A DNA stretch of 32,918 nucleotides, from IMG/VR virus record IMGVR_UViG_3300012920_000010, positions 1 through 32,918 of that record. One strand, 5' to 3'. Under the pieces are notes generated by a model that was not told where the DNA came from, made no database searches, and worked only from the letters and a program-made list of their open reading frames with translations. Below are positions 1 to 32,918 of the stretch, piece by piece. Positions within the stretch are counted from its first letter, which is position 1; each line of letters begins with the position of its first letter. Made by a program: the position numbers and the translations under genes. This DNA comes from a virus.

Positions 1-123
1 CCAACTAATGTCATGCCAACATGGAAGATTTTTTGACCTTCGCCATCTTCAAGTTTTAATAAAGAACCAAATGTTCCTCTATTCATTACGAATCTTGAGT
101 TAGATAAATAATCTGACTTAATA
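1..123. repeat. Terminal direct repeat, left copy (assembly overlap of a circular genome)
   Basis: Bases 1-123 are identical to 32796-32918. The capsid gene reads in frame through the join (956 nt here plus 256 nt from 32795 to 32540 gives 404 codons including the stop). This fits a circular or circularly permuted phage genome whose contig ends overlap. A true 123-bp physical terminal repeat is less likely because it would cut the capsid gene. Confidence 0.93.
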
Positions 124-956
124 GCATAGACTAAATCTAATAATCCATTCGCAGTTAGAGCCGATCCACTTCCAGAGTTAGTTGAACCAACACCAGCAGT
201 TGAATCAGTAAAACCTTGAGGTCTACCTACTGAACTTCCAGAAACAAATGCTGTGCCTTCTGCTTTAGCAAACTGCTCTGCAAACTCAGTTGACATTTCT
301 GTCTCCAAGTTAAAAGCTGAATCTTCAAGCATAGCTTGTGAAATATCGACTAACGCATACATTTCATGAGCATCGATTTGCATCATTCCAGTGGTGTACC
401 CAGTGGTTTCAGTTCGACTAGCTGTTTCTGAAACAAAGGAAGCAGAGAATTGACCAGTTCTTTTTGGTACTTCAATGCCTCTTCTATCTGTAGATCTTAC
501 TCTAGCAATAGAACGAATAGGTGAGATTTCTGTTACACCTTTAATAAGGTCAGCAACATACTCGGCTGGGGCATAAAAACCACCAAGAGTATCGTCTGAC
601 TCATAAAGTGCTTTCCTTTCCTCAGGATCAACTTCACCTTTTCTTAACCAAGTGCTAAATGCTTTCATTTGCATATCAACTTCAGCATCTTTGCTTTGGT
701 TAGGTCTTGCAAGAGCAGTCTCTAATTTTTCAAGTTTAGCTGTTGCCTCTTCTAGATTTTTTGCTTGGATTTCGATATTTTGTTTGACTTCTGCCATTTT
801 AGAAATGTCATCAGCCATTTTATCTACTTTCTCCTCTAGAATTGGATCAGCATGTCCTTTCTTTTCAATTTCATCTAAGCGAGATTTGTTCTCTTTTTTA
901 AAATCCTCAAAAGTAGAACCTAACTCGTCAATGACTTGTTTTATATCATCCGACAT
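1..956 (-). CDS. HK97-fold major capsid protein, N-terminal part (continues at the window end)
   Basis: This is the main shell protein of the head. The start ATG is at 956-954, preceded by an AGGAG site in the gap after the protease gene. The first ~75 residues are charged and helical and should be the scaffolding delta domain that the neighbouring protease removes. The HK97 fold then begins near the GGFYAP segment and includes IEVPKRTGQ, typical of the family. The frame is open to base 1. Closing the circle at the 123-bp repeat joins it to the C-terminal part at 32540-32795, giving one intact 403-residue protein, a normal length for the family. The gene sits directly downstream of the protease, the usual head order. 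It is split only because of where the contig was opened. The call is firm. Confidence 0.93.
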   Translation of the reverse strand, partial: MSDDIKQVIDELGSTFEDFKKENKSRLDEIEKKGHADPILEEKVDKMADDISKMAEVKQNIEIQAKNLEEATAKLEKLETALARPNQSKDAEVDMQMKAFSTWLRKGEVDPEERKALYESDDTLGGFYAPAEYVADLIKGVTEISPIRSIARVRSTDRRGIEVPKRTGQFSASFVSETASRTETTGYTTGMMQIDAHEMYALVDISQAMLEDSAFNLETEMSTEFAEQFAKAEGTAFVSGSSVGRPQGFTDSTAGVGSTNSGSGSALTANGLLDLVYAIKSDYLSNSRFVMNRGTFGSLLKLEDGEGQKIFHVGMTLV

Positions 957-964
957 AATTACTC

Positions 965-1621
965 CTAATCTTTGATTAAATTAATTAAATGCTTAATACT
1001 ATCAACAACATCTCGCTGTTCATTTAATTCTGGATTAAATGATTTATATAATATGTTTGCACTTTGTTTTGCTACAGATCCAGACATACCAGCATCTCGC
1101 AAGTAATGTTCCAGCTCCCTAACATTCATTTCTGCCAATTTCACCTTTGTAATCTTGGCTTTTGGATTCATTGGAAATGTAACCATTGATATTTCCATCA
1201 AATCAACTTCTTTGATAACCCTTTTCTTTTCTTTGTCATCATAGTGATATCCTTTAGGGTTTAATCTATATCCGATTGACATAGAGTCTAATGCACCCAT
1301 TTTCATGAGCTCAAATACTTCTCTGCCTTTTTGTGTATTCATGGCAAGTCTGCCTTTGACTTTTAACCCTCTTTTATCTTCCATAACATCATCAATCACA
1401 CCAATAGGCTCATCAGTCTTGTGTTGGTATAATAATTTGATCTGTTTTGGTTTCTTTTTATAAATTGATTTAGAGAATGCACCTTGCATTATAACATCGT
1501 TGCCTAGATCTTTATTACCAAATACAGACGCATATCCCTCGAAAGATCCATCGTCATCTGTTTCTAAGCCTTTATATTCACACTCTAAATCTAAAAAATC
1601 ATAATCAGTATCAATAGGCAT
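965..1621 (-). CDS. HK97-type prohead protease (peptidase S78 family)
   Basis: The 218-residue maturation protease acts inside the prohead, removing the capsid delta domain and then degrading itself. Visible features are the FEGYASVFGNKD segment (27-38), the Q-H motif with H67 (LLYQHKT), the serine motif DSMSIGY with S115 as likely nucleophile, and LMEISMVTFPMNP (141-153), whose glutamate is conserved in the family. Length is typical. The start has a strong AAGGGGAA site. It lies 8 nt upstream of the capsid gene, as in most HK97-like phages. The reversed cassette at 1774-2608 separates it from the upstream MuF gene, so its transcripts either read through that cassette or start in 1622-1700. 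I see only a weak candidate there (TTGATT, 18 bp, TACGAT on the minus strand). Confidence 0.92.
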   Translation of the reverse strand: MPIDTDYDFLDLECEYKGLETDDDGSFEGYASVFGNKDLGNDVIMQGAFSKSIYKKKPKQIKLLYQHKTDEPIGVIDDVMEDKRGLKVKGRLAMNTQKGREVFELMKMGALDSMSIGYRLNPKGYHYDDKEKKRVIKEVDLMEISMVTFPMNPKAKITKVKLAEMNVRELEHYLRDAGMSGSVAKQSANILYKSFNPELNEQRDVVDSIKHLINLIKD

Positions 1622-1688
1622 ATATATTCCCCTTTGTCAACATTTTCATATATCGTAACACCCTAATATGGCTATAATCAAGGGCTAA

Positions 1689-1704
1689 ATTTATATATAT
1701 AAAT
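1689..1704. promoter_or_regulatory. Perfect 16-bp AT palindrome next to the cassette promoter
   Basis: ATTTATATATATAAAT is its own reverse complement and ends 3 bp before the TTGACA box at 1708. A short AT palindrome also abuts the -35 box of the early promoter at 12314. It could be an operator for the Cro-like protein or simply AT-rich promoter DNA. The sequence cannot decide between these. Confidence 0.45.
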
Positions 1705-1707
1705 ATG

Positions 1708-1736
1708 TTGACATACTATTTAAAATATACTAATAT
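1708..1736 (+). promoter_or_regulatory. Sigma70-type promoter of the reversed small-gene cassette
   Basis: TTGACA at 1708-1713 and TAATAT at 1731-1736 are separated by 17 bp. The -35 is perfect and the -10 matches 4 of 6. It faces right, against the surrounding head genes, and lies 38 bp upstream of the first cassette gene. Confidence 0.65.
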
Positions 1737-1773
1737 TATAAATGTAATATTAATTATACAGGAGATAGAAAAA

Positions 1774-2049
1774 ATGATTAAGTACACATTTATAAGAAAC
1801 ACAGGTACAGCTAGTGAAAAAGATCATGCAATGATTGATGCTTACTACCAAAGCAAATGGAACGAATGGCAAGGTACATGCCAACCTGATGCTTGGACAG
1901 TAGATGAAGTTAGACTGGAATATGAAGCAAATGGTGTTGAGTTATGTTTGTTTCATTGTGAAAATGAAGAAGATCAATGGCTTGAAGTTCTTTGTGTAAA
2001 AGAAAAAGGCTGGGATATCACAGAAGCGCAAGTCTTCATTGAAGACTAA
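1774..2049 (+). CDS. Small acidic protein of unknown function, first gene of the reversed cassette
   Basis: This 91-residue protein is not recognised. It starts with MIKYTFIRNTGTASEKD and is rich in Trp, Glu and Asp (EWQGTCQPDAW, LEYEANGVELCLFHCENEEDQW), with no signal peptide or membrane segment. ATG 1774 is preferred over the in-frame ATG at 1705 because an AGGAG site lies 9 nt upstream and the longer version would overlap the -35 box. The gene has its own promoter and is followed by a short hairpin with a T run, so it may be transcribed as a single-gene unit with partial read-through. Its position and opposite orientation inside a head operon suggest a moron-type accessory gene, for example a host-interaction or exclusion factor. 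That role is inference from context. Confidence 0.8.
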   Translation: MIKYTFIRNTGTASEKDHAMIDAYYQSKWNEWQGTCQPDAWTVDEVRLEYEANGVELCLFHCENEEDQWLEVLCVKEKGWDITEAQVFIED

Positions 2050-2070
2050 TTTTTGGTAACATAGGACTCT

Positions 2071-2091
2071 GCACAAGGATGTGCTTTTTTT
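2071..2091 (+). terminator. Short intrinsic terminator inside the reversed cassette
   Basis: GCACA (2071-2075) and TGTGC (2080-2084) form a 5-bp stem with an AGGA loop, followed directly by seven T residues. The stem is short, so read-through into the membrane-protein genes is likely; the next ribosome site (GGAGGG) begins right after the T run. Confidence 0.6.
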
Positions 2092-2100
2092 GGAGGGTAT

Positions 2101-2178
2101 ATGAATATTATCATTGCATTAATTTTGTTTTTACTTTTAGTCTGGGCAATAGTCCAATTACGAAAAATTAAACCATAG
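2101..2178 (+). CDS. 25-residue single-span membrane microprotein
   Basis: A tiny reading frame encodes MNIIIALILFLLLVWAIV followed by QLRKIKP: one hydrophobic helix of about 18 residues and a basic C-terminal tail, which predicts N-out/C-in topology. A GGAGGG site lies 6 nt before the ATG. The stop is 8 nt before the next gene, whose own site AGGAGG starts at the stop codon. This spacing and codon structure make it likely to be expressed despite its size. No family is recognised; pairing with the next membrane protein suggests a common role at the inner membrane, such as superinfection exclusion or lysis timing, which is only inference. Confidence 0.65.
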   Translation: MNIIIALILFLLLVWAIVQLRKIKP

Positions 2179-2186
2179 GAGGTTTT

Positions 2187-2375
2187 ATGAATAACAAAAC
2201 TTTGTTCCATTTTATGGACACACATTCAATGCTTCAATTATTGGCATTTACTTTAGGGTTCGTCTGTGCAGTTTGCTTATTTGCACTTGTACATCTAAGC
2301 ACAGGTGAGGCACAAGCTACTTCTCAATGTGGTAACTCGTCTTATAACCCATGTTATGTTAAAGTGGTAGAATGA
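2187..2375 (+). CDS. Small membrane-anchored protein with a cysteine-containing exported tail
   Basis: The 62-residue protein has a short polar N-terminus, one hydrophobic segment (about residues 16-38, LQLLAFTLGFVCAVCLFALV), then a tail with SQCGNSSYNPCYVKVVE containing two cysteines that could form a disulfide outside the inner membrane. An excellent AGGAGG site lies 5 nt upstream. The stop overlaps the start of the next gene, so the two are translationally coupled. The segment could be an uncleaved signal anchor, or be cleaved after the EAQA stretch. No family recognised. It sits in the reversed cassette and is probably an accessory envelope protein. Confidence 0.75.
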   Translation: MNNKTLFHFMDTHSMLQLLAFTLGFVCAVCLFALVHLSTGEAQATSQCGNSSYNPCYVKVVE

Positions 2376-2608
2376 TGTTTAAAGAAGAAGAACTGGAGTA
2401 TATAGAAAACTTGCTCTATAAACTTAGAGAGGAGTGTGCTAAGAAAGGAATTGAGCCACAGGTTTTTACCTATATCATTCTTAAATTTGCCTTTGAGGAA
2501 TGTTTAGGCAATGCTCCAGATGGTAAGTCTAGTGTGGCAATGATTGAGCAAGTCATGAGAGATTTATGGACAGAGTTTGATGAGATGGAGAACAGAAAAA
2601 TACACTAA
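2372..2608 (+). CDS. Small acidic helical protein of unknown function
   Basis: This 78-residue protein is predicted to be mainly helical and acidic (FKEEELEYIENLLYKLREEC at the start) and has no membrane segment. The start ATGATG overlaps the stop of the preceding gene. It is the last gene of the reversed cassette, and its end overlaps the convergent minor head gene by 4 bp with no terminator between them. Transcripts from the two strands must therefore collide or overlap here. Function unknown. Confidence 0.75.
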   Translation: MMFKEEELEYIENLLYKLREECAKKGIEPQVFTYIILKFAFEECLGNAPDGKSSVAMIEQVMRDLWTEFDEMENRKIH

Positions 2609-3354
2609 GTGATTTCATCATCTGCATCATAGTAAGCAATAAAGCATCTACAATTTATTACATTCAATGCCCCACCTCTCGGATCTCCAGCATAACTCAT
2701 GGGCTGACCTCTAACGATAAAGTCATCATCGATTGGAATAGCTGGTTTAGGACTCATCTCTCTATGCCAATCCCTGACTCTATCATCTCCACTTGGCATC
2801 CACTTTTTAAGAGGACTGTTCAATCCCAAGTTTCCAGCAATTTTGTGTGAGCCATAGCTCATAGCACTATGAGTTTCTGTTCTAGCAATACGAGTCGCCC
2901 TAGCTGAATTAAAAGCAACTGACTTTTCTAAATCTTTACTTATATCTCTTATTGACTTTCCATCCTCTAGACCTTTTCTTAATACCTGTAAGACTTTAAC
3001 TCTTGTTGAGTTTGTTATAAGAGTTACTTGTCCAAGCCCTAAAACTCTAATATATTCTTGTATATCATCCTCCAAAGGTTCTTCTTGTTTAAATCTAACC
3101 TTTCTCATTCTTACATCTTGTTCTTCAATACATACTCTGTAATGTCTTGACATTATTTTATTTAAGTCATCTGTAAAAGAATTAAAAAAATCATCTGGTA
3201 TTGATTCTAACTTTCTATACTCTCTCCCAAGTTTAAGCCTGTATCTTTTAAATAATTTAATTAGTTTTGCTCTCAAACTAACAGTCAACCTTCTAAACAA
3301 TCTGGTTTGCTCTTTAAAATCCTTTCTTAAATTAAACTTTATTTTCTGTGCCAT
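2605..3354 (-). CDS. MuF / SPP1 gp7-type minor head protein
   Basis: The 249-residue protein belongs to the portal-associated minor head family. A basic helical N-terminal half (residues 1-90) is followed by the family signature: IARTETHSAMSYG (156-168), KKWMPSGDDRVRDWH (183-197), and the C-terminal NCRC at 234-237. Members sit inside the capsid near the portal, and some are ejected with the DNA. Here it follows the portal operon but is separated from the portal by the endolysin, phosphoesterase, a small gene and the Ref-like nuclease, an uncommon arrangement. Length is normal for a MuF protein without a C-terminal toxin. The start overlaps the end of the nuclease gene by 16 bp. Confidence 0.88.
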   Translation of the reverse strand: MAQKIKFNLRKDFKEQTRLFRRLTVSLRAKLIKLFKRYRLKLGREYRKLESIPDDFFNSFTDDLNKIMSRHYRVCIEEQDVRMRKVRFKQEEPLEDDIQEYIRVLGLGQVTLITNSTRVKVLQVLRKGLEDGKSIRDISKDLEKSVAFNSARATRIARTETHSAMSYGSHKIAGNLGLNSPLKKWMPSGDDRVRDWHREMSPKPAIPIDDDFIVRGQPMSYAGDPRGGALNVINCRCFIAYYDADDEIT

Positions 3355-3626
3355 TTTAGTATTTCTCTTGTATATTCTAATAGATACTCCTGAGTTCCAA
3401 ATTTCTCTGTGAATGACTTAGGACTATGATGATAACTCTCATTTGATGTCCTGTGATGATAAGGACATAGGGGTATAGTTTCAAAATGGCTTGATTTTTT
3501 ACCCATCATATTTTTACCTTTGATGTGGTGTATCTCTGCTGGTGTATTATAATATCCTAATATACGACAGGCAACACATCCAATCTCAGCGACTTTTTTT
3601 AGATGTTCCTTTTCCTTTTTTGTCAA
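3339..3626 (-). CDS. Ref-like HNH nuclease (RecA-dependent nuclease family)
   Basis: This 95-residue protein looks like the P1 Ref family, HNH-type nucleases known to cut DNA in RecA-bound displacement loops. The pattern is clear: GCVAC (C17, C20), EIHHIKG (H33, H34), SHFETIPLCPYHHR (C54, H57, H58), then a conserved tail KFGTQEYLLEY (75-85). The cysteine/histidine set should bind zinc beside the His-Me finger active site. The start codon appears to be TTG with a GGAG site 7 nt upstream, inside the end of the previous gene (overlap 41 bp). Its place among head and packaging genes, not with ERF, is notable; HNH proteins near terminases often help packaging, so either recombination or packaging is possible. 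Confidence 0.82.
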   Translation of the reverse strand: MTKKEKEHLKKVAEIGCVACRILGYYNTPAEIHHIKGKNMMGKKSSHFETIPLCPYHHRTSNESYHHSPKSFTEKFGTQEYLLEYTREILKWHRK

Positions 3627-3855
3627 TTTCTAACTCCGAGATTTTGCTTACACAGGACTTTATTATAACACTTAATCCAGCAATTCCCTCCTCATCTGAT
3701 ATAGTATCAACAACTTTATATGCATCTTTTGTTTCTGCCACTAGCCATCCCACAGTTTTACATTGCACAGGATTTTCTTTACTTGGATCGTCAATCCATC
3801 CAGCATTTCCTGTGTGGTCTATCCATTCAATAATTACCAATTTACTTATATCCAT
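3586..3855 (-). CDS. Small conserved-type phage protein of unknown function
   Basis: The 89-residue protein begins MDISKLVIIEWIDHTGNAGW and contains VGWLVAETKDAYKVVDTI, a layout seen in many small phage proteins that start with a WxDxxG-type segment followed by a VGWL strand; no function is established. It ends with a basic tail KKGKGTSKKSR. No membrane segment. It overlaps the phosphoesterase upstream by 14 bp and the Ref-like gene downstream by 41 bp, so all three are probably translated as a coupled unit. Confidence 0.75.
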   Translation of the reverse strand: MDISKLVIIEWIDHTGNAGWIDDPSKENPVQCKTVGWLVAETKDAYKVVDTISDEEGIAGLSVIIKSCVSKISELEIDKKGKGTSKKSR

Positions 3856-4939
3856 TTCTTAAAAACCTCAAATACTCTGCTCCCTCTTTTACCTCCCAGA
3901 ATATCTTAATAAAGTCTGGGTGTGTATCTTCAAGATTTGTGTTGATTACTGCAACTGCGCAAGGTGACATCATTTTATTAGGCAAGTTTAACTGCTTGGC
4001 ATAATCATCATATTTCTTATAAGATCCAACCTGAACACAATGCATAGTGATTTCTGACTGCGCATCTTTGACTGGCATATAACCTGATATATGTTTATGA
4101 CCAGCTACCAGCAGATGATCCCTTGAGTTGAATATTGCATGACGAACAATGCCATGAGCAGTATTATAAATAGAATGCCCCCTAAATTCATGACTACAGT
4201 TTATCCTCACATTGTGTTTTGGTAAGTTTAATTTTATACGAATATTATGTGGAGCATAAGTAGTTTTTAATGGTCGCATCATCCATTTAACAGGATCTCC
4301 CTCTCCTGACCACATGTCATGATTACCAGCAACAATAAATAATAAGTCTTTTGGGTAATTAACTAACCACTCTGTCAATGCCCATGCCTCTTCCGATGTG
4401 GTTGATTGCTTAGACCATAAGCCTTCTAGCTTTGTTCTTCTTGCCCAGTTGTTTTGTAAATCACCAACATTGGCTGTGTACATACCCTCTGTCTCATTAG
4501 CTATGTCCATGTGTTCAATTAAGTCTGTGATAGCTGTTCCATCATCATCAATATGTGGATCACCCTGAATATAAATACCGATGGGCTTTTTATCTTTAAT
4601 TTTTATATTTAAAAATTCTTCGTTCTTTTCTCTTCGTTCTCTTTTCTCATATCTTTTTATTCTTGACTCTACTAAATCATCAACACTATCCCAATCACTA
4701 TCCTTAAAAGGATTTTCTATTTCATAATTTTTACTTACGATAGGATTGACAGTCTTTCTACCACAGGCTTTACACTTCCACCTTTGAGGCGCATTCTGTG
4801 TAGAGCCATCATTACCAGCCCTAATCAGATGGGTAGAATGACAATGTGGGCATAGTAAGACATTACCAAAGTCATCTCTTTGTATTTTTTTGAGATTAGA
4901 GAAGTTACCTCCTCCCTCTCCTGATTGACCTTTTCTCAT
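3842..4939 (-). CDS. Calcineurin-like metallophosphoesterase with an N-terminal zinc ribbon
   Basis: The 365-residue protein starts with a zinc-ribbon module (C30PHC, C56KAC), a basic linker (about 92-107), then a metallophosphoesterase domain. The metal-binding motifs are in order: GDPHID (126-131), VGDLQNN (158-164), GNHD (205-208), a later histidine near 250 and GHKH (280-283). All catalytic positions look intact. Such enzymes hydrolyse phosphodiesters; the ribbon resembles those of transposase-associated DNA-binding proteins and suggests action on DNA, perhaps as an Mre11/SbcD-like nuclease without its partner ATPase. It sits between endolysin and Ref-like genes in the packaging operon, 3 bp from the endolysin. 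The substrate is unknown. Confidence 0.85.
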   Translation of the reverse strand: MRKGQSGEGGGNFSNLKKIQRDDFGNVLLCPHCHSTHLIRAGNDGSTQNAPQRWKCKACGRKTVNPIVSKNYEIENPFKDSDWDSVDDLVESRIKRYEKRERREKNEEFLNIKIKDKKPIGIYIQGDPHIDDDGTAITDLIEHMDIANETEGMYTANVGDLQNNWARRTKLEGLWSKQSTTSEEAWALTEWLVNYPKDLLFIVAGNHDMWSGEGDPVKWMMRPLKTTYAPHNIRIKLNLPKHNVRINCSHEFRGHSIYNTAHGIVRHAIFNSRDHLLVAGHKHISGYMPVKDAQSEITMHCVQVGSYKKYDDYAKQLNLPNKMMSPCAVAVINTNLEDTHPDFIKIFWEVKEGAEYLRFLRNGYK

Positions 4940-4942
4940 ATT

Positions 4943-5341
4943 TTATACTAGTTCAAAGTGAACAGCATCGACAAAGGTATTATTAGGATCAAGCTCAAAC
5001 TCGTTAACTTTCCAGTTACCACCCCACCTCATATCAACACCTTTAACTTGTCTTGCTTTATCAAAATACTTTGCAACCTCTTGATAAAACTCAACTTCCC
5101 ATGTTATCTTACCAGCATTGTAGCATACAATGTCAACAGCTAAACCCTTACAATGCTTTGATAGTTTACCAAGTTTTGACTTACCCTCTGCTTTTAAAAG
5201 CTCGGCTCGTTCTTCACTTCGCAAACCCTCTGTGATACCAAAGTCAATATGAGATATGGATAAAGCATAATGGCATACCTCTTGCAGTTTTAAATCTACT
5301 GTTTCGAGTTTACCTTGTGAGCTTTTACCAAATCTAAACAT
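4943..5341 (-). CDS. M15-family peptidase endolysin
   Basis: The 132-residue protein has the zinc peptidase pattern of phage L-alanyl-D-glutamate or D-Ala-D-Ala endopeptidases: TEGLRSEERAELL (37-49), SKHCKGLAVDI (61-71) with zinc ligands H63 and D70, and DAVHFEL (125-131) with H128. It should cut peptidoglycan cross-links at lysis. There is no signal peptide, so it needs the holin for release. The start overlaps the portal stop as TAATG, giving translational coupling to the portal. Its position is odd: the holin-type genes lie at the far end of the tail operon (15.7-16.7 kb), so the lysis genes are split. Confidence 0.86.
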   Translation of the reverse strand: MFRFGKSSQGKLETVDLKLQEVCHYALSISHIDFGITEGLRSEERAELLKAEGKSKLGKLSKHCKGLAVDIVCYNAGKITWEVEFYQEVAKYFDKARQVKGVDMRWGGNWKVNEFELDPNNTFVDAVHFELV

Positions 5342-7506
5342 TATTTTTTAGAAGATAGTGGATGGTCTCTTGGCAGTAAGTCTAAGTCAAACTTACCACT
5401 TCTAAATTTACCTGTTCTAACAGCATACAAAAAGGCATTGACACGAGCATAAGCCCACCTATCCTCTCCTCCACTTGCTCTGACACTAGGTCTAACAGAC
5501 TGTGGATTATTTCTATATGCACCAACCCCTCTTTTAAAAGATGAGGCTAACATTCTTAAATTAACTCTTTTACCTTTTTTATCACCATGCTTTTCGTTGT
5601 GTTCTCTAACTTTTTCACGCAGACCTTTTTCTACTGCATCTGTTAGACCATAAGATCCTTTCTCCTCATCATCCTCTTCATCGTGATAACCCTTATCTCT
5701 TTCAGCCATGATTTGATCTCTTTTCTTTTTGCTCCAAGAGAAACCAGCATCTCCACCCCATAAAGCCCAAGCTATACGACCAGCACTTGGATAACCTTGC
5801 TCTCCTTTATCAAAGCCTTGACCTTGTTTGTCCACCTCATGTCTAGAAAAAAACGAATACATCCTTAACACAGTACTTGGCGACATTCTCTCTCCAGATA
5901 CAATTTGATTTGCTCTAGCAACACCAACTTGAGTTCCACCTCTTTTAAACTCTCTCCTCCAATCTAACCCTCTTCTAGCTTCCTCTTTCATTCCAGCAGT
6001 AGCTGTTAGATCAAGATCATCTAGCGCCTTGTCGTTTAGAAGTGCCTCTTCATATTCAGCGTGAGTTTTACATGGCATATATACTGTTTGTCCATCTATG
6101 TATGAATGACTGTGTATTCCATCGCAACCTATCTCTTCTGCTCTTTCTCTAGCTTCTTCTTCAGAAGTATATGTATCAACACTAACTTCTTCTTTTATTC
6201 CATAAGCTAATTCATAATCTTTTTCATTACCCTCTGCATCTACAGGCACATCATTATCTTGAGGGGATACATCTGCCTCACCAAGAGGAAATAAATTAGA
6301 TGGCACAAGTAAGCTATCAGCACCCTCTACAGGCTCAAGTCCTAATCTTTCTCTTGCCTCGTTTCGAGTTATGATTCCTGAGTTGACAGCTGTGTTTACA
6401 TTTTCATAAACCTGTCTCCTCTTTTCTGCCATTGCTGGTATAGAGTCTATATCGTATCTCAATGTTAAATCACCATCATATAATGGAACAAGCCATTCAT
6501 TTAAGTCAGATTCAATTCTTTTTAGTAGAGGAATGATTGCCTCCTCATACAATGATAATCTTGCCTCTTGCACATTGGCATAGGTTTGATCTGCAATACC
6601 AACTAACTGAGCTGGGACACCAAACACTAAAGCAATCTCTCTCGCTGACATATTCATTAATTCTAAGAAGCTCATGTCCTTAGGCGATAATCCCATCGCT
6701 TGATAATCGAAATCACCCTCTGCTAACATTACTCTTCCAGAGTTTCCAGCACCCTTAAATCTAAATTCTAGATCCTCTAATATTCTTGCTCTTTGTTCGT
6801 CTGTTAAAGTTGTAGATGCGCCAGTTTCATCTTTAGGCTCAAACTTCAACATACCACTTGGCATCATGCCATTTTTTAATAAAGCTAAGTTTGACAGCCC
6901 AGCTAAATTATGTTGATCAACATTTATTGCACTCGCCATGATCGGAGATAGCCCATAAAAATCATCCAGTGGATTCCATAATTTTATATGCTTCACATCA
7001 CTATATCCTGATGTTTGATCTACAGGGTAACTGTTTATTACTCTACCATCCATGACGTAATCGTATGCTTTAGGGAGATAACTTGTGCCTGTTTTAATAT
7101 CCATTCTATCTGGTCTTAAAATATATAACTCTCTTGGTTCTCTAAGACCCTCTGTATCTTTTATTAGATAACAGTTACCTGAAATTAGTAGATATGAAAA
7201 CAAACTGTGAAAATACTCAACACCAGATTGCATTGGGTTAGGTCTCATCAATAACGATATTAGTGGATGATTATCTAACTCTGTGTCTCCATCAAATACT
7301 TTGATATCACAAGCACTTGCATTCGTTGAAATTAAAGAAATACATTTATGAACAATAGGGTTCTCAACATATCCCTCTTTAGCTCCTGTCTTGTAATTTT
7401 TACTTGACTTGTGAGCATAGCCATTGATCTGATTTAGATATAACTTTGGTGCTTCTTTGGTTTGTAGTTGCTCATTTTTTTTAAAAAATTTATCAAATAC
7501 TCCCAT
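5341..7506 (-). CDS. HK97-family portal protein with a ~300-residue C-terminal extension
   Basis: The 721-residue product begins as a standard portal (about residues 1-405), with family segments such as NPMQSGVEYFHSL, LWNPLDDFYGLSPI and MSAREIALVFGVPAQLVG. The portal forms the dodecameric DNA entry ring and docks the terminase. Usual length is near 400. The extension holds at least three parts: a segment with EEIGCDGIHSHSYIDG and MPCKTHAEYEE; a block with GLDWRREFKRGGTQVGVARA and GYPSAGRIAWALWGGDAG; and a C-terminal block with NPQSVRPSVRASGG and a LLPRDHPLSSKK end. Comparable blocks are known to me from other phage head proteins, where they occur alone or fused to proteases. No stop or frameshift separates the parts. 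A mature head protein carrying them, or later cleavage by the prohead protease, is possible. Confidence 0.9.
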   Translation of the reverse strand: MGVFDKFFKKNEQLQTKEAPKLYLNQINGYAHKSSKNYKTGAKEGYVENPIVHKCISLISTNASACDIKVFDGDTELDNHPLISLLMRPNPMQSGVEYFHSLFSYLLISGNCYLIKDTEGLREPRELYILRPDRMDIKTGTSYLPKAYDYVMDGRVINSYPVDQTSGYSDVKHIKLWNPLDDFYGLSPIMASAINVDQHNLAGLSNLALLKNGMMPSGMLKFEPKDETGASTTLTDEQRARILEDLEFRFKGAGNSGRVMLAEGDFDYQAMGLSPKDMSFLELMNMSAREIALVFGVPAQLVGIADQTYANVQEARLSLYEEAIIPLLKRIESDLNEWLVPLYDGDLTLRYDIDSIPAMAEKRRQVYENVNTAVNSGIITRNEARERLGLEPVEGADSLLVPSNLFPLGEADVSPQDNDVPVDAEGNEKDYELAYGIKEEVSVDTYTSEEEARERAEEIGCDGIHSHSYIDGQTVYMPCKTHAEYEEALLNDKALDDLDLTATAGMKEEARRGLDWRREFKRGGTQVGVARANQIVSGERMSPSTVLRMYSFFSRHEVDKQGQGFDKGEQGYPSAGRIAWALWGGDAGFSWSKKKRDQIMAERDKGYHDEEDDEEKGSYGLTDAVEKGLREKVREHNEKHGDKKGKRVNLRMLASSFKRGVGAYRNNPQSVRPSVRASGGEDRWAYARVNAFLYAVRTGKFRSGKFDLDLLPRDHPLSSKK

Positions 7507-7514
7507 AGTTCCCT

Positions 7515-8801
7515 CTAACTTAATTTAAAAACTGCCTGTCCAGATGATTGTAACGCAGTTATACTCCATACCAAAGCATCCATTCTATCAGGAGAGTCTG
7601 TTGTTTCTCCAGTCCATGAACACATCTGCTCTTCTAAATCTTTGAAGTAACCGACATGATGTACCTTGTTCTGCTCGTATAAACTAGACACAGGCTCTGC
7701 TCTTGTCATCTTTCCACGACTTGCTCTTACAGATTGATATGGCACAGAGGCATCTTGCACTTGTAATAATTTCAAAATTAAGTCCCCTCCATTGTTAACT
7801 TCACACACAATCTTATTTGCCTGATAATGATAATATAACTCAATCGCCTTTTTTATCCAAATATCTGGACTAAAAATACCAGATTTGTCATCCAAAATAT
7901 AGTAATGATTATCAATGTCTCTTCCAGCAACTATTATACCTGTCTCATCAGAGTTTTTATTTGATGTAACTGCTGGATCTACACCAACAACTATTTTAGT
8001 AAGCTGTGGCGCTTTCTTAACTCTATTATCGTGAATATTATTATGTTTAAATAAAGCATTCTCATTCATGTCTATTATTTCTGCATATAGTTCTTGCTTT
8101 CCAATGGTCGTGCCTTCATACCTTTCTCTTAACATTCTGATAGTTGATACTGGTAAATTTTCAACATTGTCAAATGTACTCCCTTTTATTAGCCTGACAT
8201 CATCTCTTTTAACTAAGTCTTTTAATAATTTTGTAGGTCGAGGTGTAGTCGTAATTATACACTTAGGCTCTTTGCCTAGCCTTAGAGCCATCATCAGGTT
8301 GTCAAATGCCTCTGGATATCTATAAGAACATAACTCATCCAGCCATGCTCTATGAAACTGCACCCCTCTAAGTCTGTCGTAAGACTCTGCTGGAATACCA
8401 ATGATCTTTGAGCCATTGAAAAAGTGAATTTCATTAGATGATTTGTTATAGCCTGTGGAGTCTAACAAGTCTTTGTCAACAATATTAATTAATCCTGACT
8501 CTCCACCAAAGCATACTCTTTTCAAGTCTCCATAAGTGGGTGCAACAACACCACATATTGAGTTTGGATTTGTAAGACAATACTGAGTTAAATCGTAAGC
8601 GCCTGTTAAGGTTTTACCCCAGCCTCTACCAGCTAAAAATAGATAGATATTATATTTACTATCATCAACAACTAATTGATTAGGTCTAGCCTTTGAGTAC
8701 CAGCTAGTGAGTAGATTGACTGCTGTCTTTTTCTGTGAGCTTAATGTTTCGTATGTCGTCAATAAGCTCTTTGAATCTGTTGTTTTCATCTGTGTTGTCA
8801 T
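7515..8801 (-). CDS. terL: Terminase large subunit
   Basis: The 428-residue packaging motor has an N-terminal ATPase with Walker A AGRGWGKT (57-64), Walker B ending LDE (154-156) and the coupling motif TTTPRP (185-190). A C-terminal RNase H-like nuclease follows, with GVDPAVTS (D275) and DRMDALVWSI near residue 411. It translocates DNA through the portal and cuts concatemers. Length is usual. The start overlaps the small subunit by 98 bp; AGAGGT lies just ahead of ATG 8801, and an in-frame ATG four codons later (8789) is an alternative. Confidence 0.95.
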   Translation of the reverse strand: MTTQMKTTDSKSLLTTYETLSSQKKTAVNLLTSWYSKARPNQLVVDDSKYNIYLFLAGRGWGKTLTGAYDLTQYCLTNPNSICGVVAPTYGDLKRVCFGGESGLINIVDKDLLDSTGYNKSSNEIHFFNGSKIIGIPAESYDRLRGVQFHRAWLDELCSYRYPEAFDNLMMALRLGKEPKCIITTTPRPTKLLKDLVKRDDVRLIKGSTFDNVENLPVSTIRMLRERYEGTTIGKQELYAEIIDMNENALFKHNNIHDNRVKKAPQLTKIVVGVDPAVTSNKNSDETGIIVAGRDIDNHYYILDDKSGIFSPDIWIKKAIELYYHYQANKIVCEVNNGGDLILKLLQVQDASVPYQSVRASRGKMTRAEPVSSLYEQNKVHHVGYFKDLEEQMCSWTGETTDSPDRMDALVWSITALQSSGQAVFKLS

Positions 8802-9087
8802 TGACCTCTAGTACATTTGTCTCTTTCCAGTGGGCTTGAGTTTTTAACCAGAAAATACATGCTGTTACAGACTCCCTTCCAGTTCCTGTTGCAATCTTAA
8901 ATAAATTTTCTGATACCTTTGCATTAGCTTGTGCCTTGCCCTTTAGTAATTCATCGCCATAATATTTATATAAAGTTGGCTTTGATATTTCTAATATACT
9001 ACATATTTGGTCATGAGGAATACCTAAACCTGATAATTGCCTTACCATGTTAGCAGTCTCATCTGTTTTTTTAACTAATTTAGGCAT
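8704..9087 (-). CDS. terS: Terminase small subunit
   Basis: The 127-residue protein has an N-terminal helix-turn-helix (about residues 9-47: MVRQLSGLGIPHDQICSILE followed by KPTLYKYYGDEL) and a middle helical part (ENLFKIATGTGRESVTACIF) of the kind that oligomerises. The last part is acidic and probably binds the large subunit. Its location immediately upstream of and overlapping TerL, together with the HTH architecture, supports the call; sequence conservation in this family is always low. It should recognise the packaging start site, which may lie within or close to this gene. I could not identify a cos or pac site. Confidence 0.85.
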   Translation of the reverse strand: MPKLVKKTDETANMVRQLSGLGIPHDQICSILEISKPTLYKYYGDELLKGKAQANAKVSENLFKIATGTGRESVTACIFWLKTQAHWKETNVLEVNDNTDENNRFKELIDDIRNIKLTEKDSSQSTH

Positions 9088-9115
9088 ATATATCTTTTAT
9101 AGTGTAAAAATAAAC

Positions 9116-10345
9116 TTATACCACATCATTAAACTTAGCGCCAGAAGATTCTAATATTGCATCCATACCTGTGAAATCTTGCCATCTTTTTATAACTACA
9201 TCACAATATTTCTCGTCTAACTCCATTCCATAACAAACTCTGTTGACCTTTTGACAGGCTATGATTGTGCTTCCACTCCCTAAAAAACAATCCAGAACTA
9301 TATCTTCTTGCTTTGTGCTATTTTCAATTAAATATTGTAATAATCCGACAGGTTTCATTGTTGGATGTAACTTACTTCTTGTCGGTCTATCGTGTTTTAT
9401 AATGGTGGTTTGCTTTCTGTCTGAGTACCATTGGTGACTTCCCCCCTCTTTCCAGCCATATAGACATGGTTCATGTTGCCACTGGTAATCTTGCCTCCCT
9501 AGAACCATAGAGTTCTTTGACCATATTAGAGTTTGTCTTACCTTCCAGTCTGTATTTATACAAGCAGTTCTGAATGCATATCCCTCGCTGTCGCTATGCC
9601 ATATATAAAAACAACCACCCTGTTTTAAGTGAATGTTTAAATTAGAAAAGGAGTCAGATAAAAATTGAATAAAACTTTGATCTTCTTGTCTGTCATTCTG
9701 TATTTTAAGTTTATCCTTAGTCTTGCCCACATAATCTACATTGTATGGTGGATCAGTTACTACAAGGTCAGCCTTTTTATCACCAAGCAAAGTCTCATAA
9801 ATATCCATCTGAGTTGCATCTCCACATATAATTTTATGATTGCCAAGTACCCACACATCTCCTTTCTTTGTAACTGGATCTTCAGGTATCTCTGGGACAT
9901 CGTTTTCATCAGTTAAACCCTCCTCTACAGCAAAATCAGGAATTATTTTACTCAACTCTTCTGTGCTAAAGCCTGTGAGGTTTAAATCAAAATCATTGTC
10001 ATATAAGTCGGTCAAATTTAATTTTAAAAAATCTGCAGACCATTTGCTGTTTTCTGTGAGTTTATTGTCAGCAATACAATATGCCTTTTTCTGCTCTTCA
10101 GTCCACCCTTTAGCAATCAGACATGGAACTTCTTTTATACCCAGAAACTTCCCAGCCATTAGCCTTCCATGACCAGCTATGATCTCATTTTTCTCGTCTA
10201 TGAGGATTGGCATAGTCCAACCAAACTCTTGAATAGAGTTGGCGACTTGCTCTATTTGTTCCTTACTATGCTCTCTTGGATTTGAGTCATAAGGTATTAA
10301 TTCATTTATATCTTTTTTGATGTAATTTTCTGTTGCCCAGTTCAT
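9116..10345 (-). CDS. ParB-like nuclease domain fused to a DNA methyltransferase
   Basis: This 409-residue fusion has a ParB/Srx-like N-terminal domain (about 12-140) with NPREHSKEQ and the GHGR motif (58-61). An N6-adenine/N4-cytosine methyltransferase follows, with DPPY at 198-201 and the AdoMet motif FLGSGST at 354-360; this order (catalytic before AdoMet motif) fits the beta-type. HPTMKPVGLL (327-336) is also typical. The start has a strong AAGGAG site 7 nt ahead. No restriction endonuclease is adjacent, so it is likely an orphan methylase protecting phage DNA or affecting gene control or packaging. Target sequence is not predictable here. It lies between the replication and packaging genes. 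Confidence 0.92.
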   Translation of the reverse strand: MNWATENYIKKDINELIPYDSNPREHSKEQIEQVANSIQEFGWTMPILIDEKNEIIAGHGRLMAGKFLGIKEVPCLIAKGWTEEQKKAYCIADNKLTENSKWSADFLKLNLTDLYDNDFDLNLTGFSTEELSKIIPDFAVEEGLTDENDVPEIPEDPVTKKGDVWVLGNHKIICGDATQMDIYETLLGDKKADLVVTDPPYNVDYVGKTKDKLKIQNDRQEDQSFIQFLSDSFSNLNIHLKQGGCFYIWHSDSEGYAFRTACINTDWKVRQTLIWSKNSMVLGRQDYQWQHEPCLYGWKEGGSHQWYSDRKQTTIIKHDRPTRSKLHPTMKPVGLLQYLIENSTKQEDIVLDCFLGSGSTIIACQKVNRVCYGMELDEKYCDVVIKRWQDFTGMDAILESSGAKFNDVV

Positions 10346-10599
10346 AACAGCTCCTTTTGATTGGGATTGTTTGTAATAGGTTTAAATTCTATGTCAACCA
10401 GCTGATATCTTCCTTTATACTTACTCTGTATGTGTTTACCATGTGGTTTTAGGCGACAGCATTCTTCTACCGATAATGTCATATATTTACCATCATGCTC
10501 TATTTGTAAGCCACCTTTTTGAATTGCTCTTTTTAGATCGTAATCTCTTACCGACACATATTTGCCTTGCCATAATTTTGTAACTAATTTTTTAATCAT
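10342..10599 (-). CDS. Small basic protein of unknown function in the replication operon
   Basis: This 85-residue basic protein is not recognised (MIKKLVTKLWQGKYVSVRDY at the start, PHGKHIQSKYKGRYQLVDIEF near the end). The predicted beta content and many lysines would fit a nucleic-acid-binding accessory factor, but no motif proves it. It overlaps the helicase-like gene by 8 bp and the methyltransferase gene by 4 bp, so it belongs to the same translated unit. Confidence 0.72.
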   Translation of the reverse strand: MIKKLVTKLWQGKYVSVRDYDLKRAIQKGGLQIEHDGKYMTLSVEECCRLKPHGKHIQSKYKGRYQLVDIEFKPITNNPNQKELL

Positions 10600-11461
10600 G
10601 TTTCATATCAATAATAGACTCTAAAGGATGAAAACATCTAGTTCTGTTATTCCATCGAAATTTACACGCACCAATAACCCCTTGCACATCAATTTCTCTA
10701 ACCTTTGCTATTCTAACCTCAGTCTCCTCCATTTCGTAATCTCTCGTGACAATAATACCAACATCACATTTATTATTAAAATGGCTTGATCCTGAAATTT
10801 CATACAAACTCTTGACTTTAAACATCCCTGACTCTGGATCTCTTATCTGTTTATTTGGATGTGCGACCATAAAAGTATATGTTTTTGTTTCTCTGTTAAA
10901 TCTCTTAATATCACTGATCATAACACTAATATGCTCTGTTTCAGAAAAAGTTGTTCTTGCTGGATTGATTTCATTGTAAGGATCAGTTATTAAACAATCA
11001 ATACCAAACTCATCAAAACATACCCTTGCCTTTTCTAATATCCATTTTATATCAGGACTATCCTCTCTTTTATCAATAAAATAAAAATGATCTTGTATAA
11101 ATTTCAAAGCTCCAACCATCTCATCAAAACTTAATCTGTTGGGCATAAAATCATCAAATGGCTTCTCACAATATTTTTCAATCATTCTCTTTAGATTTAA
11201 AGCAAGGCTATGTTCAGGAGAATAGATAACAAATTTATGATCATGTATTTTAGCTAAATTCATCGCCATATCATAAACCAGACTCGACTTACCTGAATTT
11301 GGAACACCAGTAACTACCACGAACATTGGCTTTGTAATATGAAATATCTCATCTAAATTTACAAACCCAACATCGTATCTTTCATGACCTTTGCCTTCAT
11401 AAAGATCGTTCACATCTTTATATAGATCTCGTGCAGTATATATACCATCTAATTTGCTCAT
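10592..11461 (-). CDS. DnaB/Twinkle-type RecA-fold replicative ATPase (helicase)
   Basis: The 289-residue protein contains a single RecA-like domain with Walker A GVPNSGKSS (52-60), the following YSPEHS region, a Walker B ending in LITDPYNEI, and a sensor stretch MVAHPNKQ. These match the C-terminal ATPase domain of DnaB/Twinkle-like helicases. The N-terminal primase or DnaG-interaction domain is missing, so it is a short, helicase-only form that probably uses the host primase. The gene directly follows the initiator gene (3-bp gap), matching the lambda O-P logic in which the initiator recruits a helicase. Pure DNA-repair RecA paralogues are a less likely alternative because of the TDPYNEI segment. 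Confidence 0.85.
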   Translation of the reverse strand: MSKLDGIYTARDLYKDVNDLYEGKGHERYDVGFVNLDEIFHITKPMFVVVTGVPNSGKSSLVYDMAMNLAKIHDHKFVIYSPEHSLALNLKRMIEKYCEKPFDDFMPNRLSFDEMVGALKFIQDHFYFIDKREDSPDIKWILEKARVCFDEFGIDCLITDPYNEINPARTTFSETEHISVMISDIKRFNRETKTYTFMVAHPNKQIRDPESGMFKVKSLYEISGSSHFNNKCDVGIIVTRDYEMEETEVRIAKVREIDVQGVIGACKFRWNNRTRCFHPLESIIDMKHD

Positions 11462-11464
11462 TAT

Positions 11465-12058
11465 TTATCCAGCTAAAAAATTCTTATTTTCTTTTCTATC
11501 AGCTTTTAGCTCGTCTTCCCATCTATGCTGTGATAACCAAGTGGTCGGATGAACTATATATTTTAATTCTGTATTCAACACTGATTTTGCATACTCTTCC
11601 ATTTTGCTTATAAGTGTCATTGAGTCAACAACTTTTTTATCAATCAAATCAATATACAGTTTTTTTGCTTTGACCTTTGCAATTTTTCTAGGAACTTTAC
11701 TCCAAAACTCATCGAACTCATATATATTAGTGTTTTTAATAGTGTTATGTAAACTTGGTTTACATTGGGAGTTAATATTTTTTACATACCCCTTATTAAT
11801 CATATTTACATAGTATCTGTTATATACAAACTGACCATTTGATTTTTTGATTATTTTTATAAAACCTTTTTTTCTTAACTCTTGAATATGCTTGTTTACA
11901 GATACCCTTGAGCATTGACACAGCGATGCAAGATGCTCTTGTGAAGGATAGCACTCTCCATCCTCATCGGCATAATTACAAAGCATCAGTAAAACTAACT
12001 TAGATATTGGACTATCTGTTTCTTGTTTTACTGCCCATGCCATTGCCTGAAAACTCAT
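11465..12058 (-). CDS. Lambda-O-like replication initiator (HTH plus DnaT-type C-terminus)
   Basis: The 197-residue protein starts with MSFQAMAWAVKQETDSPISK, the classic opening of phage initiators with an N-terminal winged helix (CYPSQEHLASLCQCSRVSVN, about 56-75). A flexible linker (about 100-113) follows. The C-terminal domain contains FDEFWSKVPRKIAKVKAKK and ends in IVHPTTWLSQHRWEDEL, the pattern of helicase-loading domains. It should bind the origin and bring in the helicase encoded next. The linker-coding DNA carries evenly spaced TTTACAT repeats (see the origin entry), as in lambda, where the origin lies inside gene O. The start overlaps the Cro-like stop as TAATG. Confidence 0.87.
   Translation of the reverse strand: MSFQAMAWAVKQETDSPISKLVLLMLCNYADEDGECYPSQEHLASLCQCSRVSVNKHIQELRKKGFIKIIKKSNGQFVYNRYYVNMINKGYVKNINSQCKPSLHNTIKNTNIYEFDEFWSKVPRKIAKVKAKKLYIDLIDKKVVDSMTLISKMEEYAKSVLNTELKYIVHPTTWLSQHRWEDELKADRKENKNFLAG
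11747..11811. other. Iteron-like repeats: candidate replication origin inside the initiator gene
   Basis: TTTACAT occurs on the plus strand at 11759-11765, 11781-11787 and 11805-11811, spaced 22 and 24 bp, about two helical turns. An inverted copy ATGTAAA at 11747-11753 forms a palindrome with the first (TGTAAAC-TTG-GTTTACA, 11748-11764). A partial copy (GTTTACA) is at 11894. The repeats fall in different reading frames (encoding YV and QCK), which argues against protein-level repetition. Position in the linker-coding part matches the lambda origin. AT-rich DNA on both sides could unwind. No experimental support is available here. Confidence 0.6.
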
Positions 12059-12249
12059 TAGTACAACTCATAGAAGTCGTTAGGCTTGACCATTTTGTTT
12101 GATGCCTTATATATTTTGATCATATTTTTTTTATTTGGTATTGATACATCATATCTGTAGCTATTCATCGTGGTTAATTTCACTCCAGTTTTCTTTGCAA
12201 ATTTTGGTGTGGATATATCGTGCTCCACTAGATAGTCTTTTAATTTCAT
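12058..12249 (-). CDS. Cro-like helix-turn-helix regulator
   Basis: The 63-residue protein starts MKLKDYLVEHDISTPKFAKK and continues GVKLTTMNSYRYD, a compact XRE/Cro-type HTH (about 7-40). ATG 12249 is chosen because AAGGAG lies 8 nt upstream, whereas the upstream ATG (12264) overlaps that site. It is the first gene of the leftward operon and faces the divergent ERF promoter, so it probably binds the AT-rich palindromes between them and controls the early switch. No second, CI-like repressor is present, so a Cro or weak repressor role in a lytic cycle is more likely than lysogeny control. Confidence 0.82.
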   Translation of the reverse strand: MKLKDYLVEHDISTPKFAKKTGVKLTTMNSYRYDVSIPNKKNMIKIYKASNKMVKPNDFYELY

Positions 12250-12278
12250 ATACACTCCTTGCATTTTAAATAATAAGA

Positions 12279-12312
12279 ATTATACTATAATATATTAATA
12301 ATGCAATATATT
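12279..12312. promoter_or_regulatory. Divergent control region with likely operator palindromes
   Basis: ATTATA-C-TATAAT (12279-12291) is a 13-bp palindrome; its left half read on the minus strand is a perfect TATAAT, a candidate -10 for the regulator operon (with TTGCAT about 16 bp upstream as a weak -35). Two identical AATATATT palindromes lie at 12289-12296 and 12305-12312, centred 16 bp apart, the second directly abutting the rightward -35 box. These are natural candidates for Cro-like binding. Confidence 0.55.
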
Positions 12313-12313
12313 A

Positions 12314-12342
12314 TTGACATAAGTATATTTAAATTATATAAT
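12314..12342 (+). promoter_or_regulatory. Consensus sigma70 early rightward promoter
   Basis: TTGACA (12314-12319), a 17-bp spacer and TATAAT (12337-12342) match the consensus at all 12 positions. It lies 33 bp before the ERF gene and faces right. It should be the strongest promoter in the window and transcribed by the host enzyme immediately after infection. Confidence 0.85.
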
Positions 12343-12374
12343 CCAAATAATTAAATGAGCAATAGGAGGTATAA

Positions 12375-12833
12375 ATGAGCAATGAGATACAGATAAAACT
12401 ACCCAACGAGCATTTGATCAAGTTTGTAGAAGCTAGAAAAGAGATCAATAGTGATGACAATAAATTTAAAATGACTGGGAACAACCCAAGATTCAATTCT
12501 AAATATTTAAAATTAGAAGATATGATTCAAGTGGTCGAGCCAGTTTTATTAAAGCATAATTTTGTTTCTCAATTCACACAGCTTACAAATGAAAAAGATG
12601 CATCTTTATTTGAGTTAAGAATTACTTACACTCCGAGTATGCAGTACTTGTCAACTTATGTAAGATTAGCAAAAGAATTAGATCCACAGAGAATGGGAAG
12701 TCTTATGACCTATGCTAAGAGATATTTATATGGCAACTTGCTGATGTTCCCATTTCAAGAAGATGATGATGGTAACGCAGTATCAAGCAGACCAGAGGTA
12801 AGGACTAAAGTTGGAAACAGTATGTATGATTGA
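12375..12833 (+). CDS. erf: ERF-family single-strand annealing recombinase
   Basis: The 152-residue protein matches the ERF/Sak group: FVEARKEINSDDNKFKMTG, NPRFNSKYLKLEDMI (38-52), QRMGSLMTYAKRYLYGNLL (about 105-123) and the DDDGNA block after it. It should coat and anneal complementary single strands during phage recombination or double-strand break repair. Family members are often about 200 residues; this one keeps the core and lacks a long C-terminal tail. It has an AGGAGG site 6 nt upstream and is the first gene behind the consensus promoter. Its neighbour with an SSB-type tip fits a recombination pair. Confidence 0.85.
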   Translation: MSNEIQIKLPNEHLIKFVEARKEINSDDNKFKMTGNNPRFNSKYLKLEDMIQVVEPVLLKHNFVSQFTQLTNEKDASLFELRITYTPSMQYLSTYVRLAKELDPQRMGSLMTYAKRYLYGNLLMFPFQEDDDGNAVSSRPEVRTKVGNSMYD

Positions 12834-13116
12834 TTTTATGTTATTCAATAAGGATGGAAGGACTTTTGGTAGATATGACAGTAACAAGATAGTTGGTGTT
12901 AGATATGAGGTTTATCCATCCATACATCTTTATCATGTGAAATTTTTTGATGAAAAATCAAAAGATAGAAGAGAAAGGATGGGTGTTAGGATAGCAGATG
13001 TTGATAACTTTGAAGAGGCAAGAGAAATAATTAGAGTGCATGAAAACAAGTTAATTGGTTTATTTGATTACTTGGATGGCATTGATGAAGAGTATTATTA
13101 TGAGGATAACACATGA
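12826..13116 (+). CDS. Small protein of unknown function between ERF and SSB-like genes
   Basis: About 96 residues starting MIDFMLFNKDGRTFGRYD. The N-terminal half looks beta-rich (IVGVRYEVYPSIHLYHVKFFD), then a helix (NFEEAREIIRVHENKLIG) and an acidic end with DEEYYYEDNT. ATG 12826 overlaps the ERF stop and has GGAAA ahead; a TTG at 12811 and ATG 12838 are alternatives. No family is recognised. Location between two single-strand DNA proteins suggests a role in early DNA metabolism. Confidence 0.68.
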   Translation: MIDFMLFNKDGRTFGRYDSNKIVGVRYEVYPSIHLYHVKFFDEKSKDRRERMGVRIADVDNFEEAREIIRVHENKLIGLFDYLDGIDEEYYYEDNT

Positions 13117-13133
13117 AACTAAGGGAGGCAGAA

Positions 13134-13601
13134 ATGGGCGATGGAACAGAGCCAGTTTATAAAACAGATGATGATAGACAGGCTGAAGATACATTAGCTG
13201 AAGAGCAAGGCAGTCTTCAGGCATACAGCAATCAACCTAAAGACACTGATGTTTTAGTTGGCACAGGAAACATAAAAGATGGATCGGCTTTTGGACAGAA
13301 GTTTGTGATCGTAAAGCACAGAAGTTCTAAAAACAATGACTATCTCATGTTATATCAGCAAGTTGGATTTGTAAGTAGAAGTAAAGGTCAAAGTAAGACT
13401 GACTGGAGAGGTGAAATAATACTAGACAGCAGAGATCAAGCTATGGTAGAAAGTGATAAATGTGTAATGTTTGGTTATGATGGAGAGAGTAACTTTGGTA
13501 AGTACACAAAGTGGGATATAGTACAAGCGCCTCCAATGAATCAACAAGATAAAAAAAATGAGCATAAGGATGTAGAGTTTGATGATGACATACCTTTTTA
13601 G
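13134..13601 (+). CDS. Probable single-strand DNA-binding protein with a canonical SSB tip
   Basis: The 155-residue product ends in EFDDDIPF, matching the acidic C-terminal tip by which bacterial SSB binds RecO, PriA, exonuclease I and other partners. The body (about 38-130; VGTGNIKDGSAFGQKFVIVK, YLMLYQQVGFVSRSK, WRGEIILDSRD) looks like a beta-barrel but does not resemble the usual SSB OB-fold consensus. The N-terminal 35 residues are acidic and low-complexity. ATG 13134 is chosen for its AGGGAGG site 5 nt ahead rather than the in-frame ATG at 13113. Next to ERF, this makes an annealing pair likely. The single-strand DNA-binding call rests mainly on tip and context. Confidence 0.72.
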   Translation: MGDGTEPVYKTDDDRQAEDTLAEEQGSLQAYSNQPKDTDVLVGTGNIKDGSAFGQKFVIVKHRSSKNNDYLMLYQQVGFVSRSKGQSKTDWRGEIILDSRDQAMVESDKCVMFGYDGESNFGKYTKWDIVQAPPMNQQDKKNEHKDVEFDDDIPF

Positions 13602-13611
13602 TTTTTCGAGG

Positions 13612-13684
13612 GCTCACCCAGAAGTGGGCAATTTCATCCCCCCACATCTCCTGTATGTCTATGTCAAAGGGGGGGTGCTTTTTT
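13612..13684 (+). promoter_or_regulatory. Structured leader / attenuator before the 2OG oxygenase gene
   Basis: GCTCAC (13612-13617) can pair with GTGGGC (13624-13629). CCCCCC (13638-13643) plus ACAT pair with ATGT (13661-13664) plus GGGGGG (13669-13674), followed at 13679 by six T residues, like a terminator. GTGGG can instead pair with CCCAC at 13641-13645, so the two hairpins are mutually exclusive. The G run is also the only possible ribosome site for the next gene. It may be a terminator after the SSB-like gene or a switchable attenuator. Confidence 0.6.
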
Positions 13685-13687
13685 AAA

Positions 13688-14287
13688 ATGTCAGTTGAAT
13701 ATCTACCATCAAAGTTTTTCAAAGAAAATTGCAGACATAATCCAGCAAATGAGCCTTTCTATGGTGTTATAGAAGTTACCACAGGAAATGGAAATGCAGA
13801 GGCTTGTATGAGAGAAGCTATTGAGAATGGTAAGAAAGTAGATGTTGGAGTTCAGGGTAAGCAAACTAATATCAGAAGATTATCTAGCTGTTCAATTATA
13901 GATACAGAAGTATCTTATACTTCAAAAGTTATTATGGAGGCTGTTTCAGAATTAAATCTTATGTTCAATTATGAACTGGCATCTATACAGGAGATTTTAT
14001 ATTGTGAATATACAGTCGGTGACCATTACAAAATGCATGTTGATGTAGGAGAGGGTTACCATGCCAATAGAAAATTATCTTTAACTTGGAACTTAAATCC
14101 TGATGAATACGAGGGTGGAGAGTTATGCTTTTACCAGCCACATCTAGAGGGTGGAGTTGCAAAATACAAATCACCTAACAATAATATTATAGGATTTACT
14201 TCTTGGCTTAATCATGAAGTTAAACCAGTTACATTTGGAACGAGAAAATCAATAGTCGCATTTATAGGAGGCAAGGCATGGAAGTAA
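13688..14287 (+). CDS. 2-oxoglutarate/Fe(II)-dependent oxygenase (early gene)
   Basis: The 199-residue protein has the PKHD/prolyl-hydroxylase-like double-stranded beta-helix: the HxD iron motif in YKMHVDVGEG (H117, D119), then LSLTWNLNPDEYEGGELCFY (131-150), the second iron histidine in WLNHEVKPV (H176), and the 2-oxoglutarate arginine in GTRKSIVAF (R186). All catalytic residues are present. It should hydroxylate an unknown substrate, possibly a protein residue or a modified base. ATG 13688 follows the structured leader; there is no ordinary AGGAG site, only the G run. It is expressed with the early recombination genes, unlike the second oxygenase (24051-24722), which lies in the tail operon. 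Confidence 0.87.
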   Translation: MSVEYLPSKFFKENCRHNPANEPFYGVIEVTTGNGNAEACMREAIENGKKVDVGVQGKQTNIRRLSSCSIIDTEVSYTSKVIMEAVSELNLMFNYELASIQEILYCEYTVGDHYKMHVDVGEGYHANRKLSLTWNLNPDEYEGGELCFYQPHLEGGVAKYKSPNNNIIGFTSWLNHEVKPVTFGTRKSIVAFIGGKAWK

Positions 14288-14550
14288 CAGACAAACAAAA
14301 AGCTAAAGGGGATCGAGTTATGGGGTTAGGCATAGAAACTTTAAATGATCAGATAGATGTAGCCCTTAAAAATATTAATACTGTTATTACAGGTAAAGAT
14401 CCACTAGACATGAATGCTGAAGAAATAAAACAACTCAAAGATTATCTATCAAGTCAATTAATAATTCTAAATAATTTACAATCTACACTCAAGATGATTG
14501 CTATGATTAAGACAAATCAGGGCAAAGAAAAAGCAAAATCTACAGGTTAA
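14278..14550 (+). CDS. Small helical protein of unknown function
   Basis: The 90-residue protein is mostly alpha-helical with a likely coiled coil (LGIETLNDQIDVALKNINTV, then NAEEIKQLKDYLSSQL) and a basic C-terminus KTNQGKEKAKSTG. It overlaps the end of the oxygenase gene by 10 bp and has GGAGG 6 nt before the ATG, so it is coupled to the oxygenase and may act with it. No family recognised. Confidence 0.75.
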   Translation: MEVTDKQKAKGDRVMGLGIETLNDQIDVALKNINTVITGKDPLDMNAEEIKQLKDYLSSQLIILNNLQSTLKMIAMIKTNQGKEKAKSTG

Positions 14551-14587
14551 TCGCCCACGATGGCTTTGGAACGCTATAATTTAATAC

Positions 14588-14616
14588 TTGATCTAATAGT
14601 ATATTTATTATATACT
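14588..14616 (+). promoter_or_regulatory. Second rightward promoter overlapping an inverted repeat
   Basis: TTGATC (14588-14593) and TATACT (14611-14616) are 17 bp apart (4/6 and 5/6 to consensus). The spacer and -10 are embedded in an imperfect hairpin, TAATAGTATAT at 14594-14604 against 14610-14622, which could be an operator. It lies 31 bp upstream of the next gene. Confidence 0.6.
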
Positions 14617-14646
14617 CTATTATGAATATAACTAATGGAGATAAAT

Positions 14647-14817
14647 ATGGATATAGATATACAAAAAATTACAAAGCTAGTTAATAAGATCAATGAAAAT
14701 GACGAGGAAACAACTGCAATCGTTTATGATAAATACATCCTTATGATTGCTTTAGCAGATGAACTTAAAAGAATATGTGTGGCTAAACGTGATAAGGAGG
14801 GTGAGGATGATTGTTAA
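14647..14817 (+). CDS. Small protein of unknown function
   Basis: This 56-residue protein (MDIDIQKITKLVNKINENDE at the start) is predicted to be helical, with a hydrophobic patch IVYDKYILMIALADEL and a mixed-charge end. ATG 14647 has GGAG 6 nt upstream; ATG 14635 would overlap that site. Its end overlaps the HNH-like gene by 11 bp, and that gene's AAGGAGG site lies inside this one. It is first behind the second promoter and may be a regulator or leader-type gene. Function unknown. Confidence 0.65.
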   Translation: MDIDIQKITKLVNKINENDEETTAIVYDKYILMIALADELKRICVAKRDKEGEDDC

Positions 14818-15502
14818 GAATGATATGTGTAAGGATCTGTTGCAACGCAGATTAGACATGGGTGTATTAACACCTGAGATATTAACAAAATATAGAACCT
14901 ACTCTCGAAAAAAGAAAGCTGATCTCTGGTCGCAAGGCTTGTGTGGAGATGAGTTAGAGAGAAAGTTAAGATACTATTGCGCATCTTGGCTTAGAGATAA
15001 AAAGCCATCAAGGATGTATAAATCAAATAAGAGGAGGAGAAACTGCCCAGTCCATAAAGCAAAACAAAAAGAAAGCAGATACAAAAGACAGAATGAAAGT
15101 TTATGGGGTTACACAGAAGCAATCTGGAATGATTATGGTTTTGCAGATATGAGAAGGAAGCAACCTCGTAAGGTAGAACCAAAGTCTAGAGAGGAGCTTT
15201 ACGATTGGTTATGTAAGCAACTTAAGAAACAAAATTTTAGAAGTGCTTATCGTAATGAGAGAGGTGTATATCCTAAAATGACAAGGATAAGAGATGGCAA
15301 CCTTTCAAAAGCAGATAACTTTTTATACTGCACAAACATAAGTATAGATCAAGTTTTACCAAGTAAAGGATATAGATATAACAATATGGTCTTATGCCAA
15401 AGACAGCAAAACAAACAAAAAAATGCAACTCACCCATTCCTTACAGAGGATGTATTGAAAGCACAAAGAAAAGCACAAAAAATACGAAGGAGAAAAAAAT
15501 GA
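14807..15502 (+). CDS. HNH-like (His-Me finger) protein with an altered catalytic motif
   Basis: This 231-residue protein is very basic. Near the C-terminus it has NISIDQVLPSKGYRYNNMVL followed by CQRQQNKQKN, which parallels HNH proteins of the DRIDxxKGYxxxNV...N type. D181, N193 and N202 align, but the position after D181, commonly His or Arg, is Gln. The N-terminal two thirds hold basic helices (RTYSRKKKADLW, KSNKRRRNC) suited to DNA or RNA binding. ATG 14807 is preceded by AAGGAGG; the longer reading frame from 14759 lacks a site. It may be a nuclease, a homing-type relic, or a binding protein that lost cleavage. It is in an operon with the downstream membrane microprotein. Confidence 0.68.
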   Translation: MIVKNDMCKDLLQRRLDMGVLTPEILTKYRTYSRKKKADLWSQGLCGDELERKLRYYCASWLRDKKPSRMYKSNKRRRNCPVHKAKQKESRYKRQNESLWGYTEAIWNDYGFADMRRKQPRKVEPKSREELYDWLCKQLKKQNFRSAYRNERGVYPKMTRIRDGNLSKADNFLYCTNISIDQVLPSKGYRYNNMVLCQRQQNKQKNATHPFLTEDVLKAQRKAQKIRRRKK

Positions 15503-15630
15503 AAGATGATTTTAAAGAAGCATGGGATGAACTAAAAGAAAACCCCATCAAAGCTATTGTTGAGCTTATCGGGGGTTTTTTAGTTTTTCTGGGGTTCTAT
15601 ATTATTGTTATTTTTTTATTTAGCCTATAA
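15499..15630 (+). CDS. 43-residue single-span membrane protein, last gene of the rightward operon
   Basis: MKDDFKEAWDELKENPIKAI forms an amphipathic, charged N-terminal half; GGFLVFLGFYIIVIFLFSL is one membrane helix at the C-terminus. Its ATG overlaps the HNH-like stop as ATGA, with AAGGAG upstream. The middle of the gene encodes a large hairpin with a T run (15539-15581), so a terminator appears to be built into the coding sequence. The end overlaps a convergent microgene by 11 bp. No family is recognised. Confidence 0.7.
   Translation: MKDDFKEAWDELKENPIKAIVELIGGFLVFLGFYIIVIFLFSL
15539..15581 (+). terminator. Intrinsic terminator embedded in a coding sequence
   Basis: AAAACCCC (15539-15546) pairs with GGGGTTTT (15572-15579). 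Inside it AAGCT (15551-15555) pairs with AGCTT (15563-15567). The outer arm runs straight into a T tract (15576-15581). This should end most rightward transcripts before the convergent lysis operon, even though it sits within the 43-residue gene. Confidence 0.7.
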
Positions 15631-15736
15631 GTAAAATCCATATAATAGATATGGCTGATACTTTGATTGTGAACATAACCCAGTCTGGCATATTGTATGC
15701 CCAGTCATTATACAGCTTTTTTACTTTATCTAACAT
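15620..15736 (-). CDS. 38-residue membrane microprotein at the end of the lysis cluster
   Basis: MLDKVKKLYNDWAYNMPDWV is followed by MFTIKVSAISIIWILLIG: a short amphipathic start and one membrane helix ending at the C-terminus. An AGAGGA site lies just upstream, within the end of the holin gene. The stop lies 11 bp inside the convergent rightward microgene. It may be a holin partner or antiholin given its position; that is inference from neighbours. Confidence 0.62.
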   Translation of the reverse strand: MLDKVKKLYNDWAYNMPDWVMFTIKVSAISIIWILLIG

Positions 15737-15738
15737 AT

Positions 15739-16155
15739 TTATTTCCTCTTCATATATTTTGAAATACCACCAACACCTTTCAAGCCTAGTCCAGCACAAA
15801 CAGTAATGTATATTAAGTTAACATACCAGCTCGGAAGTGTTTTTAAAATATCAAAACCTTGTAAGACATAGTGTTGCAAACTTGGAAAAAAAACTAAAAT
15901 ACAGGGTGTTAAAACGACCAGCGTGACGAATTCATCTCGCCATGAGTTTGAAAGATTATCGACAGCCTTGTTCTCCCATTCAGCTTTTAATCGCATTGCG
16001 TCAGCATTTCCTTTCACTATTTCCTCTTCTATCTTTGCTTTACTTTGTATCTCTGCCTGTTTAAGTTGGCTTTTTGCTTGAGCTTCTTTGCTTTTGTTTT
16101 CAAGATAACCACCTACAGCACTTGTAACACTTGACAATATTGATCCTAATATCAT
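15739..16155 (-). CDS. 3TM-type holin
   Basis: The 138-residue protein has an N-terminal hydrophobic stretch (ILGSILSSVTSAVGGYL), a charged helical part (about 21-66), then NSWRDEFVTLVVLTPCILVF leading into two further membrane helices around a LPSWYV segment (108-113), and a basic end SKYMKRK. The W-x-DE followed by hydrophobic and P-W elements are hallmarks of the 3TM/GTA-type holin family. It should form inner membrane lesions that release the endolysin encoded at 4943-5341. It overlaps the previous gene by 4 bp (ATGA). Confidence 0.8.
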   Translation of the reverse strand: MILGSILSSVTSAVGGYLENKSKEAQAKSQLKQAEIQSKAKIEEEIVKGNADAMRLKAEWENKAVDNLSNSWRDEFVTLVVLTPCILVFFPSLQHYVLQGFDILKTLPSWYVNLIYITVCAGLGLKGVGGISKYMKRK

Positions 16156-16379
16156 TCCATCTTCTCCAGAATCCTGTCTAGCTTATTAGAATTTGTTTGT
16201 ACACTTTCCTTAATATATTTAATTTCAACTTCCATGACCTGAACTTTCTCCACTTTCTTTTTCATCTGTTCTGTTTCTGCCTGTAAATCTTTTATTGTTG
16301 CTGTAGAGACACCCCATGCAACACCCACTAAAATTAAAGGGCTGATGAGATATATTAAATTTTTAGGTTCTATTGTCAT
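16152..16379 (-). CDS. Small inner membrane protein with coiled coil (possible spanin-like or holin accessory)
   Basis: The 75-residue protein has one N-terminal membrane helix (about 8-28, LIYLISPLILVGVAWGV) and a long charged coiled coil (ATIKDLQAETEQMKKKVEKV onward). This topology resembles an inner membrane spanin (Rz) but also holin-adjacent proteins without proven role. No Rz1-like lipobox gene is nested within it that I can see. It overlaps both neighbours by one to four bases. Confidence 0.7.
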   Translation of the reverse strand: MTIEPKNLIYLISPLILVGVAWGVSTATIKDLQAETEQMKKKVEKVQVMEVEIKYIKESVQTNSNKLDRILEKME

Positions 16380-16726
16380 TACTGTAATGGGTTTTTATTT
16401 AAAATATCGTAAACTTTCTTAAATTCTTTTTCAGCCCAGATAGTTATTGATGCCTCTGTATCATTAATCTTTTCGTTTACTAAAGATGTTGTTTGCTCAA
16501 TACTATTTAGCTGTGCTTCTAGTTTTGCAATTCTCTCTTGTAGACCAGATGTATCTGTTGCCTTGAAGTTCGCAATGGCATCAACATTATCTGTTGTAAT
16601 CTTTTCTGTAACCTCTAAACGAGAATAAAGGTTTGAGGCTGTCCAGATTGCTCCAATTATCGTTGGTGCTAGAGTTAAGACGATCCCAAGCAACATTGCT
16701 GGAGAAAGCTGAAGTGTCTTGTTCAT
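16379..16726 (-). CDS. Membrane-anchored coiled-coil protein in the lysis cluster
   Basis: The 115-residue protein carries an N-terminal hydrophobic helix (about 9-31, PAMLLGIVLTLAPTIIGAIW) and a periplasmic or cytoplasmic coiled coil (LQERIAKLEAQLNSIEQ, about 60-76). It has the same layout as the next gene and may form a hetero-oligomer with it. Its first 140 bp overlap the C-terminal part of the secreted 469-residue gene in another frame. It probably belongs to lysis or envelope disruption; family not recognised. Confidence 0.72.
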   Translation of the reverse strand: MNKTLQLSPAMLLGIVLTLAPTIIGAIWTASNLYSRLEVTEKITTDNVDAIANFKATDTSGLQERIAKLEAQLNSIEQTTSLVNEKINDTEASITIWAEKEFKKVYDILNKNPLQ

Positions 16727-17996
16727 AATCAGTAAAATCCTGTGTTATTGTTACCTTATCTTGAATTGTAATAGAGTCTTGAATACTTAGCAAGGTGAAG
16801 AGAACTGGAATGTCAAGATTTGATTTAGTTTTTTTGGAGGTACTAGAGGTCGACTTACTTTCTCCTTTGCCCTTATTTTGCGAATTAGAGCCTATTTTTT
16901 TTGATTTTTTTTTGGTTTTTTCTGATTTCTTTGATTTTTTCTCTGGTTCGTTTGCCTCTGCCAGATCCTCCTCCATAGTTGTTTGAGCCAATTCTGTTGG
17001 CTCTTCCACATTTTCTTCTGCATCTTCCTGTTCAGCAATTTCATCAATCTCAATCTCCTTAATTTGTATTTCCTCTATTTCTGCTATCTCTTCAACAGAC
17101 TCAATACTTTCAACCACATCAACAACTTCAATAGACTCAATCACCTCAATAGTTTCAGGTATTACTGGAAGATCATCGATAACAGGTAATTCTTCTATAA
17201 CAGCGACCTCAATAATTTCAACTTGAGGGATTTCAACAATATCAGCAGTTTCAAGTATTACATCGTTGACAACAGAAACTTCTAAATCAAGCCCTGATAT
17301 CATGGTTACAGTTTCCTCAACAATATTGTTTGTTTCAATAATTGGCTCTGCATTTGCTTGAGGTGTTGCTATGCTAGTCTGCTCAATAACTGTTTCAGAT
17401 AAATCTAAAGTTAAAGATATATTATCTACAATCGGAGCATACCAACCTGACCAGTTTCCAGTATCAATGCCAGTGATAGAAAAATTTATGGAGGTGTCAT
17501 CTGTTGTCCAGTCTGACAATGTATTTGATGATAAAGAATAATGTTGTGTACCATCGTTATAATCAAGAGTTTGTTCTAAATATAAATTTTCTGTATCGGT
17601 ATTTTTATATAGTTGGACTGTGGCTTGTACTTTGTCATAGTCAGTTCCTTGAGTACACCATGTGTTACTGTTGGCTTCATTGTTGCATCCCAAAGCTGTA
17701 AACGATACATTGACACCATCTATGTCATATCCTTGCTCTAAGTTTTGAATGGTTTGAGATATGGTTTTACCTTCATTTGATTTCCATCTTACTGATTTAC
17801 ATAAGCCAGATGCATCTGTTCCATTAGCATAACAGTTGCCGTCATACTTTGTTTTGGTTGCATCTTCAACAGTCCAATCATTCAGACCATCAGAGAAGTT
17901 ACCATTACTTAACAGGTTGTCCGATGTCGTTTGCTCTGCCAACAACAGGCAAGGCATTAACAGGATTCCAACTATAATTAATCGTTCCATCTTCAT
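16587..17996 (-). CDS. Secreted protein with a possible jelly-roll domain and a long Glu/Ile/Val-rich repeat
   Basis: The 469-residue protein has a signal peptide (MERLIIVGILLMPCLLLAEQ). Next is a beta-rich domain (about 27-200) opening with NLLSNGNFSDGLNDWTVE, a sequence typical of carbohydrate-binding jelly-roll modules, with paired cysteines. A low-complexity part (about 215-340) follows, with many VEEI/IESIE-type repeats, then a lysine/serine-rich stretch (about 350-395) and a short C-terminal domain. It may bind the cell surface or be a virion-associated adhesin released at lysis. It overlaps the previous gene by 92 bp and the next by 140 bp. The start at 17996 has GGAAG 5 nt ahead. Confidence 0.78.
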   Translation of the reverse strand: MKMERLIIVGILLMPCLLLAEQTTSDNLLSNGNFSDGLNDWTVEDATKTKYDGNCYANGTDASGLCKSVRWKSNEGKTISQTIQNLEQGYDIDGVNVSFTALGCNNEANSNTWCTQGTDYDKVQATVQLYKNTDTENLYLEQTLDYNDGTQHYSLSSNTLSDWTTDDTSINFSITGIDTGNWSGWYAPIVDNISLTLDLSETVIEQTSIATPQANAEPIIETNNIVEETVTMISGLDLEVSVVNDVILETADIVEIPQVEIIEVAVIEELPVIDDLPVIPETIEVIESIEVVDVVESIESVEEIAEIEEIQIKEIEIDEIAEQEDAEENVEEPTELAQTTMEEDLAEANEPEKKSKKSEKTKKKSKKIGSNSQNKGKGESKSTSSTSKKTKSNLDIPVLFTLLSIQDSITIQDKVTITQDFTDYEQDTSAFSSNVAWDRLNSSTNDNWSNLDSLKPLFSFRGYRKDYNR

Positions 17997-18405
17997 TCAA
18001 TCTTCCAATTTTTATATATTCTGCAATAGCTTCATCACCAATCTTTCCATAATAAGGGCAAGGAGTCCCAGCCATAATAAATGACTCCCAGATATCTTGC
18101 CTTCTACATAACAAAGCAATCGCACTTACTTTAGTACCCATACTCGCAATCATCCTCGCATTTTTCAACATAATGCAATTTGGATCTGTTACATGAACTC
18201 CACTAGATATACCAATAATTGATGATTGAACTGCACCTGACCTAACGACTACACATACATCAGATCCAGAGCCAATAGATAAAGAAGGTGATATACTACT
18301 TGGCACAGGAGTATTTTTATTGTTGACAGTTGTTTCTGCCCCATAAATCACCTGTGAAAGCGATAAGCCTGTAATAACAATAATAATCCATATAATTTTA
18401 TGCAT
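17905..18405 (-). CDS. Secreted cysteine-containing protein of unknown function
   Basis: About 166 residues beginning MHKIIWIIIVITGLSLSQVIYGAE, a clear signal peptide. The mature part has SGSDVCVVVRSGAVQSSIIG, DPNCIMLKNARMI, SAIALLCRRQDIWESFIMAGTPCPYYG: four cysteines that may form disulfides in the periplasm. Similar proteins occur beside holin genes in other phages, but I know of no assigned function. ATG 18405 is chosen because TGGGG lies ahead at good distance; ATG 18423 has no site. It is the first gene after the tail operon terminator and leads the lysis cluster. Confidence 0.76.
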   Translation of the reverse strand: MHKIIWIIIVITGLSLSQVIYGAETTVNNKNTPVPSSISPSLSIGSGSDVCVVVRSGAVQSSIIGISSGVHVTDPNCIMLKNARMIASMGTKVSAIALLCRRQDIWESFIMAGTPCPYYGKIGDEAIAEYIKIGRLNEDGTINYSWNPVNALPVVGRANDIGQPVK

Positions 18406-18425
18406 AAATAACCCCATTTCCATTT

Positions 18426-18483
18426 ATTCGTACAAAACAGGCTCATTTACGAATTTTAAATTTATATGGTATCAATGTACCAT
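18426..18483. other. Two inverted repeats between tail operon and lysis cluster
   Basis: ATTCGTA (18426-18432) and TACGAAT (18448-18454) form a 7-bp inverted repeat with a 15-bp gap. ATGGTA (18466-18471) and TACCAT (18478-18483) form another with a 6-bp gap. They lie upstream of the secreted-protein gene and could be operators or mRNA hairpins setting lysis-gene expression. I see no good promoter here. Confidence 0.5.
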
Positions 18484-18497
18484 TAAGCAACTAAAAA

Positions 18498-18511
18498 TGC
18501 GAAATATCGCA
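18498..18511 (-). terminator. Intrinsic terminator after the tail operon
   Basis: On the minus strand TGCGA and TCGCA form a 5-bp stem with a 4-nt loop, followed by five T residues (plus-strand A run at 18493-18497). It starts 2 bp beyond the stop of the 18514-19137 gene. Confidence 0.65.
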
Positions 18512-18513
18512 AA

Positions 18514-19137
18514 TTAGAGGGCTTGAATACACGAAAAGCTAATCCCATAAGTCGATATTCTGTCTGCTGACCATCCAAGCTCATTTGAGGTCATTCTAAA
18601 CACACCCTTTGGATTAGTATAAGATATTGTTGCATCATTAGAAAGTGCCACCTTTAAAGTAGGCTCAACTTTGAGTGTTGCATTTCCTGAACCATCGGAA
18701 GCTATGTCCTCAACTATCATGTGTAATTGAGATGTAGCTCCAGAATTGAATTGCACATAATCGCCTTTTTCAAATATTGTTTCTCCTGTGTCTGCACCAT
18801 CAATGGTAATATCGTATGCGCCAATAGAGTGAGCGCCATTTACTGCGATTGTGTTGTTTATTGTGCCTCTTGGACTACCAGCATCTGGATCACCCATTAA
18901 AAATGTTCCTTTTGTACCATGTAACTGCATAAAGAATGTTTGCCACTCCACAGCCTGTTCTCTGAACATTGGAGGTAGAGTTACTGTGGCAGTCCATATT
19001 GCACCCTCATATTCATGAACAGTCTGACCATAAGTAAATGGTGATGTAGTTCTTGCAACTGTTCTCTCTATACTCCACTCACTCCTGACAAAGTTTGGAG
19101 AAGTGGGCATGGTTAAAGGATACGAAGGAGCACTCAT
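18514..19137 (-). CDS. Tail protein following the tape measure (distal-tail type)
   Basis: This 207-residue protein lacks hydrophobic segments and is beta-rich. It starts MSAPSYPLTMPTSPNFVRSE and contains HEYEGAIWTATVTLPPM and FFMQLHGTKGTFLMGDPDAG, which resemble tail proteins encoded next to the tape measure in siphoviruses. It directly abuts the tape measure start (1-bp gap). A role as the distal tail ring or tail tip adaptor is inferred from position. It is the last gene before the terminator. The tail hub and receptor-binding genes are elsewhere (24-32 kb), so this is the only tip-type protein in the usual place. Confidence 0.72.
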   Translation of the reverse strand: MSAPSYPLTMPTSPNFVRSEWSIERTVARTTSPFTYGQTVHEYEGAIWTATVTLPPMFREQAVEWQTFFMQLHGTKGTFLMGDPDAGSPRGTINNTIAVNGAHSIGAYDITIDGADTGETIFEKGDYVQFNSGATSQLHMIVEDIASDGSGNATLKVEPTLKVALSNDATISYTNPKGVFRMTSNELGWSADRISTYGISFSCIQAL

Positions 19138-20982
19138 TTAAGCACCAAATGTCCTTGCAAATGATCCACCTCTGGATCTTGCTTCTGCAACTGCACCTAA
19201 AGTTTCCTGTTTTATATCAGGCATCATATTCATTATTTCTGCTCTAACAGTTTGATTTACACCAGTTGATATATTTAAAGATTGATTGACAGTAACCCCT
19301 CCACCACCAGAAGATCCACCAACCATGCTTGGAATAAAGGTTGGGCTTGACATAATAGATGGAGATGGAGCAAAAGACATACTCCCTATACTACCAACTA
19401 GAGATGATGTGGTTGAAGATGAGTCTTTTATTTCTTTTAACTTCCTTTTTAATGCTTCCATAATTTTATCAATCACTAGTATTTGCACAGTAACTTTTAC
19501 GATTTCAATTAATAACTGCTGGAATATATTTTTCATAGCCTCTCCAAAATCCTCTCCTTTAACAACTGCCCTTGCAAAAGCCTCTGATATAGCTTCTCCT
19601 GTTCTGTCTAATGCTCTTGCTACTTCTTCTTCTAAAACATCTGCCAAATCTTTTTGTTTTTCTATAAAATCCTCCATAGCTTCTTGTGATGAATCTAATG
19701 CTTTCTGATGTTTGGTAGCATGTTTAATTGCCTGTTCTAACTCAAAATTAACCTTATCAGTTGATTTTGCAAGATCATCTTGTGCCTTTTTAAGTTCTTT
19801 TACTTTACCTGTTGTTAAATCATAAACATTTGAAACAGCCTTAAATCTTTTTTCTTGTGCTTCAATCTTTTTTTCTGTTTCCTCTATTTTTTCATTTAAA
19901 CTGTCTATTGCTTTCTCCATGCCAAGATAAGCAACAACACCAGCACCTATTCTAATAATTAATTCTTTGAAACTTTTTGATTGCATCGCTGTAACAACAT
20001 TAAGAACTGTCATTCCTTTTCTTAACTTGTTAATAGCCTCAACCATAGCTAAAACTCTACCAACAGCAAAAGCACCAACAATCAGTGAAGTGAATATTTT
20101 TAACGCAATAGCAATTTCATCAAGTGCATTTTTAAATGTTCTTATTGCTCCAGCTAATGACTCTCCTATAATATTACCGACAGCTTGTATAGTGGTTGCA
20201 TTTTCATCAAGACTTCTATTTAGATCCATTAGGCTTTGCTTAAATTCAGTAAAAAATCCATCAACAACAGAAGTTTGAAATTTAAAAAACTTATCGCCAA
20301 TCATTGATAGTGTACCACTTAGTGTCTTAGCTAATTCATCAGACGCTTTTGCAAACCTTCCCTCACCAGAAAATACCTCTTCAAATCTCTTACGAGTCTC
20401 CTCGATACTTACCTCTGCCCCAGCTTGGAATCCAAGCATGGCTCTAACACCTCTTTCTCTAAATACATCAGCACTAGCTATACCACCAGCAAAGGATCTC
20501 TGTATTTGTTCTGCTGTTTGCCTAAAATCTAGACCTGTGACTGATGCAACATTTCCTGTTATTTCTAACAGCTTTGCTAACTCCTCGCTGTCTTTAGAAA
20601 CAACAGCCAATGATCCTGAACCCTGTTGTATTTGCTCTAATGTGAATGGAACTTTTGAAGCAAAGTTGACCATCTCCTCAAATGCCTTTGCTCCCTCTTG
20701 TGCTGATCCAAATAATGCTTCTAATCTTACTTGTAAGTTTTCTATTGACATTCCAACATCAATAAAACCTTTAACTGCGACACCAGTTACAGCACCACCT
20801 ATGATTGCACCAAACTTTAAGAAAGTTGCTCCAGCTTTATCAAGACCTTGATTTATTTTATTGAATTGATTATCAAAATTTGACGATACTTTATTTACTT
20901 CATTGTTTGCTTGTGCCATACCTCTTTTGAGGTCTGACAAGTCAGCTTCTATACGAACAATTAACTTATCTAAATCTGCCAT
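19138..20982 (-). CDS. Tail tape measure protein
   Basis: The 614-residue protein sets tail length. Its N-terminus has helical heptads, then glycine/alanine-rich hydrophobic stretches (FLKFGAIIGGAVTGVAVKGF, about 51-71; TSLIVGAFAVGRVLAMV, about 298-314), long coiled coils in the middle (about 350-470) and a Ser/Gly-rich end. The RSFAGGIASADVFRERGVRA part is typical of tape measures. At roughly 1.5 Å per residue the tail would be about 90 nm, short for a siphovirus. The start abuts the stop of the frameshifted tail chaperone. Confidence 0.9.
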   Translation of the reverse strand: MADLDKLIVRIEADLSDLKRGMAQANNEVNKVSSNFDNQFNKINQGLDKAGATFLKFGAIIGGAVTGVAVKGFIDVGMSIENLQVRLEALFGSAQEGAKAFEEMVNFASKVPFTLEQIQQGSGSLAVVSKDSEELAKLLEITGNVASVTGLDFRQTAEQIQRSFAGGIASADVFRERGVRAMLGFQAGAEVSIEETRKRFEEVFSGEGRFAKASDELAKTLSGTLSMIGDKFFKFQTSVVDGFFTEFKQSLMDLNRSLDENATTIQAVGNIIGESLAGAIRTFKNALDEIAIALKIFTSLIVGAFAVGRVLAMVEAINKLRKGMTVLNVVTAMQSKSFKELIIRIGAGVVAYLGMEKAIDSLNEKIEETEKKIEAQEKRFKAVSNVYDLTTGKVKELKKAQDDLAKSTDKVNFELEQAIKHATKHQKALDSSQEAMEDFIEKQKDLADVLEEEVARALDRTGEAISEAFARAVVKGEDFGEAMKNIFQQLLIEIVKVTVQILVIDKIMEALKRKLKEIKDSSSTTSSLVGSIGSMSFAPSPSIMSSPTFIPSMVGGSSGGGGVTVNQSLNISTGVNQTVRAEIMNMMPDIKQETLGAVAEARSRGGSFARTFGA

Positions 20983-21542
20983 CTAAAAATCTGGATACCT
21001 CTCTTTTAACTTTTCAACATCACTTGCAGTCATAGGTTTCGACTCTTTTTTACCAGAATGAAACTCTTTAAAACCTTTAATTGATAATGTTATCTCATTA
21101 ATCGACATTTGCCAAAAGGTATTTGAGTCAATACCCATCATGCCTTGACAAACTTCAATCCATCTTTCGACAGGGAGTGGTTCTAAATCTTCTAAGTCTC
21201 CGACTTTTTTTCAGAGTCTACCTCTTCGTCAGTATCTATATTTAATGCTAATGTAACCAATTCACCAGCAGTTTTGATTGCTTCAATTAATCCTATTTCA
21301 CTAACGATAGCTTTGACATCTGTTTCTTTAATATCATTGCCACCACCTCGTAGTCCATAATATATAACTTGAATTACTTGAGATAAAGTCATGTCGGCAC
21401 TAGCTAACTTGTTTCCAACTTTTAAGATGGAACAATCAAGAGCCGATTCTACTTTCATGATGGTGTCTAATGACATCCTCGCCTTATACTCCTTTCCATT
21501 AAGAAGAAGTATTTTTTCGGCTCTTAACTTGTTTATGCTCAT
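20983..21542 (-). CDS. Tail assembly chaperone, short form plus -1 frameshift extension
   Basis: The zero-frame product is 116 residues (21542 to 21192), resembling GTA-type tail assembly chaperones (MSINKLRAEKILLLNGKEYK; QVIYYGLRGGGN). At A-AAA-AAG (21210-21204) a -1 shift would add 73 residues: VGDLEDLEPLPVERWIEVCQ and then GMMGIDSNTFWQMSINEITL, ending ERYPDF with a stop at 20983, directly before the tape measure. The extension matches the small chaperone-type proteins seen before tape measures (FW-x-MS-x-E motif). This gives a short 116-residue and a long 186-residue form, like lambda gpG and gpGT. These proteins hold the tape measure while tube subunits assemble. Confidence 0.85.
21204..21210 (-). 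other. -1 programmed ribosomal frameshift site
   Basis: On the coding strand the heptamer is A-AAA-AAG, the strongest known bacterial slippery sequence (also used in dnaX). Frame 0 reads GAA AAA AAG TCG; after slipping the next codon is GTC. An internal AGAGG lies about 9-10 nt upstream, a known type of stimulator, and AAGTC-GGA-GACTT can form a small hairpin at the site. The -1 frame stays open for 73 codons to the tape measure start. Confidence 0.82.
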
Positions 21543-21756
21543 TGTTATCTCCTTTTGGTCTGTCTACTTGCATTCTAATAACTTCTGATCTTCCTCCAAC
21601 ATCAGTAGCCCAGAGCATAGTACACTTTTCACCATTTACAGTTACTGTAGAAACTTCATCCCATTTTTCAAAGAATGGAACTTCTACCTCATAGCCAAAA
21701 GGAACATCATTAACATGTGCCTCCAGCTTATTTTTGCCAATTATAACTTCACTCAT
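21499..21756 (-). CDS. Small protein between tail tube and tail chaperone genes
   Basis: The 85-residue protein is beta-rich (MSEVIIGKNKLEAHVNDVPF at the start, VSTVTVNGEKCTMLWATD in the middle) with a basic C-terminal tail KQVKSRKNTSS. AAGGAGT lies upstream. It overlaps the tail chaperone start by 44 bp, so the two are coupled. Its position suggests a tail tube or assembly accessory; no family assigned. Confidence 0.72.
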   Translation of the reverse strand: MSEVIIGKNKLEAHVNDVPFGYEVEVPFFEKWDEVSTVTVNGEKCTMLWATDVGGRSEVIRMQVDRPKGDNNEHKQVKSRKNTSS

Positions 21757-21769
21757 TATTTACTCCTTG

Positions 21770-22183
21770 CTATACACTAGCAATAGTTATTGTCCCAGCA
21801 CTTTCAAAAGTCATTGAATACATAACTGCATCAGTATATGAACCACTATACTCTGCTGTCACTAGCATAAACGCTCCAGTAAAGGTTTTGAAATCAGGGA
21901 CAAGAAATTGCAAGTTAGTAAATGAACTCGCATCTAATAAGCCGATTGCTGTTCCCTCACTTGCTGAATCTGTAAATACTCCTGATCCTGTAATACTAAA
22001 TGACTTCACACCACCATGCGCTAAAAGTGTTCTCACCCTTGCACTATCTTTATTGGTGATGTCAATTTGCTCTTGGTTGATTGAGATAGATGTATCTCTC
22101 ATCCCAGCTAATGTTGTAAAAGTTTCTGGCGATCCTCCATTTCCAATTTTAACAAGGATGTCTGTTCCTTTTTGACTAGCCAC
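21770..22183 (-). CDS. Major tail tube protein
   Basis: The 137-residue protein begins MASQKGTDILVKIGNGGSPE and has MRDTSISINQEQIDITNKDS and GVKSFSITGSGVFTDS, close to the tail tube proteins of GTA and TP901-1-like phages. It should polymerise as hexamer rings around the tape measure. Start is GTG, supported by GGAGG 6 nt upstream. It lies between the connector genes and the tail chaperone, the standard order. Confidence 0.88.
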   Translation of the reverse strand: MASQKGTDILVKIGNGGSPETFTTLAGMRDTSISINQEQIDITNKDSARVRTLLAHGGVKSFSITGSGVFTDSASEGTAIGLLDASSFTNLQFLVPDFKTFTGAFMLVTAEYSGSYTDAVMYSMTFESAGTITIASV

Positions 22184-22198
22184 TATAAGCCTCCATAA

Positions 22199-22606
22199 TT
22201 AATTATCAAATACAAGTATATCTAAACTTATAACCCCATGTCTAGTGATACCATCTGCTTCCACTAAAGTTATCACATTTCTTACTTGAGAACGACAGAA
22301 ATCTGCTCCTGATACACTCAAGCTAGAATTATGCAATAAATTATAAACTCTTTCCATTATATTTTTTATTTCTTTTTTACCTCGATATTGACTCCATACC
22401 TCTATGTCTATACTGTAATCGTTGCCATCAACTGATTTTGTGCCAACATTGACAGCATTCTCATTACTAATGACCACATAAGGATATGCAGAGTCTTGAG
22501 GAACATTATCGTAAATTCTATTATTACCAACTAAGCCATCAAGTGTGCTGTCACCTGAAAGAGTATTATATATGGTCGTTTGTAAATCAAAACTATGATA
22601 TCCCAT
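22199..22606 (-). CDS. Tail terminator/completion protein (DUF3168 type)
   Basis: The 135-residue protein has the family layout: an N-terminal helix (FDLQTTIYNTLSGDSTLDGL), then GNNRIYDNVPQDSAYPYVVI (about 28-47), SIDIEVWSQYRGKKEIKNIM and a final beta part GVISLDILVF. These proteins cap the tail tube and join it to the head. It overlaps the next upstream gene by one base and is followed by the tube gene. Confidence 0.85.
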   Translation of the reverse strand: MGYHSFDLQTTIYNTLSGDSTLDGLVGNNRIYDNVPQDSAYPYVVISNENAVNVGTKSVDGNDYSIDIEVWSQYRGKKEIKNIMERVYNLLHNSSLSVSGADFCRSQVRNVITLVEADGITRHGVISLDILVFDN

Positions 22607-23049
22607 TATATTTTACTCCTGATAGATATATCCTTTGCAATTTTATTAGCATATTGTCTTGTGTTTTGAAATGCTTGTGAGTTCTCACTCATAAAAGGTC
22701 TATTCTTTGATCCTTCTAAAAACTTCGCATATTCAACTCTGGTCATAACTGCAGAGGATATTTTTGTCTTTCCACCCATAACTGTAGCTGGTCTGATCAT
22801 TATACTATTGACTAATCTACTTGAATCAATTGCTGGAGGAAAGCCCTCTTTAGATGGATAATGTTTTTTATTACTTACACTACTCTTAACTGCCTTTGAT
22901 TGTTTAGGAGTTGATCTCATTGATTTAGCTATTTGATTTCTGAAGTGATTTGCTACACGATTAAGATGCCTAATTGTGTGTGCATCGTAAAGCCTAACTG
23001 CCTCTGATATTTTTGTTTCAATATTAGACTCTATCTTTACCTTTATCAT
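22606..23049 (-). CDS. HK97 gp10-like head-tail/tail component
   Basis: The 147-residue basic protein has a long N-terminal helix (about 12-45, AHTIRHLNRVANHFRNQIAK) and the family-type segment SSRLVNSIMIR, then RVEYAKFLEGSKNRPFMSE, matching the gp10-like family, where a Y-A-x-x-x-E-x-G element precedes RPFM. It acts in the neck or tail completion. Overlaps the head-tail adaptor gene by 4 bp. Confidence 0.83.
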   Translation of the reverse strand: MIKVKIESNIETKISEAVRLYDAHTIRHLNRVANHFRNQIAKSMRSTPKQSKAVKSSVSNKKHYPSKEGFPPAIDSSRLVNSIMIRPATVMGGKTKISSAVMTRVEYAKFLEGSKNRPFMSENSQAFQNTRQYANKIAKDISIRSKI

Positions 23050-23378
23050 GTAGCCACACCCTCTTTTGCATCGATAACTTGATATCTAGCACCACTCTCT
23101 TTATCTACTCGTATATGTTCTATATTAAAAAATTTAGAATTAAAACTTAGACGATGCTTTGGTGTTAGTGCTGAATAATATCTTATTGTAAATCTATAAT
23201 TACTCCTATCTTCAATCTGATCACCAAAGATAGCTTCCTCTCCTGATAAGTTTTCTACCTTTGCCCAGACAGTTGCAACAGTGCTAAAACTAACTGATTG
23301 CCCACCACCCTCGTCTGTTGACTCTGACATGGATTGTAAAGCAACTCTGTTTCTCATAGAGCCAATCAAACTAGACAC
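23046..23378 (-). CDS. Head-tail adaptor (SPP1 gp16-like head closure protein)
   Basis: About 110 residues, reading LIGSMRNRVALQ near the start, then GGGQSVSFSTVATVWAKVEN, LSGEEAIFGDQIEDRSNYRF and FNIEHIRVDKESGARYQVID, the pattern of head closure/adaptor proteins. It should seal the portal-connector exit. GTG 23378 is chosen because GGAGG lies 8 nt upstream; a TTG at 23393 would overlap this site. It overlaps the connector gene by 8 bp. Confidence 0.83.
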   Translation of the reverse strand: MSSLIGSMRNRVALQSMSESTDEGGGQSVSFSTVATVWAKVENLSGEEAIFGDQIEDRSNYRFTIRYYSALTPKHRLSFNSKFFNIEHIRVDKESGARYQVIDAKEGVAT

Positions 23379-24051
23379 TATATAAACCTCCAAAAGATGC
23401 AGTTCCCCTGAATGGGTTAGTTGAGAATTGAATAATTTTATATGGTCTCAATAATTGTATTGCTGATGGAGGAGGTAATATCGCTTTACCATCTAAACCA
23501 TCACCTCTATTTTCAAACAAATGCGAGGCATATAACAAACAAGCATTTCTTATATCTGCTGGAACATCAGTCCTTCCACCATATCCAGCAACATATTGTA
23601 TCTCAAATGCATCAGCTACTCGTAAACCTGTCGGATAACTTTCACCCTGTCTAAGAGTTAATTTAGCTGGTGAGGATGCTGTACTAACATAATATTTGCT
23701 AGATGCAAAAGTAGTGGCTGAATCACTATCATCGTAACTTTTAAAATGAGTAACACTTGCAACAGGCGAGAAAGGTAATAGTATTGATCGTCTATTAATA
23801 TCTTGATCTATGCCGACATACTTTCCCTCTTCTATCACTCTGTCTGCTTGATATATACTATCAATAAATAACTGTATTGTTTGAGTTGTTAAACTTCTTT
23901 GTGTGTAGTTTTTAGCCCAGTTATGTACAGTAACTCTAATGATATCCAATGTATCATTATCATCTGTGCCTGTGATTTTTAAGTGATTTTTTAAATCATC
24001 AGTATTTACTACATGCTCTGTTTCAGCTGTATGTATTTTTATACCAGCCAT
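23371..24051 (-). CDS. Head-tail connector protein (phiE125 gp8 / HK97 gp6-like)
   Basis: The 226-residue protein starts MAGIKIHTAETEHVVNTDDL; the block NHLKITGTDDNDTLDIIRV (about 22-40) is typical of connectors that form a ring under the portal. Later elements include SKYYVSTASSPAKLTLRQGE and VQYVAGYGG-type text (QYVAGYGGRTDVPADIRNAC). ATG 24051 overlaps the previous stop as TAATG. It begins the connector-tail tube block. Confidence 0.85.
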   Translation of the reverse strand: MAGIKIHTAETEHVVNTDDLKNHLKITGTDDNDTLDIIRVTVHNWAKNYTQRSLTTQTIQLFIDSIYQADRVIEEGKYVGIDQDINRRSILLPFSPVASVTHFKSYDDSDSATTFASSKYYVSTASSPAKLTLRQGESYPTGLRVADAFEIQYVAGYGGRTDVPADIRNACLLYASHLFENRGDGLDGKAILPPPSAIQLLRPYKIIQFSTNPFRGTASFGGLYSV

Positions 24052-24722
24052 TATCTTCTCTCCCAATTATAAAAATGTGTAATTCCATATCTGCCATATC
24101 CAAATGGAATATCATCTTTAGATGATACCTTTGTTACTTCATGCTGTAAATAACTCGGAAACAATAACATACGATTAGATATACATTCAATCGTTGCATC
24201 AATAGGAACGATCCTTGTGTTACCACCAAAGAACCTCTTAGGTTGTTTGTATAACCATATTAAACAAGTAAACTGTGTGCCATCATGATGAGGCTTATAA
24301 TATTTCCCTTTGTCGTAATATCCTATAAATGTAGAGTCAGTATTAGTGCCGATAAAATTATGATGATGTAAGGGCATTGCCTCTTTTACAAAATCATGAA
24401 ATTCTGGACTTCTCTGTTTATACATAGACCTTAATATTGGAGATATCTCACTACCCTTTTCTGTGTAAAAATCCCACATATGGAATCTATAAGCATTTGA
24501 TTTTGCTTTTCCATCTTTATCTCTTGCTACTGCTGAATTATTGCTCTCTGCATTTTCTATATTATCAACAGGCTGTGTTCCATACATTTCTAATTCAAGC
24601 CATACAGCTTCCAGTTCTTTTTCTGTGTACCAATTATCAATGACAAGATAAGGAGCCTCTTTCTTTTGATTACAAATTTTCACATCCCAGTCTTGTTTTA
24701 TTTTTTGAACTACTAAGCTCAT
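24051..24722 (-). CDS. Second 2-oxoglutarate/Fe(II)-dependent oxygenase (structural operon)
   Basis: The 223-residue protein has iron ligands in YKPHHDGTQF (H145 and D147) and LQHEV (H194), and a candidate 2-oxoglutarate arginine R211 in GYGRYGITHFYNW. GGNTRIVP and LLFPSYLQHEV are typical of the phage prolyl-4-hydroxylase-like group. It differs clearly in sequence and layout from the early oxygenase at 13688. It is coupled to the cupin gene upstream (4-bp overlap) and to the connector gene downstream. Possible substrates are tail or receptor-binding proteins, or host proteins late in infection; unknown. Confidence 0.86.
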   Translation of the reverse strand: MSLVVQKIKQDWDVKICNQKKEAPYLVIDNWYTEKELEAVWLELEMYGTQPVDNIENAESNNSAVARDKDGKAKSNAYRFHMWDFYTEKGSEISPILRSMYKQRSPEFHDFVKEAMPLHHHNFIGTNTDSTFIGYYDKGKYYKPHHDGTQFTCLIWLYKQPKRFFGGNTRIVPIDATIECISNRMLLFPSYLQHEVTKVSSKDDIPFGYGRYGITHFYNWERR

Positions 24723-25198
24723 CCTAAAGTACCATCATCTCTGCCACCCATAGTAAATAATCTTTTATGTGGGTATATTCTGTTGTTAATCTTCACCATA
24801 ACTTTATCATCTCTAAAAAATCCAGCTTGTATTGACCACACATAATCATCGCATTTTATTCTATGAAATGTGCTTTTTTTTACATAATTAAACCACTTTC
24901 TTTTCTTAACAATAATATTACCATTGTCATTTATTTCTTCTGTGTAATTACCTTTAAATATAAATGATATAAAATTAGTTTCATGACTGTGATAGATAAC
25001 TCTTGCATCAGATTTAGTGTTTGCAAATTGCTTATCATGATCTATTGGATGTATTCTGGATATTAATACTGTTAATGGTTTAGTCCAGAAACCCCACCTA
25101 GATATTGCTCTGACACCATTGTTTGCAACAACATGACTTGCGCCAAATCCAATATTACAAATCTTTAAGAGGAACTGTATCATAGCCACCTGATCCAT
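24719..25198 (-). CDS. Cupin-fold protein
   Basis: The 159-residue protein has a cupin-type pattern: YHSHETNFISFIFKGNYTEE (69-88; H70, H72) and, after a spacer, STFHRIKCDDYVWSIQAGFF (109-128; H112). Such phage and bacterial proteins bind a metal and may be dioxygenases or isomerases, but the activity is unknown. The start is uncertain: ATG 25198 overlaps the upstream gene by 44 bp; ATG 25183 has AGGTGG very close. It sits directly before the second oxygenase, suggesting they act on the same target. Confidence 0.75.
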   Translation of the reverse strand: MDQVAMIQFLLKICNIGFGASHVVANNGVRAISRWGFWTKPLTVLISRIHPIDHDKQFANTKSDARVIYHSHETNFISFIFKGNYTEEINDNGNIIVKKRKWFNYVKKSTFHRIKCDDYVWSIQAGFFRDDKVMVKINNRIYPHKRLFTMGGRDDGTLG

Positions 25199-25970
25199 CT
25201 GATTTAGGAACTTTTATATACTCTTTAATATCCTCTTTGCTTTGAGACTGAGCTATACGATTTCCATGATTATCATAGTTAGGAACAACAATCTCTGTTG
25301 AGTCAATATTTGTCAATTCATCAGCATAGTCAGATGTGTATTCAGTATAAACTTTATTTCCTTCACCATAAACTGCATATCTTTCTAAATGAGCTACTAA
25401 GGTAATTTCTGTGAGCTTTTTATTTGTATCAAATTGAAATTTAAAACAATCATCATGTTCTAGCTTTTTATAAGCAGATATTGGCTTTGATATATTTGAG
25501 TTAAGTGTGTCTGCCCATGCATAAATATCTCTTACATTTCCAGAAACATAAATGGCTGGAGTATTTAATAAATCAAACTTTGCATCACACATGTCGGTGA
25601 CATAATCAACATTAATATTAGATGGCACAGTAACGACAGGCATAACCTGTCCTTTTTTATATACTATTTCTATTGTTTTTGTTTTTGTGTCTAAGTCATA
25701 AAAATATTTTATAAAGTCTTTATCAATCAGTAATGAGTTTTGCAGTTTGCTACTATCCTTATAATCTGCTGAACAACTGCAATTATGAATAGTATATTTA
25801 TTCCCACCCATTTTTACACCCCAAACATACATAGGAAATGGAAATGTCTCATCAGGAAATACTTTTAATATTTCATCTTTTACTTTTTTTGTTTCGTCAT
25901 CTTCACTTCCAGCCCAGTAAGTTCTGTGTACAACTTTTTTGTTTTGAATCCAAGTTCTATATAAAATCAT
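25155..25970 (-). CDS. Phage protein of unknown function in the receptor-binding block
   Basis: This 271-residue protein is not recognised. It has a Trp/Tyr-rich start (MILYRTWIQNKKVVHRTYWA), a cluster IHNCSCSAD (about 61-69), two beta-rich halves and an acidic C-terminal part ending in GSGGYDTVPLKDL. No signal or membrane segment. It is coupled to the glycine-rich adhesin (4-bp overlap) and the cupin gene, so a tail-tip or adhesin-modifying role is inferred. Confidence 0.72.
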   Translation of the reverse strand: MILYRTWIQNKKVVHRTYWAGSEDDETKKVKDEILKVFPDETFPFPMYVWGVKMGGNKYTIHNCSCSADYKDSSKLQNSLLIDKDFIKYFYDLDTKTKTIEIVYKKGQVMPVVTVPSNINVDYVTDMCDAKFDLLNTPAIYVSGNVRDIYAWADTLNSNISKPISAYKKLEHDDCFKFQFDTNKKLTEITLVAHLERYAVYGEGNKVYTEYTSDYADELTNIDSTEIVVPNYDNHGNRIAQSQSKEDIKEYIKVPKSDGSGGYDTVPLKDL

Positions 25971-26965
25971 GATACTGCTCCTTGAACATTAGTATTTCCA
26001 TCCTCCCATGTTAAAGTATTGCCATTGAGATTTACAGCTTTTCCTGATGCCCCCCCTGTACCTCCAGAGCCTCCTGTAATTATTACACCACTTGAATTTC
26101 TAGATGTACCAGTTTGTCCATTTTGACCAGCTGAACCATAGCCACCTCCATTTCCTCCAGCACCACCTGTGGCAGGATTTGGAGAGCCATGAGATCCACC
26201 AGCACCTCCTAAACCATGTCCACCAATATGACCACCTTGTCCAGCTACTGATCCTCCCTGACCACCACCATTTGATCCACCAGAGCCACCATTTTGACCA
26301 GCGCCTCCACCACCTCCTCCACCAGAAACTCCAGTAAAGTTAGCACCTTTTCCTGTTGATTGGTCTAGTTGGGCGTTTCCACCTCCACCACCACCTCCAC
26401 CAGCACCTCTGATGAAGCCACCATTATTTTGAATGGTTGTGTCAAATCCTAAATTAACAGCAGAACCACCACCCTGACCAGCAGATCCTGAAATTTGTTG
26501 TTGAGTTTGAGCTGTTGAGCCTGTCGCACCAGCGCCTCCTTGACCACCAGATCCAACTATCTGACTATTATTTATAATTTTTACAGTATCGCCAGATGTC
26601 CATTGATTGCCTGTGTCTATTGCATATTGACCAATAGATGCCGAGCCAACTATGGCTTGAACAGTTAGAGTAACATCTGAATTTCCAGCAGAGTATGTGC
26701 CACCTCTGTTTGAGTAAATATTGTAGTTTTGAGTCGTGCTTGAGATTGTAAGCCCAATCGCAACTCTTGTAACTTTTTCAGAAGTATAAAATATATTAAA
26801 ATTTATAGCCCCTGAACTTGGTATATCGCCACCATTCCCACTTGTTCCAGCTGGTACATTAGAGCCACCAGCATAATATTCTGACATTGAGTGAGGGGCA
26901 TCTCCACCAAACTCTGATGCTATTTGTGATAAAGAAAGAGGTGAGCCTGTACCATGTATCGCCAT
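25967..26965 (-). CDS. Glycine-rich tail adhesin (polyglycine-sandwich type)
   Basis: The 332-residue protein begins MAIHGTGSPLSLSQIASEFG, a typical tip-attachment start. After a beta-rich domain (about 50-130) it has glycine-rich runs (GGAGGGGGGGGN, GVSGGGGGGGAGQNGGSGGS) separated by short variable segments, as in gp38-like adhesins of T-even phages, where glycine helices pack into a sandwich and the variable loops bind receptors. It should bind the host surface. Its start has 4 nt between it and the fibre gene stop. Confidence 0.85.
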   Translation of the reverse strand: MAIHGTGSPLSLSQIASEFGGDAPHSMSEYYAGGSNVPAGTSGNGGDIPSSGAINFNIFYTSEKVTRVAIGLTISSTTQNYNIYSNRGGTYSAGNSDVTLTVQAIVGSASIGQYAIDTGNQWTSGDTVKIINNSQIVGSGGQGGAGATGSTAQTQQQISGSAGQGGGSAVNLGFDTTIQNNGGFIRGAGGGGGGGGNAQLDQSTGKGANFTGVSGGGGGGGAGQNGGSGGSNGGGQGGSVAGQGGHIGGHGLGGAGGSHGSPNPATGGAGGNGGGYGSAGQNGQTGTSRNSSGVIITGGSGGTGGASGKAVNLNGNTLTWEDGNTNVQGAVS

Positions 26966-26969
26966 TTAA

Positions 26970-27833
26970 TTACCCCTTTTTAAGTTCGTCAATTTCTTGT
27001 TTTAACTCATGGATCGACTGGATAAGAACACCCACTAAGTTTCCATAAGCCACAGAAAAATACTCCTCATTTGAATGAACTACCTCTGGCATAACATCAG
27101 CAACTTCTTGAGCTATGACTCCAGTTCCTTTTCTACCACCTCTGTTAAAATAAACACCTCTCATTGCTAACACTTTATCTAATGCATTATCAATAGTTTC
27201 TATATCTGTTTTTAATCGTTCATCAGAGAAAGCAGTTACATCATTATTGAAAGTTGTTGCCCCAGCCTCACTCATATCTATGGTCATGGCTGTAATTTCT
27301 GAACTGCCATCAACACCTTTGATAACAAAGTCTTTATCTCCAACTGCTGTTTTGATTACTAAATCTCCTGAATTTTGAGTAGAAATTTGAGCAACATCAA
27401 TATTTGCTATTTTTACATCTATCCTGTCGTCAGTATCAGCAGTTAAAGATGTATCGGCATCAGCATCCAAAATGAATTCTGTACCATTCATGTCAAGAGA
27501 TTGTGAGATAGTAATAGCTCCACCATCGGCAATACTCATCGCATCATCGCCATCGGTAAATTCTATCAATGCTGTCCTTATACTATCTGATAAAAAATAC
27601 TCAACTGTGTCATTAGTTTGATCCAACTCAAAAAGCTGTATGTTTGCATCATTATCTTCGTTTCTAATATAAAACTTATTAGTTGATGTATCATACCAAA
27701 ACTGATTGGCAAATGTTGTGCTTGGAACTGATGTGCCAGAGTTATTGCTTGATATAGCAGATAAAACATTGTTTAAATCTGTTCTAGTGTTTGGAAATGT
27801 GGCATTTGCAATATTGTAATCGTGTTGAGCCAT
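26970..27833 (-). CDS. Tail fibre with C-terminal S74 intramolecular chaperone
   Basis: The 287-residue protein ends in an S74 peptidase/chaperone domain (about 203-287): SDERLKTDIETIDNALDKV, GVIAQEVADVMPEVV, and a coiled-coil end IHELKQEIDELKKG. This domain folds the trimeric fibre and cuts itself off. The front part carries beta-helix-like repeats (SLDMNGTEFILDADADTS). With the adhesin and the large hub protein it forms the receptor-binding apparatus. Confidence 0.9.
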   Translation of the reverse strand: MAQHDYNIANATFPNTRTDLNNVLSAISSNNSGTSVPSTTFANQFWYDTSTNKFYIRNEDNDANIQLFELDQTNDTVEYFLSDSIRTALIEFTDGDDAMSIADGGAITISQSLDMNGTEFILDADADTSLTADTDDRIDVKIANIDVAQISTQNSGDLVIKTAVGDKDFVIKGVDGSSEITAMTIDMSEAGATTFNNDVTAFSDERLKTDIETIDNALDKVLAMRGVYFNRGGRKGTGVIAQEVADVMPEVVHSNEEYFSVAYGNLVGVLIQSIHELKQEIDELKKG

Positions 27834-27875
27834 GCTTAAAAACCTCCTAAATTTAATTGAAATATATCACTCATT

Positions 27876-30800
27876 CTAACTGCTTTCAAGGAATCCAAAT
27901 CCTTTTGCTACAAAACCAAAAGTCCTATCAACAACTGAACCACCAGAATCTTTAAACTTAATAGTAAATCCTGTGGCACTCTTGGATGTGATTTCGTAAA
28001 AATCTCCAGAGGCTAAATTGTCAGCACTTATACCCAAGCCTTGCAATTCTTTAAATGCTGGGCTAAAGGTTATCGCCTTACCACCAGATGCTGTTGTACT
28101 TGCAATGTCATCAACAGCCACAGTTCTATCTGGCATATCAATAGTCGCAACAAGTTGTGATATAGATGGAGTCGCTGTGCTAGTTACTGTGGTCATCTTA
28201 ACTCTTAACTTTATATATCTTGCTTTATAATAGCCTAACACATAATCCTGAAAGTCTGTATAAGTAGAATTATCAGTTGATGTAGATATTTGAACAACTG
28301 CTTTAACATCGTCAAACTCATTATATCCTCCATCAAATAATCCCTCTCTATCATCAAATACTCCACCAAAGCTATCAAATAAAGACTCTGAATCATGTCT
28401 GGATGAGTTCATGGTAATAGTAACAAAGCTGTTAAATATACCCCCTAAGTCTATAGGGTTATTTTGAAACTCATAAGTTGCCTCTAAATTGTTAGGAGTT
28501 AGTCCTCCATCATCAAAGTTACCAGTATTGTCATCAAAGTTTCCAATACCATTATCAAACAACTCACCTAGTATGATCTCTAAAAAATTAGTGCTATCTC
28601 TAGTTACAACTTCACAGCCAGACTTTGTACCAGCAAACCCTGTGCTTTCAGTTTGAGTAGATACAACATTAAAATCCTCATTGATTTGATTAAGTATAAC
28701 CACCTTTTTAGCAGATGTTTCAGATGTTAAATTTAAAACATCAACAGCCTTAATCATATATGTTCCTGTTTTTGCTGGAACAGATGCAACATTAGTTGAT
28801 TTAGAAATATTATCTGCAATAATTTCAGCCCCAGAATAAACCTGACCTGTGGTTGCTGGAGTGTGCCTTATTATGTAATGTGATATATCTAAATCATCAA
28901 CTGGAGTCCAAGAGCAAACAGCTTGATTATCAATAATATTTACAGAAAAATTACTTATATCTGATGGAGGAGCTGACTTACCTACTACCTCATGATCTAC
29001 AGTTACAAAGTCAGATGATACTTGAAATGCATTTATACTTTTTGCTCTTATTTCATAAAATGCTCCATCCTCTACATTTTCAATCTCAAAGACATTATTA
29101 GTGGATCTTCCTACAGATTTAAAAGTATCTTCTGTATTGGTGTTTCTATATTGAACTTCAAACTCTGCTGTTGTTCCTTGATTAGATGATACAACTGCCT
29201 GTATGACAGTTATTGGAGTTCCAGAGTACACTCTTAAAATATCGGTTACTGTTAGTGATGGAGTCGATACATCTTGGAATGATGGTAAGGTTGTATTATC
29301 TTGACTAAAGACAGACTCCTCTGCATTCCAATCGTAAACAGTTGAGCTTGTTTCTTTTAAAACTACATCAACTCCTAGATCATTTTCATTTGCTACAAAT
29401 CCCCAGTCTGCAACTTCAAATATCTTACTACTCAAACCAAGCAAAGAATTATTAATTGTTACTGTATCACCAACTTGCAACTTGAATGCTGTAAGTTTTA
29501 ATGGCGCTTTCAATACCAGTTGCTGTCTGTTTTTAAATAATGTTATCTTTGCAATTCTTTGTGCCATAACACTTGATTTAGTAAAAGGCAAATCAACATC
29601 TGCAAATACTACCTCTCCATCCTCATCAGTAAAAGTTGAGCTTGTAACCATAGGGTAATCTGTGGGTTGGAAATCAGCTTCATCTGATGTAAATATTCCC
29701 TTGACAGTATTGAAAGTATCTTTTCTTGATTGCTTAGTTGTTAACTTTATTCCACCTCTAAAGTCATCCTCACTTAGAGTAATAGTTGGAGCAACATACT
29801 TGCCTCCATTCAAATGAAACTTGCCATTAGTGTAACTTAATATTCCAACACAAGAACTTAATAAGTCATCCAATATCTCCATCGGAGCAATGTCATTAAA
29901 TACTACTCCATGACACTCATATCTTTTTTGAGTACCACCAGCAGAAAGACTGACAGTTTCATCACAAGTATTGGCAACAGTTGTGAATGATGTAGTATCT
30001 ATATTTGATGTTGATACTCCTAAACCAAATCTTGTATCTGATAAAAAGTCATAAATAACCAATGCTGGGTTTGAAGAGAAAGCAGTCGAGCTATCTCTTA
30101 TGTCTAATAATTTTTTACCTTTAATAATCGCTGATATATTTGGAATACCATTTGGAAAGACATCCCTGTCGTATTTTAATTTAATATACAAATAAGCTAT
30201 CCCCTGAAGTCTATGATTTTCTGTCCATCCAGCTACTTCACTCACTAAGTCTGCATCTGCTACTTGATCGTCAGATCCTAAGTGTTGTTTTATTCTGACT
30301 GTTAATTCTGATGAGTCTGTAAATCTATGAATGACCTGAACAGCAGATTCTAAGCCAGTTGTTAAGCCACTCTCAAAGGGTAGTACATTTGTCAGTCTAG
30401 TTGGATTATTAGAATAATATGCCATTTGTGAATCACCAGTTGGTGTATGTTGCCTTATTGAATAAGAATTAACCTGTCTTACTAACCCCTCTGATATGGT
30501 TACAGATAACTCATGCCTACTATTTGCAACAGAAGAAGTGCCTCCAGAATTTACTGTGTACTCTCTGCCACCAATACTTAACTTGTCATTAGCATTTATT
30601 GTAAAAGATGCATCATTAATTAACTTAATAGTTGATGTGCCTTGCGCTAATCCTAATCCATCCTTGTTATAGTTAGCACCTAAAAACTGCTGTGCGACTT
30701 GTACTTTGACATAATCACTAGCAATTAGTGTCCTCTCCTTAGTTGTAAATCTTGACTCTTTTGCAAATTTAGTCGGAGCTGTAACTTTCAACCTTGCAAT

Positions 30801-31223
30801 ACCATTAGCATCGTTACCAACACTTGATGTGGTTAATTGTTCATCATTTAAAAATATAGAATCAATACTTTGTATTTCATGCGATGCCAACTGCACTATC
30901 AAGTGTAAATCCTTATCATTGTTAGTTGTATCTACAAATAAGATACCACCAGATTTTTTTGTTTCCCCATATACTACATCTCTTGGGATGATTGGCTGTT
31001 TGAACATAATTGTTCTGTTTTGAGTTTCTTGCTGGAAACTAGCCTGTTGAAGTGAGCTGTTTCTTTGTCTCGGTCTTGGAGCTAAAGCATTTCCAACGAC
31101 TATCGTTGCAACAATTAATATTGCCTGAACATAAGGGTTCATCTTTTGAGCTAAAATGTAGTCAAAAGCCTTACTCTTTAAAAAATCTATTGTCCTAGAA
31201 AAAAATGATTTAAAAAAGCCCAC
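27876..31223 (-). CDS. Large tail tip / central fibre protein (J-like host specificity protein)
   Basis: The 1115-residue protein matches the J-type tail tip family. The N-terminal third holds the hub-type text (KQPIIPRDVVYGETKKSGGI, DLHLIVQLASHEIQSID, QGIAYLYIKLKYDRDVFPNG). Fibronectin type III domains follow (about 640-850, e.g. PPSDISNFSVNI, ISHYIIRHTPATTG). Near residues 890-990 there is a series of short FD repeats (ELFDNGIGNFDDNTGNFDDG; ESLFDSFGGVFDDREGLFDG). It forms the tail tip and probably contacts the receptor. Start is GTG (31223), supported by GGAGAT upstream. Confidence 0.9.
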   Translation of the reverse strand: MGFFKSFFSRTIDFLKSKAFDYILAQKMNPYVQAILIVATIVVGNALAPRPRQRNSSLQQASFQQETQNRTIMFKQPIIPRDVVYGETKKSGGILFVDTTNNDKDLHLIVQLASHEIQSIDSIFLNDEQLTTSSVGNDANGIARLKVTAPTKFAKESRFTTKERTLIASDYVKVQVAQQFLGANYNKDGLGLAQGTSTIKLINDASFTINANDKLSIGGREYTVNSGGTSSVANSRHELSVTISEGLVRQVNSYSIRQHTPTGDSQMAYYSNNPTRLTNVLPFESGLTTGLESAVQVIHRFTDSSELTVRIKQHLGSDDQVADADLVSEVAGWTENHRLQGIAYLYIKLKYDRDVFPNGIPNISAIIKGKKLLDIRDSSTAFSSNPALVIYDFLSDTRFGLGVSTSNIDTTSFTTVANTCDETVSLSAGGTQKRYECHGVVFNDIAPMEILDDLLSSCVGILSYTNGKFHLNGGKYVAPTITLSEDDFRGGIKLTTKQSRKDTFNTVKGIFTSDEADFQPTDYPMVTSSTFTDEDGEVVFADVDLPFTKSSVMAQRIAKITLFKNRQQLVLKAPLKLTAFKLQVGDTVTINNSLLGLSSKIFEVADWGFVANENDLGVDVVLKETSSTVYDWNAEESVFSQDNTTLPSFQDVSTPSLTVTDILRVYSGTPITVIQAVVSSNQGTTAEFEVQYRNTNTEDTFKSVGRSTNNVFEIENVEDGAFYEIRAKSINAFQVSSDFVTVDHEVVGKSAPPSDISNFSVNIIDNQAVCSWTPVDDLDISHYIIRHTPATTGQVYSGAEIIADNISKSTNVASVPAKTGTYMIKAVDVLNLTSETSAKKVVILNQINEDFNVVSTQTESTGFAGTKSGCEVVTRDSTNFLEIILGELFDNGIGNFDDNTGNFDDGGLTPNNLEATYEFQNNPIDLGGIFNSFVTITMNSSRHDSESLFDSFGGVFDDREGLFDGGYNEFDDVKAVVQISTSTDNSTYTDFQDYVLGYYKARYIKLRVKMTTVTSTATPSISQLVATIDMPDRTVAVDDIASTTASGGKAITFSPAFKELQGLGISADNLASGDFYEITSKSATGFTIKFKDSGGSVVDRTFGFVAKGFGFLESS

Positions 31224-31798
31224 TATCTATCTCCTCCACCCCATACAATAGATTTATTTTGTATGGAAGCAACAAACTCCAAACCTTTATCATTTGGAAA
31301 TAAGTTTTTTTGATCTTGATCTGTGTATCTTTTATCTATTGGCTTCTCTAAAGATATCATTTTATTTTCAAATCTAAATTCTACATTAACCTCATCACCA
31401 TTATTATCTATATTGCAGACATCTAAAAATCCCTCAAATAGCTTATAAGGTGTTTCAACAATGGCTGTTGCATTATCTGTTGTTGTAAGAACACCAAAGT
31501 AAAACTCACAAGGAATGTTCTGCTCTGTTTCTGATATTCCAGCACTAAGAATAGAACTATCTAACCCAGTTAATACAACTTGCAAACCTGATGCTTTTAT
31601 ATCAGCAGACTCTGATATTGTAGAGAAACTTAAAAAACTTCCAGAACCTGTATAGGTTTCGGAGCTGATAGTGATGTCATGATATCCTGTCCATAGTCGG
31701 AGAGGATTTGAATCATATCCTATTTTTACTGCAAAGAAAGGTCTGAAACTATTGCTAGTTATCTGGGTGTTAAAATCAGAAGATATCGACCTTGCCAT
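31223..31798 (-). CDS. Tail tip/hub assembly protein
   Basis: The 191-residue protein starts MARSISSDFNTQITSNSFRP and has LRLWTGYHDITISSETYTGS, ISESADIKASGLQVVLTGLD and ending KSIVWGGGDR. Proteins of this kind precede the J-like gene in several siphovirus and GTA-type modules and are thought to be part of the baseplate hub. It overlaps the J-like start by one base (TAGTG). Confidence 0.78.
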   Translation of the reverse strand: MARSISSDFNTQITSNSFRPFFAVKIGYDSNPLRLWTGYHDITISSETYTGSGSFLSFSTISESADIKASGLQVVLTGLDSSILSAGISETEQNIPCEFYFGVLTTTDNATAIVETPYKLFEGFLDVCNIDNNGDEVNVEFRFENKMISLEKPIDKRYTDQDQKNLFPNDKGLEFVASIQNKSIVWGGGDR

Positions 31799-31804
31799 TA
31801 CTCA

Positions 31805-32032
31805 TTACTTCTTCGCTGTTTTTTTAACTGTCTTTTTCTTTGGAGATTTTTTTGTTTCAGTTGGTTTATCAACTTTAACCTCAATAGCTTGTTCTTCTGC
31901 TAGAAAAACATGAGCTAAGTTAACTTCCCACTCTGCATTACAGTCAACTATCTCATCTGCTTTGTATAAGCGAGTTTGATTACCTGACTGATTACTTGCT
32001 CCAATAGAATCTTTAACCATTTTAATTTTCAT
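31805..32032 (-). CDS. Small protein with lysine-rich C-terminus, possibly head- or tail-associated
   Basis: The 75-residue protein starts MKIKMVKDSIGASNQSGNQT and ends in a lysine-rich tail KKSPKKKTVKKTAKK. It has AGGAG 9 nt upstream. Such small proteins follow capsid genes in several phages; the basic tail would suit contact with DNA or another virion protein. Function not established. It is the first gene after the hairpin at 32056-32083. Confidence 0.7.
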   Translation of the reverse strand: MKIKMVKDSIGASNQSGNQTRLYKADEIVDCNAEWEVNLAHVFLAEEQAIEVKVDKPTETKKSPKKKTVKKTAKK

Positions 32033-32055
32033 AATTTATTCTCCTAATAAAGAAA

Positions 32056-32083
32056 GGTGATGGTCAATGAGCAAACCACCACC
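32056..32083 (-). terminator. Strong hairpin after the capsid-decoration genes
   Basis: Plus-strand GGTGATGGT (32056-32064) pairs with ACCACCACC (32075-32083), 9 bp including one G-U, loop 10. On the minus strand it is followed by TTTCTTTATT. It lies just past the stop of the 32098-32529 gene and should end or attenuate the highly expressed head transcript before the tail-tip genes. Confidence 0.65.
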
Positions 32084-32097
32084 CAACTCTTTACATG

Positions 32098-32529
32098 TTA
32101 AGCATCTTCTGAGTCAATAGGATTACCCAATACTGCCTGAACACTTATAGGTGTTCCATTTGAGTGAGATCCTGTGACATCAATCTTGACACGAACATAT
32201 CTTTTACCACCAATGTAACCAATCTGGCTGGTCTGTGGTGTTTCACCATTTGCATCTAATGTTAAAAAGATACCTGATGAATCTACAGTTCCCTCTGTGA
32301 CAGATGTTGAACTTGTAACTGCTGAGAAAGTTGAATCATCATCTGACTCTTCAAGTATAAAGTCAAACTTTACACTTCCAGATAATGTGTCGCCTTCAAT
32401 ACCAGAGTTAACAAGAAACATAACTGATTCAAAACCAATTCTGTCAACAGTTGTTCCATTAGTATCAGCAGTAAAGACTTTTGCATCTTGGCATGTTACT
32501 GCCTTAACACGATTTGATATATCTCTCAT
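32098..32529 (-). CDS. Capsid decoration-type protein
   Basis: The 143-residue acidic beta-rich protein starts MRDISNRVKAVTCQDAKVF, and contains TVDRIGFESVMFLVNSGIEG and GYIGGKRYVRVKIDVTG. Proteins with this layout follow the capsid gene in many phages and are virion components, probably decorating or stabilising the shell. It is 10 bp downstream of the capsid stop and ahead of the terminator hairpin, so it shares the capsid transcript. Confidence 0.82.
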   Translation of the reverse strand: MRDISNRVKAVTCQDAKVFTADTNGTTVDRIGFESVMFLVNSGIEGDTLSGSVKFDFILEESDDDSTFSAVTSSTSVTEGTVDSSGIFLTLDANGETPQTSQIGYIGGKRYVRVKIDVTGSHSNGTPISVQAVLGNPIDSEDA

Positions 32530-32539
32530 ATTAGCCCCC

Positions 32540-32918
32540 TTATGCTGAAATGTTTTGTAGACGAATTGCCTCTGCTAGTACAACAGCTCCACCTACTCTC
32601 TTACGAGCCACATATCTTACATTTCCTGATGTAGCTTGAGAGAATGGATCACGAAGTACAGACATCTGAACCCTGTCCACGATTGTATATGCTCTATTAA
32701 AATCACCAAAAGCGATTGGTTTAGCACTTCCACCAATATCTGGCATATCAGTTGCTAATACATAAGGATATCCAAGAATTGTGTTTGGAGCTCCTCCAAC
32801 TAATGTCATGCCAACATGGAAGATTTTTTGACCTTCGCCATCTTCAAGTTTTAATAAAGAACCAAATGTTCCTCTATTCATTACGAATCTTGAGTTAGAT
32901 AAATAATCTGACTTAATA
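32540..32918 (-). CDS. HK97-fold major capsid protein, C-terminal part (wraps to base 956)
   Basis: The open frame runs from the window end to a stop at 32540. It contains AFGDFNRAYTIVDRVQMSVL, DPFSQATSGNVRYVARKRVG and the end VLAEAIRLQNISA, which are the P-domain/A-domain signatures of HK97 capsids. Positions 32796-32918 duplicate 123-1 of the other part. With the join the gene is 1212 nt. The Met nearest the end (32881) is not the true start. Confidence 0.92.
   Translation of the reverse strand, partial: IKSDYLSNSRFVMNRGTFGSLLKLEDGEGQKIFHVGMTLVGGAPNTILGYPYVLATDMPDIGGSAKPIAFGDFNRAYTIVDRVQMSVLRDPFSQATSGNVRYVARKRVGGAVVLAEAIRLQNISA
32796..32918. repeat. Terminal direct repeat, right copy
   Basis: Identical to bases 1-123. 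The repeat is located inside the capsid gene, not at a packaging or replication site, so it most likely shows overlap of a circular assembly. Confidence 0.93.

Follow-up and report, generated by a model that had tools for sequence, protein, structure and literature searches.

In a marine siphovirus-like phage that is uncultured, the gene for the tail assembly chaperone very probably carries a programmed -1 ribosomal frameshift of the lambda G/GT type. A frameshift of this kind is already known as a conserved feature of dsDNA phage tail chaperones (Xu, Hendrix and Duda 2004, as cited in PMC3711429; review, PMC5009743), and the arrangement is confirmed here for a large uncultured group in which the slip sites change. 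The window, that is, the whole stretch of 32,918 nucleotides that was analyzed, is an IMG/VR virus record of 35% G+C. A direct terminal repeat of 123 bases was found at its two ends (1-123 and 32796-32918), and therefore the genome is very likely complete; the record would then have been opened inside the major capsid gene.

Organization of the tail module

The tail module is coded on the minus strand throughout, a location left unstated in the preliminary description of this DNA. The order of the genes is tail completion protein, tail tube, an 85-residue ORF, G, T in the -1 frame, tape measure protein and distal tail protein (Table 1). A family search with the 85-residue ORF gave no match.

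Table 1. Features of the G/T locus and its neighbors, in window coordinates
Feature	Position	Strand	Evidence
Gene G, 116 aa: tail assembly chaperone in its short (unshifted) form	21192..21542	-	ORF; Pfam PF11836; AlphaFold; BFVD
Slippery heptamer A_AAA_AAG, A-run of 7, in phase with G, codons 111-113	21204..21210	-	Sequence; homologous heptamer in relatives
TGA in -1 frame, abuts heptamer; 5' bound of the shift	21211..21213	-	Sequence
TAG, zero-frame stop of G, starts 9 nt past heptamer; 3' bound of the shift	21192..21194	-	Sequence
T extension, -1 frame, 73 codons + TAG, Phage_TAC_6-like domain	20983..21204	-	PF09550 via relatives; conservation; dN/dS; model
AGAGG, candidate internal stimulator (Shine-Dalgarno-like), 10 nt 5' of heptamer	21221..21225	-	Sequence; dnaX spacing
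Tape measure protein gene, ATG at 20982	19138..20982	-	PF20155 TMP_3, E 8e-13; tblastn matches among annotated tape measure proteins of pelagiphages
Tail tube (major tail) protein gene, upstream of G	21770..22183	-	PF06199 Phage_tail_2, E 1.2e-30
85-aa ORF between tail tube gene and G; overlaps G start by 44 bases	21499..21756	-	

The 3' end of G reads ...GAC TCT GAA AAA AAG TCG GAG ACT TAG, in which the codons GAA AAA AAG occupy 21212-21204, and the -1 frame reads TGA AAA AAA GTC GGA GAC ... GAT TTT TAG. The codons of T begin at 21204 with GTC GGA GAC and end with GAT TTT and the stop TAG (20985-20983); the last coding base is 20986, and the stop abuts the tape measure ATG with no base between them. 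The preliminary description had placed A-AAA-AAG in the correct phase near the end of the 116-residue gene and had followed the -1 frame for 73 codons up to the base before the tape measure gene; both placements were accurate. The 186 residues given there for the longer product also agree with the length computed from the sequence for the predicted G-T fusion (113 + 73), and the peptide across the predicted shift junction would be EKK-VGDLEDLEPLPVER. Since the -1 TGA lies directly 5' of the heptamer and the zero-frame TAG 9 nt 3' of it, the change of frame is confined to that short stretch.

Per codon of the window's genes, the frequency of in-phase heptamers is 0.78% for all kinds together and 0.13% for A_AAA_AA[A/G]. 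When the amino acids were held fixed by synonymous codon shuffling, the window heptamer gave p = 0.36, a weak single-window test because Glu-Lys-Lys favors runs of A. A heptamer within the few codons of the overlap is thus uncommon by chance but alone not decisive, and it is conservation that decides.

Identity of G and T

G was assigned to Pfam PF11836 (Phage_TAC_11/GTA-gp10) with an E value of 1.2e-13 and 51.4 bits, above the gathering cut-off of 27.8. G and T were modelled as separate chains. The AlphaFold model of G, with a mean pLDDT of about 89-96 over residues 11-100, consists of a beta hairpin and five helices, followed by a disordered C-terminal tail (residues 104-116) in which the slip site falls. 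In BFVD, the fold matched phage proteins whose annotation is tail assembly chaperone (best E 5e-5). Comparison of G with the PDB gave nothing significant, and searches of the PDB by sequence and by Foldseek returned no significant match. The family, the predicted fold and the position between the tail tube gene and the tape measure gene support the assignment of G as a tail assembly chaperone.

A Pfam search of the 73-residue extension had been suggested as a check, and its outcome was divided: the window T aligned with PF09550 (Phage_TAC_6) at E 0.002, but its 18.9 bits fell below the gathering cut-off of 23.4, whereas alignable relatives of T scored 28.6, 44.9 and 50.2 bits. The window T is therefore described as Phage_TAC_6-like, its membership resting on these relatives. 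The predicted model of T has four helices with a mean pLDDT of 81. The median dN/dS of T was 0.28 (812 pairs), indicating purifying selection. As judged from its sequence, the T extension is a real, conserved protein domain.

Conservation of the slip site

The survey comprised 141 distinct homologous G/T boundaries taken from viral contig scans (IMG/VR) and phage records. At 140 of these, a -1 T domain was found together with an in-phase X_XXY_YYZ heptamer inside the overlap: A_AAA_AAA (69), G_GGA_AAG (34), A_AAA_AAG (21), G_GGA_AAC (11), C_CCT_TTA (4) and C_CCA_AAG (1). In the sole exception (L205), G is damaged, interrupted by an internal deletion or a change of frame; when read in the frame of the intact G tail, A_AAA_AAG and the -1 T are present. 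The earlier proposal had been made to depend on relatives keeping both the heptamer and the downstream frame, and all but this one of the 141 keep them.

Synonymous codon shuffling with the amino acids kept predicts 58.6 heptamers, against the 140 observed. For the heptamers containing G or C, shuffling predicts 7-24%, and they were observed in all cases. The force of the argument lies in this family-wide survey, above all in the G- and C-containing heptamers. Furthermore, on a tree built from G and T with the slip-site columns excluded, the motif class switches 15 times or more and the arrangement is never lost. Taken with the family, the fold and the position of the gene, the -1 heptamer conserved at 140 of 141 loci makes it highly probable that two forms of the tail chaperone arise by a -1 frameshift, as had been put forward.

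The apparent split could also have arisen artificially, through an indel introduced into the A-run during sequencing or assembly that divides one true frame, or be the mark of a decayed gene. Homopolymers are error-prone and L205 does carry a damaged G; however, the same -1 relation recurs at 140 distinct loci from many samples, some of them with slip sites that contain no homopolymer, and T is under purifying selection. An assembly error is refuted by this conservation, and an artefact of either sort is exceedingly improbable.

A scan of genome_contigs for the TAC_6 domain returned one distant Streptomyces locus only, and the survey is one of viral contigs and phage records. On one homologous protein, the family presents a graded set of natural slip sites (A6 to A10, GGGAAAR, CCCTTTA and CCCAAAG), which is good material for testing the trade-offs between slip-site strength, Shine-Dalgarno (SD) stimulators and transcriptional slippage.

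Absence of a separate start for T

T might be a separate gene, expressed from its own start or by termination-reinitiation at the stop of G, so that no fusion is made. Relatives in GenBank (L006-L008) are annotated with a distinct, shorter T, and in L008 there is an ATGA overlap. The first 20 codons of the window T, however, contain no start codon, in agreement with the preliminary description; the first ATG is codon 21 or 22, within the conserved domain, and starting there would cost the conserved residues LPVERWIEVCQG. Moreover, ATG, GTG and TTG are all absent ahead of the conserved T core in 123 of 140 loci, the window among them, and a separate gene leaves the excess of heptamers unexplained. 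An independent start was rejected on these three grounds and is considered very unlikely.

In two of the GenBank relatives (L006, 1516-1701; L007, 1543-1707), the annotation makes T a gene of its own with a start inside the conserved core, and T is truncated. Both have a G_GGA_AAC heptamer and a -1 frame that mark T as an extension of the preceding gene. It had been predicted that ordinary gene callers would miss the extension, and this is borne out by the truncation in these two relatives and by the lack of annotation in the pelagiphages HTVC111P and HTVC112P. Gene callers routinely miss the T half or mis-start it; once the shift is annotated, the tail module is complete for a group of marine phages that is abundant and uncultured.

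Proposed mechanism of the shift

In the mechanism that we infer, the efficiency of the shift would leave the majority of ribosomes producing the 116-residue chaperone G. In a minority, the lysyl-tRNAs on AAA-AAG of A_AAA_AAG would slip back one base and re-pair on AAA-AAA, and the shifted ribosomes would bypass the zero-frame TAG to yield the 186-residue G-T fusion. In E. coli, few heptamers are as prone to shifting as A_AAA_AAG (PMC5009743), and tandem slippage, as read from the motifs, fits every heptamer class that was found. The slip would fall in the predicted disordered C-terminal tail of G, so that T would be joined through a flexible linker. In lambda, it is G that binds to the tape measure protein, and the tail tube subunit is recruited by the T part of the rare fusion (PMC5009743). 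By analogy, G may coat the tape measure protein of this phage, and T of the few fusions may recruit its tail tube subunit.

Possible stimulatory elements

The AGAGG upstream of the heptamer had been called a stimulator. Its position stood, since the distance of 10 nt to the heptamer is the spacing found in E. coli dnaX, but its strength did not: the predicted anti-SD pairing was -7.2 kcal/mol as compared with a mean of -6.8 for synonymous shuffles (30th percentile), and most close relatives are without the element. AGAGG is no stronger than Glu/Asp-rich codons predict, and a role as stimulator is possible. No downstream hairpin or stem-loop was found in the window (z of 0.69, and 1.74 on a 60-nt stretch), nor was a consistent downstream structure seen across 54 loci (mean z -0.21). 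The site resembles E. coli dnaX in its A_AAA_AAG and in a possible SD-like element about 10 nt upstream. Unlike the window, dnaX has a downstream hairpin, and its shift shortens the product, whereas the shift proposed here lengthens it.

Length of the A-run and possible transcriptional slippage

Among the loci with A-runs, 59 have A9, 6 have A10, 4 have A8, 17 have A7 and 4 have A6. At nine A's, efficient slippage of bacterial RNA polymerase in vivo is reported, and Thermus dnaX makes use of this length (PMC5009743). It is therefore conceivable that RNA polymerase inserts one A too many at the run, so that some of the mRNAs carry G-T as a single frame. Besides the A9 of 59 relatives and the A10 of 6, this reading draws on the serine that follows A_AAA_AAA, which is AGY in 49 of 49 cases and never TCN although the genome share of AGY is 40%, a count that ignores shared ancestry; the ninth A is therefore kept although it lies outside the heptamer. 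The A9 loci are also mostly without an SD-like element. The run in the window, however, is only 7 long and is closed by G, short of the nine or more A/T bases of a polymerase slippage site, and many relatives have GGGAAAR, CCCTTTA or CCCAAAG, in which there is no homopolymer and tandem tRNA slippage is feasible. Transcriptional slippage is accordingly an improbable explanation for the window, and ribosomal frameshifting is preferred.

An SD-like match of at least 4 nt was present upstream in all 21 A6/A7 loci, the window included (mean -8.7 kcal/mol), but in only 15 of the 59 loci with A9 and in none of the 6 with A10 (mean about -1.6). The difference between A6/A7 and A9/A10 (21/21 vs 15/65) gave a Mann-Whitney p of 5e-11 on pairing energy. 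A sign test of run length against SD found only 3 independent pairs on well-supported branches, which puts significance out of reach. The window and its sister locus L043 each combine A7 with an SD-like element and are nested in a 64-member clade (support 100) whose other 62 members are A9 or A10. The pattern across the family is a new point of this analysis; it suggests a correlation between short A-runs and SD-like elements and is offered as a hypothesis, with Glu-rich tails giving SD-like strings for free. It is conceivable, though rather doubtful, that one homologous chaperone gene alternates between RNA-polymerase (or unassisted) slippage at A9 with no stimulator and ribosomal slippage at A6/A7 helped by an internal SD. 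If so, a recent change from one mode to the other would be seen in the window and L043, and these phages would parallel the contrast between the dnaX genes of E. coli and Thermus. Thermus thermophilus dnaX, in which transcriptional slippage takes place on a 9-base run (PMC5009743), is matched by the A9 at the homologous place in most close relatives, but not by the A7 of the window.

Cultured relatives

The tape measure proteins of the pelagiphages HTVC111P, HTVC112P and HTVC026P are 36-60% identical to that of the window over part of their length, and that of roseophage CRP-406 is 28% identical over part. The chaperones of these four phages had no significant match to Phage_TAC_11 and are different proteins. 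Just before the stop, HTVC111P and HTVC112P have A_AAA_AAG, HTVC026P has A_AAA_AAA/C and CRP-406 has A_AAA_AAC, and in all four an unannotated -1 extension reaches the tape measure gene. Thus the chaperone differs from that of the window, and the apparent frameshift design is kept. The unannotated extension lies at 1870-2047 of L123 (HTVC111P, MN698245) and at 1870-2044 of L125 (HTVC112P, MN698246), where the antisense 'hypothetical' genes HTVC111P_gp45 and HTVC112P_gp41, probably spurious, are annotated over it; in HTVC026P (L126) and CRP-406 (L127) the stretch is left empty. In Kolga EXVC016S (L124), the tape measure region is 53% identical to that of the window, the gene just before it has neither a slip site nor a -1 extension, and the chaperones were not found.

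Comparison with known systems

As in lambda gpG/gpGT, the gene stands right before the tape measure gene, an X_XXY_YYZ heptamer lies near its 3' end, and the -1 extension has no start of its own and is predicted to be in the minority product. The window differs from lambda in its families (GTA-gp10/TAC_11 plus TAC_6) and in its slip site, A_AAA_AAG. A -1 shift in the chaperone that precedes the tape measure gene is also present in phiCbK gp93/gp94, where the slip site is AAAAAAC and that of the relative Colossus is GGGAAAC, so that it varies among relatives there as well (PMC3556154). The window slip site, A_AAA_AAG, is unlike that of phiCbK, and the likeness is one of design. RcGTA g10 belongs, like the window G, to pfam11836, and a second chaperone, g10.5, is named beside it (tail chaperones 1 and 2), but no frameshift is mentioned there (PMC11409702).

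Other genes in the window

Two different 2OG-Fe(II) oxygenase genes (PF13640) were observed, one among the early genes (13655-14287, plus strand) and the other beside the head-tail module (24051-24722, minus strand). The portal protein ORF (5341-7506, minus strand) continues for about 330 extra residues C-terminal to the Phage_portal domain, with a match to DUF3721. In addition, the ORF at 9116-10345 (minus strand) has a ParB N-terminal domain fused with a DNA methylase (N6_N4_Mtase).

Follow-up and report, generated by a model that had tools for sequence, protein, structure and literature searches.

The DNA analysed here, hereafter the window, is a stretch of 32,918 nucleotides, and it represents a complete circularly permuted phage genome of ~32.8 kb, since its ends carry an exact 123-bp direct repeat (positions 1-123 and 32796-32918) and the major capsid gene (3-956, minus strand) is divided between both ends. 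The closest terminases are ~45% identical or less. Along the minus strand the genes follow the order J-like protein, S74 fibre, glycine-rich adhesin (GLY), a protein of 271 residues (p271), cupin (CUP), 2OG-Fe(II) oxygenase (OX), and gp6-like connector. The features referred to below are as follows:

26970 to 27833, minus strand: S74-chaperone tail fibre, the flank upstream of the cassette (PF13884, E 1.4e-15)
25967 to 26965, minus strand: GLY, glycine-rich tail-tip adhesin, gp38-like, 332 aa (phrog_11439 tail fibre, E 4e-8)
25155 to 25970, minus strand: p271, conserved 271-aa protein with a predicted beta-barrel resembling ABBA prenyltransferases
24719 to 25198, minus strand: CUP, mononuclear-metal cupin, 159 aa (phrog_4786, cupin fold in the model, conserved ligands)
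24051 to 24722, minus strand: OX, 2OG-Fe(II) oxygenase, 223 aa (PF13640, HxD...H...R complete)
23371 to 24066, minus strand: gp6-like head-tail connector, the downstream flank (PF05135, phrog_442)
13655 to 14287, plus strand: second 2OG-Fe(II) oxygenase, in the replication module (PF13640, E 3e-13)

The open reading frames of GLY and p271 overlap by 4 nt, those of p271 and CUP by 44 nt, and those of CUP and OX by 4 nt, so the four genes appear to be translationally coupled. A promoter scan returned sites that were rarer than in shuffled sequence. The first-pass annotation had reported that the cupin and oxygenase genes overlap and that they are inserted between the adhesin block and the head-tail connectors. 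Both statements hold, as the two frames are present with the families or fold and the ligands expected of them, and the J-like protein, the S74 fibre, GLY, and p271 lie on one side with the gp6-like connector on the other. The J-like and fibre genes have the capsid genes on one flank and the head-tail connectors on the other, and they do not follow the tape measure (27876-31798 relative to 965-1621 and 21192-24066). The same annotation was also right that the window encodes two unlike oxygenases, the second being essentially unrelated to OX (BLASTP E 0.13). OX is part of the cassette; the copy at 13.7 kb lies in the replication module, need not belong to the same system, and is probably outside the cassette.

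OX exceeded the gathering cutoff of PF13640 (E 2e-8; 35.5 bits against 27) and matched the PHROG profiles phrog_61/81. Each residue of the iron triad (H145, D147, and H194) is kept in 41/41 sequences, and the 2OG-binding R211 in 39/41. The best solved relatives of the OX profile were prolyl 4-hydroxylase (6iuq, E 1.4e-5) and PKHD hydroxylase (3dkq, E 0.005), and among the profile matches OX stood nearest to peptide hydroxylases. These similarities suggest that OX is a 2OG/O2-dependent hydroxylase with a putative peptide or protein substrate.

CUP had no relevant Pfam family, the Pfam CDO match being absent, and its only PHROG match was phrog_4786 'cysteine dioxygenase' (E 6e-10), spanning 62 residues only. 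The predicted model (pLDDT 76) was a cupin beta-barrel (Foldseek E ~1e-5) with structural matches reaching Z 10.5 (129 residues, rmsd 3.6). The metal ligands H70, H72, and H112 are kept in 69/69 sequences and E87 in 68/69. CUP therefore has the fold and the His/His/His(+Glu) centre in common with cysteine dioxygenase and the HppE/Psf4 cupins, but its identity to them is low, about 10-17%. Cupins of the window type were 93-95% identical between distant cassettes, yet only 48-74% of their fourfold sites were the same; a near-identical protein over diverged fourfold sites indicates strong constraint by purifying selection. Recent transfer as the sole cause of the protein identity is insufficient in view of those fourfold sites.

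No relevant family was found for p271 in Pfam, PHROG, or NCBIfam, and none of 20 p271 members matched a prenyltransferase family at E<=1 in Pfam or NCBIfam. Its AlphaFold (AF2) model was confident (pLDDT 90), and all 50 PDB matches listed were aromatic or peptide prenyltransferases of the ABBA type (Z 7.0-9.5), superposing with an rmsd of about 4 over about 180 residues and a low TM-score of about 0.4. The barrel architecture of the model is that of PagF, LimF, PatF, KgpF, AmbP3, and NphB; in contrast to these enzymes, p271 has fewer and shorter helices and gives no sequence match to them. The model thus suggests a barrel that resembles ABBA prenyltransferases, and because of the TM-score and the missing sequence match we file p271 as a fold resemblance and not as a member of the family. 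Residues K98, E101, Y91, Y104, C64, and E210 (protein numbering) are invariant, and the conserved R5, R197, and K98, as well as Y18, Y91, and Y104, which are candidates for the diphosphate-binding Lys/Arg and the Tyr shield of an ABBA barrel, fall on predicted strands or strand ends. Sequence searches of the PDB with p271, CUP, and GLY were empty apart from one chance match, and tblastn found no sequence homologues of p271 or CUP in named phages. In cellular genomes, the only p271 was on a GTDB contig of 7.6 kb (L155, 6825-7637) from a Maricaulis MAG, which is perhaps a misbinned phage contig or perhaps a hint of the host.

The fourth protein, GLY, has conserved glycine runs separated by variable segments. 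Four of 18 members of its family matched PF05268 (GP38) at E<=0.1, with a best E value of 7.8e-8; the window copy was unmatched, and the L127 protein, at 30.4 bits, cleared the gathering score of 25. GLY is therefore likely, as judged by profile similarity, to be a gp38-type adhesin. In gp38, hypervariable receptor loops accompany a beta-helix and a poly-glycine II sandwich (PMC12892980). Like the gp37/gp38 adhesin of T2/S16/PP01-type phages, GLY would be a glycine-rich tip adhesin, and it has an exchanged body on a conserved N-terminal anchor; here, in contrast, GLY and the enzyme genes are swapped jointly. gp38 is not known to require oxygenases. The window copy belongs to a glutamine-rich subtype with invariant Q79, Q103, Q135, Q179, Q224, and Q328 and the C-terminus WEDGNTNVQGAVS. 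A collagen-like GLY as the substrate of a prolyl hydroxylase was considered and rejected, proline making up ~1% of the GLY body with or without OX. More distant relatives of GLY were also found beside enzymes: L196 adjoins a small cupin-like protein and a 2OG oxygenase, L223 a PF13759 oxygenase, and L232 a cupin resembling cysteine dioxygenase, while the distant gp38-like relative in L212 is without such enzymes alongside.

Searches seeded with OX, CUP, and p271 returned 124 non-contained loci, 75 after dereplication, nearly all of them uncultured marine viral contigs. The order GLY, p271, CUP is fixed across these marine viral loci, about 75 after dereplication, which represent at least five kinds of gene neighbourhood, a recurrence that makes chance association implausible. 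The gene upstream of p271 was GLY in 59/62 cases and the gene downstream was CUP in 64/67, which bears out the co-occurrence of cupin and 271-residue gene raised in the first-pass annotation; from these gene orders, the 271-residue gene belongs to the cassette system. Where the order was broken, part of the cassette was duplicated or a gene of an oxygenase family had been inserted. In L124 and L143, the protein placed between p271 and CUP is a 383-aa member of oxygenase family F8. What follows the cassette depends on the locus: siphovirus connectors (as in the window), a phrog_3287 virion protein, endolysin genes, or phrog_7595/phrog_10775 genes, and in some loci T4-type neck genes a few genes further on. 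Changes of neighbouring genes numbered at least 14 on the p271 tree and at least 16 on the CUP tree, indicating that the cassette moves between phage lineages. The literature open without subscription yielded no description of a GLY-p271-CUP cassette.

Between 0 and 6 enzymes follow CUP (OX, other 2OG oxygenases, a fatty-acid desaturase of PF00487, a short-chain dehydrogenase [SDR], and a Cupin_2 protein), and nearly all of them are oxygen-dependent. In about a dozen loci the desaturase (L062, 4406-5176, and relatives; family F27) stands directly behind the cupin and ahead of the oxygenases. Behind its three p271-type genes and two cupins, the greatly expanded cassette in L107 (4554-12391), in which the p271-CUP pair is duplicated, has OX, additional 2OG oxygenases, an SDR gene, and a Cupin_2 gene. 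Separately, proteins assigned to phrog_274 'DNA endonuclease V' (L062, 5154-5663; L039, 7499-8011; L156, 46329-46838) resemble small 2OG-Fe(II) oxygenases. A PF13640 match came from the L062 relative (E 0.0017) and an additional phrog_61 match from the L156 copy, and the label is probably wrong for these phage proteins.

Host-range adhesins are typically exchanged as blocks between conserved flanks. The closely related loci L049 and L134 illustrate how the cassette behaves, as most of their flanking proteins are 86-98% identical, whereas GLY is 57%, p271 62%, and CUP 37% identical, and OX is found in one of the two only. DNA similarity stops ~107 bp into GLY, reappears as a weaker stretch in p271, and returns immediately behind OX in the one locus and in the final bases of CUP in the locus that lacks OX. 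The upstream S74-chaperone fibre remains conserved through such swaps. This comparison indicates that in L049 and L134 the enzymes are included in an adhesin-style exchange.

The presence of OX followed the adhesin subtype without exception. All 32 loci with OX encoded glutamine-rich GLY and all 20 complete loci lacking OX encoded glutamine-poor GLY, and the split also held inside single backbones (11/9 in F6, 5/3 in F22, and 2/2 in F20). Glutamine made up 7.7% of the GLY body with OX compared to 1.4% without it (p = 1.5e-8, kinship ignored). The six glutamine positions and K129 were nearly invariant in GLY of the OX-bearing loci, and the other type has replacements there, chiefly N, S, T, or D. 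Independent changes were concordant in 3/3 cases on the p271 tree and 5/5 on the CUP tree (sign test p = 0.25 and 0.06), tests that rest on few events. Scans seeded with GLY, which are unbiased by p271, revealed that, wherever the DNA downstream reaches far enough, p271, CUP, and OX always follow glutamine-rich GLY of the EDGxxN[VI]QGAVS subfamily. L057, which ends before OX, has a glutamine-rich GLY and lies on one contig with the OX-bearing L007; L198, a variant like L107, also has glutamine-rich GLY on a stretch too short to show the presence or absence of OX. Block exchange by itself could hold GLY and OX together. CUP, which lies between them, is partly exchanged alone, so the unbroken link between GLY and OX is more telling. 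The first-pass annotation had named independent gain and loss of these genes as a sign against a common system. OX changes only with the adhesin subtype (52/52 loci), while the history of CUP is partly independent of its neighbours, as the L084 cupin clusters in the tree with cupins from OX-bearing loci. Because OX is gained and lost with the adhesin subtype and the genes are exchanged as a unit, a modification system linked to the adhesin is indicated. The earlier suggestion of a modified tail or adhesin component is thereby supported in part, as to its direction, and narrowed, the likely partner being specifically the glycine-rich gp38-type adhesin and not a generic tail component.

Marine phages commonly carry genes for 2OG-Fe(II) oxygenases without an explained role, with nine copies in one cyanophage (PMC9146016). 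The pelagimyophages and cyanophages Mosig, S-CAM4, and ACG-2014e have several 2OG oxygenases right behind their tail-fibre genes, as in the cassette, and in two of them, ACG-2014e and S-CAM4, the oxygenases behind the tail fibres are directly followed by a phrog_4851 protein. The p271 model had a BFVD fold match to an ACG-2014e protein of 284 aa (E 0.01). Among the ORFs of ACG-2014e only the phrog_4851 protein has exactly 284 aa, and by its length it would be the BFVD entry resembling p271. No hhalign signal was obtained between the cyanophage 284-aa protein and p271, so this link is by fold only. The cyanophage and pelagimyophage oxygenase clusters differ from the cassette in that profile searches of five isolate records gave no homologue of CUP or p271. 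A further parallel is the chlorovirus PBCV-1, where a viral prolyl 4-hydroxylase is presumed to act on the virus's own repetitive collagen-like proteins (cited in PMC9301287). In contrast to that virus, GLY is without collagen repeats, the candidate targets are glutamine or lysine, and a cupin and p271 are linked to the oxygenase.

Taken as a whole, we consider it slightly better than an even bet that GLY, p271, CUP, and OX form an exchangeable adhesin-maturation cassette, in which the enzymes oxidise, and perhaps prenylate, a candidate substrate, the tip adhesin. GLY would be carried at the fibre tip as a gp38-type glycine-rich adhesin; p271, the prenyltransferase-like barrel, and CUP, the metal cupin, would act on every GLY subtype, whereas OX would act on the glutamine-rich one only, before the tip enters the virion, hydroxylating side chains in or near Q79, Q103, Q135, Q179, Q224, Q328, or K129. 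Related phages extend the enzyme run with more oxygenases, a desaturase, or a short-chain dehydrogenase. The gene identities, the conserved active sites, the gene order, the block exchange, and the tie of OX to the adhesin subtype are observed; we infer the adhesin as substrate, the residues altered, catalysis by p271, and a change in receptor recognition. A more specific version, which we put forward tentatively and hold to be possible rather than probable, is a RiPP-like cassette in which a protein with a prenyltransferase fold, together with a cupin and a 2OG oxygenase matched to the adhesin subtype, chemically remodels a poly-glycine tail-tip adhesin, so that adhesin alleles would bring their own enzymes and side-chain chemistry of a non-genetic kind would set recognition.

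The fatty-acid desaturase found in some runs suits lipid chemistry better than protein chemistry, and together with the SDR in the same runs it somewhat favours a different substrate. Late in infection the enzymes could modify the host receptor or envelope (a lipid, LPS, or outer-membrane protein), which would keep progeny from adsorbing to debris or infected cells, and since the modification must match the specificity of the adhesin, a linkage to adhesin subtype would equally be predicted. The resemblance of p271 to enzymes with isoprenoid substrates fits here too. However, the core enzyme genes overlap the adhesin gene or each other by a few bases in an operon of structural genes, and the solved structures closest to OX belong to enzymes whose substrates are peptides or proteins; we regard modification of the host receptor or envelope, the main rival, as rather unlikely. 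Genes behind fibre genes are often chaperones, annotated assembly chaperones (phrog_4697) occur in the fibre blocks of cyanophages, and p271 matches no enzyme family, which would be in keeping with p271 and CUP as assembly chaperones or structural proteins of the tip and OX alone as a catalyst. The invariant residues of p271 and the near-universal metal ligands of CUP make such a structural role less likely, and we give it a low probability. Phage 2OG oxygenases have been assigned to DNA repair or nitrogen metabolism (PMC9146016; PMC5628999), and the cassette oxygenases could be ordinary auxiliary metabolic or DNA-repair enzymes placed here by chance. That explanation seems very improbable, because it leaves unexplained the fixed linkage to one adhesin family over several neighbourhoods and the perfect subtype association.

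For the adhesin-maturation reading, the perfect link between oxygenase and adhesin subtype supplies a concrete candidate substrate with named residues, and the question of the substrate can therefore be tested by mass spectrometry. If that reading is true, receptor binding by these oceanic phages would depend on an oxygen-dependent protein modification, and the sequence of the adhesin alone would be insufficient to read host range.
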